64,000 nt of DNA. Source: a bacterium (GTDB taxonomy: Bacteria; Deinococcota; Deinococci; Deinococcales; Deinococcaceae). Shown piece after piece: positions 1-64,000 of the stretch (position 1 is its first letter; each line of letters begins with the position of its first letter). Made by a program: the position numbers and the translations under genes. The notes under the pieces were generated by a model, which was given only the letters and a program-made list of their open reading frames with translations, had not been told where the DNA came from and searched no databases. Where the stretch lies: assembly GCA_021810505.1 (NCBI GenBank), contig JAJZIR010000001.1, positions 372,001 to 436,000 of the forward strand, read 5' to 3'.

Positions 1-1
1 C

Positions 2-763
2 CTGGCCAAAGGGCGGCTCCTGGGCCCCAGCGACCGCGGCGCGATGGTCGCCTTGGTGGGGGCCAAAGCCGCGCAGAACGCCGGGGCGGAGCTGGGGTCC
101 ACGCTGCGGCTCAACGCGCAGAGCCAGTTCAAGGTGGTGGGGATCCTCAAGGCGAGCGGCGGCCTAGAAGACAATTTCATCTTCGTGCCGCTCCACGGGC
201 TGCAGAGGGCTGAGAATGCCCAGCACCGCGCTTCCTACCTGGCGGTGTCGCTGCAGCACCCCAGGCGGGCGGCGGCGGTAGCTAGGGCCATCTCCAAGCG
301 CTACCGGGTCGACGCCCAGACCCAGGCGCAGTTCCTGCACTACCTGGACCACGCCATCGCCATCAGCGACGCGCTGCGCTTCGGGATCAGCCTGATCGCC
401 CTGATCGTGGGGGGCTTGGCGGTAGCCAACACCGTCATGATGGGTGTCTTCGAGCGCATCCGCGAGTTCGGCGCGATGCGGGCCATCGGGGCAGACCCTG
501 GCCTGCTGCGCCGGCTGGTTCTGGTCGAGAGCTTGCTGCTCTCGCTGGTCGGAGGGGTTCTGGGAATCGGCCTGGGCGCGCTGGGGGTTCTGGGAGTCAA
601 CGCCTACACCGAGCACTTAGCTGGCATCGCCGCCGCGGCGGTCACCTGGCCGCTGGTAGCCCTGGCCATCCTGGTCTCCTTGGCGTTAGGGCTGCTCTCC
701 GGTATCTTTCCGGCCAGGAGTGCCGGGCGCGCTTCGATCGCTGCCGCCCTGGGGAGGAACTGA
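2..763 (+). CDS. ABC transporter permease, FtsX/MacB-like (5' end cut off by window)
   Basis: C-terminal part of an inner-membrane ABC permease of the MacB/LolC type, which exports lipids, peptides or drugs or performs mechanotransmission across the envelope. The reading frame is open back to the window edge (it begins ...[13 protein letters not shown]), so the apparent ATG at 44 is internal. Seen: a periplasmic MacB-like stretch over the first ~110 residues, then three hydrophobic segments (around [36 protein letters not shown] and [13 protein letters not shown]) with the FtsX-family motif [15 protein letters not shown] between the first and second, and the typical [11 protein letters not shown] ending. 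Its TGA overlaps the ATG of the ATPase gene by 1 nt (TGATG), so the two are translationally coupled. Substrate cannot be read from sequence. Confidence 0.85.
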
Positions 764-1437
764 TGCTGCGCACCGAGGGCTTGAGCAAGGTCTTTCCCAG
801 CGGCGAGGGGGAGCTGCTGGCCCTAGCTCCCCTCGACCTGGAGTTCGCGCCGGGCCAGGTGACCGCTATCGTCGGCCCCTCTGGGAGCGGCAAGACCACC
901 CTGCTCAACCTGCTGGCCGGCTTCGAGATCCCGTCCACCGGGCGGGTGGTCCACGACGGATTGGACCTCGGCGCGCTGGGGGAGAAGCGGAGGACCGCCT
1001 ACCGCCTAGCCCACTTCGGCTTCGTCTTCCAGAGCTTCAACCTGATCCAGATCCTCACCGCCCTGGAGAACGTCGAGTTCCCGCTCAGCCTGCGGGGCAT
1101 CCCCAGGGCCGAGCGGCGCAAGCGGGCCGCAGCCCTGTTGGAGCGCATGGGCCTGGGAGCGAGGGCCCACCACCTGCCCAACCAGCTCTCCGGCGGGGAG
1201 CAGCAGCGGGTCGCCATCGCCAGAGCGCTGATCGGCGGTCCTGACATCCTGATGGCCGACGAACCGACCGGAAACCTGGACAGCGAAACCGGCGCCAAGA
1301 TCCTGCGCGAGCTGCTGGAGCCAGCCAGCTGGGGCTGCACCGTCATCCTGATCACCCACGACGCGGAGATCGCCGCTTTGGCCGACCGGGTGGTCAGGAT
1401 CCGGGACGGGGTGGTTTCCCTGCCGCAGCTAGCCTGA
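763..1437 (+). CDS. ABC transporter ATP-binding protein, LolD/MacB-type
   Basis: ATPase partner of the upstream permease; hydrolyses ATP in the cytoplasm to drive the membrane subunit. 224 residues, full length for the family. Seen: Walker [10 protein letters not shown] near residue 40, Q-loop in FVFQSFNLI, signature [15 protein letters not shown] near residue 140, Walker [15 protein letters not shown], and switch histidine in ILITHDAE. The EPTGNLD sequence is typical of the MacB/LolD/FtsE class. The start overlaps the permease stop. Confidence 0.92.
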
Positions 1438-1469
1438 CGGCAGCGAGCAGCCGGAGCGGGCGCGGGGGA

Positions 1470-1475
1470 TAAACT
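1470..1475 (+). promoter_or_regulatory. -10 box of leaderless alr promoter
   Basis: TAAACT followed by 6 nt and the GTG start at 1482. With this spacing transcription would begin at or next to the start codon. No Shine-Dalgarno sequence is present. Confidence 0.6.
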
Positions 1476-1481
1476 GGCGGC

Positions 1482-2549
1482 GTGCCCGCCCGCCTGGCCC
1501 ATGTCTCCCTGGAGCGGTTGCGCCGCAACCTGGTCAAACTCAGGCGGTTAGCTGGGCAGGTGAGAGTGTTGCTCCCGGTCAAGGCCGATGCCTACGGCCA
1601 CGGGGCGCGCCGGGTAGCCGCGGAGCTCTCGGACCTGCCCTGGATCTGGGGCTTCGGGGTCGCCAGCGCGCCGGAAGCGGCGGAGCTGCTCGCGGTCAGC
1701 GACAAGCCGGTCTTGATCTTCACCCCGCTGGAGCCAGGAGAAGTTGGGATCCTGCGCAGCGGCCAGGTGCGGGCGACGGTCAGCGCGGTCCAGGAACTAG
1801 AGCAGTTGCCCGAGGGGACGCCGGTCCACCTCGAGATCAACACCGGGCTCAACCGGTTGGGGGCACGTCCAGCCGAGCTCCCAGCGCTGTTGGAGGCTTG
1901 CCGGGGGCGTTTCCCAGTCGAAGCCGTCTTCTCCCACTTCGCCAGCGCCGACCGAGCTGACCTGCGCGACGCCACCCGGCAGCGCTGGGAGTTCGAGCGA
2001 GCCACCGCCGGGCTCCCGGTCTTGCGCCACCTCAGCAGCTCCCACGGCGTCTTGGCTTTCGGAGCGGCGGCCGCCTTCGACCTGATCCGGCCGGGCATCG
2101 CCGCCTACGGCTACAGCAGCTACGACCACGGGCGGCAGCTCAGCCTGGAGCCGGCCCTGCGCCTAGAGGCCAGGATCGGCTACCTGCACTGGGTAGAGCC
2201 CGGCGAGGCGGTCTCCTACGGAGGCGTCTGGCAGGCCGAACGGCCTACTTTGGTAGCGACGGTCCAAATCGGCTACGCCGACGGCTATCCCAGGAGCGGC
2301 CAGGGCCAGCAGGTCTGGGTCGGTGGAGAGCGGAGGCCGGTGCTGGGTCGGGTCTGCATGGACCAGCTGATGGTGGACGTCACCGGACTGGGAGTTCGGG
2401 TGGGCGACTTCGTCGAGCTAGCTGGAGACCACATCCGGCTCAGCGAGCTCGAAGCCTGGAGCGGGCGGATCCACTACGAGCTGCTCTGCGGCCTGGGTGC
2501 TCGGGTGGAACGGGTCTACGAGCCGGGGCCGCGCGAGAAGCGGGCGTAA
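1482..2549 (+). CDS. alr: Alanine racemase
   Basis: PLP enzyme interconverting L- and D-alanine, giving D-Ala for peptidoglycan. 355 residues, normal length. Seen: PLP lysine in VKADAYGHG (about K34), catalytic tyrosine in AVSYGGVW (about Y246), and the conserved CMDQLMVDVTG segment. GTG start chosen because a -10-like TAAACT lies 6 nt before it and the homology begins at once (RLAHVSLERLRRNL). It converges on trpD, and the two coding 3' ends overlap by 34 nt. Functionally linked to the mur genes and alanine dehydrogenase near 50-56 kb. Confidence 0.95.
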   Translation: MPARLAHVSLERLRRNLVKLRRLAGQVRVLLPVKADAYGHGARRVAAELSDLPWIWGFGVASAPEAAELLAVSDKPVLIFTPLEPGEVGILRSGQVRATVSAVQELEQLPEGTPVHLEINTGLNRLGARPAELPALLEACRGRFPVEAVFSHFASADRADLRDATRQRWEFERATAGLPVLRHLSSSHGVLAFGAAAAFDLIRPGIAAYGYSSYDHGRQLSLEPALRLEARIGYLHWVEPGEAVSYGGVWQAERPTLVATVQIGYADGYPRSGQGQQVWVGGERRPVLGRVCMDQLMVDVTGLGVRVGDFVELAGDHIRLSELEAWSGRIHYELLCGLGARVERVYEPGPREKRA

Positions 2550-3529
2550 GCCTCCAGCAGCTCCAGCGCCTTCCCTGAGCGCAGGACTTCCAGGGCTAAA
2601 GCGACCCCCGAGGGCAGGTCGGGGGTCAAGGCAGCGAGGTAGATGGCCGCACCGGCGTTGAGGGCGACCACGTCCCGCTGGGCAGGGGTTCCCCGCCCAG
2701 CGAGGACCGCCCGGAGCAGCGCGGCGTTCTCGGAGGCGTCCCCCCCGACCAGGGCCGAACGGTCGTACGTCCCCACCCCGAACTGCTCCGGGGACAGCTC
2801 CGAGCTGCGCAGCTCCGAGCTGCGCAGCTCGGCGACCAGGTTAGGGCCGCAGACGGTCAACTCGTCCATCCCCGACCCGTGCACCACCAGAGCTGCCCGG
2901 GCACCCAGCAGCTGCAGGACCCGCGCGACCGGCATGGTCCACTCCGGGGCGAAGACCCCGAGCAGCTGGGTCCTCGGAAAGGCCGGGTTGGTGAGCGGCC
3001 CCAGCAAGTTGAAGACGGTGCGGGTGGCTAGGTCCGCGCGGATCGGCGCGGCGTAGCGCATGGCCGGGTGAAAGCTGCGGGCAAACAGAAAGCCGATCCC
3101 CAGGCTCTGGATCGCCGCAGCCACTCGGTCCGGTCCCAGGTCGATGTCGACCCCCAGAGCTTCTAGGACATCGGCGCTGCCGGAGCGGGAGCTAGCGGCG
3201 CGGTTGCCGTGTTTGGCCACCTTGACGCCGGCGGCGGCGGCGACGAAGGCGGCTGTGGTCGAGATATTGAAGGTGTGCGCACCGTCCCCGCCGGTTCCGC
3301 AAGTATCCAGGGTTTCCAGGTCGCTAGGTAGGTCCAAGCGGACCGAGACTTCGCGCATGGCCCGCGCGAAGCCAGCGATCTCCTCGGGGGTCTCGCCGCG
3401 CACCCGCAGGGCTGCCAGAGCCGCGGCCAGCCGCACCGGGCTCACATCCCCACGCATCACCTCGCGCATGAAATGGCTGGCCTGCTCCTGGTCTAGGCGG
3501 CTTCCGGCCATCAGCTGAGCGTGGATCAT
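2516..3529 (-). CDS. trpD: Anthranilate phosphoribosyltransferase
   Basis: Second step of tryptophan synthesis: joins anthranilate to PRPP. 337 residues with the ATG at 3529, which overlaps the trpG stop (ATGA); a longer open frame upstream runs inside trpG and was rejected. Seen: PRPP and anthranilate loops in DTCGTGGDGAHTFNISTT and VKVAKHGNRAASSRSGSADVLE. Oddity: near 2800-2835 a short tandem duplication gives ELRSSELRSSEL. Last gene of the trpEGD unit; other trp genes (trpB, A, C, F) are not in the window. Confidence 0.95.
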   Translation of the reverse strand: MIHAQLMAGSRLDQEQASHFMREVMRGDVSPVRLAAALAALRVRGETPEEIAGFARAMREVSVRLDLPSDLETLDTCGTGGDGAHTFNISTTAAFVAAAAGVKVAKHGNRAASSRSGSADVLEALGVDIDLGPDRVAAAIQSLGIGFLFARSFHPAMRYAAPIRADLATRTVFNLLGPLTNPAFPRTQLLGVFAPEWTMPVARVLQLLGARAALVVHGSGMDELTVCGPNLVAELRSSELRSSELSPEQFGVGTYDRSALVGGDASENAALLRAVLAGRGTPAQRDVVALNAGAAIYLAALTPDLPSGVALALEVLRSGKALELLEAYARFSRGPGS

Positions 3530-4107
3530 CGCTGCTCCAAGAAGTTGGCCAGCAGTTCCATCCCGCACTCGGTAGCGATGCTCTCGGGATGGAACTGCAC
3601 CCCCTCGATGGGAAAGAACCGGTGGCGCAGGCCCATCAACACCGCGCTCCCATCGCTCTCGGTCGCCCACGCGGTCGGGATCAGGTCAGCTGGGAGGTCT
3701 TCTACCACCAGCGAATGGTAGCGCGTCGCCACCAGATCCTGGGGCAGGCCGGTGTAGACACCCTTGCCGTCGTGATGGATCTGCGAGGTCTTGCCGTGCA
3801 GCAGGTGCGCGGCCCGGACCACTCTGGCGCCGAAGGCCTGGCCGATGGCCTGGTGGCCCAGACACACCCCCAAGATGGGCAGCTGGCTGCCGTAGCGGCG
3901 GACCAGGTCCAAGCACTGCCCAGCCTGGTCCGGTGTGCAGGGACCAGGAGAGAGCACCACCCGGTGGGGGGCTAGCTGCGCCACCTCCTCCAAGGAAAAG
4001 CGGTCATTTCTCCAGACCTCTACCTCCGCTCCCAGGGTTCCCAGGTACTGCACCAGGTTATAGGTGAAGCTGTCGTAATTGTCGACCACCAAAACCCGCT
4101 CGCTCAC
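3526..4107 (-). CDS. trpG: Anthranilate synthase component II (glutamine amidotransferase)
   Basis: Releases ammonia from glutamine for TrpE. 193 residues. Seen: VVDNYDSFTYNLVQYLG start, nucleophile Cys in LGVCLGHQAIG, and the His/Glu of the triad in QFHPESIAT. GTG start overlaps the trpE stop by 4 nt (GTGA), and its own stop overlaps the trpD start. The sequence could also serve folate synthesis as PabA, but its place between trpE and trpD assigns it to tryptophan. Confidence 0.94.
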   Translation of the reverse strand: MSERVLVVDNYDSFTYNLVQYLGTLGAEVEVWRNDRFSLEEVAQLAPHRVVLSPGPCTPDQAGQCLDLVRRYGSQLPILGVCLGHQAIGQAFGARVVRAAHLLHGKTSQIHHDGKGVYTGLPQDLVATRYHSLVVEDLPADLIPTAWATESDGSAVLMGLRHRFFPIEGVQFHPESIATECGMELLANFLEQR

Positions 4108-5510
4108 AGGCCCTCCTCGGCTCGCGCTACCGCCCGGATCAGCGCCGCCGCCTTGTTCAGAGATTCCTGGTACTCGGTGGGCGGATCGCTGTCGGCGACC
4201 AGACCCGCCCCAGCCTGGATGTGAACTTCCCCCCCGGTGATCACCAGGGTGCGCAGGGTCAGGGCCATCTCCATGCTGCCGTCCTGGGCGATGTAGCCGA
4301 AGCTACCGCCGTAAGCGCCCCTGCGGCTGGGCTCGATCTCGCAGAGAATCTCCATGGCGCGCACCTTGGGAGCGCCGGATACCGTCCCCATCGGCATCAG
4401 GCTGGCTAGAGCGTCCAGCGGGCTCCGGCCAGGTGCCAGCTGACCGGTCACCGAGGAGACCAAGTGCATGACGTGGCTGTAGCGCTCCACTGAAAAGGCC
4501 TCATCGACCCGAATGCTGCCGTAGCGGCATACCCTCCCCAAGTCGTTGCGGCCCAGGTCGACCAGCATCAAGTGCTCCGCGCGCTCCTTGGGATCGCCCA
4601 TCAATTCCCGCTCCAGGGCCAGGTCCTCTTCCGGGGTCGCTCCCCGAGGACGGGTGCCGGCGATCGGCCGGGTGGTCACCCAGGTTCCGTCCGAGCGGCA
4701 GAGGCTCTCCGGGCTGCTCGCCACCAGGGTCACGCCGGCTGGACCCCCGAAGTTGAGGTAGCCCATGTGGGGGCTAGGGTTGATCTGGCGGAGCGCCCGG
4801 TAGATGGCGAAGGGGTGGGCGCGCAGGGGGGCGCTGAAGCGCTGGCTGGGTACCACCTGGAAAACGTCCCCGGCCCGGATGTACTCCAGGGAGCGGCGGA
4901 CCGCCGACTCGAAGTCGGACCGGCTGAAGTTGCTGGTGAACTCGCTGCGAGGGCTGGGGCGGCTCCCGGGTACCTCGGGGAGGGGTCGTCCCAGCAGCGA
5001 AGCCAGCTGATCTAGGTGGCTGCGGGCCTGCTGCTCCCCCCCTGGATCGGCGGGACAGACCAGGAACAGCCGGTGGCGGAGGTGGTCGAAGATCGCCAGG
5101 GCAGCCGGCTCGAAAAATTCCAGGTCAGGCAGGTCCAGGGGATCTGGCTGCAGGTCTGGAAGGCGCTCGTAGGAGCGAATCAGGTCGTAGGCGGTATAAC
5201 CCACCGCACCGCCTACGAAGGCCGGCAGGCCGTCCGGGATAGGAGCCCCCCGCCGGACCGCCTGGTAAAGCAAGCCCAGAGGGTCGGCTACCTCTGCGGA
5301 GCCCTGGCCCAGCGATCCGGAGCGCCAGACCCTTCCCCGCTTGGCCACCAGACCGCCGCGGCGGCCGACGCCGATGAAGGAGTAGCGGGCGTGGCGCTCG
5401 CCCCCTTCGACCGACTCCAAGAGAAAGCTGTAGGGCTCGCCCTCGGTCAGCTTGAGATAAGCCGTCACCGGGGTTTCGAGATCCGCAAAGCGTTCCAGAT
5501 AGACGTACAT
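4104..5510 (-). CDS. trpE: Anthranilate synthase component I
   Basis: Makes anthranilate from chorismate with ammonia from TrpG; feedback-inhibited by Trp in the family. 468 residues from the ATG at 5510 (MYVYLERFADLETPVTAYL). The frame stays open another 49 codons upstream, but that stretch contains the attenuator hairpin, so 5510 is preferred. Seen: the chorismate-binding signature region with IAGTRPRG, DLGRNDLGRV, GTVSGAPKVRAMEI and IQAGAGLVADSDP. First gene of the overlapping trpEGD operon; divergent from the M42 peptidase. Confidence 0.95.
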   Translation of the reverse strand: MYVYLERFADLETPVTAYLKLTEGEPYSFLLESVEGGERHARYSFIGVGRRGGLVAKRGRVWRSGSLGQGSAEVADPLGLLYQAVRRGAPIPDGLPAFVGGAVGYTAYDLIRSYERLPDLQPDPLDLPDLEFFEPAALAIFDHLRHRLFLVCPADPGGEQQARSHLDQLASLLGRPLPEVPGSRPSPRSEFTSNFSRSDFESAVRRSLEYIRAGDVFQVVPSQRFSAPLRAHPFAIYRALRQINPSPHMGYLNFGGPAGVTLVASSPESLCRSDGTWVTTRPIAGTRPRGATPEEDLALERELMGDPKERAEHLMLVDLGRNDLGRVCRYGSIRVDEAFSVERYSHVMHLVSSVTGQLAPGRSPLDALASLMPMGTVSGAPKVRAMEILCEIEPSRRGAYGGSFGYIAQDGSMEMALTLRTLVITGGEVHIQAGAGLVADSDPPTEYQESLNKAAALIRAVARAEEGL

Positions 5511-5523
5511 GCAGCCCCCATAC

Positions 5524-5586
5524 AAAATCCCCGGGGCACTCTGCCCCGGGGAAGCCAAGCCAAGACGACCCAGGGAGCTATCCCTT
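5524..5586 (-). promoter_or_regulatory. trp attenuator (regions 1-4, terminator)
   Basis: Minus-strand leader RNA between the WW leader peptide and trpE. Region 1 AGGGA (5585-5581) pairs with region 2 TCCCT (5576-5572). Region 2 CCCTGGG (5575-5569) can instead pair over 7 bp, one G-U, with CCCGGGG inside region 3. Region 3 CCCCGGGGCA (5551-5542) pairs perfectly with region 4 TGCCCCGGGG (5538-5529) over 10 bp, followed by ATTTTG. These are the mutually exclusive pairings of a classical ribosome-controlled attenuator. The pairings are seen; the function is inferred. Confidence 0.7.
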
Positions 5587-5616
5587 AGGCCACCAGGCGC
5601 CGAACCCGAAATCCAC
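5578..5616 (-). CDS. trpL: trp leader peptide with tandem Trp codons
   Basis: A 12-codon ORF, GTG to TAG, reading MDFGFGAWWPKG. The two adjacent TGG codons (5595-5590) lie just before attenuator region 1, and the stop codon is in the loop of hairpin 1:2. A ribosome stalled on the Trp codons would cover region 1 and free region 2 to form the antiterminator. A ribosome at the stop codon would cover region 2 and let the 3:4 terminator form. The start codon has no clear ribosome-binding site, which is the weak point; the ORF is in a different frame from trpE. Confidence 0.65.
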   Translation of the reverse strand: MDFGFGAWWPKG

Positions 5617-5653
5617 GGGGCCATCAGAGCACGGCCGGCCAGCCAGTTGGAAT

Positions 5654-5669
5654 ACACGTCTAGACATGT
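5654..5669. promoter_or_regulatory. Operator-like near-palindrome between trpE and M42 peptidase
   Basis: ACACGTCTAGACATGT, symmetric except for one position per arm, centred in the 203-nt divergent intergenic region (5511-5713). A second dyad follows at 5670-5693 (7-bp arms CTCTGCG/CGCAGAG). Either could be a repressor site or part of the trp leader 5' end. No protein can be assigned. Confidence 0.35.
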
Positions 5670-5713
5670 CTCTGCGGGCTACTCCGCGCAGAGGGGTGTC
5701 ATACTTGGCTGAG

Positions 5714-6817
5714 ATGCTACCTATTCGCGATCAGCTGCTGGCCACCCTCAAGCGCCTGGTCGACCTCAGCGGTCCCAGCGGTTCCGAGCAGAGCGTGCTC
5801 CGGGAAGTGCTCGCGCTGGTCCGGCCGCTGGCCGATACGGTCGAGGTCGATTCTCTGGGCAACCTGGTGGCCACCCGCCGCGCTGCGGACCCAGGTGCGC
5901 GGCGCTGCTTGCTGGCCGCACACCTGGATGAAGTCGGTTTCCAGGTGCGCTCCATCTCGGAAGACGGGCTGCTGCGCTTCGAGAAGCTGGGCGGCTTCGA
6001 CGACCGCGTCCTGCTGGCCCAGCGGGTTTGGGTGCAGCCAGAGGGCGGGGAGCGGCTACTCGGCGTAATCGGCTGCCCCAGCGCCCACCACCGCTTATCG
6101 CCCGGCCACCTCTTCGCGGCCCACGAGCTCGCCATCGATGTGGGCGCGAGGGACGCGGACCACGCCGAGTCGATGGGGATCCGGCCCGGAGACCCCGCCG
6201 GCCTGGTGGGGGAGCTCACCGAGCTGGGAGCGGGGAGCGGGCGCTACACCGGACACGCCCTGGATGACCGGGCCGGCTGCGCAGCCCTGCTCTGCCTGCT
6301 GGAGCAGTACCGGGACACCCCTCCGCCGGCCACCATCCTGGCGCTGTTCACGGTGCAGGAAGAAGTCGGGTTGCGGGGAGCCCAGGCGGCCAGCCGAGCG
6401 CTGCGAGCCGAGGTGGCTCTAGCGCTCGACATGACCGCGGCCGATGACCTGCCGATGGCGCCCGGGGAAACCAGTCTCCGCCTGGGGAGCGGCCCGGCCA
6501 TCAAGTATTTCGACGCCTCCACGCTCCCCCACCCGGCTGTCCGCAAGGGGCTGCGGCGCGCTGCCGAGCGGATCCAGCTCAGCAGCCAAGCCGAGGCGTT
6601 GGGAGGCATCGGCACCGACGCGGGCGCCCTGCAGTGGACCGGAGCGGCCTGCCCGAGTGGAGCGGTCTCGGTGGCCAATCGCTACACCCACAGCCCCGCC
6701 GAGGTCTTAGACCTCGGCGATCTGGTCGGAATGGTCCAGCTGCTCAGGGCCTTTCTCGAGGACCTTCCGGCCCTCGACCTGCGCTTCCTCGGCGAGAGCC
6801 ATGCGGCAGCGGGATAA
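5714..6817 (+). CDS. M42 family metallo-aminopeptidase
   Basis: Cytoplasmic dinuclear metal aminopeptidase of the M42 (glutamyl/deblocking aminopeptidase, TET-forming) family. 367 residues from ATG 5714; an ATG 16 codons upstream was rejected because family homology starts at LLATLKRLVDLSGPSGSE. Seen metal and catalytic residues: H and D in AAHLDEVGF, D in LDDRAGCAAL, the Glu pair in VQEEVGLRGA, D in ALDMTAADD, and H in YTHSPAEV. CATACT lies 8 nt before the start and may be the -10 box. Exact peptide specificity cannot be read. Confidence 0.9.
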   Translation: MLPIRDQLLATLKRLVDLSGPSGSEQSVLREVLALVRPLADTVEVDSLGNLVATRRAADPGARRCLLAAHLDEVGFQVRSISEDGLLRFEKLGGFDDRVLLAQRVWVQPEGGERLLGVIGCPSAHHRLSPGHLFAAHELAIDVGARDADHAESMGIRPGDPAGLVGELTELGAGSGRYTGHALDDRAGCAALLCLLEQYRDTPPPATILALFTVQEEVGLRGAQAASRALRAEVALALDMTAADDLPMAPGETSLRLGSGPAIKYFDASTLPHPAVRKGLRRAAERIQLSSQAEALGGIGTDAGALQWTGAACPSGAVSVANRYTHSPAEVLDLGDLVGMVQLLRAFLEDLPALDLRFLGESHAAAG

Positions 6818-6887
6818 GTTGCTGGAAAGTGCTGGGGGCGCGGGGCAGCCTGAGGCTGTGGTAAGACTGGCGTCAGAATCCTCTGCG

Positions 6888-6893
6888 TACCCT
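6888..6893 (+). promoter_or_regulatory. -10 box of leaderless GGDEF-gene promoter
   Basis: TACCCT, 6 nt before ATG 6900. This fixes the start of the signalling gene downstream of the longest open frame (6801), which would overlap the peptidase gene. Confidence 0.5.
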
Positions 6894-6899
6894 GAAGGC

Positions 6900-9800
6900 A
6901 TGTCTGACCGGCCTATCAGTTCAGCTCTCCAGGGCGGCCCGCTGAGCCGGGCAGGAGGAGCCCGCCGAGGCCAGGGCGCTGCGGTGGACCTCAGCGCCCT
7001 ACAGCAGCAGCTGGACGCGTGGCTGGCCGCCCTGCTCGGCCACCTGTCCGAGGGAGCCCAGCTGGACCTGAGCTATCCCCTACCCGACGGCTCCAGCTTG
7101 CGGATCTCCGCGGCGCCCAAGAAGATGGTGGGGCTGCTCCCGCCCACCGACTACCCCCTGGAGTGCGGTGGCGCGGCGCCGGCTCACCTCACCGTACACC
7201 TGCCCAAAGGCAGCGATCTGCCCCAGAATTGGGAGCAGCTCTTAGAGCTGAGCTGCCAGAAGCTGCTCGAGCTGCTGATCGCGCACGGCTTGCGAGCGGG
7301 CCCCCCCGAAAGCGGCCAGAGCGACCTCCTGCTCGCGTCGCTCTTCGAGGAAGCCCCCATCGCGGCGGCCATCCGGGACGCCCAGGGCATCACCGTCAAC
7401 CGGGCTTTCGAGCAGCTCTTCGGGTTCAGCGCCGCAGACCTTCACGGGATCCGGGGGAGTGCGCTGTTCTTCGAAGCGAGGAACCAGGAAGAGACCCAGG
7501 AGGCCGAGGCCAAGCTGGCGCGCCACGAGACCGTGCGGGTCCAGACCGAGCGGTTGAGCAAGACCGGGGAGCGCATCCCTACCGAATTCATCGGGAAGCG
7601 GATCACCCTTCCAGGGAGCGCGCCGGTCGACCTGGCCTTTTACTACGACCTGCGCGAGCAGCTCCAGCTGCTCTCCGAGCTGCGCGACTCGGCGCTCAGC
7701 GATCCCCTGACCGGGCTCCCCAACCGGCGAGCGCTGCACGAGCGCATCGAGCAGGCCCTGAGCAGAGCCCAGCGCTTGGGTGGAGCAGTCGCGGTGGGCA
7801 TCTTGGACCTAGACGGCTTCAAAGCCATCAACGACCAGTGGGGGCACGCCGCCGGAGACGAGCTGCTCAAGGAATTCGCCCGCAGGCTGCAGCGGTTGGT
7901 CAGGGGGACCGACCTGGTGGCGAGGCTGGGAGGCGATGAGTTCGTGCTGGTCCTAGAGCACCTGACCTCGGACTTAGACCTCTCCAGGGTCCTGCAGAGG
8001 ATCCACAGCGCCGTGGACGCTCCCTTCACCATCGACGGCGAGGTGGAGGCCAAGATTGGCTTCAAGATCGGCCTCAGCCTGTTCCCAGAAGACTCCTCCG
8101 ATCCGGACAGCCTGCTGCGCCACGCCGACGACGCGCTCTACCAGCTCAAGTCCAAGCGCCAGAGCGAAGCTACCTGGACCCTATGGTCGGACGGCGGCGC
8201 GACCAGCCGGCCGGGTCCCACCAATCCGGTCCGGAGTGCGCTCCGCCAGGAGTTAGAGATATCGGAGCGCCTGGGCCTGTCCGATCAGATCCTCCAGGCC
8301 TCCCTGATAGAGCTGCTCGGGGGGAGCGAGGTAGGAGCTCCCACCCGCTTGCAGCCGGAAGAGGTCGCCGCGCTGCGATCCGGCCTACAGGGGGTGCTGC
8401 GCTGCCTGTTCTCCGCCGAGGAAGAGCCCAAAGAGCTGGAACAGCGGTCGGCCACGCTGGGAGAGCAAGCTGTCGGGCAGGGGATCGGGGCAGCTGCGCT
8501 GCTGGCGGCCCTGCACGCCGCTATCGCCGAGCTGTTCCGTAGCCTGGCCGACAGCCCGGGGGGGAACGCCTCCCTGCTGGGCCAGACCCTGCTGGCCCGG
8601 CTCAGCCAGGTCTCCCGGCGGGTACATCAGGTTGAGGCGGCGTGGCGGCAACAACAGTACGGCCTGCTGGTCAGCCTCCAGGAGCTTGTCCGCCAAGCAG
8701 CCAGCCCCCAGGAGATCCTCAACCTGTTTGCCAAGGACCGGCACATCGTGGCCGCGGCGATCGGCCGGTCCAGCGCCCTGGGGCGCTACGTCCCGGAGTT
8801 TAGCCTGGGGCGCTTCGACGACTTCTTCAGGGACATCGAAGCGCACAACCTCAGGCCCCTCCTGAACGACCCGTCTCACCGCCTGGGCCAGAGCCCGACC
8901 GCCAGGGCCTGGCAGAGCGGAGAGCTGGTCATCGCCAGCTTGGAAGACCCCGACTACGCCACCTGGAGGGGGGTTTGGGCAGGGCACGGGCTGCGCAGCC
9001 AGGCGGCCATCCCCCTGAAGAGCGGGGAGCGCAGCAGCCGCTGGGTCCTGACGCTCTACAGCGAGCAGAGCGGGTACTTCCTGAGTGAGGAAGCGAGCCA
9101 CCTGCTCCAAGCCATGGCTGAACTGCTGCGGCAGCTGAGCGACCGAGAGGTGGACCCCCCCAGGTCCGATGGCCAAGCCTACCGGCTCAGGCAGCTACTC
9201 GGTCAGGACCGGCTAGAACTGCACTACCAGCCGGTCATCGACCTGAGCGACGGAAAGGTTCGCCACGTCGAGGCGCTCGCGAGGCTGCGCAGCAGCGACA
9301 CCCAACTGCTGCACCCAGCCCAATTCTTGGCCAATTTCGGCAAAGAGGAGTTAGATCAGCTCTTTCGGCAGGGGCTCACCCAGGCGCTCTGGCAGCTCCA
9401 GGCCTGGGAGAGGTTGGGGGTGCGCTTAGGCGTCGCCGTCAACGTGCCGCCGGACGCCTTGACCAGCCCCAGCTGCGCTGAGTGGGTAGCGGAGGCGCTG
9501 CAGGAGAGCGGAACTGATCCCAGCCGGCTACAGCTCGAGCTCAGCGCCAGCGTGACGGTACCCCCCGAAATCCTGGCCGATCTGGCCCGGCTAGGCGTCA
9601 CGCTGGCCCTGGATGACATCGACCTCTCCTATCACGGGATCCTGGGAGCTTACCAGCAGCCCTTCAAGGTGGTCAAGCTGAATCCGGACGGCCTGCGCAT
9701 CCGCTCCCAGGCCGACCTCAAGGACGTCGGGCTAGTCGGCTCCCTGGCTAGGCTGGCCCACAACCTCGACCTGGAAGTGGTCGTCGGAAGGCTGGAGAGC

Positions 9801-10193
9801 CCCGGGCTTCTGGAAGCAGCCAGCCTGTTGGGGGGCTGCCTCGGGCAGGGCTACGCCATCTCCGCCCCCCTACCCCCTCAGGAGCTGGTGCACTGGACGC
9901 AGACCTTCCGGTGGGAGATGCCAGCTGCGGGCAGCGGAATTCCCAAGACAGCGCTGGGGGCGCTGGCATCCCACTGGCGCTGGGAGGAACTGCTCGGGCC
10001 GGCCCAGTGGCTGGATGCCTCCGACTCCGCCGAGCACTGCGGGCTGACCCGGTACCTGAAAGCCCAGCAGCTGGAGGGGACACCGCTCGATCAAGCTCAC
10101 CGGGAACAGCACCAAGCTGCGCGCGATTTTGGGCTGAGCAGCTCCGCCTACGGCTTCTGGTCCTGGAAAGTGAGCCAACTCCTGGGCGAGTAG
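6900..10193 (+). CDS. PAS-GGDEF-GAF-EAL signalling protein (diguanylate cyclase with degenerate EAL)
   Basis: Cyclic-di-GMP signalling protein of about 1097 residues. Domains as read: variable N-terminus; PAS-like ~145-250 (LLASLFEEAPIAAAIRDAQGI); GGDEF ~255-420 with LSDPLTGLPNRR, intact RLGGDEF and an RxxD product-inhibition site (RGTD) five residues before GGDEF; a helical region; GAF-like ~600-750; EAL ~765-1010; ~80-residue tail. The GGDEF domain should be an active cyclase. In the EAL domain the EAL triad (VEALARL) and DD (LALDDID) are kept, but the ITE, KID and EGVE motifs are altered (LELSAS, KLNPDG, VGRLES), so phosphodiesterase activity is doubtful. No transmembrane segment seen, so it is probably cytoplasmic. 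Confidence 0.88.
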   Translation: MSDRPISSALQGGPLSRAGGARRGQGAAVDLSALQQQLDAWLAALLGHLSEGAQLDLSYPLPDGSSLRISAAPKKMVGLLPPTDYPLECGGAAPAHLTVHLPKGSDLPQNWEQLLELSCQKLLELLIAHGLRAGPPESGQSDLLLASLFEEAPIAAAIRDAQGITVNRAFEQLFGFSAADLHGIRGSALFFEARNQEETQEAEAKLARHETVRVQTERLSKTGERIPTEFIGKRITLPGSAPVDLAFYYDLREQLQLLSELRDSALSDPLTGLPNRRALHERIEQALSRAQRLGGAVAVGILDLDGFKAINDQWGHAAGDELLKEFARRLQRLVRGTDLVARLGGDEFVLVLEHLTSDLDLSRVLQRIHSAVDAPFTIDGEVEAKIGFKIGLSLFPEDSSDPDSLLRHADDALYQLKSKRQSEATWTLWSDGGATSRPGPTNPVRSALRQELEISERLGLSDQILQASLIELLGGSEVGAPTRLQPEEVAALRSGLQGVLRCLFSAEEEPKELEQRSATLGEQAVGQGIGAAALLAALHAAIAELFRSLADSPGGNASLLGQTLLARLSQVSRRVHQVEAAWRQQQYGLLVSLQELVRQAASPQEILNLFAKDRHIVAAAIGRSSALGRYVPEFSLGRFDDFFRDIEAHNLRPLLNDPSHRLGQSPTARAWQSGELVIASLEDPDYATWRGVWAGHGLRSQAAIPLKSGERSSRWVLTLYSEQSGYFLSEEASHLLQAMAELLRQLSDREVDPPRSDGQAYRLRQLLGQDRLELHYQPVIDLSDGKVRHVEALARLRSSDTQLLHPAQFLANFGKEELDQLFRQGLTQALWQLQAWERLGVRLGVAVNVPPDALTSPSCAEWVAEALQESGTDPSRLQLELSASVTVPPEILADLARLGVTLALDDIDLSYHGILGAYQQPFKVVKLNPDGLRIRSQADLKDVGLVGSLARLAHNLDLEVVVGRLESPGLLEAASLLGGCLGQGYAISAPLPPQELVHWTQTFRWEMPAAGSGIPKTALGALASHWRWEELLGPAQWLDASDSAEHCGLTRYLKAQQLEGTPLDQAHREQHQAARDFGLSSSAYGFWSWKVSQLLGE

Positions 10194-10208
10194 CTGGAAG
10201 GGGCGGAC

Positions 10209-10214
10209 TAAGCT
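10209..10214 (+). promoter_or_regulatory. -10 box of leaderless aminotransferase promoter
   Basis: TAAGCT, 6 nt before ATG 10221, in the 27-nt gap after the GGDEF gene. Confidence 0.55.
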
Positions 10215-10220
10215 GGGCGC

Positions 10221-11414
10221 ATGCGCGCACCGTATCCCCCCAAGCCCACCCCTTTCGGCAAAGACCTGCGCCCCTGGTGGGGCCTGGATCCAGAGTTGAC
10301 CTACCTGAACCACGGCACCGTCGGCGCCTGCCCCCTACCGGTTCTAGCGGCGCAGGAGCAGCTCAGGAGAAGGATTCAGGGCAACCCGGCGCGCTGGCTG
10401 CTGCGCGAGCTCAGCGACCTAGGGTCCCCGGACAGCCCGCCGCTGCTGCGCCAGGCTGCTGCCCAAGTGGCTCGCCACTTGGGCAGCCTGGGCCAAGACC
10501 TGGTCTTCGTGGACAACGCCACCACCGGCGTCAACGCCGCGCTGCGCTCGGCCGAGCTCCGTCCCGGCGACGAGGTCCTGATCACCGACCTGGGTTACGG
10601 ATCGGTGACCCTGGCCGCCAGACGGATCTGCAAGGAGCGCGGCGCAGATCTGCGGATCGCCCACCTACCGGTCCCGCTGCACTCCGGCCTCCAGGCCCTG
10701 GAGGCCCTGGAGGCCGCTTTCGGGCCCAAGACCCGGCTCCTGATCACCGATCACGTGACTTCGGAGACCGCGCTGGTCCTTCCAGTCAAAGACATCAGCG
10801 CGCTGGCCCACCGCCGCGGGATCCAGGTCATCGTCGACGGCGCTCACGCGCCCGGAAGCTTTGCCCTGAACATCCCGGCTCTGGGGGCCGATTGGTACGC
10901 CGCCAACTTGCACAAATGGGCCTTCGCCCCCTTGGGCTGCGCAATCCTCTGGGTCGATCCGCGCTGGCAGGCGCGCACCGAACATCCGATAGCCTCCTGG
11001 GGCGAGGAGCGGAGTTTCCAACTCCGGTTCGACTGGGTAGGGACCAAGGACCCCACTCCGTTTCTGTGCGCACCGGAAGGGTTCCGCTTTCTGGAGGCCC
11101 TGGGCAGCGAGGCGACCTGGCGCTACACCTCCGAGCTGGCCTGGTCCAGCGCACAACAGCTCACCCAGCGCTGGGGTCTCCCCTTCCTCAGCGAGAGGTC
11201 GTTAGTTGGACCGATGGTCAGCGTCCCCCTGCCCAAGGCGCTGGGCCAAGAGGCACCCGATGCCAAGCGGCTGCAAGGCCAGCTGCAGCGGCAGGGAATC
11301 GAAGTGCCGATCAAGGCGCTGGCCGGCCAGCTGTGGGCCAGGCTCTCGTTAGCTCCCTACTGCGACGCAGAGGACGTCTCGCGCTTCGCGGACGCGGTCG
11401 AGAGCAGCGTCTAG
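10221..11414 (+). CDS. Class V aminotransferase, isopenicillin-N-epimerase/cysteine-desulfurase-like
   Basis: PLP enzyme of fold type I, class V. 397 residues. Seen: N-terminal LTYLNHGTVGACPLPVLAAQ, VDNATTGVNAALR, LITDLGYGSV, Asp of the PLP pocket in IVDGAHAPGSF, and Schiff-base Lys in ANLHKWAFAPLGC. NHGTVG and the spacing are typical of the isopenicillin N epimerase-like subgroup. These are commonly annotated as epimerases, but actual substrates vary, so no specific reaction is claimed. It converges with kdpE; 9 nt separate the two stops. Confidence 0.88.
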   Translation: MRAPYPPKPTPFGKDLRPWWGLDPELTYLNHGTVGACPLPVLAAQEQLRRRIQGNPARWLLRELSDLGSPDSPPLLRQAAAQVARHLGSLGQDLVFVDNATTGVNAALRSAELRPGDEVLITDLGYGSVTLAARRICKERGADLRIAHLPVPLHSGLQALEALEAAFGPKTRLLITDHVTSETALVLPVKDISALAHRRGIQVIVDGAHAPGSFALNIPALGADWYAANLHKWAFAPLGCAILWVDPRWQARTEHPIASWGEERSFQLRFDWVGTKDPTPFLCAPEGFRFLEALGSEATWRYTSELAWSSAQQLTQRWGLPFLSERSLVGPMVSVPLPKALGQEAPDAKRLQGQLQRQGIEVPIKALAGQLWARLSLAPYCDAEDVSRFADAVESSV

Positions 11415-11423
11415 GCAGCCGGC

Positions 11424-12128
11424 TCAGCGGTCGGGCAGCAGGCGGTAGCCTACCCCGAGCTCGGTAGCGATGTAGCGGGGGCTGGTCGGATCATCCCCGA
11501 GCTTGCGGCGCAGGTGTCCTACGAAGATCCTGAGGTAGTGCACGTCATCTTGGGATTGCTCTCCCCAGACCGCCCTGAGCAGCTGCTGGTGGGTCACCAC
11601 CAGGCTCTGGTGCTGCGCTAAGGTCCAAAGCAGGGCGAATTCCTTGCGGGACAGGTGGATGATCTGCCCGCCCACCGTCACCTGGCGGCGCAGGCCGTCA
11701 ATCTCCAAGTCCTTGCAGCAGTAAGTCGCCTGCATCGGCAGCGCTTCCGGCTGGTCGCGCAGCAGCACCCGGACCCTGGCCACCAGCTCGCCGATACCGA
11801 AGGGCTTGGTCACGTAGTCGTTGGCCCCCCGCTCTAAGGCCAGCACCTTCTGGCGCTCCTGGCTGCGCACCGAAAGGACCAGCACCGGCACCCTGCTCCA
11901 CTCCCGCAGCTGGACCAAGACCTCCTGGCCGTCCATGTCCGGGAGACCCAGGTCCAGGATGATCAGCTGGGGGGATTCCATCGCAGCCAGCTCCAGGCCC
12001 TGGGCGCCACCAGAGGCTTCCAGGACGACGAAACCCTGCGAAACCAGGGCGATCCGCAGAAAGCGGCGGATCTGCGGCTCGTCATCGACGATCAGGATGG
12101 TGGGACCCTCAGGCACCGGCTGCCCCAC
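11424..12128 (-). CDS. kdpE: KdpE response regulator
   Basis: OmpR/PhoB-type transcription factor that activates the Kdp operon under low K+ or osmotic stress. 234 residues. Seen: acidic pocket VDDEPQIRR, phospho-acceptor Asp in LIILDLGLPDMDG, Lys in NDYVTKPFGIGEL, and a C-terminal winged helix with VHYLRIFVGHLRRKLGDDP. GTG start at 12128 overlaps the kdpD stop; GTG 12116 (VPEGPTIL) is an equally possible start. Last gene of the Kdp group. Confidence 0.94.
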   Translation of the reverse strand: MGQPVPEGPTILIVDDEPQIRRFLRIALVSQGFVVLEASGGAQGLELAAMESPQLIILDLGLPDMDGQEVLVQLREWSRVPVLVLSVRSQERQKVLALERGANDYVTKPFGIGELVARVRVLLRDQPEALPMQATYCCKDLEIDGLRRQVTVGGQIIHLSRKEFALLWTLAQHQSLVVTHQQLLRAVWGEQSQDDVHYLRIFVGHLRRKLGDDPTSPRYIATELGVGYRLLPDR

Positions 12129-14805
12129 CCAGTGCTACCTGCTCCGGAGAGGTGATGGGGAGCAGCACCCGCATCCGAGTCCCCTTACCACCTGGGCCGT
12201 CCAAGACGCTGAGTTGACCCCCATGCGCCTGGATCAGGCCCCGGGCGATGGCCAAACCCAGCCCCATACCCGGGGGTTGGCGGTCTCCTAGGTGCACGCG
12301 GTAGAACATATCGAAGACCCTGGCTTTCTCGGTGTCCGGGATCCCGACCCCTTGGTCGCAGACGTCGATCCCGATCTGGCCCGGAGACGCGGTCACCGTG
12401 ATGGAGACCGTGCCCTGCGGCGGGGAATACTTGATGGCGTTCTCGACCAGGTTCAGCAGGGCCTGTTCGATCAAGGCTGCCTGCACGAACAGCAGAGGGA
12501 GGTGATCCGGGACGAAGGTCTCGATCCGCACGCTTCCCGAGCTGGGCTGCAGGCGCTGCACCACGCTACCCACGATCTCGGCCAGATCCGCCCACTCCCT
12601 CTGGATGGTGTAGCCGGCTTGGCCGAGCTTGGTCATGTCCAGGAGGTTTTGGATGTAGCGGTTGAGCCGCCTGGCCTCCTCCAGGGTGGTGCGCAGCAGC
12701 TCGCGCTGATCCTCGGGGCCGATGCTGGAGCCGTAGTCGGCCAGGCTGGAGACCGATCCGATGATGGCGGCTAGGGGCGTCCTCAGGTCGTGAGAAACCG
12801 AAGCCAGCAGCGCGGAGCGCAGCTGCTCCCCCTCCATGCTCACCCTCGCCTCCTCCACGTCCGAGACCAGCAAGGTCCGTTCGATAGCGATGGCGGCCTG
12901 ATCGCAGACAGCTTCCAACAACCTGCGCGCGTCCCTGGTCAGGCGTTCCGGCCTGGACCCAGCCGCAATCCCGAGCACCGCGATCACTCCCCGCCTGGAC
13001 TGCACCGGCAGGAAAAGCCAGCTGGCTGCGCCCAGCGTCTCGGTGGACCAGCCGGCCACCTGGCCGTGCTGCGCCACCCAGCGGGCAGCGGCCCGGTCTA
13101 CCTCGCCGAGCTGGGCGCGCACCTCCTTGAACAGGTCCTCGCTGCCCCCCTGGGGAACGAGCATCCCCGCCGCCCCCAAGCCTAGATCGCGCTCCACGAA
13201 GGTCTCCATCAGGCCCAGGATCTCGAAAGCCGAGGTGGCCGAAGCCAGGGACCGGCTAAAGCTGAGCAGGGTCCTGGACTGCTGATTGGTGCGCCGCAGC
13301 TGCAGGACCTGGGCCCGGACCCTGGAGGCCAGGTTGGCCGTGATCACCGCGACGACCAAGAAGAACACGATGGTGGTGAATTCGCCGGTGTACTTGACCG
13401 CGAGCGAGTAGTAGGGGACGGTGAAGAAGTAGTCGTAGCTCAGGAAGCTCAGCAGCGCCGCCAAGATGGCCGGGGCCAAGCCGTAACGGATGCTGACGAA
13501 CAGCACCCCCATCAGAAAAGCCAGGGAGATGTTCGGCCCCGGGAGGGTCTGCTTGAGCCCCCAGGCGAAACCGGTCGCGACGAGGACGGTCAGGGCAGCG
13601 GGGAGCAAGCTGGAGACCGGCAGCTCGACCGCCGCCCTCCAGCGCGGCCAGCTGAAGCGGCCGGGCTTACCCTCTTCGTCTGGAACAAAGGTGACCTCGT
13701 AGCCGGTCCCGCGCGCCAAGATCTTGGCCGAGATATCTCTGCCCCTACCCAGCCAGGGCCAGGGGTACTCGCGCCCTCTCCCCAAGACGATGGCGGTCAC
13801 ATTGTGCCGGACCGCGTAGGCCAGCACTTCCTCAGCGACGTCTCGGCCCGGGACGACTACCGATTCCCCTCCTAGGCGCTCGACCAAGTGCATCACCGCT
13901 TCCAAGCGGTTACGCTCCGCCTCGCTGTAGGCCCGCTGCTCCAATTCGACGTGTAGGGCCACCCAGGGCGCCTGGCGGCGCTCGGCACGGCGCCGGACGT
14001 AGCGGACGATCCGCTCGCTGTGCGGCGACAGCCCGATGCAAGCCAGGATCCGGAACCTGGCCGGCAGCGGTCCCGGTACCGAGTGGACGTGCATGTAGTT
14101 GACCAGAGAAGCGTCGACGTGCTCGACAGCGAATTCCATGGCCATCTCGCGCAGGGCGATCAAGTTTCCTGGGTTGAAGAAGCGGTGGATGGCCCGCACC
14201 GCCTGCTCGGGGACGTAAACCTTGCCTTCTTGTAGGCGCTGGATCAGCTCGGTCGGGGGGAGGTCGATCAAGGTGATCTCGGCGGCCTGCTCCAGGACAC
14301 GGTCCGGGACGGTCTCCTGGACCCAGACGCCGGTGATCTGCTGGACCAGGTCCCGCCGGCTCTCGATGTGCTGGATATTGACGGTGGTATAGACGTCGAT
14401 CCCGGCAGCCAGGATCTCCTCGACGTCCTGATAGCGCTTGGCGTGGCGAAGACCTGGCGCGTTGGTGTGGGCCAGCTCGTCCACCAAGACCAGCTGGGGG
14501 TGCCTCGCCAGGATCCCATCGAGATCCATCTCGCCCAGAATCACCCCGCGGTAGTTCACCCGCAGCCGCGGCAGCACCTCCAGTCCAAGAGCCATCCGCT
14601 CGGTATCCTGGCGCCCATGGGTCTCCAGGATACCGATGACCAGGTCGGTGCCCTCCCGTTTGCGCTCGTGGGCGGCCTGCAACATATCGTAGGTCTTGCC
14701 GACCCCAGGCGCCGATCCTAAGAAGACCTTGAGCCGACCGGAACCCTCCTTGGCCACTGCGGCTAGCAGGGCTTCGGGATCGGGCCCGCGGTCATCCCCG
14801 GTCAA
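12109..14805 (-). CDS. kdpD: KdpD sensor histidine kinase
   Basis: Membrane sensor kinase for K+ limitation, partner of KdpE. 898 residues, full length. Order: N-terminal KdpD domain with Walker A GSAPGVGKTYDM (about 31-42), a Usp-like domain, four hydrophobic segments (about 395-500), a GAF-like region, HisKA with phospho-His in SVSHDLRTPLAAI, and HATPase with NLVENAIKYSP, DQGVGI and GMGLGLAIARG. TTG start with a good ribosome-binding site (AGGAGG) just upstream. Lies 44 nt after kdpC. Confidence 0.96.
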   Translation of the reverse strand: MTGDDRGPDPEALLAAVAKEGSGRLKVFLGSAPGVGKTYDMLQAAHERKREGTDLVIGILETHGRQDTERMALGLEVLPRLRVNYRGVILGEMDLDGILARHPQLVLVDELAHTNAPGLRHAKRYQDVEEILAAGIDVYTTVNIQHIESRRDLVQQITGVWVQETVPDRVLEQAAEITLIDLPPTELIQRLQEGKVYVPEQAVRAIHRFFNPGNLIALREMAMEFAVEHVDASLVNYMHVHSVPGPLPARFRILACIGLSPHSERIVRYVRRRAERRQAPWVALHVELEQRAYSEAERNRLEAVMHLVERLGGESVVVPGRDVAEEVLAYAVRHNVTAIVLGRGREYPWPWLGRGRDISAKILARGTGYEVTFVPDEEGKPGRFSWPRWRAAVELPVSSLLPAALTVLVATGFAWGLKQTLPGPNISLAFLMGVLFVSIRYGLAPAILAALLSFLSYDYFFTVPYYSLAVKYTGEFTTIVFFLVVAVITANLASRVRAQVLQLRRTNQQSRTLLSFSRSLASATSAFEILGLMETFVERDLGLGAAGMLVPQGGSEDLFKEVRAQLGEVDRAAARWVAQHGQVAGWSTETLGAASWLFLPVQSRRGVIAVLGIAAGSRPERLTRDARRLLEAVCDQAAIAIERTLLVSDVEEARVSMEGEQLRSALLASVSHDLRTPLAAIIGSVSSLADYGSSIGPEDQRELLRTTLEEARRLNRYIQNLLDMTKLGQAGYTIQREWADLAEIVGSVVQRLQPSSGSVRIETFVPDHLPLLFVQAALIEQALLNLVENAIKYSPPQGTVSITVTASPGQIGIDVCDQGVGIPDTEKARVFDMFYRVHLGDRQPPGMGLGLAIARGLIQAHGGQLSVLDGPGGKGTRMRVLLPITSPEQVALGGAAGA

Positions 14806-14849
14806 GGGATCCTCCTGTCGCCTAGAGCCATGTCCAGATCATGGCACGA

Positions 14850-15434
14850 TTATCCCCCTGAAGCTTTCTGCGCAGCGCTCAGGCGATCCAGCGCCAAATT
14901 CAGCTCCAAGACGTTGACCACCGGGCGGCCGAGGATCCCCAGGAGCGGTTCCTGGATGTGCCGGGCGATCAGGCGGTCGATCAGGTGCAGGGGTAGGTGC
15001 CGCGAGCGCGCCACCATGGGAGCCTGATAGCGGGCCGCGGCTGGGGAGATGTCCGGATCCAGGCCGCTCGCGCTGGAGGTGACCAAGCCGAAGGGCACCG
15101 CCTGCTTGTTCCCCAGCCGCAGCTGCCAGCGCTCGGCCCGTCTCCGGACGTGGGCGATGAGCAGCCGGTTGGTCGGCGCTAGATTGGACGCCCCAGAGCC
15201 GTTGGCGGCGTAGCCCACCGCGGAAGGGCGCGGGTGGAAGTAAGTCGGCCCGCGGAAGCGCTGGGCGACCAGGGCTGACCCCACCACCCGGCCGCCTTGG
15301 CGCAGCAAGCTGCCGTTGGCCTGCCAGGGGAAAGCCAGCTGGCTGATACCGGTCATCACCAGAGGATAGATCAGGCCGAACAGCAGCCCGATAGCCAGGA
15401 TCATGACCAACGAAGCGCGCAGTTCTCGCATCAT
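14850..15434 (-). CDS. kdpC: Potassium-transporting ATPase subunit C
   Basis: Stabilises the KdpFABC K+ pump and aids ATP binding by KdpB. 194 residues with one N-terminal membrane helix (LVMILAIGLLFGLIYPLVMTG) and a periplasmic domain. Seen family motifs: FRGPTYFHPRPSA, GSGASNLAPTN and VTSSASGLDPDISPAAA. Two ATGs stand side by side (15434 and 15431); the GGAGGG just before them fits the second slightly better. Starts 7 nt after kdpB. Confidence 0.96.
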   Translation of the reverse strand: MMRELRASLVMILAIGLLFGLIYPLVMTGISQLAFPWQANGSLLRQGGRVVGSALVAQRFRGPTYFHPRPSAVGYAANGSGASNLAPTNRLLIAHVRRRAERWQLRLGNKQAVPFGLVTSSASGLDPDISPAAARYQAPMVARSRHLPLHLIDRLIARHIQEPLLGILGRPVVNVLELNLALDRLSAAQKASGG

Positions 15435-15441
15435 CCCTCCA

Positions 15442-17493
<2,052 letters not shown>

Positions 17494-17502
17494 GGGTACA
17501 CC

Positions 17503-19218
17503 TCAGTGCAGGGGAAAGAGCTGGCCGGCCCAGAGCGCGAAGTGCTCGGCTACCGGGCCGAGCGCCAAGGCCGGAAAGAAGCTGAGCCCAGCCACCACCA
17601 GCACGCTGGACAGCAGCAGCAGGCCGAACATCCAGCCGCTGGTGGGCAGGGTCCCTGCGGTGACCGGAGCGGAGGTCTTGGCCGCCAAGCTTCCGGCGAT
17701 GGCCAGAGCGGGCAGGATGATCAGGTACCTGCCCAGAAACATGGCGACACCGACCATGATGGCCGAATAGGGCAGCGCCGCCCCAAAACCCCCGAAAGCC
17801 GAGCCGTTGTTGGCGACCCCGGAGGAGTAAGCGTAGAGGATCTGGCTGAGCCCGTGGGGCCCGGGGTTGCTGACGCTGGCCAAGGAGGCGGGCAGGACCG
17901 CCGCCGGCGCAGCCAGCAGCAGGATAGCCACCGGCGTGATCAGCAAGCCGATCATCACCAGCTTGGCTTCTCGGATGCTGATCTTCTTGCCCAGGAATTC
18001 TGGGGTTCGCCCTACCATCAATCCGGCCAGGAAGACGATGAATAGGACGTGAAAGAGGATACCGTACATCCCGGCCCCGTCACCTCCCGGAGTGATACAG
18101 CCGAGCATCAGGTCGGCCAGCGCCACCATCCCGGCGACTGGGTTGGCGCTATCGAAGGCGGAGTTCACCGATCCGTTCGAGACGCCAGTGGTAGCCGGCA
18201 GGTACAGCGAGGACAGGAAGGGGCCGAAGCGCTCCTCCACACCCACCATGTTTCCGCTGGAGCTGCGCACCGGCAGGGCAGCCAGGCGCGGCCCCACCGC
18301 CCGGCTGGAATTCCAGGTCAGAGCGAAGCCGGCTAACAGCACTGTCAGCATCACGGCGAAGATGGTCCAGGCCTGTCTCCTGGAACCGACCATCTCGCCG
18401 TAGGTGAAGACGGTCGCGAAGGGGACCAACAAGATCATCACCCAGACGATCAGGTTGCTGAGAGCGCTGGGGTTTTCCAGGGGGTCGGCGTTGTTAGCTC
18501 CGAAGTATCCCCCGCCGTTGCTGCCGATCATCATGATCGAGGTCATGGCCGCAGCCGGCCCACCCGGAATCTGCTGGACTTGCCCCTGGACGGTAGTGAC
18601 CGGGTGATACGGCGCCAGCGATTGGGGGACGCCCTGCCAGCTGAGCAGGAGGGCGAACGGAATCACCAGCGGCAGCAGCACATAGAGCAGCCCGCGCACC
18701 AGGTCACGGTAGAAGTTGCCGATGGTCTTGCTGCTCTGGCGGGCGATGCCCCGAAACAGCGCCACCGCCACCGCTAGACCTACCGCCGGGCTGACGAACT
18801 GCTGGACGATCAGGGCCATCTGGCTGAAGTAGCTGAGCTGGGCCTCCCCGCTATAGGCCTGCCAGTTGGTGTTGGTCAGAAAGCTGACCGCGGTGTTGAA
18901 AGCCACCGCCGGAGGCAACGGCCCCAAGCGCTGCGGATTCAGCGGTAGAAATTGCTGCAGCCGCAAGATGGCGTAGAGCCCCAAGCCGGAGACCAGCTGG
19001 AAGACCAACAGCTGGGCAGCGTAGCGGTACCAGGGCTGCTCGGCGGCAGGGTCGACCCCCGCGACCTTGTAGAGGATCCGCTCCAGCGGACCCAGCCAGC
19101 GCGCCAGCCAGACTTCCCCCTGGTATACCCTGGCCATGTAGCGGCCCAGCGGCACCATGAGCAGGAGGACGATGCCGAAATAGATGACCAGCTCAGCGAC
19201 GTGGGCGGCCGGCATCAC
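17503..19218 (-). CDS. kdpA: Potassium-transporting ATPase subunit A
   Basis: K+-binding, channel-like subunit of KdpFABC. 571 residues, about ten membrane helices. Seen: the four selectivity-filter-like loops, for example TNTNWQAYSGE, GSNGGGYFGANNADP, VSNGSVNSAF and GVANNGSAFGGF. ATG at 19218 overlaps the kdpF stop by 4 nt. Confidence 0.98.
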   Translation of the reverse strand: MMPAAHVAELVIYFGIVLLLMVPLGRYMARVYQGEVWLARWLGPLERILYKVAGVDPAAEQPWYRYAAQLLVFQLVSGLGLYAILRLQQFLPLNPQRLGPLPPAVAFNTAVSFLTNTNWQAYSGEAQLSYFSQMALIVQQFVSPAVGLAVAVALFRGIARQSSKTIGNFYRDLVRGLLYVLLPLVIPFALLLSWQGVPQSLAPYHPVTTVQGQVQQIPGGPAAAMTSIMMIGSNGGGYFGANNADPLENPSALSNLIVWVMILLVPFATVFTYGEMVGSRRQAWTIFAVMLTVLLAGFALTWNSSRAVGPRLAALPVRSSSGNMVGVEERFGPFLSSLYLPATTGVSNGSVNSAFDSANPVAGMVALADLMLGCITPGGDGAGMYGILFHVLFIVFLAGLMVGRTPEFLGKKISIREAKLVMIGLLITPVAILLLAAPAAVLPASLASVSNPGPHGLSQILYAYSSGVANNGSAFGGFGAALPYSAIMVGVAMFLGRYLIILPALAIAGSLAAKTSAPVTAGTLPTSGWMFGLLLLSSVLVVAGLSFFPALALGPVAEHFALWAGQLFPLH

Positions 19219-19301
19219 AGCTCCTCAGCCCGGATCAGAGCGTAGCCCAGGTAGATCAGCAGGCCCAAGGCGAAGATACTTGAGATCCAGAGCACCCACA
19301 T
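19215..19301 (-). CDS. kdpF: Potassium-transporting ATPase subunit F
   Basis: Small single-helix peptide that stabilises the Kdp complex. 28 residues from MWVLWISS through LGLLIYLGYALIRAEEL; the LGYALIRAE ending matches the usual KdpF pattern (YL..AL..PE.F). Overlaps kdpA by 4 nt downstream and the 27-aa ORF by 1 nt upstream. Confidence 0.85.
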   Translation of the reverse strand: MWVLWISSIFALGLLIYLGYALIRAEEL

Positions 19302-19384
19302 CAGAGCCGCTCCAGTCCGCGCAGCACCCACCAACCCAGCAGGAAGAGCGCCAGCGTGAGGAGGACCATCCCGATATCTGCCAT
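19301..19384 (-). CDS. 27-residue membrane peptide upstream of kdpF
   Basis: ATG 19384 to TGA 19301, preceded by a strong ribosome-binding site (GGGAGGTG, 5 nt spacer). Its stop overlaps the kdpF start (TGATG). The peptide starts MADIGMVLLTLALFLLGWW and ends VLRGLERL: a single hydrophobic helix followed by a basic tail. Coupling, good ribosome-binding site and hydrophobicity make it very likely to be translated. It may be an additional Kdp subunit or leader; similar unannotated peptides occur before kdpF in some other bacteria as far as I recall. Confidence 0.7.
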   Translation of the reverse strand: MADIGMVLLTLALFLLGWWVLRGLERL

Positions 19385-19494
19385 CTAGACACCTCCCATA
19401 CCGGGTGATGCTAGGGAGGAGCGGGGTAAAATTGCTAGGCCGATCCGACCCGTCAGGCGTAAAAATCCCGTCAAAGCCCGGCCGATCGGTAGGG

Positions 19495-20505
19495 TCAGCC
19501 CAGGGTGCTGCGGCGCTCCACCAGCTCCGGCTCGAAGCGCACGCTCCTAGCCGGCCCCACCAGGCCATCTAAGCGCTCCAAGAGGAGCTGCGCCGCTGTC
19601 TGCCCGAGCAGTTCCACCGGTTGGTGGACGGTGGTGAGGCCTTGGGCTGAGGCCCAGGGCTGGTCATCAAAGCCGATCACCCGGATGTCTCGCCCGACCC
19701 GCCAGCCTTGGCGCTCGGCCTCTTCGAGGACCGGGACAGCCAATAGGTCGGCGGCTGCAAAGACGGTGCAGGGCCGGCCGGCTTCGCGGAACAGCCGCTC
19801 AGCGGCCTGCTGACCACCCCGGTAGTGCAGGGCGCAGAGGTAGTTGGCGGTGATCCGTTTCCCGGCTTCCGCCAGGCCGTCGCCGAGGCCGCGCATGCGG
19901 TCCTGGAAGATCCGGTTGACGAACAGGCCTTCGGGGTCATCTTCCAGAGATAGGACGTAGAGCTCCCCCGGGTACTTGGCCGCCGCGCGGCCGGCCAGGA
20001 GTCCGCCCAAGTAGTTATCCACGTAGGCGCAGTCGTAGCGGTCGCTGTAGCCGTCGACCAGAACTACCGGGCATTCGGTCGGGAGCCGCCCCCCCTCGAA
20101 CAGCGAAGCCAGGTCGTAGGTCACCATGATCACCCCGTCAGCCTGGTAGGCCAAGCGGTTGCTGGAGAGGTAGCGCTCCAACCTGGCCCTCCCCAGCAAC
20201 GGAAAGAGCGCGCTGTCGTATCGCTGCGCGCTGAGGGTCTCCTCCATCGCGGTGAGCAGCCGGGTGTAGAACTCGGCCTCGACCATCGGGAGCATGATGC
20301 TGACCGTGTAGGAGCGGCCCCCAGCGATCCTCCGGGCATGGGGGTTGGGTTGGTACCCCAGGGCCTCGATGACGGCGAGCACCCGGGAGCGGGTATCTGG
20401 GTGCACTGCGGGGTGGTTGTTGAGGACCCGCGAGACGGTGCCGACTCCTACCTGGGCAGCCCTAGCCACGTCGCTGATGGTGGTGCTAGGCAAGATTACC
20501 CTCAC
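19495..20505 (-). CDS. LacI/GalR-family transcriptional regulator
   Basis: Sugar-type repressor or activator, DNA-binding dimer. 336 residues. Seen: N-terminal helix-turn-helix TISDVARAAQVGVGTVSRVLNN with the hinge HPDTRSRVLAVIEALGYQPN, then a periplasmic-binding-protein-like effector domain (FAAADLLAVPVLEEAERQG, VIGFDDQPWA). The GTG start lies inside the end of valS (20-nt overlap); TTG 20493 is an alternative with GAGGG in front. No sugar genes are nearby, so the effector is unknown. Confidence 0.9.
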   Translation of the reverse strand: MRVILPSTTISDVARAAQVGVGTVSRVLNNHPAVHPDTRSRVLAVIEALGYQPNPHARRIAGGRSYTVSIMLPMVEAEFYTRLLTAMEETLSAQRYDSALFPLLGRARLERYLSSNRLAYQADGVIMVTYDLASLFEGGRLPTECPVVLVDGYSDRYDCAYVDNYLGGLLAGRAAAKYPGELYVLSLEDDPEGLFVNRIFQDRMRGLGDGLAEAGKRITANYLCALHYRGGQQAAERLFREAGRPCTVFAAADLLAVPVLEEAERQGWRVGRDIRVIGFDDQPWASAQGLTTVHQPVELLGQTAAQLLLERLDGLVGPARSVRFEPELVERRSTLG

Positions 20506-23185
20506 CCAACTCGCTCAGCAGGGCGCGCAGGCGCTGGTCCTGGGCCGAGAGGTCCTCGAGGCGAGCGCGCTCCTCGGCGACCCGCTGGCTGGGCGCCTTA
20601 TCCAAGAAGTCGGGGCTGGAGAGGCGTTGCTGGCTGGTCCGCAACTGGGCCTGCAGTTGGGACAGGCGGCGGCGCTGCTTCTCGGCCCAGGCCCCGAGGT
20701 CCACCTGACCGCGCAGCGGCGCCCGAAGCGTGAATCCAGAGACCACCTGCGCCAGGCTCGGACCGGGAGCGCCCACCTCCACCTCGGCCCGGGCTAGGCC
20801 TTCGAGCAGGGTGACCGGCCAAGCTCCCAGCTCGCCCTCGAGGTGCAAGCTGAGCCGGTCGCCTGGAGCCAGCCCCAGCTCCGAGCGCAAGTTCCGGGCT
20901 GCAGCCACCACGGCCTGAAGCTGGGTAAAGAGTTCGCTCGCCCCGGAGACAGCCAGTTGACTGGGCCAAGGGGCCTGGGCCACGTCGGTGCCGAACAGTG
21001 CCTCAGACAACTCGGCGGTCAGGAAGGGCATGACCGGGTGCAACAGCCGGAGCAGGCGTTCCAGAACGTAGAGCAAGACGGTCGCCCGGGCGGGGAGAAG
21101 CGGGGTCAGCTTGACCACCTCGACGTACCAGTCGCAGAAATCCTCCCAAACCAAGCGGTACAGCAGCTGCGCTACCTTCGCCAGGTCCAGCGCAGCGTAG
21201 CCAGCGTCCAGCTCAGCCACCGCCGAGGAGAGGCGCTCGAGAACCCAGCGGTCCGCCAGCTCCAGCTCCAGCCCCTCCAGAGCTTGCTCGGGGATAGAGC
21301 TGGGGCGCCCCAGCTCTATCCCCACCCGCCAAGCCGCCAGCGCCGGAGGCAGCGGGGTCGCGTCCGCGAGCTCCTCCAGCTTGCGCAAGGCGAAGCGGGA
21401 GACATTCCAGACCTTATTCGCGAAGTGCTGCCCCTGCTCGAAACGTCTGGGGTCATGGCGGATATCCTGGCCACCAGTGGCCAAGGCCACTAGCGCAAAG
21501 CGGGTGGCATCCGCGCCGTAGCTGTCCAGCAGGTCGAGGGGATCGATGCCGTTGCGCTTGCTCTTGCTCATCTTCTGGCCATTGCGGTCCAGGTATAGGC
21601 CGTGTAGCAAGACCCTGGGGAAGGGTGAGGAGCCGGTCAGGCCGTAGCCAGCCATCTGCATCCGCGCCACCCAGAAGAAGAGGATGTCATACCCGGTCAC
21701 CAGCAGGGCGTTAGGGTAGAAGCGGGCGAAGTCTTGCGAAGGGTCCGGCCAACCCAGGGTGCTCATCGGCCAGAGATTAGAGCTGAACCAGGTATCGAAG
21801 ACATCCGGATCCTGAACTAACGCCACCCCGGCCAGCTCGGGGAGTTCGGGAGGATCGGTCTCCCAACGGTCCATGGGCGGAACGTGGACCGTCCCGTCCG
21901 GCGCGTACCAGGCCGGAATCCGGTGCCCCCACCAGAGCTGTCTGGAGATATTCCAATCGCGCAGAGAGGTCAGCCAATCGCGGTCGACCTTCAGCCAGCG
22001 CTCCGGGACGAAAGTCATATCGCCTCGGTCTAGACCCCCCAGGACCAACTGGGCCAGCGGTTCGGTGCGCACGAACCACTGGGTGGACAGGAGGGGTTCC
22101 ACCACTACGCCGGTGCGCTCGGAGACCGCCAGGGCCGCGCGGTGAGGCCTAGTTTCCTGCAGGAGACCAGCCGCCCCCAGGGCTTCCACTACCCTGGAGC
22201 GCGCTTCAAAGCGGTCGAGCCCGCGCAGGAATCCCGGCACCAGCTCCGAGCACATCCTGCCCTCCAGGTCGATCACCGAAGGGTGCCCCAAACCGTGATC
22301 CCGGCCGATCTCGTAATCGGTGGGATCGTGGGCTGGGGTGATCTTGAGCGCCCCTACGCCGAAGTCAGGATCTACCCGGGGATCGGAGAGGATCGGAATC
22401 CAGCGATCGGTCAGCGGAATCTTGGCCGAGCGCCCGATCAGGTGCGCGAAGCGAGGGTCTCTCGGATGGACCGCGATGGCCTGATCGGCGAAAATGGTCT
22501 CCGGGCGGACGGTCGCCACCAGGATTTCGCCCGCCCCGCCATTGCTGAGCGGCAGGGTGGGATCCTCCAGGAGGTAGCGGAGCAGGTACATCTGGCCGCT
22601 GCGCTCCTCGCGCTCGACCTCCAGGTCAGACAAGGTGGTCTGAGCCTTGGGGTCCCAATTCACCATGCGCTCGCCCCGGTAGATCAGGCCGCGGTGGTAG
22701 AGCGCGACGAATTGGTAGCGCACTGCCCGGGAGAGGCCGGAGTCCAGGGTGAAGCGCTCGCGGCTCCAGTCACAGGAGAGGCCCAGCCGGCGCAGCTGCA
22801 GGGAGATACGGCCACCGGAGCGCGCCCTCCAGTCCCAGACCCGCTCCAGAAAGGCTTCTCTTCCCAGCTGGTGCCGGCTTACCCCTTCAGCAGCCAATTC
22901 CCGCTCCACCACCACCTGGGTGCTGATCCCGGCGTGATCGGTCCCGGGCAGGTAGAGGACCTCGCAGCCAGCCATCCGCCGCTGGCGGGCCAGCACATCG
23001 ATGATAGTATTGTCCAGAGCGTGCCCCAGGTGCAGATCCCCAGTCACGTTGGGGGGAGGCATGACCACAGCAAAGGGTTCCTTGGGACTGGTCGGATCGG
23101 CCCGGAAAGCCACCCCACCCCAGCGAGCCACCCATTTGGGCTCGACGAGCTTCGGATCGAACGCTTTGGCGAGTTCCACCAGCAC
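20486..23185 (-). CDS. valS: Valyl-tRNA synthetase
   Basis: Charges tRNA-Val. 899 residues, class I. Seen: HIGH-type motif HLGHALDNTI (about 52), KMSKS motif in GQKMSKSKRNGIDP, an editing (CP1) domain with VATVRPETIFADQA, an anticodon-binding domain, and a C-terminal coiled coil rich in Gln/Arg (KQRRRLSQLQAQL...). GTG start at 23185 is preceded by AGGAG. Controlled by the T-box leader upstream; the lacI-type gene overlaps its 3' end. Confidence 0.98.
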   Translation of the reverse strand: MLVELAKAFDPKLVEPKWVARWGGVAFRADPTSPKEPFAVVMPPPNVTGDLHLGHALDNTIIDVLARQRRMAGCEVLYLPGTDHAGISTQVVVERELAAEGVSRHQLGREAFLERVWDWRARSGGRISLQLRRLGLSCDWSRERFTLDSGLSRAVRYQFVALYHRGLIYRGERMVNWDPKAQTTLSDLEVEREERSGQMYLLRYLLEDPTLPLSNGGAGEILVATVRPETIFADQAIAVHPRDPRFAHLIGRSAKIPLTDRWIPILSDPRVDPDFGVGALKITPAHDPTDYEIGRDHGLGHPSVIDLEGRMCSELVPGFLRGLDRFEARSRVVEALGAAGLLQETRPHRAALAVSERTGVVVEPLLSTQWFVRTEPLAQLVLGGLDRGDMTFVPERWLKVDRDWLTSLRDWNISRQLWWGHRIPAWYAPDGTVHVPPMDRWETDPPELPELAGVALVQDPDVFDTWFSSNLWPMSTLGWPDPSQDFARFYPNALLVTGYDILFFWVARMQMAGYGLTGSSPFPRVLLHGLYLDRNGQKMSKSKRNGIDPLDLLDSYGADATRFALVALATGGQDIRHDPRRFEQGQHFANKVWNVSRFALRKLEELADATPLPPALAAWRVGIELGRPSSIPEQALEGLELELADRWVLERLSSAVAELDAGYAALDLAKVAQLLYRLVWEDFCDWYVEVVKLTPLLPARATVLLYVLERLLRLLHPVMPFLTAELSEALFGTDVAQAPWPSQLAVSGASELFTQLQAVVAAARNLRSELGLAPGDRLSLHLEGELGAWPVTLLEGLARAEVEVGAPGPSLAQVVSGFTLRAPLRGQVDLGAWAEKQRRRLSQLQAQLRTSQQRLSSPDFLDKAPSQRVAEERARLEDLSAQDQRLRALLSELGEGNLA

Positions 23186-23189
23186 CTCC

Positions 23190-23436
23190 TGATCTGGGCG
23201 AACAACAAAAAACCGCCCCTTGGGGAGCGGGCGAAAGATCCTTCCGCGGTACCACCGCTCTTCCCCGGCCGAAACCAGGGCACTTTGTAGGCAGTTCTAC
23301 TGAGCAGCCAGGCGGCTGCCGTTCCCCTGCGGGCTCACGGGCGACCTTCACACCGCCCCTGCCGACCCCTTCGCAGCTTCCGGGATCTCTCTTTGGGCAG
23401 GTAAGCGGCGCTACTCCTCCCGGTCGGCGCCCGCCC
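23190..23436 (-). promoter_or_regulatory. T-box leader for valS
   Basis: Transcriptional riboswitch sensing uncharged tRNA-Val. The conserved T-box antiterminator GGTGGTACCGCGGAAG lies at 23241-23256 on the minus strand. Its UGGU bulge can pair with the ACCA end of a tRNA. It is followed by a terminator hairpin (23213-23230) and six T. Upstream are the AGAGAGA and GGAAGCTGCGA stretches expected in stem I. The specifier codon is not certain; GTG and GTC both occur near 23349-23362 in the plausible specifier loop. Confidence 0.88.
23207..23230 (-). terminator. Intrinsic terminator of the valS T-box
   Basis: CCGCTCC/GGGGCGG stem (one G-U) with a 4-nt loop followed by TTTTTT on the minus strand. 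It competes with the T-box antiterminator. Confidence 0.85.
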
Positions 23437-23437
23437 C

Positions 23438-23443
23438 ATCTTA
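23438..23443 (-). promoter_or_regulatory. Putative -10 box of valS T-box RNA
   Basis: TAAGAT on the minus strand, just upstream of the T-box stem I, in the gap after the moaB-like gene. No clear -35. Confidence 0.4.
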
Positions 23444-23465
23444 CACCGCCGCGCCGAGGTAGTGC

Positions 23466-23963
23466 TCAGCCCTGGCGCAGCAGCTCCCAGACCAGGTGGG
23501 GGAGCTCTGGAGCGAGCAGCTGCTCCCAGCCCAGGCGCACGGCCGCCAGAGATCCGGGAAGAGCGAACAGCAGGGCCGCGCCAGCCCTTCCGCCGAGCGC
23601 CCGGCTCAACATCGCGGCCGGGCCGATCTCCTGATAGGAGAGCATCCGGAACAGCTCACCAAATCCCGGCAACGGGGCAGTCAGCAGCGAGGCGACCACC
23701 GGGACGGTCACATCCCGGCCGGCCAGCCCGGTACCGCCGGTCGAGATCACCACCTGCGCGGCAGCAAGGAGCCCCTCCAGAGCGCTGCGGATCTGTTCCT
23801 GGTCGTCCCTGACCAATCTCCGGTCGGCCAGGCGATGGCCCTTCAAAGCGACGCCGCGCGCCAAGAAGTCTCCGCTCGGGTCATCGGACAGGCTGCGGCT
23901 ATCGCTGATAGTCAGGACAGCGACCGAGAGCGGGCCGAGAACCGCTGCGCTATGCACCGTCAC
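23466..23963 (-). CDS. MoaB/Mog-type molybdopterin biosynthesis protein
   Basis: Molybdopterin adenylyltransferase-family protein (adenylates molybdopterin before Mo insertion). 165 residues from GTG 23963, which overlaps the stop of the upstream gene (GTGA). Seen: LSVAVLTISDSRS, STGGTGLAGRDVT and SYQEIGPAAMLSRALGG, then LPGSLAAVRLGWE. Whether it acts as MoaB or Mog cannot be settled. A molybdopterin oxidoreductase that would need the cofactor is at 43.6-45.6 kb. Confidence 0.88.
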   Translation of the reverse strand: MTVHSAAVLGPLSVAVLTISDSRSLSDDPSGDFLARGVALKGHRLADRRLVRDDQEQIRSALEGLLAAAQVVISTGGTGLAGRDVTVPVVASLLTAPLPGFGELFRMLSYQEIGPAAMLSRALGGRAGAALLFALPGSLAAVRLGWEQLLAPELPHLVWELLRQG

Positions 23964-24775
23964 GGCAACTCCTCCCCACGCCCCCGCAGGTACAGCATAA
24001 CTTCCCAGGGGAGTGGAGCCGGCCGCGGGGTCCGGCACCTCAGCGCCAACAGGCGCGCCAGCTGCTCGTGCAGCAGTTCCTGGTACGCGGCTTCCTGCAG
24101 CGCCTCTGGAAGCAGCGCGGAGATCGCAGATCCCAATCGCTGCTGCGCCAAGTACAGGGCTGCGTCCAACTCGTCCGCGGAGAGGGCAGCAGCCGACTCG
24201 GGCCGGCGCTGGAGCGCGTCGGCCAGCCTCCGTATCCTCGGAGACCCCAGCAGTTCCTGGCAGCTACGGCAGACCGCGAAGCTCTGCCAGGTCTGGCAGA
24301 CCTGGCAGAGCTTCGCCCCCGACCGGGCACGCTGGCGCTGAGCAGCAATCACCGCCTGCGCCGCTCGCGCCGCCGCGGCGCGGAGAGGCTCCGGAACCTC
24401 TCGGAGCAGAGGGGCGACTTCGCTCTCAGGGACTGGTTCTGGCCGAATCGCCACAGGGGGATACGGAACGATCTCCAGCTGGCCGATGGCGAAGCGAATA
24501 TCCGAGAGCGGAGCCGGGAGGAGCGAGTTGAGGCGGTCTAAGAAGCTGCGGCGGGTGCGGGCCAGGTGGTCTGCCAGGATGGAGTCCCGCACATCGACGT
24601 ACAGGACTCCGCCCTCCACCGACCGGGCCCGGGTCAACTTGGCGAGTTCCACCCCCACCACCTCCGGCCACAGGCGCAGCGCCTGGACCCGCTCCACGCC
24701 CCCGCGGATCCGGTAGCTGCGCAACACCTGCGGGAGCAATTCTCCCACCCCCCGGAGCTGGCCGGAGCGCCTCAT
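23960..24775 (-). CDS. DciA-like (DUF721) protein with C-terminal zinc-knuckle extension
   Basis: N-terminal ~100 residues match the DUF721/DciA helicase-loader family (VERVQALRLWPEVVGVELAKLTRARSVEGGVLYVDVRDSILADHLARTRRSFLDRLN). The adjacent recF (4-nt overlap) supports a DNA replication or repair role. The next part is unusual: CQVCQTWQSFAVCRSC gives a CxxC-x8-CxxC pair typical of a zinc ribbon, followed by a helical domain ending at EELP. 271 residues, longer than typical DciA. The DNA for the first CxxC is part of a perfect 41-bp palindrome. Confidence 0.75.
   Translation of the reverse strand: MRRSGQLRGVGELLPQVLRSYRIRGGVERVQALRLWPEVVGVELAKLTRARSVEGGVLYVDVRDSILADHLARTRRSFLDRLNSLLPAPLSDIRFAIGQLEIVPYPPVAIRPEPVPESEVAPLLREVPEPLRAAAARAAQAVIAAQRQRARSGAKLCQVCQTWQSFAVCRSCQELLGSPRIRRLADALQRRPESAAALSADELDAALYLAQQRLGSAISALLPEALQEAAYQELLHEQLARLLALRCRTPRPAPLPWEVMLYLRGRGEELP
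24276..24316. repeat. 41-bp perfect palindrome inside the dciA-like gene
   Basis: Two 20-nt arms (24276-24295 and 24297-24316) are exact reverse complements about a single central base at 24296. It encodes the AKLCQVCQTWQSFA segment of the zinc knuckle. Confidence 0.9.
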
Positions 24776-25812
24776 TCCTGGACCTCGACGCGGCCGCCAT
24801 CCACCCGCAGGCGCAAGCAGGCCTGGGCGATACCGGAAAGGTCGGTGTCAGTAACCACGACCTGCGGGGTGGTGGAGATCCACTGCAACAGCCTATCTCG
24901 GCGGCTCCGGTCGAGTTCACCGGAGAGTTCGTCGATGAGCAGGAGCGGGGAATCCGCGTAGCGCTCGGAGAGCAGGATCCACTCCAGCCGCCTCAGGCTC
25001 AGGGCGATAGTCCTGGCCTCGCCGCGGCTGGAAAAAGCCTGCGCCGGCGCCCCAGCCAGAGAGAGCAGCAGGTCGTCGCGCTGAGGGCCAATGGTGGTGA
25101 AGCCGCGCTGCCGGTCCTGCTCCCGCCGAGCCGCCAGCTCCCTAGCCAGCTCTCCGGGGTCCGAGGTCTCTTGCAGCTGGGCCGCCAGTTGACCGCGCCC
25201 CCCCAGCTCAGCGTGCACATCCGGGAGCAGCTCGGCCATACGGCGCACTAGACGGCGGCGCAGCTCGATCAGCTCAGCGCCGTGCAGCGAGAGCTGGGGT
25301 TCCCACAGGCTGGGGTCTAGGCCGGCGCGCAGGGCGGCGTTGCGCTGGAGCAGAGCGCGCTCGAAGACCGACAGGACCTGGCCATAGCGGCGGCTGAGGC
25401 GGGTCAGTAAGGCGTCCAGGTAGTGCCGGCGCGCCTGCGGGGCTCCATAGACCAGCTCCAGGTCATCGGGGCGCAACCATACCGCGCCGCCGGCCGAGAG
25501 TTGGTAGCGGCGGGCCGGAACGCCATCTTGGCTGAGCCGGCGGCGGCCAGCGGCGATGCTGATTTCGACTCGGCTCAGGCCATCCGGCAGCAGCAGGTCG
25601 GCAGCCAGAAATGCCACCTGCCCTCCCCGAGCGATCAGCGCGTCCAGGCGCAGACCCGGCAGCACTCCCCCGGCCAAGAGGTAGACCGCCTCCAAGAGGT
25701 TGGTCTTGCCCTGGCCGTTATCCCCGGAGATAGCGACCAAGCCTGGGGGGAGATCGAGCTCGGTGCGCGCCAAGTTGCGGTAGCCCTGCAGCGTGAGGTG
25801 GCGAATTTGCAT
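24772..25812 (-). CDS. recF: DNA replication and repair protein RecF
   Basis: SMC-like ATPase that loads RecA with RecO and RecR at gapped DNA. 346 residues from ATG 25812 (MQIRHLTLQGYRNLARTEL) with GAGAGG before it; a GTG 4 codons upstream is less likely. Seen: Walker A SGDNGQGKTNLLEAVY, ABC signature SRGEARTIALSLRRLEW, and Walker B PLLLIDELSGELD. Overlaps the dciA-like gene by 4 nt. RecF lying away from dnaA/dnaN is usual in Deinococcota. Confidence 0.95.
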   Translation of the reverse strand: MQIRHLTLQGYRNLARTELDLPPGLVAISGDNGQGKTNLLEAVYLLAGGVLPGLRLDALIARGGQVAFLAADLLLPDGLSRVEISIAAGRRRLSQDGVPARRYQLSAGGAVWLRPDDLELVYGAPQARRHYLDALLTRLSRRYGQVLSVFERALLQRNAALRAGLDPSLWEPQLSLHGAELIELRRRLVRRMAELLPDVHAELGGRGQLAAQLQETSDPGELARELAARREQDRQRGFTTIGPQRDDLLLSLAGAPAQAFSSRGEARTIALSLRRLEWILLSERYADSPLLLIDELSGELDRSRRDRLLQWISTTPQVVVTDTDLSGIAQACLRLRVDGGRVEVQE

Positions 25813-25822
25813 GGCCTCTCCC

Positions 25823-25828
25823 ACTCTA
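25823..25828 (-). promoter_or_regulatory. -10 box of recF promoter
   Basis: TAGAGT on the minus strand, 10 nt before ATG 25812, giving a leader of only a few nucleotides. Confidence 0.45.
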
Positions 25829-25848
25829 TCCGAGCAGGAGCCGCCGGG

Positions 25849-26598
25849 TTAAGATTGCCAGCGCCAGCGCAGCCGGTCGCCCGGCCGCGTCCTGGCCAAC
25901 CAGGCGCCGAGCGCGACCAAGGCAGCACCGACAGCCAAGGCCAGGTGTTCCGCGGGAGCTGCCTGTGCGGAAAAAATCCCCGAGAAAGCCCAGAGCAGGA
26001 CCGCATTGAAAGCTAGATCGCGGTAACGCAGACTCATCACAGCGCCCAGCAGGGCAGCGACCAGGATCAACAGAGACGCCCAGGCCGGACCCGAGGAGTG
26101 TCCCAGCCAGGGGTGCTCCAGCAAGACGATAGTCATGTTGGCGATCGTCGCGACGCTGATCCAGCCCAGATACAGGCTGATGGGGAGCCGAGCCCAGGTC
26201 CCGATTAGGCCAGAGCGCCGCACGAGGAGGTACATCCAGGCCAGAGAGGCGAGCAGGGCGAGCATGATCAGCAAGCTCAAGCCGAGGTGCAGGGTCTGAA
26301 AGGCCAGAAGCCACAACACATTGAGCAGCGAGGTGAGCAAGTAACCGACCCGAAAGCCAGCCAGAGCTGCGCTGCGCTTGCCCAGCTGCACGAAGGCCGC
26401 GGCGCCTAGAGCCAGGTAGATCACCCCCCAGATGGAGAAGGTGAAGCCAGCCGGGGTAAAGGCGCTGAAATATCTATCCGAGACGGCGGCGGAGGTCAGG
26501 CCGACCGGAAGGACTTCGAACAGGGCGTTGCAGGCCACCACCATCAGCCACGCCCCCAAACACGACCAGGCCAAGACTCTTTCTGTCCGGGTATCCAT
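25849..26598 (-). CDS. TspO/MBR-family-like membrane protein
   Basis: Integral membrane protein of 249 residues with about seven hydrophobic helices. The signature FTPAGFTFSIWGVIYLALGAAAF and LLTSLLNVLWLLAFQ resemble the tryptophan-rich sensory/TspO relatives of ~240-260 residues, longer than classical 5-helix TspO. The family binds porphyrins or other hydrophobic ligands; the actual role here is unknown. It stands alone with its own leaderless promoter. Confidence 0.65.
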   Translation of the reverse strand: MDTRTERVLAWSCLGAWLMVVACNALFEVLPVGLTSAAVSDRYFSAFTPAGFTFSIWGVIYLALGAAAFVQLGKRSAALAGFRVGYLLTSLLNVLWLLAFQTLHLGLSLLIMLALLASLAWMYLLVRRSGLIGTWARLPISLYLGWISVATIANMTIVLLEHPWLGHSSGPAWASLLILVAALLGAVMSLRYRDLAFNAVLLWAFSGIFSAQAAPAEHLALAVGAALVALGAWLARTRPGDRLRWRWQS

Positions 26599-26605
26599 GG
26601 GAATC

Positions 26606-26611
26606 AGTCTA
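26606..26611 (-). promoter_or_regulatory. -10 box of leaderless tspO-like gene
   Basis: TAGACT on the minus strand, 7 nt before ATG 26598. Confidence 0.55.
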
Positions 26612-26673
26612 GAAAGTCGGGGGCACCGCGGTTGTCAGCGATCTTACCAACCGGTTAACCAGCTAGGCAGCCA

Positions 26674-27174
26674 TCAGCGCGGGCTGCCGGCCGCGTGCGC
26701 ATTTACGAAAGCATCCAGGCCGACGTCGTAGTGCACCAAGTAGGCCTGGGTGTCCAGCAGCACCCGCCCGTGGCCAGTGCGAGCGACGACTCCCTGCAGC
26801 GCACCGGACTCCACCTCCTGGACCAGGTCGCCGTGGTACCGCCCCAGCGTCAGGAGGTGGTCCGTGCCAGCCAGCTGGGTCAATCGGTAGGGTGTCCCGT
26901 GGATCACCAGCTGCCAAGACAGCGAGCGCTCGTGGACGTCGTAGCGGACTGTGACCCGGCTGGCCTTCAGCGCAGGCAAGCCTGCGGCCCAGATGATCTC
27001 CGTGCGGAAGGCGGAGACGGCCACCTTGGAAGTCGATTGGTCATCGTAGCTCCCCGCGGCGACCGAGAGGACGCGCTGGGTAAGCCTGGGAATCGCTGAT
27101 CCGGAGCAGCCCACCAAGACCCAGAGCAGGCTCAACACCAGCCAGGCACGGCTAAAGCGCGATGAGCCAGGCAT
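26674..27174 (-). CDS. Hypothetical lipoprotein
   Basis: Not recognised. 166 residues beginning with a hydrophobic signal (AWLVLSLLWVLVGC) and a lipobox LVGC|S, so the mature protein should start with a lipidated Cys about residue 23. The rest looks soluble and mostly beta (VTVRYDVHERSLSWQLVIHGTPYRL). Its start overlaps the end of the site-2 protease gene by 23 nt, so it is the last gene of that envelope cluster. Confidence 0.7.
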   Translation of the reverse strand: MPGSSRFSRAWLVLSLLWVLVGCSGSAIPRLTQRVLSVAAGSYDDQSTSKVAVSAFRTEIIWAAGLPALKASRVTVRYDVHERSLSWQLVIHGTPYRLTQLAGTDHLLTLGRYHGDLVQEVESGALQGVVARTGHGRVLLDTQAYLVHYDVGLDAFVNAHAAGSPR

Positions 27175-27757
27175 AGAGACCTCCCTGAACAGCTCCGATC
27201 AAGCGTTGGATGGGAACCAACAACAGGATCAAGGCTAGGTAGAATACTAAAACCGGCAAGGTGGTATTGCGCAGCCGTAGGCCCAGCGGGCCCGGGATCA
27301 GAGCAGCCAAGATGTGGCTCCCATCCAGCGGGGGGATGGGCAAGGCGTTGAAGACAGCCAGCGCCACGTTGATGGCAAAAATGTACTGCAGACCCACCAC
27401 CAGCCAGCGCGAGAATGGCAGTACCCGGATCAGGAAGACAGCCAGCAGGGCAAGAATCAGGTTAACGACGATCCCAGCGACGCTGACTGCCAAAAAAGAC
27501 CAGCGGTAACGATAGAGCTGTGGCTGGGTGATCACTGGCCTGGCATAGCCGAAACCGACCAGCAAGAGCAGCAGGGTACCGAACAGGTCGAGATGGCGCA
27601 GCGGGTTCAGGGTTATCCGCCCGAGTTGCCTGGGCGTAGGGTCCCCGCTCCAGTCAGCCACCAGGGCGTGTCCGAGCTCGTGCAGCACCAGAGACATCAA
27701 CAAGACCGCCGCCACCAGCAGGCCGAGCAGGGGATTTTGAACGATCAGCTGAAGCAC
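27152..27757 (-). CDS. Site-2 protease family (M50) zinc metalloprotease
   Basis: Intramembrane zinc protease, 201 residues, about five to six helices. Seen: zinc-binding HELGH (H26, E27, H30) in the first helix region, the NPLRHLDLFGT segment, and the third ligand Asp in NALPIPPLDGSHIL (D145). This is the compact SpoIVFB/Rip-like type without PDZ. GTG start overlaps the stop of the degenerate paralogue (TAGTG). Substrate unknown; candidates are membrane-bound regulators or the neighbouring envelope proteins. Confidence 0.9.
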   Translation of the reverse strand: MLQLIVQNPLLGLLVAAVLLMSLVLHELGHALVADWSGDPTPRQLGRITLNPLRHLDLFGTLLLLLVGFGYARPVITQPQLYRYRWSFLAVSVAGIVVNLILALLAVFLIRVLPFSRWLVVGLQYIFAINVALAVFNALPIPPLDGSHILAALIPGPLGLRLRNTTLPVLVFYLALILLLVPIQRLIGAVQGGLYAWLIAL

Positions 27758-28419
27758 TAGAGAGCAAGCCCCCCGATGAGGTGGTAGATACCCCCCAGAA
27801 TAGCCGTGGAGATCAGCTGGAGCACGCCGGTGAGCGAGAGCAACAAGAACAAGATCAGGATGACCCAGGGGCCAGCCTGGGAAAGCTGGTCCAGAGCGCG
27901 CCGCACCGAAAAGCTCCCCACGGCATAGAGCGCTTTGCCCCCATCCAGCATGGGAAGAGGGACCAAGAAGATGACCGCTTGGATCACCGCCTGGCTGGCA
28001 CCGCCGCTGAGGCCGACCACCACCGCGGCCAGGCCGGGCAAGCCGGTCGCGATCAGCTGCGCCAGGAGGAGGAGCACCAGCGCCCAGACCAGCAAGGTCA
28101 ACACACCGCTGAGCCAGACCCAGGCTGCGCTGCGCTCGCGCCCCCGCAGCGATCTGGCGTTGAGGGGGATAGACCGGGGCAGAAGGAACCCGATCAGGAA
28201 ATACCAGAGCAGCGAGAAGAGATCGAAGTGGGTTTGGGGATCGGTCCGGAGAAACCCGCTCCGCCGAGCCGAGCCATCCCCCAGCCAGTCAGCCAGGGCG
28301 GCCTGGACCATGTTGTGCAGGACCATCCCGAAGAGCAAAGAAACGACTTCGACCAGGAAGGCCAGAGGATCGCGGAACAGCAGCAGGAGCGGTCCAAAAA
28401 ACAAGGCTTTCTCCCCCAA
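27757..28419 (-). CDS. Catalytically degenerate site-2 protease paralogue
   Basis: 220-residue membrane protein aligning with its downstream neighbour: VLHNMVQAALADWLGDGSA against VLHELGHALVADWSGDPTP, then THFDLFSLLWYFLIGF against RHLDLFGTLLLLLVGF, and PLPMLDGGKAL against PIPPLDGSHIL. The catalytic motif HELGH has become HNMVQ, losing the Glu and second His while keeping the first His and D159. Predicted to be inactive, perhaps a partner or adaptor of the active protease. TTG start at 28419; TTG 28404 after GGGGGAG is an alternative. Confidence 0.82.
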   Translation of the reverse strand: MGEKALFFGPLLLLFRDPLAFLVEVVSLLFGMVLHNMVQAALADWLGDGSARRSGFLRTDPQTHFDLFSLLWYFLIGFLLPRSIPLNARSLRGRERSAAWVWLSGVLTLLVWALVLLLLAQLIATGLPGLAAVVVGLSGGASQAVIQAVIFLVPLPMLDGGKALYAVGSFSVRRALDQLSQAGPWVILILFLLLSLTGVLQLISTAILGGIYHLIGGLAL

Positions 28420-28454
28420 TCCCAGCGGCAGCGGAGCGGCACACCGCGGCTAAT

Positions 28455-29435
28455 CTAGCACGGAGCAGCCCGGCCAGGGTTCAGGCAGTGCCAGAAATCC
28501 CTCTCCTGACCGCGATAAAACCTAGGCACCTCTTGGCTGGCCAGGCGCACCGCCGCCTGGGGGATCCCCCAAGCGCGCAGCTGCTGCTCCGCCAGCCGAG
28601 CAGGCTGACAGCGGACCCAGAGCGCCAGGTAGACAGTCCGGGATACGCCGTAGACCAGCCGGCGGGCGTCAGCCCTGAGCAGGGGGCCGACGCGGGAGAC
28701 CGCAAAGGGCCAAGGTAAGCGCAAGGCCCAGCGGCGCAGCTGCAAGAAGACATCACCTGGCTGGAATTCGCTGAAAATCGCCTGCCAGTGGGCGGAGTAG
28801 CGGGGATCTGCGAGCAGCTGAAGGTCTCCCTCGGCTGCCGCGGCCAGCTCGCCAGCGGCCAGCGACAGGCCCAACCGGCTGGCTAACCGCGCCGCGCGGA
28901 TCACCCGGGCTGGGTCCTCCCGGTAGCTCCCAGAGTGCACGCTGCGCAAGCATTTCCAGGCTAGATCAGCTCTGCCCCCAAAAGGGTCTTGGAGCTGGCT
29001 GGCCTCCAGCGGCCAATCCAGGCGCAGGGCGATGGCGTTGACCGTAAAATCTCGCCGCCGGAGATCGTCGAGCAGGGAGCCCGCCTCGGTCACCGGGCGC
29101 GCCCCAGGAGTAGGGTAGAACTCCTTGCGGCAACCGACCAAATCCAGGTGCCCCAGGCCAGGAACGTCCAAGCGTGCCGTCCGAGTATCGGGCCAGGTCT
29201 GAACCTGCACCACCCGATCGAGCCAGGTCGCCGCGATACGCCGGGCGACCTGGCCCGGATCAACCCCCTCGATCGCTACGTCGAGGTGCTTGGGTGTTCT
29301 CCGCGCGCAAGCATCGCGGACAGCGCCCCCTACCAAGTACAGCGCGGTGCCCTCGGTAGAAGCCAACCAGGCCAGGCTCTCTAGGAGAACCCTCTGGCCT
29401 GGCCGCAAAGATTCCACCAAAGAGCGAATCTCCAC
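28455..29435 (-). CDS. tRNA nucleotidyltransferase / poly(A) polymerase family protein
   Basis: Class II nucleotidyltransferase acting on tRNA 3' ends. 326 residues, short for a full CCA-adding enzyme. Seen: LVGGAVRDA, the metal-binding pair in KHLDVAIEG, RRRDFTVNAIALRLD, DPFGGRADL, and the basic helix EDPARVIRAARLASRLGLSL. In Deinococcus the CC- and A-adding activities are known to reside in two separate proteins, so this could be one of the two; which one cannot be told. GTG start, 11 nt after htrA. Confidence 0.85.
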   Translation of the reverse strand: MEIRSLVESLRPGQRVLLESLAWLASTEGTALYLVGGAVRDACARRTPKHLDVAIEGVDPGQVARRIAATWLDRVVQVQTWPDTRTARLDVPGLGHLDLVGCRKEFYPTPGARPVTEAGSLLDDLRRRDFTVNAIALRLDWPLEASQLQDPFGGRADLAWKCLRSVHSGSYREDPARVIRAARLASRLGLSLAAGELAAAAEGDLQLLADPRYSAHWQAIFSEFQPGDVFLQLRRWALRLPWPFAVSRVGPLLRADARRLVYGVSRTVYLALWVRCQPARLAEQQLRAWGIPQAAVRLASQEVPRFYRGQERDFWHCLNPGRAAPC

Positions 29436-29446
29436 CTAGTTCGGCG

Positions 29447-30661
29447 TCACTGGGTGCTCCCGATCGGAAAGAGCTTGACGTCCACGGTAATAGCTTTGCC
29501 GTTGCGGATGATCCCCAGGCGGACAGTCTGACCAAAATTATCGGCCAAGAGCGCGTCCTGCAGGTCGCGGGCGCGGCGCACCGGCTGGCCGTTGATGCTG
29601 ACGATGACATCCCCCCCGATCGGGATCTGGCCGTCCACAGTGTTGCGGATCAAACTGGCACCTTGGATCCCCGCCTGGGCAGCTGGGCTGCCGCTGAGCA
29701 CCTTGACCACCAGCTCACCCTGCTGCGGCAGGTTCAGAGCCCGCTTGACATTGCTGGAGAGGTTTCTGAGCGAGATGATCTGCACGCCCAGCTCAGGGGT
29801 GTGGATGGTCTGACCCGCCTCGAGCCGGGGGAGCAGGGTTTTGGCCACATTGATCGGGATGGCAAAGCCCAAGCCAGCCGACTGGGCAGTGCCCGAGCCA
29901 CCAGGGGCCACGATCTGGGTATTGATCCCGATCACCTCGCCGGCGCTGTCCAGCAGAGGTCCTCCGGAATTCCCCGGATTGATGGGGGCGTCGGTCTGGA
30001 TCGCTTTTTGAGGGATCCCTCGTACGCCGGTAGGGATCACGCGGTTGACCGCGGAGACAATACCCTGCGTCACCGTGAAGGCCAGGTCAAAGGGGTTGCC
30101 CATGGCGATGGCCTTCTGGCCCACCTGGATCTTGGCGCTATTGCCCAAAACCATCGGAGTGATCAAGTTCTTGGGGACGCCGAGGACGCGGATGAGCGCC
30201 AGATCGTAATCGGGCGCCGTACCGATCACCTTGGCCTTGTATGTCGCCGAGCTGTCCGGAAGTTTGACGGTGATCTTCTGGGCGCCCGCGACGACGTGGT
30301 AGTTCGTGAGGACGTCCCCGGCCTTATTGATGAAGAAGCCGGACCCCGTCCCCTGGATGATCTCCGAAGGCTGCGAGCCGAAGAGCTGCGATGCGGGGTT
30401 GCTGAAGCTGGGCGATGACTGGGAGATGGTGGAGACGTAGACGACGCCGTTGCGGAAGGTCTTGACGATATCTACGGTGTTCTGCTCACTGGTGAGCAGC
30501 TGGCCACCGTTGAGCGGCTTGAAGCCGCTAGATTGTGGGGTCTGGTAGTAGGTCCCTGCCGGCGTACCCTTGGCGACTCCGAAGGGTGCCAGGCCGTGGA
30601 ACAGCGCCGCACCGACGGCCATCCCTACGATCAGCGAAACCACTGCGGTTGTTCGGTTCAT
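29447..30661 (-). CDS. HtrA/DegP-like serine protease with PDZ domain
   Basis: Envelope quality-control protease. 404 residues from ATG 30661, which has a strong AGGAGGAA ribosome-binding site; the longer frame to 30715 lacks support. Seen: signal anchor (TAVVSLIVGMAVGAALFHG), trypsin-like domain with catalytic His in TNYHVVAGA (H122), Asp in PDYDLALIRV (D153), Ser in NPGNSGGPLLD (S232), and a C-terminal PDZ domain (ELGVQIISLRNLSSNV... DVIVSINGQPVRRARDL). Heads the cluster with the tRNA nucleotidyltransferase and two M50-type proteins. Confidence 0.96.
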   Translation of the reverse strand: MNRTTAVVSLIVGMAVGAALFHGLAPFGVAKGTPAGTYYQTPQSSGFKPLNGGQLLTSEQNTVDIVKTFRNGVVYVSTISQSSPSFSNPASQLFGSQPSEIIQGTGSGFFINKAGDVLTNYHVVAGAQKITVKLPDSSATYKAKVIGTAPDYDLALIRVLGVPKNLITPMVLGNSAKIQVGQKAIAMGNPFDLAFTVTQGIVSAVNRVIPTGVRGIPQKAIQTDAPINPGNSGGPLLDSAGEVIGINTQIVAPGGSGTAQSAGLGFAIPINVAKTLLPRLEAGQTIHTPELGVQIISLRNLSSNVKRALNLPQQGELVVKVLSGSPAAQAGIQGASLIRNTVDGQIPIGGDVIVSINGQPVRRARDLQDALLADNFGQTVRLGIIRNGKAITVDVKLFPIGSTQ

Positions 30662-30785
30662 CGAGTTCCTCCTCGCCGGCCTACTCCCGCTGGGAGGTTC
30701 CGGTCTCGGATTCATGATGCCGGAGAGCCATGATCAGGGCGTGAACCGGTGGTGGCCTTGATGAGAATGGCTGCTGTTCCAGACG

Positions 30786-30810
30786 AAAAAACTTCAGGGC
30801 TCTTCCTGAA
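30786..30810 (-). terminator. Intrinsic terminator after the B12-binding protein gene
   Basis: Minus strand: TTCAGG (30810-30805), loop, CCTGAA (30798-30793), then G and TTTTTT. The hairpin contains the last codons and the stop codon of the gene, so the terminator is embedded in the coding end. Confidence 0.85.
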
Positions 30811-31231
30811 ACTCCTCGGCCCTACGCTTCTCGGCGACCGCTTGGCGCAGCCAATTCACCGGATCTTGCGAGGAGCCTCCAGGGGTGAACACCGCCGCCA
30901 CCCCCAGCTCTTTCAGGACCGGCAAGTCCGCGGCGGGGATGATCCCACCCCCGAAGAGCAGGACATCTGAAGCGCCCTGAGCGTCGAGGAGCGAGCGCAC
31001 AGCCTGGAAATGATGCACGTGGGCGCCGGAGAGAACCGAGAGGCCGACCGCGTCGACATCTTCTTGGAGAGCAGCGGCCACGATCATCTCGGCGGTCTGG
31101 CGGAGGCCGGTATAGATCACCTCCATGCCGGCGTCTCGGAGGGCACGGGCGACGATCCGGGCTCCCCGGTCATGTCCGTCCAAGCCAGGCTTGGCGATGA
31201 GCACGCGGATCGGCCGCTGGGCAAGGGTCAT
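30794..31231 (-). CDS. Methylmalonyl-CoA mutase small (B12-binding) subunit
   Basis: Binds adenosylcobalamin for the mutase reaction between methylmalonyl-CoA and succinyl-CoA. 145 residues, just the cobalamin-binding domain. Seen: the DxHxxG base-off motif in [28 protein letters not shown], and [28 protein letters not shown]. Its catalytic partner is almost certainly the stand-alone alpha subunit at 48.0 kb, 17 kb away on the other strand. Leaderless promoter; divergent from trpS. Confidence 0.93.
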
Positions 31232-31237
31232 GCCTAA

Positions 31238-31243
31238 AGTCTA
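31238..31243 (-). promoter_or_regulatory. -10 box of B12-binding protein gene
   Basis: TAGACT on the minus strand, 6 nt before ATG 31231. Lies only 12 bp from the opposing trpS -10 box. Confidence 0.6.
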
Positions 31244-31255
31244 CCTTGAGGCCTC

Positions 31256-31261
31256 TATACT
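31256..31261 (+). promoter_or_regulatory. -10 box of trpS
   Basis: TATACT, 6 nt before GTG 31268; leaderless arrangement facing away from the B12-binding protein promoter. Confidence 0.6.
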
Positions 31262-31267
31262 GTCCTG

Positions 31268-32275
31268 GTGACCCGCGCCTTCTCGGGCATCCAGCCCACC
31301 GGAGATATCCACATCGGCAACTACTTCGGCGCCATCCAGAACTGGGTCGAGCTAGGCCGCCGCCTAGGCAAACAAGCCCTGTTCTGCATCGTGGATTATC
31401 ACGCCATCACCATCCCCTACCGCGCCGAGGAGCTCGCAGACAGAACCTTCGAAGCTGCCCTGGTCAATCTAGCTGCCGGCTTAGATCCGGCGCAGACCAC
31501 GCTCTTCGTCCAGAGCTCCGTGCCCGCCCACACCGAGCTGACCTGGATCCTGCTGACCCAGACCCCTCTAGGTGACCTGGAGAGGATGACCCAGTTCAAG
31601 GACAAATCCGGGCAGCACAGCGTCCTGACCGGCCTGCTGGCCTATCCGGCGCTGATGGCCGCGGACATCTTGCTGTACCGAGCCGACACCATCCCGGTCG
31701 GCGAGGACCAAGACCAGCACCTGGAATTGACCCGAGAGGTCGCCCGGCGCTTCAACTTCCTCTATGGCGAAACTTTCCCGGAACCCCGGGCCCTGCACAC
31801 CGAAAAGGCGCTGAGGGTCCCCGGCACCGACGGCCAGAGCAAGATGAGCAAGTCCAAGGGGAATACCATCGGGGTGCTGGAGAGCCCCGGTCAGATAGCC
31901 CAAAAGCTGCGGCTGACCCCCACCGACCCCGCCAGGGTGCGCCGCAGCGACCCGGGAGATCCAGGGCGCTGCACTATCTACACCTACCACCAGCTATTCA
32001 GCACCGACGCGACCGTCCAGATGGTGAATTGGGAGTGCCGCCGCGCTGGGATCGGCTGCAGCGACTGCAAAGCGCTGCTCTTGCGGGGAATCGAGCGGGA
32101 GCTCACCCCGCTCCAACAACGGGCAGCCGAGCTGCGCCGCCAGCCCGACCAAGTCCACCAGGCGCTGGAGCAGGGCAGGCGCGAAGCGGCAGCTCTGGCC
32201 GAACCCACGCTCGAAGAAGTGCGCAGCAGGATCGGGCTCTACGGGGCCAAGCGAACTAGCTCCGGGCTGCAGTGA
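31268..32275 (+). CDS. trpS: Tryptophanyl-tRNA synthetase
   Basis: Charges tRNA-Trp. 335 residues, class I. Seen: HIGH-type PTGDIHIGNYFGAI, LFVQSSVPAHTELTW, the AMP/Trp pocket GEDQDQHLELTREVA, and KMSKS in SKMSKSKGNTIGVL. A C-terminal extension carries cysteines (CRRAGIGCSDCK) typical of the non-E. coli subgroup, a possible metal site. The stop overlaps the scpA-like GTG. The only tRNA-Trp in the window is at 63.0 kb. Confidence 0.97.
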   Translation: MTRAFSGIQPTGDIHIGNYFGAIQNWVELGRRLGKQALFCIVDYHAITIPYRAEELADRTFEAALVNLAAGLDPAQTTLFVQSSVPAHTELTWILLTQTPLGDLERMTQFKDKSGQHSVLTGLLAYPALMAADILLYRADTIPVGEDQDQHLELTREVARRFNFLYGETFPEPRALHTEKALRVPGTDGQSKMSKSKGNTIGVLESPGQIAQKLRLTPTDPARVRRSDPGDPGRCTIYTYHQLFSTDATVQMVNWECRRAGIGCSDCKALLLRGIERELTPLQQRAAELRRQPDQVHQALEQGRREAAALAEPTLEEVRSRIGLYGAKRTSSGLQ

Positions 32276-33024
32276 CCCAGAGCCTCCAGCTCACCTGGCC
32301 GGGCTTCTCAGGAAATCTCTGGGATCTGGCCAAGGCCCTGCGCCGCGGCCAGGTCAGGCCGGAGAGCTTTCCAGCCGCCGAGTTCGGAGCAGCGGTCCTG
32401 GAGCACTTTCAGCAGCTCGGGCTGCAACTGGATCAGGCCAGCCTGCTGCTCCACGCGGCTGCCCAAGTGGTAGCGCTGCAGTGCGCCCTCCTGAGCGGGC
32501 AGAGGGGAGCGCCAGAAAACCCGGAGGAGGAGGCGCCCTGGACGCGAGCGCAGCGGCTGGCCGAGCTGGAGGACCTAGCCCTCCAGCTCGGCCACATCCA
32601 GCAGCAGCGGGCCGCCGTCCTCCCCGCCCGGCTGCACGCCGCTGCGGGGATGGAGGCCAGGCGCCCTCCCCAGGAATCCGCGCAGAAGCTAGCCCTGACG
32701 GCCAGGACAGCCAGGCGGACAGTCCAGCTGGAATGGACCGGCGAGGAGCGCTGGACAGTCGCCCAGGCCCTCACCGCACTGCGCCGACACCTGCGGGGAG
32801 GGAGCCGGCGGATCAGCGAGCTGGCCGGCCGTTGGGACCAGGTCTGTCTCTACCTGGCAGCTACCCTAGAGGGGGTTCGGCAAGGCTGGCTGCGCGCCGA
32901 GCAGCTCCCAGAAGACCTGCGCGTCACCTTAGTCCCTCCGGGGATCCCTGGCCCCGCAGGTCAATCACCCGAATCCCAGCCCGCTCCACCTGCCCCTGCA
33001 ACGACGTCGCCGACGTGCCGGTGA
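32272..33024 (+). CDS. scpA: Segregation and condensation protein A-like
   Basis: Kleisin of the Smc-ScpAB chromosome condensation complex, in a divergent form. 250 residues. Seen: an N-terminal helical domain ([25 protein letters not shown]... [24 protein letters not shown]) corresponding to the usual ScpA start, an Ala/Arg-rich middle, and a C-terminal winged-helix-like part ([27 protein letters not shown]). The last ~30 residues are Pro-rich and encoded antisense to the converging CBS gene (101-nt overlap), so they are probably unstructured. GTG start overlaps trpS stop. ScpB is not in the window. Confidence 0.65.
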
Positions 33025-33583
33025 CCCTGAGCACGAAGCGCCTCCACGGGCCGCTCGGCTCTACCCCAGACGTCGCCACCGAGACCACGTTGCCGGGGAG
33101 GATAGCCTGGAGCACCCGGTCCAAGCCCCCAGGAACGTCTGGGACGTCTACCGTCAGGCGGATCCCCCCTTCAGTTAGGCCGAAGATAGCCGTGAACGCC
33201 CTCAAAACGTCGGTGATGGTGATCATCCCGACCAATGCACGCCCCCGGAGGACCGGCATCCCACCGATCTTGTACTCTTGCAACCGCAGAGCGATATCTT
33301 CCATCAGCTCATCGGCTTGGGCAGTAATCAGCGGCCTGCTCATGACTTCGCTGACCTTGAGCTTGGAGAGCAAGTAGTTGAGTTCCCAGACGGACAGGGT
33401 GGTTGCCTTACCGGGCATGGCGTCCTTCAGGTCCTTGTCCGTGACGATCCCAACCACTTCTCCGCCCGACACCACCGGCAAGCGGCGAAACCCCTTATCC
33501 GCTAGGACCTTGAGAGCCTCCAGGACCGGGGTCTCTGGCGTGATCGTCTCCGGATCGGAACTCATCCAGTCTCTCACCCACAC
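32924..33583 (-). CDS. CBS-domain pair protein with ACT-like C-terminus
   Basis: AcuB-like regulatory protein of 219 residues. Two CBS repeats ([36 protein letters not shown] and [36 protein letters not shown]) that would bind adenine nucleotides, then an ACT-like fold ([23 protein letters not shown]). GTG start behind GGGAGG. Regulatory target unknown. Its 3' end overlaps that of scpA by 101 nt. Confidence 0.85.
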
Positions 33584-33669
33584 GGGCTACCTCCCTGCCT
33601 CAGCGGTGCGCTGGGCCCAGAGTGCATTGTAGCGTCCCTAGATTTCACACAGCTCAGAGCTGGCCGTGC

Positions 33670-33675
33670 TACTTT
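33670..33675 (+). promoter_or_regulatory. -10 box of the ompH-like gene
   Basis: TACTTT, 6 nt before GTG 33682. Its position is the main reason for choosing that start. Confidence 0.5.
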
Positions 33676-33681
33676 TCTGGC

Positions 33682-34188
33682 GTGACCTTGTCCAAGTTAG
33701 ATGTAACCAAGCTTTCCCTGTCCCTCCTAGCCGTAGGGGCTCTCCTGTCCTTGCACTTAGACGCGCAGAACCCCCCGCAAAAGGTCGGTTTTGTCGACGT
33801 ACAGAAAGTGATCGCCTCCTTTTCCCAAGGCAAAAAGTTCAATACCCTCGACAGCCAGGCGCAAGCGGCTCTAGCCCCGCTCAAGAAACAGGTCACTGCG
33901 CTACAGGCCAAGATTCAAGGTGGCCAAGCGACAGCCCAAGACCAGCAGAACCTCAACACAGCCATCAGCACCTACCAGACTGCCCTCAAAAAGTGGCAGG
34001 CCAAGCTCAATGCCGCCTACGCGCCCGTGGCAAAGGCCATCGACAAAGCAGTCCGGGCGGTTGCCCCCCAGCAGGGCTTCAGTATCATCATGAACGCAGA
34101 TATCGCAGCCAGCAGCCATCTAGTGATCTACGCCAACTCGCAGTCTACCGACCTCACCCAGGCGGTGATCAGCCAAGTCAACAAGTGA
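33682..34188 (+). CDS. OmpH/Skp-family periplasmic chaperone
   Basis: Periplasmic chaperone of the Skp/OmpH type, which holds outer-membrane proteins. 168 residues from GTG 33682. Seen: signal peptide (LSLSLLAVGALLSLHLDA, likely cut before QNPPQ), then the family start KVGFVDVQKVIASFSQGKKF. A long coiled coil of Ala/Gln/Lys follows (residues ~50-115), then the conserved end KAIDKAVRAVAPQQGFSIIMN. Argues for an outer membrane. It lies directly before the speA leader. Confidence 0.85.
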   Translation: MTLSKLDVTKLSLSLLAVGALLSLHLDAQNPPQKVGFVDVQKVIASFSQGKKFNTLDSQAQAALAPLKKQVTALQAKIQGGQATAQDQQNLNTAISTYQTALKKWQAKLNAAYAPVAKAIDKAVRAVAPQQGFSIIMNADIAASSHLVIYANSQSTDLTQAVISQVNK

Positions 34189-34204
34189 TCGGAAAATGCT
34201 TTGT

Positions 34205-34210
34205 TAGACT
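34205..34210 (+). promoter_or_regulatory. -10 box before the speA leader ORF
   Basis: TAGACT, 6 nt before GTG 34217, which opens a 19-codon ORF rather than speA itself. Confidence 0.55.
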
Positions 34211-34216
34211 GGGCAG

Positions 34217-34276
34217 GTGGCCCGTCCCTTACCCTTCCGAGTTCCCCTTAGATCGCGCGCCCTGAAAGACGCGTGA
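34217..34276 (+). CDS. Arg-rich leader peptide coupled to speA
   Basis: 19 codons starting with GTG 34217 and reading MARPLPFRVPLRSRALKDA. The TGA overlaps the speA GTG (GTGA). A -10 box sits at the leaderless distance before it, so the transcript very probably begins with this ORF. Four of 19 codons are Arg, including one AGA. Translation of speA would then depend on ribosomes terminating here, a plausible way to sense arginine. Seen: ORF, overlap, promoter spacing. Inferred: regulation. Confidence 0.5.
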   Translation: MARPLPFRVPLRSRALKDA

Positions 34277-36165
34277 GCAAGCCGCGCTACCTACCGACCG
34301 ATGTCGCCGAACTGTACGGGGTACCGCACTGGAGCAGCGGTTTCTTCCGGGTCTCGGAGCGGGGGGAAGTGCAGGTCATCCCCGAGCCTGGCCTATCGGC
34401 CAGCCTGGCTCAGATCGTCGAGGAGCTGGTCCAGGCCGGGGAATCCCTGCCGGTGATCTTGCGGTTTCCCCAAGTCCTGGCCACTAGGGTGCGCCAGCTC
34501 AACGAGGCTTTCCGGACCGCCATCACCGAGTACGGTTACCAGGGTGGCTATCAGGGAGTCTTCCCGGTCAAGGTGAACCAGCGCAGAGTGGTTCTAGAGA
34601 CGATCGCTTCCGCCGGCTTTCCCTTCGCGACCGGTCTGGAAGCTGGGTCGAAGGCGGAGCTGGCTCTCTGCCTAGCCCAAGATCTCCACCCGGACGCCCT
34701 GCTCTGCTGCAACGGGTTCAAAGATGATGGTTTCGTCCGGCTAGCCCTCTACGGGCGCCAGCTGGGCAAGAACGTCGTGATCACGTTGGAGAAATTCAGC
34801 GAGCTGGAGAGAGTCCTGCGGATCGCCGATCAGCTGGGTGTCCGCCCAGTGCTGGGGCTGCGCTTCAAACTGCACGCCAGGGGTAGCGGGCAGTGGGAGG
34901 ATTCGGGCGGCGACGGGGCGAAATTCGGCCTCAATGCAGCCGAGATGCTCGGCGTGGTCGAGCGCCTCAAGCAGCTGGACCTCTTGGACGCCCTGGCGAT
35001 GATCCACTGCCACATCGGGAGCCAGATCACCGACATCCGCAAGATCAAAGTCGCTGTGCGGGAAGCGACGCAGGTCTACGCCAGCCTGGCCGCCGCCGGA
35101 GTCCCGCTGCGCTACCTCAACGTCGGAGGGGGCCTGGGCGTCGACTACGATGGCTCGAAAACTACCTTCTATGCCTCCATGAACTACTCCATCTCCGAGT
35201 ACGCCGCGGACGTGGTCTACACTATCTCCGAGGTCTGCAAAAAAGCCGATGTCCCCGAGCCGATCATCGTGAGCGAGTCGGGGAGGGCGCTAACTGCCTA
35301 CCACGCTGTCTTGGCCATCCCGGTCGTCGACATCGCCGGGCCCACCCTCTTCCAGCCTCTGATCCGGGAAGCCGCGCCCGACCAGCATCAAATCGTGACC
35401 GATCTTGAGCAGCTCCACGACGAGCTGAACCTGCGCAACTACCGCGAGGTCTACAACGACGCGGTCGCGGACAAAGAGACCCTGCACAACCTCTTCGATT
35501 TGGGATATCTCTCCCTCTACGACCGCGCTCGGGGAGAGGCGCTCTACGGGGCAATCCTGCAGAAGCTGGCCAAGCTGATCCAAGGCCTACCCTACGTTCC
35601 AGATGAACTAGAAGATTTGGAAAAAGTTCTGGCCGACAAATACATCTGCAACTTCAGCGTCTTCCAGAGTATTCCAGACACTTGGGCCATCCAGACCCTC
35701 TTCCCGATCATGCCGCTGAGCAGGCTCCAGCAGTGGCCGACCAGGCAGGGGATCTTAGTCGATATCACCTGCGACAGCGATGGGAAGATCGATAAATTCA
35801 TCGATCTGCGCGACGTCCGGAATACCCTCCCGCTCCACGAGTACGACGGGCGACCGTATTACTTGGGAATCTTCCTGACCGGGGCTTATCAGGACGTCCT
35901 CGGAAGCGCGCACAATCTCTTCGGCCGAGTCAATGAGGCGCACATCGAGGTCCTCCCTGGGGGGCACCGCGTCAATCTGTTCGTGCGCGGACAGAAGGCC
36001 AGAAAGCTCATCGAGAACATGGGGTACGAGGAAAAAATGCTCAAGGCCAGCCTTCGGGCGCAGGCCAGCAGCGCTCTAAAGCGAGAGAAGCTCGCGGAGC
36101 ACCAAGTCGCCGAGCTGTTGGAAACCTACATGGACGAGCTGCTGGGGTACACCTACCTCGAATGA
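34273..36165 (+). CDS. speA: Biosynthetic arginine decarboxylase
   Basis: PLP enzyme turning arginine into agmatine for polyamine synthesis (in Thermus via aminopropylagmatine). 630 residues, full length for SpeA. Seen: PLP lysine in GVFPVKVNQRRVV (about K100), LLCCNGFKDDGFVRLAL, the HCHIGSQI motif, NVGGGLGVDYDGS, ESGRALTAYHAVL, and the C-terminal LPGGHRVNLFVRGQKARK. GTG start overlaps the stop of the Arg-rich leader ORF. Its own stop overlaps the next gene by 4 nt. Confidence 0.97.
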   Translation: MSKPRYLPTDVAELYGVPHWSSGFFRVSERGEVQVIPEPGLSASLAQIVEELVQAGESLPVILRFPQVLATRVRQLNEAFRTAITEYGYQGGYQGVFPVKVNQRRVVLETIASAGFPFATGLEAGSKAELALCLAQDLHPDALLCCNGFKDDGFVRLALYGRQLGKNVVITLEKFSELERVLRIADQLGVRPVLGLRFKLHARGSGQWEDSGGDGAKFGLNAAEMLGVVERLKQLDLLDALAMIHCHIGSQITDIRKIKVAVREATQVYASLAAAGVPLRYLNVGGGLGVDYDGSKTTFYASMNYSISEYAADVVYTISEVCKKADVPEPIIVSESGRALTAYHAVLAIPVVDIAGPTLFQPLIREAAPDQHQIVTDLEQLHDELNLRNYREVYNDAVADKETLHNLFDLGYLSLYDRARGEALYGAILQKLAKLIQGLPYVPDELEDLEKVLADKYICNFSVFQSIPDTWAIQTLFPIMPLSRLQQWPTRQGILVDITCDSDGKIDKFIDLRDVRNTLPLHEYDGRPYYLGIFLTGAYQDVLGSAHNLFGRVNEAHIEVLPGGHRVNLFVRGQKARKLIENMGYEEKMLKASLRAQASSALKREKLAEHQVAELLETYMDELLGYTYLE

Positions 36166-37382
36166 ACAGCGCCACCGAGGTCGTCTGGGCGGAGCGGATG
36201 ATCCAGGGCGGCTGGGTCTTGGCCCGCTTGGACCGCCAGGTCCTGCTGCTGCGCGGAGCACTCCCCGGAGAGCGCGTAGCGGTGCGCCTGCTGGGGCAGG
36301 TCGGCGGCGCCTTGCGCGCAGAGACCGTGGAGATTCTCGAAGCCTCCCCGGAGCGATTAGGCGTCCAGGAAGCGGGGAGCGCCGACCTATCGCACCTCAG
36401 CTACCCGGGCCAGCTGGCTTGCAAGCGCGAGATCGTCCAGGACGCTCTGCGGCGCATCGCTAAGCTGGAGACGCACGTCCCCCTTCCAGTTTCTAGCCCC
36501 AGGCAGTGGGGATACCGCAACGGCGCCCAGTACCAGATCACAGCCCAGGGAGCTGCGTACTTCGAGCCGGGCAGCCACCGACCCGTCCCGGTCCGCACAG
36601 ATCCCCTGGTGATGCCGGAGCTGCAGGCGACCTTGGAGCGCTTCCCGGTAGGCTCGAGCAGCCCACCCGGGACGGTCTTAGCGCTGCGCAGCAGCTGGCA
36701 CAGCCGGGAAGTCCTAGGTCGCCTGATAGGGGGATCTCCCGAACAGGCAGCCGAGTGGGCCCTGCAGCTAGGCCTCCGCGGGATGAGTCAGGCGACAAAC
36801 CGCCAGGGACCGGTGCTCTGGCGCTGGGGGAAAACCAGTACTCTGGAGCGCTACGGGTCCCTGCTGCTCAGCGTGGGAGCAGACAGCTTCGCCCAAATCA
36901 ACCCGGCCGCCATGCAGCCCCTGTTCGCCGACCTACTGGATCTGGCCGGAACCGGGGACCGCGCCGCCGACCTCTATGGGGGCTCCGGCGCCATCGGCCT
37001 GCACTTAAGCGACAGGTTCGGCGCCGTGGAAGTAGTAGAGAGCAACCCAGCCAGCGTCGCCTTGGGCAAGCAAGACGCTGCGCGGTTAGGGAAGAAGATC
37101 AACTTTCGCTGCGCCCGCTCGGACCGAGTAGGTCTGGGGGCTGACCTGGATTTGGTGGTGGTCGATCCACCCCGCAGCGGGTTGGACCAGCCAACCCGGC
37201 AGGCTCTGAGCAGCGCCCTACCCCGGCGGCTGCTCTATCTATCCTGCGACCCGGCCACTTGGGCGCGCGACATCCGCGCCCTGCGCGGCGCAGGGATGGA
37301 GTTGGTGTGGTTGCAGCCATACGATCTTTTCCCGCAGACCCACCACGTGGAGGTGCTCAGCTTGTTGACCCGCAGCACTTGA
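36162..37382 (+). CDS. RNA m5U methyltransferase, TrmA/RlmD family
   Basis: SAM-dependent uracil-C5 methyltransferase acting on rRNA or tRNA. 406 residues. Seen: N-terminal TRAM-like beta domain; SAM site ADLYGGSGAIGLHLS; VVVDPPRSGLD; nucleophile Cys in LYLSCDPATWARDI; the C-terminal FPQTHHVEVLSLL. The iron-sulfur motif usual in RlmD/RlmC (CGGC..QH) is replaced by SADLSHLSYPGQLACK, so no cluster is expected. Whether the target is tRNA U54 or 23S rRNA cannot be told. ATG overlaps the speA stop. Confidence 0.9.
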   Translation: MNSATEVVWAERMIQGGWVLARLDRQVLLLRGALPGERVAVRLLGQVGGALRAETVEILEASPERLGVQEAGSADLSHLSYPGQLACKREIVQDALRRIAKLETHVPLPVSSPRQWGYRNGAQYQITAQGAAYFEPGSHRPVPVRTDPLVMPELQATLERFPVGSSSPPGTVLALRSSWHSREVLGRLIGGSPEQAAEWALQLGLRGMSQATNRQGPVLWRWGKTSTLERYGSLLLSVGADSFAQINPAAMQPLFADLLDLAGTGDRAADLYGGSGAIGLHLSDRFGAVEVVESNPASVALGKQDAARLGKKINFRCARSDRVGLGADLDLVVVDPPRSGLDQPTRQALSSALPRRLLYLSCDPATWARDIRALRGAGMELVWLQPYDLFPQTHHVEVLSLLTRST

Positions 37383-37408
37383 GCTTTGGCTAGGGCGCGT
37401 GCTAGACT
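37379..37408 (+). promoter_or_regulatory. Promoter of the rplU-rpmA-obg operon
   Basis: TTGAGC (37379-37384), 18 bp, TAGACT (37403-37408). Unlike the leaderless genes this promoter leaves a ~30-nt leader with the ribosome-binding site GGAGGCGAG before rplU. Confidence 0.65.
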
Positions 37409-37443
37409 CCTTTGGCTCCCGAAACCGGGGCTTGGAGGCGAGA

Positions 37444-37770
37444 ATGTTTGCGATCGTACAGACCGGCGGAAAGCAGTACCGGGTTGAGCCGGGTGCGAGC
37501 ATCCGGGTGGAGAGGATAGAGGCCGACCTGGGCAGCGTGGTCGAGCTGCCGGTCCTGCTGGTCGCCGATGGGGAGCAGCTGTTGCAAGGCGACCTCCTCG
37601 GGGAGCAAAGGGTATCGGCCGAAGTGGTCGAGCAGATCTTGGGAAAGAAGCTCTACATCCGAAAGTACAAGAGCGGGATCCAGTACCGGCGGCGTACCGG
37701 GCACCGCCAGCGCTACACCGTCCTCAAGATCGCAGCGATCCCGGGTCTGGAGGGATCTCATGGCGCATAA
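37444..37770 (+). CDS. rplU: 50S ribosomal protein L21
   Basis: 108 residues. Seen: [17 protein letters not shown] start and the C-terminal [23 protein letters not shown] typical of L21. First gene of the conserved L21-L27-Obg group; rpmA starts 11 nt before its end. Confidence 0.97.
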
Positions 37771-38020
37771 AAAAGGTGTCGGATCTTCAAAAAACGGCCG
37801 GGACAGCAACCCCAAATACCTGGGGGTCAAGCGCTTCGGAGGCGAGTCGGTTCGAGCCGGCAACATCTTGGTCCGCCAGAGGGGCACCCGTTTCCACCCT
37901 GGGAAAAACGTAGGGCTCGGGCGCGACCACACCCTCTTCGCTCTGACAGACGGACAGGTGGTCTTCGACGACAAAGGCGCCTTGGGGCGCTTCGTACGGG
38001 TCGAGCCGAGCGCCGGCTGA
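37760..38020 (+). CDS. rpmA: 50S ribosomal protein L27
   Basis: 86 residues. ATG at 37760 gives [24 protein letters not shown], the standard L27 N-terminus reaching the peptidyl transferase centre, without the cleavable extension seen in Firmicutes. GGAGGG precedes it inside rplU. Confidence 0.97.
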
Positions 38021-38053
38021 GCGGCCAGCTCGGGGGGAGCGCCGAACCAACCC

Positions 38054-39301
38054 ATGTTTAGGGATCACCTCGACGTCACGGTAACCGCTGGAGCCGGAGG
38101 GGACGGCTCTATGAGCTTTTACCGAGCCAAGTACCTGCCCAAGGGTGGACCAGACGGCGGACACGGTGGCCGGGGGGGCTCGGTGTACTTCCGGGCCACC
38201 GACTCGGTGGCCAGCCTGGATCGGCTGGTATCGGTGCGCCAGCTACGGGCCGAGCGGGGCGGAGACGGCGAAGGGCGCCTGCGTCACGGCCGTGACGGCC
38301 AAGATCTGTGGCTGGACCTCCCGCTCGGTACCCGCGCCACCGATCGCGACAGCGGGGCACTGGTCGCCGATCTGACCCGCCCAGGCATGGCAGTCTGCGT
38401 GGCCAGAGGTGGCGAGGGGGGGCGCGGTAACAGCGCTTTCGTGTCCTCTACCCGGCAATCGCCGCGCTTCGCCGAAGCGGGGACGGCCGGGGAGACCAGG
38501 CGGCTGCGCCTGGAGTTGCAGCTCCTCGCCGACGTTGGCTTGGTAGGTTACCCCAATGCCGGGAAGTCGAGCCTCCTGGCGGCGCTGACAGCCGCCAGGC
38601 CCCAGGTCGCGGAGTATCCGTTCACCACCCTGGCACCCGGCCTCGGCGTGGTGGAGACCCCCTCCGGCCTCCGATGGACCTTAGCCGACCTCCCCGGAAT
38701 CATCGACGGCGCAGCCAGCGGGCGCGGTCTGGGTCTGGAGTTCTTAGGGATGATCCGGCGGACCCGGCTGCTGATCTATCTCCTGGACGGGACGGCCGAC
38801 CCAGAGGCGCAGTTGCAGGGCCTGCAGGCGGAGCTGGCCGCTTACGACCCCCTGTTGCTCCGCCGTCCCAGCCTGATCGCGATCAACAAAGCCGACCTGC
38901 TTCCCCAGGATTACGCCCAGAACCTAGGCAGCGCCGGTTGGCGCATCCTGATTATCAGCGCCGCACGGGGCGACCGGCTCTCTGAACTGGTCGATGCTGT
39001 CAGCGAGGCTCTTCCGCCGCCGCCGAGCGAGGAAGTTACGCCGGCAGAGGTCGAGGTAGCGGAACCGCTGCGGATCGAATTTGCAGCCGGCTCCGAGCGC
39101 ACCTGGACGGTCCAGGGAGGGGGATTTCTGGGACGGGTCAAGCGTTTCGCCCGTTACCTGGACGCCGCCGCCGATCACCTCCAGGGAGTATTCCTGCGCG
39201 ATGGGCTGTACCAGGCTCTGGCCAAGGCCGGGGCGCAGCCCGGAGACACGGTGTCTATCGGTCCCTACCAGTTCGAGTACCTGGAAGACCCGAAGCGGTG
39301 A
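38054..39301 (+). CDS. obg: GTPase Obg/CgtA
   Basis: Ribosome-associated GTPase for 50S assembly and stress response. 415 residues in three domains: Gly-rich Obg fold ([31 protein letters not shown]), G domain with [28 protein letters not shown] and NKADLL, and a C-terminal OCT domain (from ~330). Stop overlaps nadD by 4 nt. Confidence 0.97.
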
Positions 39302-39936
39302 GGCGGATCGGGCTACTGGGAGGAGCTTTCGATCCGGTGCACCTCGGCCACCTGGCCATCGCCACCGAGAGCGTGTACTCGGCCGGGCTAGAGCAGGTGT
39401 GGTTTCTACCTGCCAACCAGTCGCCGGGCAAGAGCCCGCACGCCGCAGCGTCTCACCGCCTTCGGATGCTGCAACTGGCCACCCAAGACGACCCTCTGCT
39501 GGCTATCTGCGACCTGGAGCTCAGCCGTCCCGGACCCTCCTACACCGCCGACAGCGTCGCTGCGCTGCGGGCTCTCCACCCGCGGACAGAATTCGCTCTC
39601 ATCCTGGGATCTGATGTCCTCCTGAGCCTAGAGAGTTGGTCCAGGGCCCAGTGGATCGCCGAGCAGGTCGAGCTGATCGGAGTGAGCAGGCCCGCAGATC
39701 AGCCCTTGGCGGAGGGTCACCCCTCCGGGCTCCTCCGGGGGGAACTGCGCTATAATGGATTGGATGAGAGAGGAGGGATCCGTTTTGTCCGGGGCGCCTC
39801 AATCCTCCAAGTCCCTGCCTTCGGGATCTCTAGCCAAGACATTCGTCGGCGCTTGGCCGAGAACCGTCCGGTCCGACATCTGGTGCCCAGCAGAGTCCAC
39901 CAGTACCTGGTGGCGAGCCGCCTCTACCGACCTTGA
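39298..39936 (+). CDS. nadD: Nicotinate-nucleotide adenylyltransferase
   Basis: Makes deamido-NAD from NaMN and ATP. 212 residues. Seen: nucleotide-binding [17 protein letters not shown], the [23 protein letters not shown] segment, [13 protein letters not shown], and C-terminal [24 protein letters not shown] start within the obg stop (GTGA). A TATAAT box lies inside it, see the yqeK entry. Confidence 0.96.
39751..39756 (+). promoter_or_regulatory. Possible internal -10 box within nadD
   Basis: Exact TATAAT, 7 nt before ATG 39764, which opens the yqeK frame. No clear -35. Would allow separate expression of yqeK-rsfS. Confidence 0.35.
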
Positions 39937-39967
39937 GGCCTCGATCTGGACCGAGCGCGTCCGCTCG

Positions 39968-40477
39968 GTGGTGCACGCAGAGCGCTTCGACCACATCTTG
40001 CGGGTGGCCCGACTCTCCAGGGAGATCGCAGCAGCCCACCAGCTCGACACCGGGCGGACCTACCTGGCCGGGATCCTCCACGATATCGCCCGCGATCTTC
40101 CTGAAGAGGAGTTGCTCCGCTTGGCTCCTCCCGAGTGCGCGATCGACGCAGATCACCCGCTGGCACTGCACGGGCGAGCCGGCCGGGTCCTACTGGAACG
40201 GTGGGGATACAGCGACCCGGTGGTGTTGACGGCTGTCGAGCAGCACACCACCGGACCGCTCCCCGATCAGCCGGTCGCGGTGGCGGTGTACATCTCCGAC
40301 GTCTCCGAGCCCGGTCGGGGGGTCAACGAGGAGATCCGCCGCCTGGCCTTCTGCGACCTGAGGGGCGCCCTGGAGCTGGCCATCTGCTCGAAAGTCCACT
40401 ACCTCCAGGGACGGGGGATCTCGGTGCATCCGAGAACCATGTCCGTCTACCGGGCGCTCACCGAGCGGACATGCTGA
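39968..40477 (+). CDS. yqeK: HD-domain phosphohydrolase YqeK (Ap4A hydrolase-like)
   Basis: HD-type hydrolase; family members cleave diadenosine tetraphosphate symmetrically. Seen: HAERFDHILRVARLSREIA, metal-binding HD in GILHDIARDLPEEELL, ALHGRAGRVLLE, and VEQHTTGPL. Start uncertain: GTG 39968 gives 169 residues and leaves nadD before it; ATG 39764 would add 68 residues overlapping nadD by 173 nt and sits behind a TATAAT box. Overlaps rsfS by 7 nt. Confidence 0.88.
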   Translation: MVHAERFDHILRVARLSREIAAAHQLDTGRTYLAGILHDIARDLPEEELLRLAPPECAIDADHPLALHGRAGRVLLERWGYSDPVVLTAVEQHTTGPLPDQPVAVAVYISDVSEPGRGVNEEIRRLAFCDLRGALELAICSKVHYLQGRGISVHPRTMSVYRALTERTC

Positions 40478-40866
40478 CCGCCGAACACCTGCAGCGCATC
40501 GTCGACGCGGCCAGCGCCAAAAAGGCGGAGGACATCGTGGTCTTGGACCTCCGCGAGCTCTCCAGCACCCTGGACTACTTCGTCATCTGTACCGCCAGTC
40601 CCGGCCCCCAGATCCGAGCAGTGCAGCAGAGCGTCAAAGAGGCGCTCAAAGACCTGGGTTCCCCTCCGCCTTCCGTGGAAGGACCTAGCCAACGCTGGGT
40701 GCTGCTGCACTTCGGCGGGGTAGTGGTGCACGTCATGACCAAGGAAGCCAGAGCCCACTACGATCTGGAGAGCCTCTGGGGGGACGCGCTGCTGCTCCCC
40801 ATCACTCCGCAGCTCCCGGAGCCAGGGAGCCGGCGTCTAGAGCCAAACCCAGCTGCCGGTAATTGA
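40471..40866 (+). CDS. rsfS: Ribosomal silencing factor RsfS
   Basis: Binds L14 and blocks subunit joining in starvation. 131 residues. Seen: KKAEDIVVLDLRELSSTLDYFVICTASPGPQIRAV and the typical end HVMTKEARAHYDLESLWGDA. Its stop lies 65 nt inside the 3' end of the converging helicase gene. Confidence 0.95.
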   Translation: MLTAEHLQRIVDAASAKKAEDIVVLDLRELSSTLDYFVICTASPGPQIRAVQQSVKEALKDLGSPPPSVEGPSQRWVLLHFGGVVVHVMTKEARAHYDLESLWGDALLLPITPQLPEPGSRRLEPNPAAGN

Positions 40867-43600
40867 GCAGCTCAGAGATCGGCCGCCAAGTCCCCTCGCA
40901 AAGCAGCTCCCAGGATGGATGGAGGGAGTAGTGGCCTCGGGCGAGGCGGCAGAAGAGCGCGGGGAGATCTCCAGCCCGCGCGGTGTTCCGAGCCAGCAGC
41001 GCGCGCAGCTGCTCTTGGCTGAGTTCTTTGCTGCCGAGGGGCTGCGATAGTCTGGCCGCGCCGCGCAGCAGATCGGAAGCTGCAAACCCTCTGGGTGGGC
41101 GAATACCCGCGGGCCCCGGGGGGACGGCCTGCAATTCCTTGAAGCGCGCCAGCATCGAGACCACCGGGAACCACAGCGGTGCGTCCGGGGTGATGCGGAG
41201 GGTGGTCGCGGGTCCCCGCAGGTCCAGGTGCAAGGGGGCCAAGCGCTCCCATACCGCGGCGAAGGCGTCAGCGCTGTAGGTGGAATCCTCGGCAGCACGA
41301 GCCAAAGCCAGTAAGGCCGCGGTATGGCCGAAATGATCGCGCGCGTCCGGGTTGCCTCCCCGCTCGAGCAAGGCATCGACCAATCCAGGATTTCCAGCCA
41401 GAGCCGCGAGCATGAGCGGAGTCGCGTCCAGGGGGGTGCGGTAGTCGACCCCGTAGCGCTCGCACTTCCAGAGGACCTGCTTGCCCCCCCGACCCTCAAA
41501 TTCCCGGACATGCCGCTCCCATAGGCTGCGGCGCAACGGGATCAGAGCTGGCCGTCCACCTGCCAGCACCGTGATCGCTGGTCCGAAGCCGGAGCCGGCC
41601 AGCTCCTGGAGAATCGGAAAGATCCCGTGCCAGGCCGCATATTCGAAGACCATCCGCTGGGCTTTGACAGACGGGACCGGCCCGTAGGCGCGCTCTCTGA
41701 GCCTAGCGATCGCGGCCTCATCCAAGACTTCCCAATAGAGGGTCGCAGGGCTAGCAGATCTATCCTGGCTACCGAGCCTAGTCTGGCGGATATCCCTGGC
41801 CTGCTCGAGCTTCCCCCTGGCCTCGAGCTGCTCGGCTGCTCTAGCCCAATCAGCCTGGCTGGACCTGGGTGCCGGAATTGCCACTCCGCGCTGGCCGACC
41901 TGGAGGCCGAGCAGGCGCAGCAAGGGGTGGTCGGCGGCCTGCTCCACCCAGTAGAGCGATTGGACAGCGCGGCTAGCTGCCACGTACAGGGAGTTGATGT
42001 AAAACTTGAACCGCTCCAGAGACCGGTCGCTGCGGTCCCTGGAGCGACGGTAGCTCAGCCCCTCCCCGAGCAGATCCAGCGGCTCGACACCGCGGGCGAT
42101 CTCGGCATAGATCGCCGGTTCCGCGGAGATGAAGCCGTCGAGGATCACGGCCGGATACTCCAGACCCTTGGCCTCCTGGACCGAGAAGACCAGAGGAGTG
42201 CGGTAGCGGCGCCTGGCCGCCGCTTTCTGGTCATCGCGCAGGACCAAGACCGCCAAGGAAGCCGAGTTGCTGGCCTGAGCTGCCAGCTGCTCGACGCTCT
42301 GGGAATCGTCAGACCAGAGCTCGACAGAGCCCTCGAGGGCGGACTCCGCCTCGATCAGAAAATTGCTCTCCCGATCCACCGAACCGAAGCGAGCGTGCTT
42401 CACCTTGAGGATAGCGTTGCAGAGCCGGGTCACCTGGGCGGAGTTCCGAAAATTCCCCCGGAGCACCTCTGGCCCCTGCGGGGGCGCCAAACCGCGGTCT
42501 TCCCAGAACAGCCTCCGGATGGCTGACCAGGAGAAGAAGTTGGCGTGGACGATCTGGTTGCTGTCCCCGCACAGCAAGAAATTTCCAGGCTCGCGCAGGC
42601 TGCGCAGGGCTAGCGCGACCTGGGCTTGGGTCAGGTCTTGCACCTCATCGATCACCACCAGGTCGTAGGCAGGTCGGACCCGCTCCTGCCAGGAGACAGC
42701 CAGCAAGGTACTATCAAACAATTTCTCCTGGCTCAGCCATTCCTGATAGCGCAGGAAGAGGTCGTGCACAGAGCGGCGCTGGTCGGGGGAAAATAGGCTC
42801 TCGCGCAAGCCCAGTCCCAGATACGCCTCCAGGCTCAAGACGCCGCCAGGGCGACTCCCGATCACCCCACGGAACTCCTCGTAGAGCTGGTGCGCATCGG
42901 AGAACGGGACCAATTTCCTGCAAGCTTCGAACCAGCCGCGAAACTGCCGGTAATCGACCTCTCGGCCCGGCAAGGGGCCCAACTCCCGCAGGTAGTCGGA
43001 GAAAGAGAGAAAGTGCGCCGATTGCTCCTGGCCGTACCCGCCGGCTCGGTACATCTCCTCAGCCAACTGGGCCAGATACCCGGATTGGGTCAGATACAGA
43101 GCCTTCCCCGGAATTTGACCCATGCGCAGGAGGGTGAGGGCGGTCTTTCCCGAACCCGCCGAGCCCACCACCACTAGGGGGAGCGGCTTAGCCATCACGG
43201 CTTCCTGAGCGTCGTCGAGCGAGAGGACTCTGTCCAGAACACGGAACCGGTTTCCACCCGGATTCAAGTAGTTCAGGGAAACGCTGCCGGTAGGCTCTGC
43301 AACGGCGGGCAGCTCCTCGATCCGGTCCCATTGGAGCTCGGCGCCGCGCAGGAAGCGCGAACGCCCGTAATTGTGCCGGAAGATCACCTCGAGGATCAGG
43401 CATACCTGCTCCCCCTGGTACTTGACAAACTGGATCAGAAGTCGGCTAGAGGCGTCGAGCTTGGCGCGAAAGTACGGTCCAGGAACCAGCTTCTTGAGCT
43501 CGGCGCTGCGGTAGTCGCCGCGCTCCAGCGCGGACCTGACCTTCTCGTATTGCCGAGAGACCGCCGAGGTGTCCAGGTCAGCATAAGTCAACACCCGCAT
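40802..43600 (-). CDS. SF1 (UvrD-like) helicase fused to RelE-like N-terminus and ankyrin repeats
   Basis: 932 residues in an unusual order. About 1-95: RelE/ParE-like fold (ELKKLVPGPYFRAKLD... VCLILEVIFRHNYGRSRFL). About 120-570: SF1A helicase core with Walker A GSAGSGKT (146-153), DEVQD (318-322), motif III LLCGDSNQI, motif IV RGNFRNS, motif V VQEAKGLEYPAVI and motif VI LYVAASRA. About 570-730: linker. About 735-800: ankyrin-like repeats (ATPLMLAALAGNPGLVDALLERGGNPDARDHFGHTAALLAL), then ~130 uncharacterised residues. Helicase motifs are intact, so ATPase activity is likely; role (repair, RNA quality control or phage defence) is open. It has its own -10 box (TAGAAT, 7 nt from ATG). Confidence 0.82.
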   Translation of the reverse strand: MRVLTYADLDTSAVSRQYEKVRSALERGDYRSAELKKLVPGPYFRAKLDASSRLLIQFVKYQGEQVCLILEVIFRHNYGRSRFLRGAELQWDRIEELPAVAEPTGSVSLNYLNPGGNRFRVLDRVLSLDDAQEAVMAKPLPLVVVGSAGSGKTALTLLRMGQIPGKALYLTQSGYLAQLAEEMYRAGGYGQEQSAHFLSFSDYLRELGPLPGREVDYRQFRGWFEACRKLVPFSDAHQLYEEFRGVIGSRPGGVLSLEAYLGLGLRESLFSPDQRRSVHDLFLRYQEWLSQEKLFDSTLLAVSWQERVRPAYDLVVIDEVQDLTQAQVALALRSLREPGNFLLCGDSNQIVHANFFSWSAIRRLFWEDRGLAPPQGPEVLRGNFRNSAQVTRLCNAILKVKHARFGSVDRESNFLIEAESALEGSVELWSDDSQSVEQLAAQASNSASLAVLVLRDDQKAAARRRYRTPLVFSVQEAKGLEYPAVILDGFISAEPAIYAEIARGVEPLDLLGEGLSYRRSRDRSDRSLERFKFYINSLYVAASRAVQSLYWVEQAADHPLLRLLGLQVGQRGVAIPAPRSSQADWARAAEQLEARGKLEQARDIRQTRLGSQDRSASPATLYWEVLDEAAIARLRERAYGPVPSVKAQRMVFEYAAWHGIFPILQELAGSGFGPAITVLAGGRPALIPLRRSLWERHVREFEGRGGKQVLWKCERYGVDYRTPLDATPLMLAALAGNPGLVDALLERGGNPDARDHFGHTAALLALARAAEDSTYSADAFAAVWERLAPLHLDLRGPATTLRITPDAPLWFPVVSMLARFKELQAVPPGPAGIRPPRGFAASDLLRGAARLSQPLGSKELSQEQLRALLARNTARAGDLPALFCRLARGHYSLHPSWELLCEGTWRPISELLNYRQLGLALDAGSLAPGAAE

Positions 43601-43607
43601 GGCTCTG

Positions 43608-43613
43608 ATTCTA
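43608..43613 (-). promoter_or_regulatory. -10 box of leaderless helicase-ankyrin gene
   Basis: TAGAAT on the minus strand, 7 nt before ATG 43600, overlapping the stop codon of the oxidoreductase gene. Confidence 0.5.
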
Positions 43614-45629
43614 CGGGAGCGGGGAAATGTCCGCCAGGAGCGAGGACACAGCTACCGGCGTGTCGTGGAAAGTGCTGCCGGCTCCCAGGTCGGTCAGCAG
43701 CTCGCTGGTGAGCGCGTTGATGGGCAAGCCGTCTTGAGAAAAACTACCCCACCAAGTCCCTTCAGCCACCAGCACGCCGCGCGGGGTCTCCTCGGTCAAG
43801 CGCAGCGGCCGGGTCACCTGCCCCCGCCGGCTGCGGATCAAGACGATCTGCCCGTCCCTGAGGCCGGCCGGTAAGGCGTCCTCAGGGTGCATCCAGACGT
43901 CCGGACGGCCGCGCTCCTGGGCAGCCAGCTGCTCCACCATCCCATAGGTGCTGTTGAGGAAGTGGTGGGCGGGGGGCGTGAGCAGCAGGTAGGGAAAATC
44001 CTCGGTCGTAGGGTAGCTTTCCAAGTAGGCAGGGGCCGGCGCCAGGTGTACCCTGCCGCTGCAGGTGGGCGCTCCGGCCGCGTAGGGCAGGAAGGGGCTG
44101 GGCAAGCTCAGGCGCAGAGAGCCCTCTCGGCGCAACCGCTCCGAGGTGACACCGGCCAGGTGGGGGTGGGCGCTGTCGAGCAGGTCCTCCATCAGAGCCG
44201 GCAGCTCCCAGTACAGGGTCGGCTCAGTCACCCCGAGGCGTCGGCCCAGCTCCGCGAAGATCCAGCTGTTGGGCCGCGCCTCTCCGAGCGGGGGCAGGGC
44301 AGCCTGGTTGTAGGAGAGGTAGTGATGGCCATAGGACGTATAGAGGTCCTCGTGCTCCAAAAAGGTGGTAGCTGGCAACACGTAGTCAGCCAGCTGCGCT
44401 GTCTCGGTCATGGCCTGTTCCAAGACCACAGTGAGCAGGTCCTCGCGGGCCATCCCGGCTCGGACCCGATTGGTGTCCGGGGCCACCACCGCCGGGTTGG
44501 AGTTGTAGACGAACAGCGCCCGGACTCCCCCAGCCGGCTCTAGGGCGGTCGCCAGCCGGTTCATGTTGACGTGGATCGCTCCTGGGCGGAGCAGGTGGCG
44601 CCCGCCCAGGTGGCGCCTGTTGAGGGCGAAAGCTCCGCTGGTCGACAAGGTCGCACCGCCGCCGACCGAGCGCCAGTGGCCGCACACCGCCGGGAGCAGG
44701 CTGACCGCCCGCAAGGCGCTTCCCCCCTGCTGGTGACGGGTCATCCCGTAGCCGAGCCGGATGAAGGCCGGGCGAGCCACCGCGTAGTCGCGAGCCAGGG
44801 AGGCGATCTGCTCTGCCGGCAGGCCAGTCACCGCTTCGGTACGGTCCAAGTCCCACTGGGCCGCTGCGGCCCGCAGCTCTCCCTCCCCCTCGGTGGCCTC
44901 CGCCAGGTAGGCCCTGTCCTCTAGGCCCTCCGAGAAGATCTGCTGCATCATCCCCAGAGCCAGTGCCGCGTCGGTCCCTGGGCGGATGGCCAGGTGCCGA
45001 TCCGCAAAGCGGCTGGTCTTGTTGTAGTAGGGATCGATGTGCACGATCTCAGCCCCGGCTTTTCTGGCCTGGGTCAGCCAGGGGGTAAGGTGGCTGTGGG
45101 TACTCAAGCTGTTGATACCCCAGAGCAGGATCAGCCGGGCGCGCGCCACATCCGCCGGATCTACCCCCAGGCAGCCCTGCCCGTAGCCCGACTCCCAGGC
45201 CGCCTTGCCCGCGGACGCGCAGATGGTCTCGTCGAGTTCCAACGCCCCCAGGGCCCGAAACAGGGTATGGGCATGTTCACCCTCGCGCAGGCCCATGGTA
45301 CCCGCGTAGTGGTAGGGCAAGATCGCCGACGGGCCGAAGCGCTCTAAGACGCCTCCTACTTGGAGCGCGATCGCGTCCAGCGCTGCCTCCCAGCTCACCT
45401 CCCGAAACCCGGAAGAGGTCTTTCTCAAGGGGCGTAAGGGGCGGTCGCGGTGGTACTGGCGGAGCGGGTAATGTACCGTCTTAGCACAAGCGAACCCTTT
45501 GGTCATAGGGTGGTCCGGGTCACCCCCGATCCGGACCACCCGCTCTCCCCCGGAACTCTGCTCCAGCTGCACCCGCAGGCGGCAGGCGTCAGGGCAGTCC
45601 AGGGGGCAGGTCAAAAGGGTTTCGCGCAT
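43611..45629 (-). CDS. Molybdopterin-dependent oxidoreductase
   Basis: Mo-bis-MGD enzyme of the DMSO reductase superfamily. 672 residues. Seen: N-terminal 4Fe-4S ligands CPLDCPDAC and later GFACAK; LPYHYAGTMG; a CASAG segment where the Mo ligand is expected; LLWGINSLSTHSHL; VYNSNPAVVAPDTN; YVLPATTFLEHEDLYTSYG; and the C-terminal cofactor-binding barrel. No Tat signal is visible, so it is probably cytoplasmic. Substrate not assignable (formate, sulfoxide or other). Leaderless TAGACT lies 5 nt before the ATG. Needs the cofactor made by MoaB-type proteins such as that at 23.5 kb. Confidence 0.9.
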   Translation of the reverse strand: MRETLLTCPLDCPDACRLRVQLEQSSGGERVVRIGGDPDHPMTKGFACAKTVHYPLRQYHRDRPLRPLRKTSSGFREVSWEAALDAIALQVGGVLERFGPSAILPYHYAGTMGLREGEHAHTLFRALGALELDETICASAGKAAWESGYGQGCLGVDPADVARARLILLWGINSLSTHSHLTPWLTQARKAGAEIVHIDPYYNKTSRFADRHLAIRPGTDAALALGMMQQIFSEGLEDRAYLAEATEGEGELRAAAAQWDLDRTEAVTGLPAEQIASLARDYAVARPAFIRLGYGMTRHQQGGSALRAVSLLPAVCGHWRSVGGGATLSTSGAFALNRRHLGGRHLLRPGAIHVNMNRLATALEPAGGVRALFVYNSNPAVVAPDTNRVRAGMAREDLLTVVLEQAMTETAQLADYVLPATTFLEHEDLYTSYGHHYLSYNQAALPPLGEARPNSWIFAELGRRLGVTEPTLYWELPALMEDLLDSAHPHLAGVTSERLRREGSLRLSLPSPFLPYAAGAPTCSGRVHLAPAPAYLESYPTTEDFPYLLLTPPAHHFLNSTYGMVEQLAAQERGRPDVWMHPEDALPAGLRDGQIVLIRSRRGQVTRPLRLTEETPRGVLVAEGTWWGSFSQDGLPINALTSELLTDLGAGSTFHDTPVAVSSLLADISPLP

Positions 45630-45634
45630 CCCCT

Positions 45635-45640
45635 AGTCTA
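45635..45640 (-). promoter_or_regulatory. -10 box of molybdopterin oxidoreductase gene
   Basis: TAGACT on the minus strand, 5 nt before ATG 45629. Confidence 0.5.
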
Positions 45641-45659
45641 CCGCGAGGGAAGGCCCCAC

Positions 45660-46868
45660 TCAGACCTCCGCGGTGGCGAGCGCGGGCAGGGACCGGCTCC
45701 CCCAGCGGAGCCACGCAGCACCGACCACCAGGGTCAAAAGGCCCGTGCCGGCGAAGACCGCCCCGATCGGGACTGCATTGGCAAAGCTGCTCAGGATGAA
45801 CAGGGAGAGGGGCATTCCGGCGCTGGCTACCGCTCCTAGGACTCCGAAAACCCGGCCGCGCAGCTCCCCTTCGACGCGGCTCTGGATCATCACGCTGATC
45901 GCCGCGTTGATCAGGGCGATGAAGAGGCCGAGGATCAAAGCCAAAGGCAACAGCGACCACAACTGACCAGCTGTAGACAGCGCGAATAGCCCCAAGGACA
46001 TTCCGAAGATCCCCCAAGAGACCCCAGCGCGGTCATCGAAGCGCCGCCCCAGCAGGGCTATCAGACCCCCACCTAGAGCCATTCCGCCGGTCATTAAGCC
46101 GAAAAACAGGCCATAGCCGGTGGGGCCAGCCCCCAGGCGCTGCATCACGAAAGGCATCAGCATATCCAGCGCGATAAAGCCACCGTTGACCAGAAAACCG
46201 CCCACCGCCAAGAGGAGCAGGAAGTGCCGCCGGCCCACCGCCAGAAAGCCAGCTCCCAGGTCCTCCCAGTAACTCGAGGGCTGGCCTCTAGGGTGCCTCG
46301 GCGGGATCGCAACCCAGAGGAACAGCAGCGCCATCAGCAGGAAAGTCAGACCGTCCACGGCCAGCGAGGGGGCGGAGCCGAGCAAACCCACCACCACGCC
46401 ACCCACCACCAGCCCCACCAGCTGAAAGCCCTGATTGGCCATACCGATGAGGCCGTTGGCCCTAGCCAGATCACCCTCCGGGACCAGCAAGGGAGTCAGG
46501 ATCCCGGAAGCCGGCCAGTAGAAGGCGGAGACGGCCCCCGAGATCAGCGAGAGCAGGTAAATCTCCCAGATAACTAGGCTGCCCCGGTCCGCCATCCACC
46601 AAGCCAGCACGAACAGCGCGCCGCGCAGCAGGTCGCCGACGATCAAGGGGGGTTTGAGCGCGATCCGGTCCACCCAGGTCCCCGCCAGCGGCGAGACGAT
46701 CCCTGGCAGGATCCCCAGGGCCAAGGTGATACCGAGCTGGCTGGGGGAGCCGGTCAGGTGCAGGACCAAGAAAGCCAGGGCGACGCTGGCCAGAGAGCTC
46801 CCGAAGGTCGACTGGGCCTCCCCTAGCCAGAACAGGATGAAGCTGCGGTTCCAGAGTTTCTCGGGCAC
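45660..46868 (-). CDS. MFS transporter
   Basis: 402 residues, about twelve membrane helices, resembling the MFS-3/enterobactin-exporter-like efflux group (FILFWLGEAQSTFGSSLASVALAFLVLHLTGS; GTWVDRIALKPPLIVGDLLRGALF, matching the loop 2-3 motif). Likely drug or metabolite efflux; substrate unknown. GTG start with AGGAGG. Its promoter is the only near-consensus sigma-70 type seen and lies in an AT-rich patch, suggesting acquisition or distinct control. Confidence 0.9.
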   Translation of the reverse strand: MPEKLWNRSFILFWLGEAQSTFGSSLASVALAFLVLHLTGSPSQLGITLALGILPGIVSPLAGTWVDRIALKPPLIVGDLLRGALFVLAWWMADRGSLVIWEIYLLSLISGAVSAFYWPASGILTPLLVPEGDLARANGLIGMANQGFQLVGLVVGGVVVGLLGSAPSLAVDGLTFLLMALLFLWVAIPPRHPRGQPSSYWEDLGAGFLAVGRRHFLLLLAVGGFLVNGGFIALDMLMPFVMQRLGAGPTGYGLFFGLMTGGMALGGGLIALLGRRFDDRAGVSWGIFGMSLGLFALSTAGQLWSLLPLALILGLFIALINAAISVMIQSRVEGELRGRVFGVLGAVASAGMPLSLFILSSFANAVPIGAVFAGTGLLTLVVGAAWLRWGSRSLPALATAEV

Positions 46869-46886
46869 GGAAATCCTCCTGGAAAA

Positions 46887-46915
46887 TTAGTACATCAAAG
46901 TAGATATATTGTCAA
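46887..46915 (-). promoter_or_regulatory. Strong -35/-10 promoter of the MFS gene in an AT-rich island
   Basis: Minus strand TTGACA (46915-46910), 17 bp, TACTAA (46892-46887), followed by AGGAGG and the GTG start. The surrounding ~75 nt (46879-46953) are far AT-richer than the rest of the window. Confidence 0.8.
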
Positions 46916-46950
46916 TAGGAAATTTCTATAAAGTGATTGATTTTTGAAAT

Positions 46951-47844
46951 CTAGTCAGCTGCCTCCCCTGCCGACCGCTCCAGCTCGGCTAGGGCTTCTA
47001 GGAAAGCCTCGGGTTCCTCCACCCAGGGGAAGTGGCCAGCCTCCACGACTTCCAGCGGGACCGAGCAGGCGCTAGCCAACTCCTGAGCTTGCTCAGGGTA
47101 GCTGGTGGCGTCTTCGCTCCCAGCTACCACCAGCTGCGGGACTGGGCAGCCAGCGGCCCTGGGGAGGTAATCGAGCTCCCAGAGCCCTCCCCTGGCCATG
47201 GCCCAGAAGACCTCGGTGCTCCAGGCCAGCTGCGAAGCGGCCTCAGAGAATTCCAGGTGCATCCGGGAGCGAACGTCGCGGAACTGCATGCGGCCCAGCA
47301 GCTCGGCTGGGCCGACCAGCCCAAAGGCAGCTTCCAGCCTAGCTAGGCCTCCGCGGCCTCGGTGAGCCGGATCATGGGCTGGATCGCTGGCCGCAGTCCC
47401 CCTGAGAGCAGCGGCGGAGCGCAGCAGCTGCCCCGCCAAGCGGGGGAAGTCCACCCAGGGGCTGACCGACAGGACCGCCCGGACTGCGGAAGGGAACTGG
47501 CGGGCAGCTTCCAGGGCGATCACCACCCCCACGCCGTGACCGATCAGGGTCCACCTGGGTATCCCGAGGGAGCGCCGCAGCTGCTCCAGGTCGGCCACCA
47601 AATCGCCGATCCCCAGCGCGGCGCTGTGCAAGGGCGCGCTGCGCCCACAGCCCCTCTGATCGAAACAGACCAGCTGGTGATCCGTGGAGAGCTCTTCGCC
47701 GATCAGATCAGAGAAGGTGTAGCTGTGGTATCCCGGACCGCCGTGCACGAACGCCAAGGCGGGGGCGCCAGCTGGGCCGCTCCGCTCGACGTACAGCTCG
47801 CTCCCGTTCACCTCGAGCAGGCCCGGCTCGCCTGATTCATCCAT
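46951..47844 (-). CDS. Alpha/beta hydrolase, proline-iminopeptidase-like, nucleophile Ser missing
   Basis: 297 residues with the fold and most motifs of the proline iminopeptidase group: oxyanion HGGPGYHSY (34-), CFDQRGCGRSAP, acid Asp in AGSEDATSY, catalytic His in EAGHFPWVEEP. The nucleophile elbow, normally GHSWG, reads GHGVG (residues 102-106), with a GGC Gly codon where AGC Ser is expected. So the protein is probably not a classical hydrolase. It converges with nothing; the MFS gene follows on the same strand. Confidence 0.85.
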   Translation of the reverse strand: MDESGEPGLLEVNGSELYVERSGPAGAPALAFVHGGPGYHSYTFSDLIGEELSTDHQLVCFDQRGCGRSAPLHSAALGIGDLVADLEQLRRSLGIPRWTLIGHGVGVVIALEAARQFPSAVRAVLSVSPWVDFPRLAGQLLRSAAALRGTAASDPAHDPAHRGRGGLARLEAAFGLVGPAELLGRMQFRDVRSRMHLEFSEAASQLAWSTEVFWAMARGGLWELDYLPRAAGCPVPQLVVAGSEDATSYPEQAQELASACSVPLEVVEAGHFPWVEEPEAFLEALAELERSAGEAAD

Positions 47845-47859
47845 GGCGCACCCCCCATC

Positions 47860-47865
47860 AGTTTA
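47860..47865 (-). promoter_or_regulatory. -10 box of alpha/beta hydrolase gene
   Basis: TAAACT on the minus strand, 15 nt before ATG 47844; a purine-rich stretch (GGGGGG) between could serve as ribosome-binding site. Confidence 0.35.
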
Positions 47866-47939
47866 GGCGCAAGCCCCTGACCTGAGACCTAGGGCGAACT
47901 GCCGGGAGCGGCGCGGAGCCGGGTCCGGCCATTCCGGGA

Positions 47940-47945
47940 TAGAGT
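47940..47945 (+). promoter_or_regulatory. -10 box of methylmalonyl-CoA mutase gene
   Basis: TAGAGT with a ~70-nt GC-rich leader before the AGGAGG ribosome-binding site and ATG 48021. Confidence 0.4.
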
Positions 47946-48020
47946 GAGGGAAAGGGCCAGCCGGAGCGCCGGCAGCACCGCGGCCGCAACCTGGCGCCGA
48001 GCCCAGAAAGCAGGAGGCGA

Positions 48021-49658
48021 ATGAACCGCGAGAGTTGGGAGAAAGAAGTCTACCAGGAAACCCTGCGCCGCCTTCCAGAGCGCAAGGTCCAGTTCCTCAA
48101 CTTGTCCGACATGCCGCTCCAAGCCGTCTATACCCCGGAAGACCCAGCCGGCTGCGAGGATCCCGGGATGCCCGGGGTCTATCCCTACACCCGGGGTATC
48201 CAAGCCAACATGTACCGGGGGAAGCTGTGGACGATGCGGATGTTCGCCGGCTTCGGGAGCGCGGCCCAGACCAATCAGCGCTTCCGGGCCCTCTTGGACG
48301 CCGGGCAAACCGGCCTATCCACCGCCTTCGATCTCCCCACCCTGATGGGGTACGACTCGGATCACCCCTTCGCGAAGGGCGAGGTGGGGAAGTGCGGGGT
48401 GGCGGTCTCCAGCCTGGCTGACATGGAGGTGCTCTTCGAGGGGATCGACCCCACAAAGGTGACGACCTCCATGACCATCAACAGCCCGGCCAACGCGCTG
48501 TGGGCCATGTACATCGCCAACGCCCAGAAACGGGGAGCCGACCTGGCTGAGGTCGGTGGGACCATCCAGAACGACATCCTCAAAGAATTTATCGCCCAGA
48601 AAGAGTATATCTTCCCGCCCAAGCCGAGCGTCTCCTTGGTGATCGACACCTTTGAATGGGGTCCCAAGCACCTGCCGAAGTGGAATTTCATCTCGGTCTC
48701 GGGATACCACATCCGGGAGGCAGGATCGACCGCTGCCCAGGAGCTGGCTTTCACCTTGGCGGACGGCTTCCACTATATCGAGCAAGCCCTGAAAAGGGGG
48801 CTGGACATCGACGAGTTCGCTCCGAGGATCAGCTTCTTTTTCGATGTCCACAACGACTTCTTCGAGGAGATCGCCAAGTTCCGGGCGGCGCGCCGCATCT
48901 ATGCCCGCCGGCTGCGCGAGGTCTACCGGGCGCGCCTGCCCAGGAGCTGGATGCTGCGCACCCACGCGCAGACCGCCGGGGTGTCTCTGACGGCCCAACA
49001 GCCGCTCAACAACATCACCAGGGTGGCTCTTCAGGCCCTCGCCGCCGTCCTGGGCGGGACCCAAAGCCTACACACCGATGCCTACGACGAGGCGCTGGCC
49101 CTGCCGACCGAGGAAGCTGCCAAGGTCGCCCTGCGCAGCCAGCAGATCCTGGCCGAGGAATCCGGGGTCGACGCGGTGGTCGACCCGCTGGGCGGAAGCT
49201 ACTACGTCGAGGCCCTGACCGCCTCCATCGAGCGAGCGGCCCTGGCCTACCTGGAGGAGATCCGCGAGCGGGGAGGCGTGGAGGCTGCGATCGAGGACGG
49301 CTACTTTGCCTCCCAGATCGGAGAGGCGGCTTACCGCTACCAGCGCAGCCTGGAGAGCGGGGAGCGCAAGATCGTGGGGGTCAACGCCTACGCCGAGAGC
49401 GAAGAGGTGGCGATCCCGCTCCTGACTGTCGACCCGGAGATCGAGCGCCTACAGGCCGAGCGGCTGGCTCGGCTCCGGCGCGAGCGCGACGGCAGCGCTG
49501 TCCACCTGGCGCTGCAGCACCTACGCGACGCCGCCATCCAGGGCCGAAACACCATGCCCGCCTTCTTGGAGTGCGCCCACGCCTACGCTACGCTGGGCGA
49601 GCAGATGGACCTGCTCAGAGCCGTGTACGGACAGTACACTGAGGCGGTCAGGGTCTGA
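48021..49658 (+). CDS. Methylmalonyl-CoA mutase large (catalytic) subunit
   Basis: Catalytic TIM-barrel subunit interconverting methylmalonyl-CoA and succinyl-CoA with B12. 545 residues; lacks the cobalamin domain, supplied by the gene at 30.8 kb. Seen: [26 protein letters not shown], the substrate-binding [27 protein letters not shown] with the catalytic His, and [23 protein letters not shown] ribosome-binding site. Related mutases (ethylmalonyl, isobutyryl, hydroxyisobutyryl-CoA) share the fold; the YPYTRG..MY..-type motif favours methylmalonyl-CoA. Confidence 0.93.
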
Positions 49659-49770
49659 TCCTGCGCGGCCAACGCGGCCTAAGTCCCTGCAGGCAGGAGG
49701 AAAGGGCGGCCAGCACCGCGGGCGCCAGTATGGAATCGGCAGGAAGTCCCCCCACCCCCCAGAGGTCACG

Positions 49771-50883
49771 ATGAGAATCGGAGTTCCTAAAGAGGTCAAG
49801 GTCAGGGAGCAGCGCGTCGCGCTCACCCCAGGAGGCGCAGCCAGCCTGGTGCGCAGAGGACACCAAGTCGTGGTCGAGCGGGGCGCCGGGATCGGTTCCG
49901 GCAACACGGACGACGCGTACCAGGCAGCCGGGGCGGCGCTGGTATCGCGCGAGGAGGCTTGGGCAGCCGAGTTGGTCGCCAAAGTCAAAGAACCCGTCCA
50001 AGCGGAATACAGCTTCTTGCGCCGGGATCTCATCCTCTTTACCTACCTGCACCTAGCCGCTGACCGCCCCCTGACCGAGGCGCTACTGGAGAAGGGGAGC
50101 AGCGCCATCGCCTACGAGACGGTCCAGCTGCCGGACGGCACCCTACCGCTCCTCACCCCGATGTCCGAGGTCGCAGGCAGATTGGCAGTACAGGCCGGGG
50201 CCTACCACCTCCAGGCCCCACAGGGCGGGAAGGGTATCCTGCTGGGAGGGGTACCCGGCGTGGCGCCCGGCCTGGTGGTCGTCATCGGAGGAGGAGTGGT
50301 GGGGACCAACGCGGCGCGGATGGCCATGGGGTTAGGCGCTAGAGTGATCGTCTTGGACATCAACCACCACCGGCTCCAGTACTTGGACGACGTCTTCGGT
50401 GGACGCCTCACTACCCTGGCGTCCACCGAGCACAACCTGACCGAGGCGCTGGCAGCGGCCGACTTGGTGATCGGCGCGGTCCTGATCCCAGGGGCGCGGG
50501 CTCCCCACCTGGTCACCCGAGCCATGCTGGCTGAGATGCAGCCCAGCAGCGTCATCGTCGATGTGGCGGTCGATCAGGGCGGCTGCGTCGAGACCATCCA
50601 TCCGACCACTCACGACGCGCCGACCTACTCGGTCGACGGTATCGTCCACTACGGGGTCGCCAACATGCCGGGCGCAGTCCCGAGGACCAGCACGGCCGCG
50701 CTGACCAACCAAACCCTGCCCTACCTGTTGGCTCTGGCCAACAGCGGGCTGGAGGCGCTCAGCGATCCCAGCCTGCGCCTCGGCCTGAACACTCACCGCG
50801 GCTTTCTGACCTGTCGGGGAGTCGCCGAAGCCCTGCAGCTCCCCCTGACCGGTCCCGATCAGGCGCTGGCCGCCCGAGCCTGA
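49771..50883 (+). CDS. ald: Alanine dehydrogenase
   Basis: NAD-dependent interconversion of L-alanine and pyruvate plus ammonia. 370 residues, normal length. Seen: [22 protein letters not shown], catalytic Lys in [13 protein letters not shown], His in [14 protein letters not shown], Rossmann loop [21 protein letters not shown], and Asp in [12 protein letters not shown]. Followed 2 nt later by murF, linking alanine supply to cell-wall synthesis. Confidence 0.97.
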
Positions 50884-50885
50884 GC

Positions 50886-52142
50886 GTGCCAATCGATCCG
50901 GCGGAACTGCCGGTTCCCGCCAAGATCGGCCCCTGGGTCCAGCCCGCGCAGTCCATCACCTACGATTCCAGGCGGGTCGGACCGGGGATAGCTTTTGCGG
51001 CCCTCCCCGGAGCCACCACCCACGGGAACGCGTACCTGGAAGACGCCTTGGAGCGGGGGGCGCCCTTCGTGCTGACCGACCGAGCCGGTCCCCGGGCGGT
51101 CCAGGTCGCCGAACCGCTCACCGCGCTGAAGGTCTGGGCCGAGCAGCGGCGCCTGCGGCTCAAGGAGCCGATCATCGCCGTCACCGGATCGGTGGGCAAG
51201 ACCAGCGCCAAGCACGCGCTGAGCTGGGGGTTACAGCTGCCCTCACCCGAGGGAAACCTCAACACCGAGGTAGCTCTAGCCTGTTTCCTGCTAGGCCAGG
51301 ACAGCGGCCCTCTGGTCTTGGAGCTGGGGATCGATCGGGTGGGCGAGATGGACCAGCTGGTCGACCTGGTCAGGCCCGATCTGGCCGCGATCACAGCCAT
51401 CGGGGCGGCTCACCTGAGCGGGCTGGGGGACCTGGGCGGCGTAGCCCGGGAGAAGGGCAAGATCTTCCGAGGGACCCGCTTCGGCTTGGTCGGGCCGCTG
51501 GCCAGAGCCTGGTTTCCCGGGAGACCCAGCTACGGTTTCGGCGGGGGGAGCTGGCCAGCCAGCCAGCTCCGCTTCGAGGCTGGCCGGGCCCACTTCCTCG
51601 CGCTGGGCCGAGCGATCACGGTCCCCTCCCCCAGCGCGGCCCTGGCCGAAGCCGCGCTCCTGGCGGTGGTCATCGCCAGCGAGCTGCGGTACGACTTGGG
51701 GGATGTCGCAAGCCGGCTGGCCGAGCTCCCCCCTCTGGGGGGGCGCCAGAGGATCCTGTCCGGCCCGCTCACTTTGATCGACGACTGCTACAACGCCAAC
51801 CCGCTCTCCATGCAGGCAGCTCTGGAGCTGCTAGCCCGCCTAGAGGGCCGCAAGGTCGCGGTGCTCGGCGACATGCTGGAGCTGGGGGAGAGCAGCCAGG
51901 CCCTGCACCTGCAGGTCGGCTGCCTGGCCAGCCAGGCAGCCGACCTGGTGTTCAGCGTGGGGGACTACCGCAGCCAGCTCTCCAGCCGCCCGGCGCGCTC
52001 CCTGGAGGAGCTGACCGCCTGGCTGCTCCAGGAGCTGCGCGAGGGGGACACCGTCTTGTTCAAGGCTTCGAGGGCAGTTGGCTTGGAGCGGGTTCTGCGG
52101 GCAGTGCAGGAGAAATTCCTTGGAAGCTCCGAGGGGGTTTAG
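50886..52142 (+). CDS. murF: UDP-MurNAc-tripeptide--D-Ala-D-Ala ligase
   Basis: Adds D-Ala-D-Ala to the peptidoglycan precursor. 418 residues. Seen: N-terminal ITYDSRRVGPGIAFAALPG, ATP loop AVTGSVGKTSAKHAL, ELGIDRVGEMDQL, and DDCYNANPLSMQAALELL in the C-terminal domain. GTG start. Begins the murF-lipoprotein-mraY-murD-ftsW run. Confidence 0.95.
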   Translation: MPIDPAELPVPAKIGPWVQPAQSITYDSRRVGPGIAFAALPGATTHGNAYLEDALERGAPFVLTDRAGPRAVQVAEPLTALKVWAEQRRLRLKEPIIAVTGSVGKTSAKHALSWGLQLPSPEGNLNTEVALACFLLGQDSGPLVLELGIDRVGEMDQLVDLVRPDLAAITAIGAAHLSGLGDLGGVAREKGKIFRGTRFGLVGPLARAWFPGRPSYGFGGGSWPASQLRFEAGRAHFLALGRAITVPSPSAALAEAALLAVVIASELRYDLGDVASRLAELPPLGGRQRILSGPLTLIDDCYNANPLSMQAALELLARLEGRKVAVLGDMLELGESSQALHLQVGCLASQAADLVFSVGDYRSQLSSRPARSLEELTAWLLQELREGDTVLFKASRAVGLERVLRAVQEKFLGSSEGV

Positions 52143-52914
52143 ATCGGGGGGCGGCGGCCGGTGGAACCCTGCCCTGCTCGGGCTGCTGGCCCTCTGGCTG
52201 GGAGGCTGCGCGCTCCAGGCCCAGGCCCCAGAGACCGGCCTCCCGCTGGCCGCCTTCTCTCCCCGCGGGGCGCTATGGAGCTGGAAAGGGCGGGTCTACC
52301 TGGCCCTGGCACCTGGGCTCCGGGCCGAGCCGATCGGGCTCCCCGGCCCGCCCAGCGCCCTGGGCTGGAACACGGGAGAGCCCTGGGCGGCGCTCCCGGC
52401 CAGCGGCTGGCTGATCAGCCTGCTGGGCCCGAGCCAGGTAGTCCGGATCGGCCCGGCCAGCGCGATGAGCGCTCAGGCCGTCTACCTCGCCGACGGGGCA
52501 GTGGTCGGTTACCAGGGCGAGCTGCTGGGTCGGCTGGAGCTGCACGCGCCGGTGCGGCAGGCCATCTGGTCCGGAGGCACCAGTTATCTGCTCACCGCTC
52601 ACCATCTCTGGGCCGAACGCGGCAGCCTCTTGGCGGTGCTGGCCAAGACCTCGCCGGCGGACCGGTTTCTGGCGCTGAGCCCCAGCGGCCCAGCCGCCTA
52701 CCGGCACCCGACGGTCTGGTGGGACGGCTTTCGCTACAGCCTGCAACACCGAAAAGTGAACATGTACACTCCAGGGGGCAGGCTGCTGCGCGGGCGCCGC
52801 ACGGGGGCCGGGCTCCTGGGGTTGGTCGGCAATCTCCTGGTCGGCATCGGGCCGGGGGCCCAGATCCGGGCCTGGTCAGCCGAGCTGCGCAGGGCCGAAG
52901 GGACGGCGCGGTAG
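52120..52914 (+). CDS. Hypothetical lipoprotein in the mur operon
   Basis: Not recognised. TTG start at 52120 chosen because GGAG lies 7 nt upstream; the gene then overlaps murF by 23 nt. 264 residues: signal ALLGLLALWLGGC with lipobox LGGC|A, then a beta-rich body with Trp/Gly-containing repeats (GALWSWKGRVYLALAPG; AIWSGGTSYLLTAHHLWAERG; TVWWDGFRYSLQHRKVNMYTPGG), suggestive of a propeller-like fold. Its place between murF and mraY suggests an envelope role. Confidence 0.65.
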   Translation: MEAPRGFRSGGGGRWNPALLGLLALWLGGCALQAQAPETGLPLAAFSPRGALWSWKGRVYLALAPGLRAEPIGLPGPPSALGWNTGEPWAALPASGWLISLLGPSQVVRIGPASAMSAQAVYLADGAVVGYQGELLGRLELHAPVRQAIWSGGTSYLLTAHHLWAERGSLLAVLAKTSPADRFLALSPSGPAAYRHPTVWWDGFRYSLQHRKVNMYTPGGRLLRGRRTGAGLLGLVGNLLVGIGPGAQIRAWSAELRRAEGTAR

Positions 52915-53027
52915 TGCGCCGCCAAAACCCCAAAGGGGAAAGGGAGCGGGGCTTGATGGAGGGACGGGCAGAGGTCAGCCGGGGGACAGCTCGGGTTCCG
53001 GGGCGGCCGGGGGGGATCCAGCGATGA
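52914..53027 (+). CDS. Possible 37-residue basic peptide before mraY
   Basis: GTG 52914 overlaps the lipoprotein stop (TAGTG), and the TGA overlaps the mraY ATG (ATGA). The peptide is Arg/Gly-rich (MRRQNPKGERERGLMEGR...). The perfect tiling of starts and stops is the only support; it may be just a 109-nt spacer. Confidence 0.25.
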   Translation: MRRQNPKGERERGLMEGRAEVSRGTARVPGRPGGIQR

Positions 53028-53953
53028 TCGGCGCCTGGGGCGCGCTGCTGAGCTGGCTCCTGATCGGGATCTTCTTGGGAGTGTCCCGGCGCAGGGGCTG
53101 GGGGCAGACGGTCCGCTTAGATGGGCCGAAAACCCACCTGGGCAAAGACGGCACCCCGACCATGGGGGGGCTGCCGCTGTTGCTGGCGGTAGCTCTGGTG
53201 TGGGCGGCCAGCCGCTTTGGCAGCGCCGGTTCGGTGCACCCCACCCGCAGCCTGGTCCTGATGCTGACCACCCTGCTGATGGGCGCAGTCGGCCTACTGG
53301 ACGACACCCTGATCGTCCGGGCTCGTCTGGCCGGCAGGAGGACCAGCACCGGCCTGCGCGCCCGTGAGAAGCTGGCCTTGCAGGGGGTGATCGGCTTGCT
53401 CTTCGGCTTGGCCGCCAGCCAACTCGCACCCCTCCCCTGGCCGGCGGTGAGCCCTTTGGGCAACGCCCTCCTGGAGGCGGTCATCCTGGTCGGCAGCGCC
53501 AACGCCTTCAACTTCACCGACGGGGTGGACGGCCTGCTGGGGGGAGTGACCGCCCTGGCCCTGCTCCCCTTGGCGGCTAGCTCGGCAGTCGGCCAAATCC
53601 TGCTAGGTACCCTCGTCGGCTTCCTGTGGTTCAACCTGCCCAAGGCCAGCATCTTCATGGGCGATACCGGGTCGCAGGCGCTGGGGACGGCGGTGGCCGG
53701 GATCTACATCCTGCACGGCCACACCTTTAGTCTGCCGCTGGTCGCCATCATCCCGCTGGCAGAGATCCTCAGCGTCATCGCCCAGGTGCTGTACTTCCGC
53801 TGGAGTGGGGGGAAGAGGCTGCTGCGGATGACCCCCTTGCACCACCACTTCGAGCTGGGCGGCTGGGCGGAAAGCAAGGTGCTGGCGCGCTTCTGGATGA
53901 TCACTGCCCTGGCTGCCCTGCTCACCTGGGGCCTGATCGGAAAGGGCCTATGA
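53024..53953 (+). CDS. mraY: Phospho-N-acetylmuramoyl-pentapeptide transferase
   Basis: Forms lipid I in the membrane. 309 residues, about ten helices, slightly short. Seen: KTHLGKDGTPTMGG, catalytic DD in AVGLLDDTLI, ANAFNFTDGVDGLLGG, FMGDTGSQALGTAVAG and TPLHHHFELGGWAESKV. Overlaps murD by 4 nt. Confidence 0.97.
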   Translation: MIGAWGALLSWLLIGIFLGVSRRRGWGQTVRLDGPKTHLGKDGTPTMGGLPLLLAVALVWAASRFGSAGSVHPTRSLVLMLTTLLMGAVGLLDDTLIVRARLAGRRTSTGLRAREKLALQGVIGLLFGLAASQLAPLPWPAVSPLGNALLEAVILVGSANAFNFTDGVDGLLGGVTALALLPLAASSAVGQILLGTLVGFLWFNLPKASIFMGDTGSQALGTAVAGIYILHGHTFSLPLVAIIPLAEILSVIAQVLYFRWSGGKRLLRMTPLHHHFELGGWAESKVLARFWMITALAALLTWGLIGKGL

Positions 53954-55251
53954 AGCTGGTCTACGGGTTGGGCCGCTCCGGGAGGGCAGTGCTGCGCCAC
54001 CTGGCCCGCCGCGGCGCAGCCATGCAGTGGTGGGATGACAGACCCAGTCCCCAGGATCTGCAGCTGGTCGGGGAGCTAGAGGTCGAGCGCGCGGACCTCA
54101 GCCGGGGTGTCCCCGGCCGCTTCGCGCAGGTGATCGCGGCGCCCGGTGTCCCCATCGACCACCCTGACCTCCTCGGTCTCCGGGCCGCCGGGACCGAGGT
54201 CATCGGCGAAGCTGAGCTGGGGTACCGCGACAGCGACCTGCCGATGATCGCGGTGACCGGAACTGCGGGAAAAGGGAGCACAGTTGCGGCCATCGCCGCA
54301 CTCCTGAGGGCTCAGGGGATCAGGGCCGAGGAGTGCGGCAACTTCGACCCGCCGCTGCTCTCAGTGCTGGACAGCGAGGCGCCGCCGGAGCTAGCGGTGG
54401 TCGAGCTCAGCAGCTTTCAGCTGGAGCGGGTCGATCGCTTCCGCAGCCAGGTCGCGGTGATCACCAACCTGGGGGTAGACCATCTGGACCGCCACGGAAC
54501 GGTCGCCCGCTACCACGACCTCAAGCGCCGAATCTACCGCAACCAGCGCGCCGGGGACTGGACCATCGTCCCCGCCAGCGAGCTGGAGCGAGCCCGCAGC
54601 GGCTCGCTCGGCCGCTGCCTCGGCGTCCCCGCCCACCTAGAGCAGCTGCTGGACTTGCAGGGGCGCCCTGTAATGGGCAGCGAGGAATTACCGGGAGGGG
54701 TTTTCCCGGAAAACGCCCAGGCGGCCCTGTGGGCAGCGCAGGCCTGGTTGCAGCGGCCAGCAGCCAGCTGGCACTCCGCCCTGCAGCTGCTTCAGCCGCT
54801 ACCCGGACGCTTCGAGCGGGTCGGGCAGCTCGGCGGAGTCGACTTCGTCGACGACACGCTGGCGACGCGCAGCCTCTCTGCCCTACAAGCCCTCCGCCGG
54901 GCCAAGGCCCCGGTCGCCTGGATCCTGGGTGGTATTGACAAGGGCGCCGACCTGGACGTGCTACGCTCTGCGGTGATGGAGCGAGTCTGCCACATCGTCG
55001 CGATCGGCCGCGACGGTCCTCGTCTGGCCAGCGCTTTTCCCCTGCCGAGCACGCGCGTCGCCGCGGAGCTGGGCAGCGCCGCGATGGACGCCGCGGTGAG
55101 AGCCGCGCTCGCCGCCCTCCCCGGGGCAGGCAGCGTCCTGCTCGCTCCCCTAGCGGCCAGCTTCGACCTGTTCCAGGACTATAAGGAACGGTCCAGGGAG
55201 TTCCGGCGGGCAGTCAGCCGGCTCCTCCTCGAGCGGGCGGAGCGGGCATGA
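53950..55251 (+). CDS. murD: UDP-MurNAc-L-Ala--D-Glu ligase
   Basis: Adds D-Glu to UDP-MurNAc-Ala. 433 residues. Seen: N-terminal Rossmann-like YGLGRSGRAVLRHL, ATP loop GTAGKGST (104-111) in place of the commoner GTNGKTT, VVELSSFQLERVD, LGVDHLDRHG, and the C-terminal AWILGGIDKGADLD and LLAPLAASFDLFQDYKERSREFR. ATGA overlaps at both ends. Confidence 0.96.
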   Translation: MKLVYGLGRSGRAVLRHLARRGAAMQWWDDRPSPQDLQLVGELEVERADLSRGVPGRFAQVIAAPGVPIDHPDLLGLRAAGTEVIGEAELGYRDSDLPMIAVTGTAGKGSTVAAIAALLRAQGIRAEECGNFDPPLLSVLDSEAPPELAVVELSSFQLERVDRFRSQVAVITNLGVDHLDRHGTVARYHDLKRRIYRNQRAGDWTIVPASELERARSGSLGRCLGVPAHLEQLLDLQGRPVMGSEELPGGVFPENAQAALWAAQAWLQRPAASWHSALQLLQPLPGRFERVGQLGGVDFVDDTLATRSLSALQALRRAKAPVAWILGGIDKGADLDVLRSAVMERVCHIVAIGRDGPRLASAFPLPSTRVAAELGSAAMDAAVRAALAALPGAGSVLLAPLAASFDLFQDYKERSREFRRAVSRLLLERAERA

Positions 55252-56411
55252 GCCGCAACCTGTTCATCGCCCAGATCGTCTTAGCGCTGCTGGGGCTGAT
55301 CGGAGTAGCGACGGCCGCGCCCAGCCTGATCCCCAAGCACCTGCTGCAGACCGTGGCTGCCATCTTGGTCACCGTGGTGGTAGCCAGAATCTCGCAGCGC
55401 TGGCTGCTCGCCTGGGCCACCCCGCTCTGGGTCACCACCCTGATCCTGCTGGCAGCGGCGCTGGTCTTGGGTCACGGTGGCAACAACTCCCTGGTACGCC
55501 GCTGGATTCACCTGGGACCGATCCTCTTCCAGCCGTCAGAGTTCGCCAAGCTGGCCATCGTCCTGCAGCTGGCCAGCTTCTTCGCCCGCAAGGGACCGGA
55601 TAGAAAGCTCTTGGGAGCGCTGCTCACCATCGGCCTGACCACCGGCTTGATCCTCCTCGAGCCCGATCTGGGGACCACCCTGCTGGTCTTCACCCTGGGC
55701 CTAGTGGTCATGTACGCGGCCGGGGTCCGGTTCAGCAGCCTGTCGGCCATCGTGATCTTCGTCGCTCTGGTCAGCCTGCCGGTGGCCAGCTTCTACATCT
55801 CCAGGCATCCCTACATCCTGAGCCGCTACCACAGCTTCACGCAGGGCTTCACGGCCAGCAACATCCAGCGGGGTGGCTTCCAAGTCTACGAGTCCCGGCT
55901 GGCTCTAGGGGAAGGGGGAGTCTGGGGACAGGGCGTCGACGCGGTGCTCCCCCCTGTCCCGGCGGCGAGCACCGACATGATCGCCTCCTCGGTGGGTTTC
56001 TCGCTCGGGCTGATCGGGATCGCCATGTTGCTCCTGGCCTATTGGCTGGTGGCCAGGAGCGGCTTCACCATCGCCGAGGTCCTGGTCCGGCGCCAACAGC
56101 TCGGCCCGGAAGGCCGGGTCGCCTGCATCCTGGGGACCGGAGCGATGTACATGATCGTCGCGCAGGCGCTCCTCAACCTTTCGGTGGCGGTGGGCTTGCT
56201 CCCGGTGACCGGCATCCCGCTCCCGATGGTGTCCTTCGGGGGAAGCGCGCAGTTGGCGATGGGGATCGCCTTCGGCATGCTGCATGGGGCTCTCAAGGAG
56301 CTGCGCGGCGCCTCCGAAAACGTCCTAGGCGAAGGAGCGCACCTCGGAGGCAGCTATCAGCTGCTGGCCAAGCCGGTCCGGACCGCCGGCCAGCAGCCTG
56401 TTGCCAAATAG
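55248..56411 (+). CDS. ftsW: FtsW/RodA-family peptidoglycan glycosyltransferase
   Basis: SEDS-family membrane glycosyltransferase for septal wall synthesis. 387 residues, about ten helices. Seen: RRWIHLGPILFQPSEFAKLA, LLEPDLGTTLLVF (catalytic-region Asp), GEGGVWGQGVDAVLPPVPAASTDMIASSVGFSLGLIG and NLSVAVGLLPVTGIPLPMVSFGGSAQL. FtsW rather than RodA from its place after murD. murG and murC do not follow. Confidence 0.95.
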   Translation: MSRNLFIAQIVLALLGLIGVATAAPSLIPKHLLQTVAAILVTVVVARISQRWLLAWATPLWVTTLILLAAALVLGHGGNNSLVRRWIHLGPILFQPSEFAKLAIVLQLASFFARKGPDRKLLGALLTIGLTTGLILLEPDLGTTLLVFTLGLVVMYAAGVRFSSLSAIVIFVALVSLPVASFYISRHPYILSRYHSFTQGFTASNIQRGGFQVYESRLALGEGGVWGQGVDAVLPPVPAASTDMIASSVGFSLGLIGIAMLLLAYWLVARSGFTIAEVLVRRQQLGPEGRVACILGTGAMYMIVAQALLNLSVAVGLLPVTGIPLPMVSFGGSAQLAMGIAFGMLHGALKELRGASENVLGEGAHLGGSYQLLAKPVRTAGQQPVAK

Positions 56412-56424
56412 GCACCCGCGGGGT

Positions 56425-56430
56425 TAGCCT
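56425..56430 (+). promoter_or_regulatory. -10 box of the PatB-type gene
   Basis: TAGCCT, 5 nt before GTG 56436. Confidence 0.4.
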
Positions 56431-56435
56431 GACCC

Positions 56436-57602
56436 GTGAACAGCGATCCCAGATGGCTTCGCGACGGGTATTCAGAGAAGTGGCACCGCTTTTCGGAAGA
56501 GGTGCTGCCACTGTGGGTAGCCGACATGGATTATCCGCTGGCCGAAGAAATCCGCAGCGCATTGATCCGCCGCCTCGACTTCCGCCTGGGTTACGGCCTG
56601 CAGGGAGGGGATCCCCGGCTCAAGGAGGCGATAGCCGGTTGGCTGCAGCGCCGCCAGGCCTGGTCGGTCAGCCCGGATCAGATGTGGCTCAACAGCAGCG
56701 TGGTCGGTGGCCTGCACGCAGCCAGCCTGGGGCTGTGCTCGGCCGGCGAGGAGATTCTCTGCCTCACCCCGATCTATCCCCCCTTCATGTCCGCCATCGC
56801 CAGCCACGGCCGGGTCCCTAAGTATTCGGCCCTAGTGTGGGGCGGGAACGCCGCCGGGTACCGGATCGATTTCGACCACCTCCGAGCGCAGATCAGTCCC
56901 GCCACCCGGCTGCTGATGCTCTGCAGCCCGCACAACCCTTCCGGGCGGGTCTGGAGCCGGGCCGAGCTGGAAGGGCTCGCCGATCTGGCCCTCAGAAACC
57001 GCCTCTGGATCGTGTCCGACGAGCTCCACGCCGACCTGATCTTCGAGGGCACCCACCTCCCCATCGCCGACTTGAGCGAAGAGGTCGCCGAGCGGACAGT
57101 TACCCTGACGGGTCCGGGAAAGAGCTTCAACATCCCCGGCCTGGCCATCGGGGTCGCGATCAGCCGGAACCGGCAACTGCTGGAGCGGCTCAAGCAGGCC
57201 AGCACCGGCCTACTGGGCGGTCCGAACGTCCTGGCCCAGGAAGCGATGCTGGCCGCCTATACCCGGGGAGAGCCCTGGCTGGCCGGGGTGCTGGAGACGC
57301 TCCGGCACAACCGCGAGCGGTTGGGAACCTGGATCGCAACCCATCTCCCCGAGGCCGCTTACCATCCCCCAGAGGGCACCTACCTGGCCTGGCTGGGTCT
57401 GGAGCAGCTGAAGCTACCTTGCGAACCCGGGAAGTTCCTGCTGGAGCAGGGCCTGGTAGCCTTCAACGAGGGCAGCAGCTTCGGGCCCGGCGGGGAGGGC
57501 CATGTCCGCATCAACCTGGCCACCCAGCCGCAGATCCTAGACCGCGCTCTCAGCAGGGCGCTGCAGGCGCTGAGCCCCCTTAGAGGTGAATACCCAGCTT
57601 GA
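56436..57602 (+). CDS. PatB/MalY-type aminotransferase, putative cystathionine beta-lyase
   Basis: PLP fold-type I enzyme; family members cleave cystathionine or other C-S bonds. 388 residues. Seen: [25 protein letters not shown], the N-terminal signature of the MalY/PatB group, [43 protein letters not shown], and Schiff-base Lys in [15 protein letters not shown]. Converges with lpd, 23-nt overlap. Confidence 0.9.
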
Positions 57603-58986
57603 GCACGGCCAACGCCGCCTCCTTGAGCGCCTCAGAGCGAGTGGGGTGGGCGTGGATGGTCCGTCCCAGGTCCTCTGAGCTGCCCCCGAACTCCATGACA
57701 CTGACCGCCTCGGCGATCAGCTCCGAGGCGTCGTGGCTCACGATGTGGACGCCGAGCAGGCGGTCGGTCGCGGCGTCGGCGACCACCTTGACGAAACCGC
57801 TAGCTTCCCCGCTCCCCAGCGCGCGCCCGTTGGCAGACATCGGAAAGCGGCCCACCTTGACCGCATGGCCTCGGTCCCGCAGCTCCTGCTCGCTCTGGCC
57901 CACCCAGGCCAGCTCGGGCTCGGTATAGACCACCCAGGGCACCGCCCGGTAATTCACCGCGCCAGCCTGCCCAGCCAGGCGCTCGGCCAGCGCCACCCCC
58001 TCCTCCTGGGCCTTGTGCGCCAGCATCGGACCGCCGATCACGTCGCCTATGGCGAACACCTCGGGCAGATTGGTCCTGAACTGCGCGTCGACCTTGATGA
58101 AACCGCGGGAGTCCAGCTCCAGGCCCAGCTGGTCTCCGCCCAAGCCGGAGGTCCTGGGGACCCGGCCAACCGCCACGATGATCCGGTCGCACTCCAGCTC
58201 CTGATCGGACACTGCCCGGTAGCGCAGGCGCAGGGAGTCTCCCGCAGGCTCGGCCGACTGGACTTCCACGCCCAGCTGGATATCCAGCCCCTGCTCGCTG
58301 AAGCGCCGGAGTGCCTCCTTGGCCAGGTCGCGGTCCGCGGCAGGGAGAAATTCGCCCATGGCTTCCAGAACGGTCACCTGGGAACCCAGGCGGCGCCAAA
58401 CGCTGCCGAGCTCCAAACCGACCACTCCGGCGCCGACCACCGTCAGGCGCGGGGGGACCGAAGCGAAGCTCAGAGCCCCCTCGCTGTCCACCACCCGCTC
58501 GCCATCAAAGGGAAGGGAGGGTAGGGGTCTGGGAACCGATCCGGTCGCCAAGATGATCCGGCGGGCCTGCAGCTCCTCAGCCCCAGCAGCCAGCTTCCAG
58601 AACTCCCCGTCCCGGCCGATCAGGCGGCCGAGCCCGGGCAGGGAATCCACCTTGTACTTGCGGAAGAGCAGGGCGATCCCGGAGGTGAGGCGGTCGACCA
58701 CCGCCTCTTTGCGCGCCATCATCGCGCCCAAGTCCAGCGACTTTCCGCTGACGGTGATCCCGTGGTCTTTCAATTCCCCGATCAGTTCAAACTTCTCGCT
58801 GCTGTCCAACAGCGCCTTGGACGGGATGCAGCCTACGTTGAGGCAGGTCCCGCCCAAGCTGGGGCGGTCCTTCCTGCGCCAGTCATCGATGCAGGCGGTG
58901 CGCATCCCCAGCTGGGCGCAGCGGATGGCGGCAACGTATCCGGCAGGACCTCCCCCGATGACCGCGACGTCGTAGCGCTCCATCAC
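57580..58986 (-). CDS. lpdA: Dihydrolipoyl dehydrogenase (E3)
   Basis: FAD enzyme reoxidising lipoamide. 468 residues. Seen: [20 protein letters not shown], redox disulfide [19 protein letters not shown] site [39 protein letters not shown], and C-terminal [13 protein letters not shown] with the catalytic His. GTG 58986 overlaps the sucB stop; ATG 58983 is an equal alternative. Third gene of the complex. Confidence 0.97.
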
Positions 58987-60173
58987 AGCCCCAAGAGGAT
59001 CCGAGCCGGGTCTTCCAGGACCGACTTGATCGCCACCAAGAAGAGTACCGCCTCGCGGCCATCGATCAGGCGGTGGTCGTAGGAGAGCGCCAGGTACATC
59101 ATCGGCCGGGCGACGATCGCTCCTTCCTCCACCACCGGGCGCTCCAAGATGTTGTGCATCCCCAGGATGGCGCTCTGGGGGGGATTGAGGATCGGGGTCG
59201 ACATCATGGAGCCGAAGGTACCCCCGTTGGTGATGCTGAAGGTACCCCCGGCTAGGTCCTCCATGGCCAGCTTCCCGGATTTGGCTCGCGCCGCAAAGTC
59301 GGCGATAGCCAGCTCGATCTCGGCCAAAGACAGGCGGTCGGCGTCCCGCAGGATCGGGACCACCAGGCCCCGCTCGGTCGCCACCGCGATCCCGATGTCG
59401 AAATATCCGTGGTAAACGACGTCTTGCCCATCGATGCTGGCATTGACCACCGGGAAGGAGCGCAAGGCCTCCACGGCAGCCCGCACGAAGAAGCTCATCA
59501 GGCCGAGCTTGACGCCGTACTTCTTGGTGAAAGCTTCCTGGTAACGGCGGCGCAACTCCAACACCGGCCGCATGTTGACCTCGTTGTAGGTGGTGAGGAT
59601 GGCCGCGGTGTTCTGGGCCTGCTTGAGCCGCTCGGCGATTCGAGCCCGGATGCGGGTCATCGGCAGGCGCTGCTCGGACCGGGTACCCGCCGGGCTGGCT
59701 GGCCTGGTGGGTCTAGAATCCGCCGGCTGGCCCGGAGCCGGGGCGCTGGCCGGCAGGTCCGCCTTGGTGAGCCTGCCGCCTTTGCCGGACCCCGACAGGG
59801 CCTGAGGGTCCAGGCCGCGTTCGGCGACCAACTTGCGGACGGCGGGGCTCAGCGGGGGGGTCTCTGGCTGGCTGGGCTGGCTGGGCTCCGGGGGGGCCTT
59901 GGCTGGCTCCAGTGCAGCTGGCGCGGGCGCCGGTGTGGCGTCTGGGTCAAGGCGAGCGATCACCTCCTCGCCGGCCACCACCGCACCCTCCGGCTTGACG
60001 ATCTCGGTGAGGACTCCGGCCTGTTGGGCGCTGATCTCCAGGACCACCTTGTCGGTCTCGACCTCGACCAAAACGTCCCCCCGGGCTACCGGGTCGCCGG
60101 GGCGCTTGTGCCAGCTGAGCAGAGTTCCCTCGCTCACCGATTCAGAAAATGCTGGAACCTTGACGTCGATCAC
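58983..60173 (-). CDS. sucB: 2-oxoglutarate dehydrogenase E2, dihydrolipoyl succinyltransferase
   Basis: Transfers succinyl to CoA. 396 residues. Order: lipoyl domain with Lys in [13 protein letters not shown]; Pro/Ala-rich linker; E1/E3-binding domain [31 protein letters not shown]; linker; catalytic domain with [50 protein letters not shown] and the His/Asp site [18 protein letters not shown] start overlaps sucA. Confidence 0.97.
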
Positions 60174-62899
60174 CGTACGCCTCCTCGCAGAGCGATCTCG
60201 ATGAGCTCGCGCTGCTGCTCCTGGTGCCGAGACGCATAGCCCACCGCCGGGGCGGCCGAGCGCGGCCGGCTGACCTGCTCCAAGTGTTGGCTAGGAACCA
60301 GGCTGGACTGCAGGTCATCGCGCAGCGCCAGCCAGGCCCCTTGGTTGTAGGGCTCCTCCTGGACCCAGACCACCGAGGCCCCGGGGTGGGGGGCTAGGGC
60401 GCTGCGCAGAGCGTCGCCGGGGAAGGGATAGAGCTGCTCCAAGCGGAGCAGGGCCACGGGCAACTCGGCTTCGGCGCGCGCTTCCAGCAACTCGAAGTAG
60501 AGTTTGCCCGAGCAGAGGAGCACGCGCCCCGCGCCGCTCGGCCAGTCCGGGTCGGGGATCACCACCTCGAAGCGCCCCCCGGACAACTCCTGGAGCGGGG
60601 AGGCAGACAGGCGGCTGCGCAACAAGCTCTTGGGGGAGATGAGGATCAGGGGGTGGCGGTACGGCCTGAGTGCCTGGCGCCTGAGCAGGTGGAACATCTG
60701 GGCTGGCGTCGACGGGACGCAGACCTGGAGGTTGTCCTCGGCGCAGAGCTGCAGGTAGCGCTCGATCCGCGCCGAGGAGTGCTCCGGGCCCTGCCCCTCA
60801 TACCCGTGGGGGAGCATCAGCACCATGCCCGAGAGGCGCTGCCACTTGCTCTCGGCGGCGCTGATGAACTGGTCGATTACCACTTGGGCGCCGTTGGCGA
60901 AGTCGCCGTATTGGGCCTCCCAGATCACCAGCTTGGTCGGCTCAGCGCTGGAGTAACCGTATTCAAAGGCGAGGACGGCCTCCTCGGAGAGGGTGGAGTC
61001 GACCACCTCAAAGCGGGTGCGCGCGTCCCCGAACTGGGCCAGGGGACAGTAGCGCTCCTCGGTAGCTTCAGCCTTCTGGTCGTGCCAGATGGCGTGGCGG
61101 TGGAAAAAGGTCCCTCGGGCGCTGTCTTGGCCGGTCAGCCGCACGCCCACGCCCTGCTGGAGCAGAGTGGCGTAGGCTAGGTTCTCGGCCATCCCCCAGT
61201 CGAGCGGTTGCTCCCCCGCCACCATCCGCTCCCGAGCAGCCAAGATCCGCTCCAAGCGGGGATGGACCCGGAAGCCCTCAGGAACTCGGTTGAGGCGCTC
61301 CCCCAGCTGGGACAGAGCATCCAGCGGATAGCCGGTCTCGGCGGGTGCGGTCCAGTGCTTTTCGAGGTAGGGGCTCCAGTTCGCAGCGTGCTCCGCGGAG
61401 ACGCCGTGGGGGGAGAGCTCGATCAGGGGCTCCCCTTTCTCCAGGAAGCCCTGGTACTCCTGGAGTATGGCCTCGGCCTGCCCGGGCGCGAGCAGCTGTT
61501 CGCGCTCCAGGCGGGCCGCGTAGACCGCGCGCGATCCAGGGTGTTCCGCGACTTTCCGGTACATCCGAGGCTGCGTCACGCTGGGGTCGTCGGACTCGTT
61601 GTGGCCCAATCGGCGGTAAGCCACCAGATCGATGAAGACATCCTTGCGGAAAGACATGCGGTAGTCAAAAGCCAGCTCGGCTACCCAGCTCACCGCGTCC
61701 AGATCATCGGCGTTGACGTGGAAGACCGGGGCATCGATCATCTTGGCGACGTCGCTGCAGTAGCGGCTGCTCCGCGCGTCCAGGGGGTCGCTGACCGTGA
61801 AACCGACCTGGTTGTTGGCCACTACGTGCACGGTTCCCCCGGTGGTGAAGCCGCGGAGCAGAGAGAGGTTGAGGGTTTCAGCCACCACCCCCTGAGCGAT
61901 CACCGCGGCGTCCCCGTGGATCAGCACGGGGAGCACTGAACGGCGCTCCCCGTCCGCGCGCCGGTCTTGGCGCGCCCGCACCGAGCCCTCCACCACCGGA
62001 TCGACGATCTCCAGGTGCGAGGGGTTGAAGGCCATGGCTAGGTGCATGCTGCCCTGAGGCGTGGGGATATCCGAGGAGAAGCCCAGGTGGTACTTGACAT
62101 CGCCGGAGTGATCAGCGGCGACGTGGCGACCCTCGAATTCGGCGAAAAGGTCTCCGGGTGACTTGCCGAGCAGGTTGATCAGCACGTTCAAGCGCCCGCG
62201 GTGGGCCATCCCGAACACCACCTCAGCCACGCCATCGCCGGCAGCCCGAACCACCAACACGTCCAGCAGAGGGATCAGGCTCTCTGACCCCTCGAGGGAG
62301 AAGCGCTTCTGCCCCACATAGCGCAGGTTCAGGTCTCGCTCCAGGCCCTCGGCGGCCGTCACTTTCCGGAGCAAGCGCAGGCGGTGTTCTGGACCGCTCA
62401 GGGTTGCCGCCCCTTGCTCGACCCGCCTGGCGACCCACTCGCGCTCCACCCCGGGCAGATAGCCGAATTCGTATCCGACTGAGCCGCAATAGATCCGCTC
62501 CAGCTCGGCGACGGCAGCGCCCAGGGTGCTGCCGAAGTGGCTGTCCACCGACTGGTCCAGGTCTGCCTGGGTCAGCCCGTAGAAGCCGAGCTCCAGTTCG
62601 GGAACCCTGGGCGGAGCTGCGAGAGCCAGGGGGTCGGTCTGGGCTCGCAGGTGGCCGAAGGTCTGGAAGGCTAGCTCAATCTGGCGTATCGGGCTGGCGA
62701 CCACGCGCAGGGGCCGCTGCACCTGCTGCAACATCGCCTGCCGAGCCGCGGCGTGCGAGACGGCCGGACCGGCCGCCTGCTGCTGGAACCAGCGCCGCCA
62801 CTCTTCCGGTACCGACGCGGGGTCTCTGAGGTAGTCTTCGAAAAGGCTCTCGAGGAAACTTGCACTGCTAGAAAACTCAGCGGGATCGTCCACGCGCAT
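60170..62899 (-). CDS. sucA: 2-oxoglutarate dehydrogenase E1
   Basis: Thiamin-diphosphate decarboxylase of the TCA cycle complex. 909 residues from ATG 62899; an ATG 5 codons upstream lies inside the -10 box and is rejected. Seen: [27 protein letters not shown]-terminus, [106 protein letters not shown] and [23 protein letters not shown]. Heads sucA-sucB-lpdA, coupled by 4-nt overlaps. Confidence 0.97.
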
Positions 62900-62900
62900 A

Positions 62901-62955
62901 CCGCCCAGTAGCATACCGCCCCTGCGCCTGAGCAGCGCGGTATGCTACTGGGCGG
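62901..62955. promoter_or_regulatory. 19-bp inverted repeat containing the sucA -10 box
   Basis: Arms 62901-62919 (CCGCCCAGTAGCATACCGC) and 62937-62955 are exact reverse complements with a 17-nt spacer. The arm nearer sucA holds TATGCT on the minus strand (62915-62910), 10 nt before ATG 62899. The other arm holds its mirror image on the plus strand. Could be an operator for control of sucAB-lpd, or a hairpin in a longer transcript. Confidence 0.65.
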
Positions 62956-62959
62956 ACCC

Positions 62960-62989
62960 TTGCACGGCAGTCTGGGGCTGGGCTATACT
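62960..62989 (+). promoter_or_regulatory. Promoter of tRNA-Trp
   Basis: TTGCAC (62960-62965), 18 bp, TATACT (62984-62989), 12 nt before the mature tRNA 5' end. Confidence 0.7.
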
Positions 62990-63001
62990 TCCCTGCGGCC
63001 G

Positions 63002-63078
63002 GGGTCCTTAGCTCAGCCCGGTAGAGCAACGGTCTCCAAAACCGTGGGTCGTAGGTTCGAATCCTTCAGGGCCCGCCA
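63002..63078 (+). tRNA. tRNA-Trp (anticodon CCA)
   Basis: Cloverleaf reads by eye. Acceptor GGGTCCT/AGGGCCC with one G-U pair; D arm GCTC/GAGC; anticodon arm ACGGT-CTCCAAA-ACCGT with anticodon CCA; T arm GTAGG-TTCGAAT-CCTTC with one U-U mismatch; discriminator G followed by an encoded CCA end (63076-63078). Confidence 0.93.
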
Positions 63079-63080
63079 AA

Positions 63081-63110
63081 AGGCAGCGAGTGGTATACCA
63101 CTCGCTGCCT
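63081..63110. repeat. 30-bp perfect palindrome after tRNA-Trp
   Basis: Exactly self-complementary with no spacer, centred on GTATAC. Read on the minus strand it is followed by TTTGGCGGG, so it may act as a weak terminator for phoU. On the plus strand there is no T-run. Confidence 0.8.
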
Positions 63111-63146
63111 CGCGCAGGGTGGCCCTCCACTGCCTCGCGCAGGGTG
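63105..63146. repeat. 17-bp direct repeat, two copies
   Basis: CTGCCTCGCGCAGGGTG at 63105-63121 and again at 63130-63146, 25-nt period; the first copy starts within the palindrome and the second ends at the phoU stop codon. Confidence 0.75.
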
Positions 63147-63812
63147 TCAGCCCTCGGCGGCCGGAGAGCGGGTCAGGCGCTCTCCGCTGATCCAGAAAAT
63201 CAAGCGCTCGGCGACGTTCTCTATGTGGTCGCCGATACGCTCCAAGCTCCTGGCGACCCGGATGAGCAGCATGGCGCGGCCGATGGTGCGGAGGTCTTCG
63301 AGCATGTAGGTGACCAGCTCGCGCTGCAGCTGCTCGTAGAACTCGTCGATGGCTGCGTCGGCGGCATGGACCCGCCGGGCAGCGGCCAAGTCCTGGCCCT
63401 TGATAGCGAAATCCAGGCCAGCCAGCATCCCATCCAGATCCGAGATCATCTGGTTCAGGCTGACATAGGGCTTGAGCGCTGGCTGCGCGTTTAAAGTCTC
63501 GGCGTCCTCGGCGACGTGCACGGCGTAGTCCCCCATCCGCTCGACGTCGGTCAGGCTCTTCAGGACCGCGGCCAGAAAGCGCAGATCCCCCGCGACCGGC
63601 TGGTGTAGGGCGATGGCGCGCAGGCAAACTTCCTCGATCCGGTCTTGCCGGGCATCGGTCAGCCGGTCCAGAGCAGTGATCTGGGAGAGGGCCACCGGCT
63701 GGCGGTCGACCAGCATCTGTTGGCTGAGCCTCAGCGTCTCGCGCACCCCTGCGAGCATCTCGGTCAGCCCCAGGCGGATACGCTGCAGTTCCTGATCGAA
63801 AGCTTCCCTCAT
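63147..63812 (-). CDS. phoU: Phosphate uptake regulator PhoU
   Basis: Represses phosphate uptake signalling by linking PstB and PhoR at the membrane. 221 residues, all-helical, with two PhoU repeats carrying the metal-binding motifs ERMGDYAVHVAE and ERIGDHIENVAE. ATG 63812 overlaps the stop of the upstream kinase gene (ATGA), which fits a phoR-phoU arrangement. Confidence 0.95.
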   Translation of the reverse strand: MREAFDQELQRIRLGLTEMLAGVRETLRLSQQMLVDRQPVALSQITALDRLTDARQDRIEEVCLRAIALHQPVAGDLRFLAAVLKSLTDVERMGDYAVHVAEDAETLNAQPALKPYVSLNQMISDLDGMLAGLDFAIKGQDLAAARRVHAADAAIDEFYEQLQRELVTYMLEDLRTIGRAMLLIRVARSLERIGDHIENVAERLIFWISGERLTRSPAAEG

Positions 63813-64000
63813 CCCCCTCCTCTACTGGTACCCGCCGGGTGGAGCGCGGCCTGGTCGGGTATCTCCACCCAAAAGACGTTGCCTACCCCGTCGCGGTGCA
63901 GCCCCCCGGCGTCCCCACCCCAGGACCGGGCGATGGAGCGGACGATGTAGAGGCCCATCCCACTCCCCGGACCGCGGGATCCTGGACCGCGCTGATGGGG
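63809..64000 (-). CDS. Sensor histidine kinase, C-terminal end (probable PhoR)
   Basis: Only the last ~63 residues are in the window. The frame reads GPGSGMGLYIVRSIARSWGG, the G2 box of a HATPase domain, then a short tail (NVFWVEIPDQAALHPAG). Coupled by a 4-nt overlap to phoU, so it is probably the phosphate-sensing kinase; the assignment rests on that neighbour alone. The gene continues beyond 64000. Confidence 0.75.
   Translation of the reverse strand, partial: PHQRGPGSRGPGSGMGLYIVRSIARSWGGDAGGLHRDGVGNVFWVEIPDQAALHPAGTSRGGG

Follow-up and report, generated by a model that had tools for sequence, protein, structure and literature searches.

In this study, we analyzed a DNA stretch of 64,000 nucleotides, referred to here as the window, and found that its trpEGD genes are very probably controlled by a classical ribosome-mediated trp attenuator, the leader open reading frame (ORF) of which is probably leaderless. 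The attenuator region extends from 5616 to 5524 on the minus strand, directly upstream of trpE. The mechanism itself is ordinary and already known. The value of the finding is in the lineage, in the conservation across the order, in the apparently leaderless start and in the apparent replacement of the element in the sister family f2. The decisive evidence for the attenuator reading was obtained from relatives, that is, from the conservation and covariation of the element among them. The features of the locus are listed in Table 1.

Table 1. Positions of the attenuator and of the downstream genes in the window
Feature	Position	Strand	Basis or remark
Candidate -10 box TCTGAT, weak	5623..5628	-	6 nt upstream of leader GTG, as TAnnnT boxes in relatives
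trpL-like leader ORF	5578..5616	-	GTG start, 12 codons, MDFGFGAWWPKG*; read from sequence
Leader start codon GTG	5616-5614	-	Read from sequence
Segment 1, 5' arm of 1:2 hairpin, includes Trp codons	5581..5598	-	Minimum free energy (MFE) fold of transcript from GTG
Tandem Trp codons TGGTGG (control codons)	5595-5590	-	Read from sequence
Leader stop TAG	5580-5578	-	Directly abuts segment 2
Segment 2, antiterminator 5' arm CTCCCTGGG	5569..5577	-	Directly 3' of stop codon
3' arm of 1:2 hairpin	5559..5576	-	MFE fold; comparable 1:2 hairpins in relatives
Segment 3, TCCCCGGGGCA = (T)CCCCGGGGCA	5542..5552	-	Common to antiterminator and terminator
Terminator loop GAG	5541-5539	-	Read from sequence
Segment 4, terminator 3' arm TGCCCCGGGGA = TGCCCCGGGG(A)	5528..5538	-	Pairs with segment 3
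Terminator U tract TTTT, then GT	5524..5527	-	Read from sequence
trpE, anthranilate synthase component I	4104..5510	-	TIGR00564, 521.6 bits, above cut-off; ATG 5510
trpG, glutamine amidotransferase component	3526..4107	-	TIGR00566, above cut-off
trpD, anthranilate phosphoribosyltransferase	2516..3535	-	TIGR01245, above cut-off; start approximate

A preliminary description of this DNA had reported a 12-codon ORF with two adjacent Trp codons, and this ORF was found on the minus strand exactly where it had been placed. It reads GTG GAT TTC GGG TTC GGC GCC TGG TGG CCT AAG GGA TAG. The two Trp codons come in frame seven codons after the leader start, at a distance equal to that in most genomes of the genus g6, and 11-12 nt lie between the last Trp codon and segment 2. 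The stop codon is followed in order by CTCCCTGGG, a 16-nt spacer, TCCCCGGGGCA-GAG-TGCCCCGGGGA, TTTT, 13 nt and the ATG of trpE. The three genes downstream had been named trpEGD, and the family models confirmed these names (Table 1).

The hairpins of the region largely agreed with those described earlier, and some of their dimensions had to be corrected. The 1:2 pairing AGGGA/TCCCT is present; it is the tip of a longer hairpin spanning about 5598-5559. The 3:4 hairpin with its T run also exists, and its stem, described as 10 bp, is 11 bp long when the closing T-A pair is counted. The TTTT lies before trpE, as described, and the ATG begins 13 nt further on. The 2:3 antiterminator was found as described. 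The 3:4 hairpin is the sole terminator-like site within 500 bp, where 0.2 would be expected by chance.

We then folded the transcript beginning at the GTG. It forms the 1:2 hairpin and the 11-bp 3:4 terminator with -49.8 kcal/mol (z = -2.7). The energy of the 3:4 hairpin was -23.7 kcal/mol and that of the 2:3 duplex of the window was -15.6 kcal/mol. When folding was constrained by a ribosome at the stop codon, the probability of 3:4 was 0.94. For a ribosome at the Trp codons, with segment 4 absent, the probability of 2:3 was 0.72. Both the layout of the segments and this constrained folding bear out the earlier statement that the pairings exclude one another. At equilibrium, 3:4 prevailed (P = 0.94) even if the ribosome was at the Trp codons, indicating that the switch must be kinetic, with 2:3 forming first. 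In established attenuators the switch is kinetic, and the antiterminator forms before the terminator.

We infer from the sequence that the element responds to Trp by ribosome stalling, as follows. Transcription would begin at the GTG or close by, and the 5' end of the RNA would be loaded directly with a ribosome. If charged tRNA-Trp runs short, the ribosome would wait on the two Trp codons and mask segment 1; 2:3 would then pair before segment 4 is made, the terminator would not form, and trpEGD would be transcribed. With abundant Trp, the ribosome would reach the UAG that abuts segment 2 and mask this segment, 3:4 would pair, and transcription would stop near 5524, within the U tract that ends 13 nt before trpE. 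If no ribosome were present, 1:2 and 3:4 would form and transcription would stop as well.

The preliminary description had proposed an alignment of the trpE upstream regions of related genomes. Using TrpE as the query, we searched 61 genomes from the window's own family and order, followed by 111 genomes of the phylum, and trpE upstream regions were recovered from five families (f1-f5). A search for related loci among named genomes gave matches from distant phyla only and none from close relatives. In f1, f3, f4 and f5, 39 genomes including the window were read in detail, and the leader was checked in five further genomes from three additional f4 genera, giving 44 with the window. An ORF with Trp codons was found upstream of trpE in all 44. 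WW or WWW occurred in 43 of the 44 (38 of the 39 read in detail), the remaining genome, G003, having a single W. A hairpin terminator followed by T's lies between the leader and trpE in 39/39 of the genomes read in detail. The genomes of the genus g6, which look like Thermus, carry the same element. Sato and colleagues reportedly described, in 1988, an "attenuator-like structure" before trpE of Thermus thermophilus HB8, in that one species only.

The paired segments also co-vary among relatives. The partners of the antiterminator are CTCCCTGGG/CCCCGGGG in the window, CTCTGGGT/ACCCAGAG in G002, ACCTGGG/CCCCAGGT in G019 and CGGG/CCCG in G007. We evaluated this by swapping partners among 11 genera; the native 2:3 total was matched by 7 of 10000 permutations and the native 3:4 total by 0 of 10000, where the genera are treated as independent, which they are not, and swaps among the many f3 and f4 genomes that have the palindromic CCCCGGGG core are uninformative. 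The swaps weakened both the 2:3 and the 3:4 helices, meaning that the partners have changed together between genera. Against shuffled sequences, the 2:3 folding energy of the window was mildly better (z -1.4), and that of several f3 relatives was no better. In G001, the 2:3 duplex was poor when taken downstream of the stop codon because segment 2 of this genome sits within the ORF. Taken together, the tandem Trp codons, the antiterminator with its covariation and the terminator are conserved in relatives, which supports the view, already expressed in the preliminary description, that trpEGD is probably under trp attenuation of the classical type.

It might be considered that the region contains only an intrinsic terminator or another 5' UTR feature, and that the WW mini-ORF is an untranslated chance frame. 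The GTG without a ribosome-binding site and the poor promoter of the window agree with such an explanation. In order to estimate the effect of chance, we shuffled the region in 5000 trials. A WW mini-ORF by itself appeared in 119 of the 5000 shuffles, which also agrees with a chance frame, but a WW mini-ORF together with a terminator appeared in just 4 of the 5000. In addition, the Trp-codon ORF and its short spacing to the stop codon, segment 2 and the terminator are kept in four families, contrary to what a chance frame would predict. We therefore think that this explanation is very unlikely.

The lack of a ribosome-binding site at the GTG had been regarded as a weak point of the attenuator reading. 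The relatives offer an explanation. In 31 of the 39 genomes, the best -10-like hexamer precedes the leader start by 6 or 7 nt, and a TAnnnT box precedes it in 31 of the 39; these counts lean toward a leaderless result, as the start with the best -10 was picked where several in-frame starts existed. For most g6 and g16 genomes, a single in-frame ATG or GTG was available for the leader. An SD-like motif preceded the leader start in only 1/39 genomes, and with a permissive motif list such a motif was found between the terminator and trpE in 39/39. The combination of a -10-like box at a distance of 6-7 nt and a missing Shine-Dalgarno sequence, recurring across relatives, is the signature of a leaderless mRNA. 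Thus, the leader ORF is probably leaderless, its RNA starting at or near the start codon, and this property across the order would account for the GTG without a ribosome-binding site. In the window itself, the TCTGAT box does not have A at position 2, and no consensus sigma-70-like promoter was found in the leader region.

We also considered whether trpE begins further upstream, in which case the region would be coding. A 517-codon frame is indeed open from the GTG at 5657. However, alignments with relatives of TrpE begin only at residue 3-8 of the protein with the N-terminus MYVYLERF, the frame in question differs from the WW frame, and relatives have a conserved leader in the same region. 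These results leave next to no probability for an upstream start.

Another explanation is that the leader is real but acts in a different mode, namely through a Trp-binding protein or through translational coupling to trpE, and not through the choice of hairpins by the ribosome position. Coupling effects are conceivable over the 13 nt from the terminator end to trpE. Also, according to a published proposal, gene-proximal leader ORFs enhance translation through reinitiation; the distance peak on which this proposal is based is seen in the Deinococcus-Thermus group (PMC4833913). However, the window's genome (2.3 Mb, 97.85% complete) gave no match to TrpR (PF01371) or TRAP (PF02081), so that control of trpE by either was rejected, and the conserved 2:3/3:4 alternatives with the U tract fit transcription termination. 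Moreover, a long distance separates the leader from trpE in family f5 and in G003, which argues against coupling as the common function. We accordingly regard a different mode of action as highly improbable, and ribosome-mediated attenuation as the preferred reading.

T-box control of trpE was rejected as well, since the only T-box-like matches of the genome are at other loci. One is a T-box-like leader in the window at 23224-23436 (-), with 75.7 bits, below the Rfam gathering score of 93; it precedes a gene at 20486-23185 (-) that, judged by its sequence, apparently encodes valyl-tRNA synthetase. The second is a weak match of 31.4 bits (G000:C8:248810-248948 (-), locus L143).

Comparing the element with the trp attenuator of E. 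coli (trpL-trpE; RF00513), the short leader ORF, its tandem Trp codons within segment 1, the 1:2, 2:3 and 3:4 alternatives and the terminator before trpE are alike. In contrast to E. coli, the leader of the window is probably leaderless, segment 2 begins right after the stop codon, TrpR was not found in the genome, and only trpEGD lies downstream. The trpBA genes are on another contig, and no recognizable leader of the WW attenuator type was found upstream of them; a single TGGTGG before trpB, examined as a possible second leader, falls inside a long open frame and not in a short leader. The Rfam model RF00513 (Trp_leader) gave no match in the window at the gathering score, and none in 5450-5700 at E up to 5; six relatives gave none either when E was relaxed to 1.

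The preliminary description referred to the mechanism as classical in enterobacteria. This is correct, but the scope is too narrow, as the mechanism has been published in Actinobacteria and Rhizobiales too. The trpLE(G) attenuator of Sinorhizobium meliloti has a 14-codon trpL, its RNA starts at the trpL ATG, and attenuation occurs without repression of transcription (PMC7298713). The window, for which a start of the RNA at the leader start codon is predicted, belongs to a different phylum, and its trpE and trpG are separate genes. The actinobacterial attenuators of Corynebacterium and Streptomyces have two or three UGG codons, a GC-rich terminator, poly-U and alternative hairpins with the common complementary core gGCC-rGCy-GGCC (PMC1262725). 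The window likewise has tandem UGG codons, a terminator with U's and a complementary core in its alternative hairpins, but the core in much of its order is of the CCCCGGGG type. Leaderless attenuator ORFs have been noted in mycobacteria (Canestrari et al. 2020, as cited in PMC13236596).

We found no description of this element in the Deinococcus/Thermus group in the titles, abstracts and passages of the literature searched. A published survey suggests that amino acid attenuators may be of gamma-proteobacterial origin with few transfers (PMC3766115). In view of the conservation found across this order of the Deinococcus/Thermus group, trp attenuation would be far more widespread and would have escaped notice because it is not matched by the Rfam model, and the view of the survey looks too narrow. 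The apparent leaderless start also raises the question of how ribosome and polymerase are coupled in thermophiles on an RNA without a 5' leader.

The exception in the order is family f2, which is presumably Truepera-like. None of the f2 genomes read has a WW attenuator with a terminator upstream of trpE. Instead, an R-W-R frame (once R-W-L) is present upstream of trpE in 22 f2 genomes, and about twelve of these share a block near SWTG(A/V)LGRWR (among them loci L092, L094, L097, L105, L110, L118, L122, L130, L145 and L146), with a diverged version, SWLEPRRWRR, at L093. Synonymous positions vary in the block, indicating that the peptide itself is conserved. The first collection of f2 sites had been selected by CGATGG, and a second pattern, which left the Arg codon free, yielded 12 sites before trpE in f2, every one of them with CGA, plus 5 sites in other families that use other Arg codons and appear to be unrelated. 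A stricter pattern was found in 10 of the 111 genomes, once each and only before trpE, and its reversed control gave 0. TATACT often lies 6-7 nt before the ATG of the f2 leader ORFs, which have no Shine-Dalgarno sequence, and no convincing terminator was found downstream of the leader. The f2 genomes of g27, two of g15, g18, g28 and g20 are without the SWTG-type leader, and in several such genomes trpE closely follows the upstream gene.

We tentatively consider, with rather less than even confidence, that one order has two forms of trpE leader, namely leaderless WW(W) with a terminator in four families and, in f2, a leaderless SWTG(A/V)LGRWR leader that has an invariant CGA-TGG and lacks an intrinsic terminator. 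The f2 form may then be an unrecognized Trp-sensing leader, acting through Rho or through an arresting nascent peptide, which was derived from the classical attenuator or replaced it. This f2 leader may be a newer finding than the attenuator of the window.

Two further observations were made around these loci. A divergent gene of the M42-type aminopeptidase kind (5666-6817, +) borders the same short intergenic region as the trp leader, and about 8 nt before its likely ATG near 5714 there is a CATACT box, which suggests that this gene too may be leaderless. In family f5 and genus g3 (L085, L086, L088, L089 and L090), CTCGAG is very common around trpE, inside and beside the leader region, and is possibly a palindrome repeated throughout these genomes.
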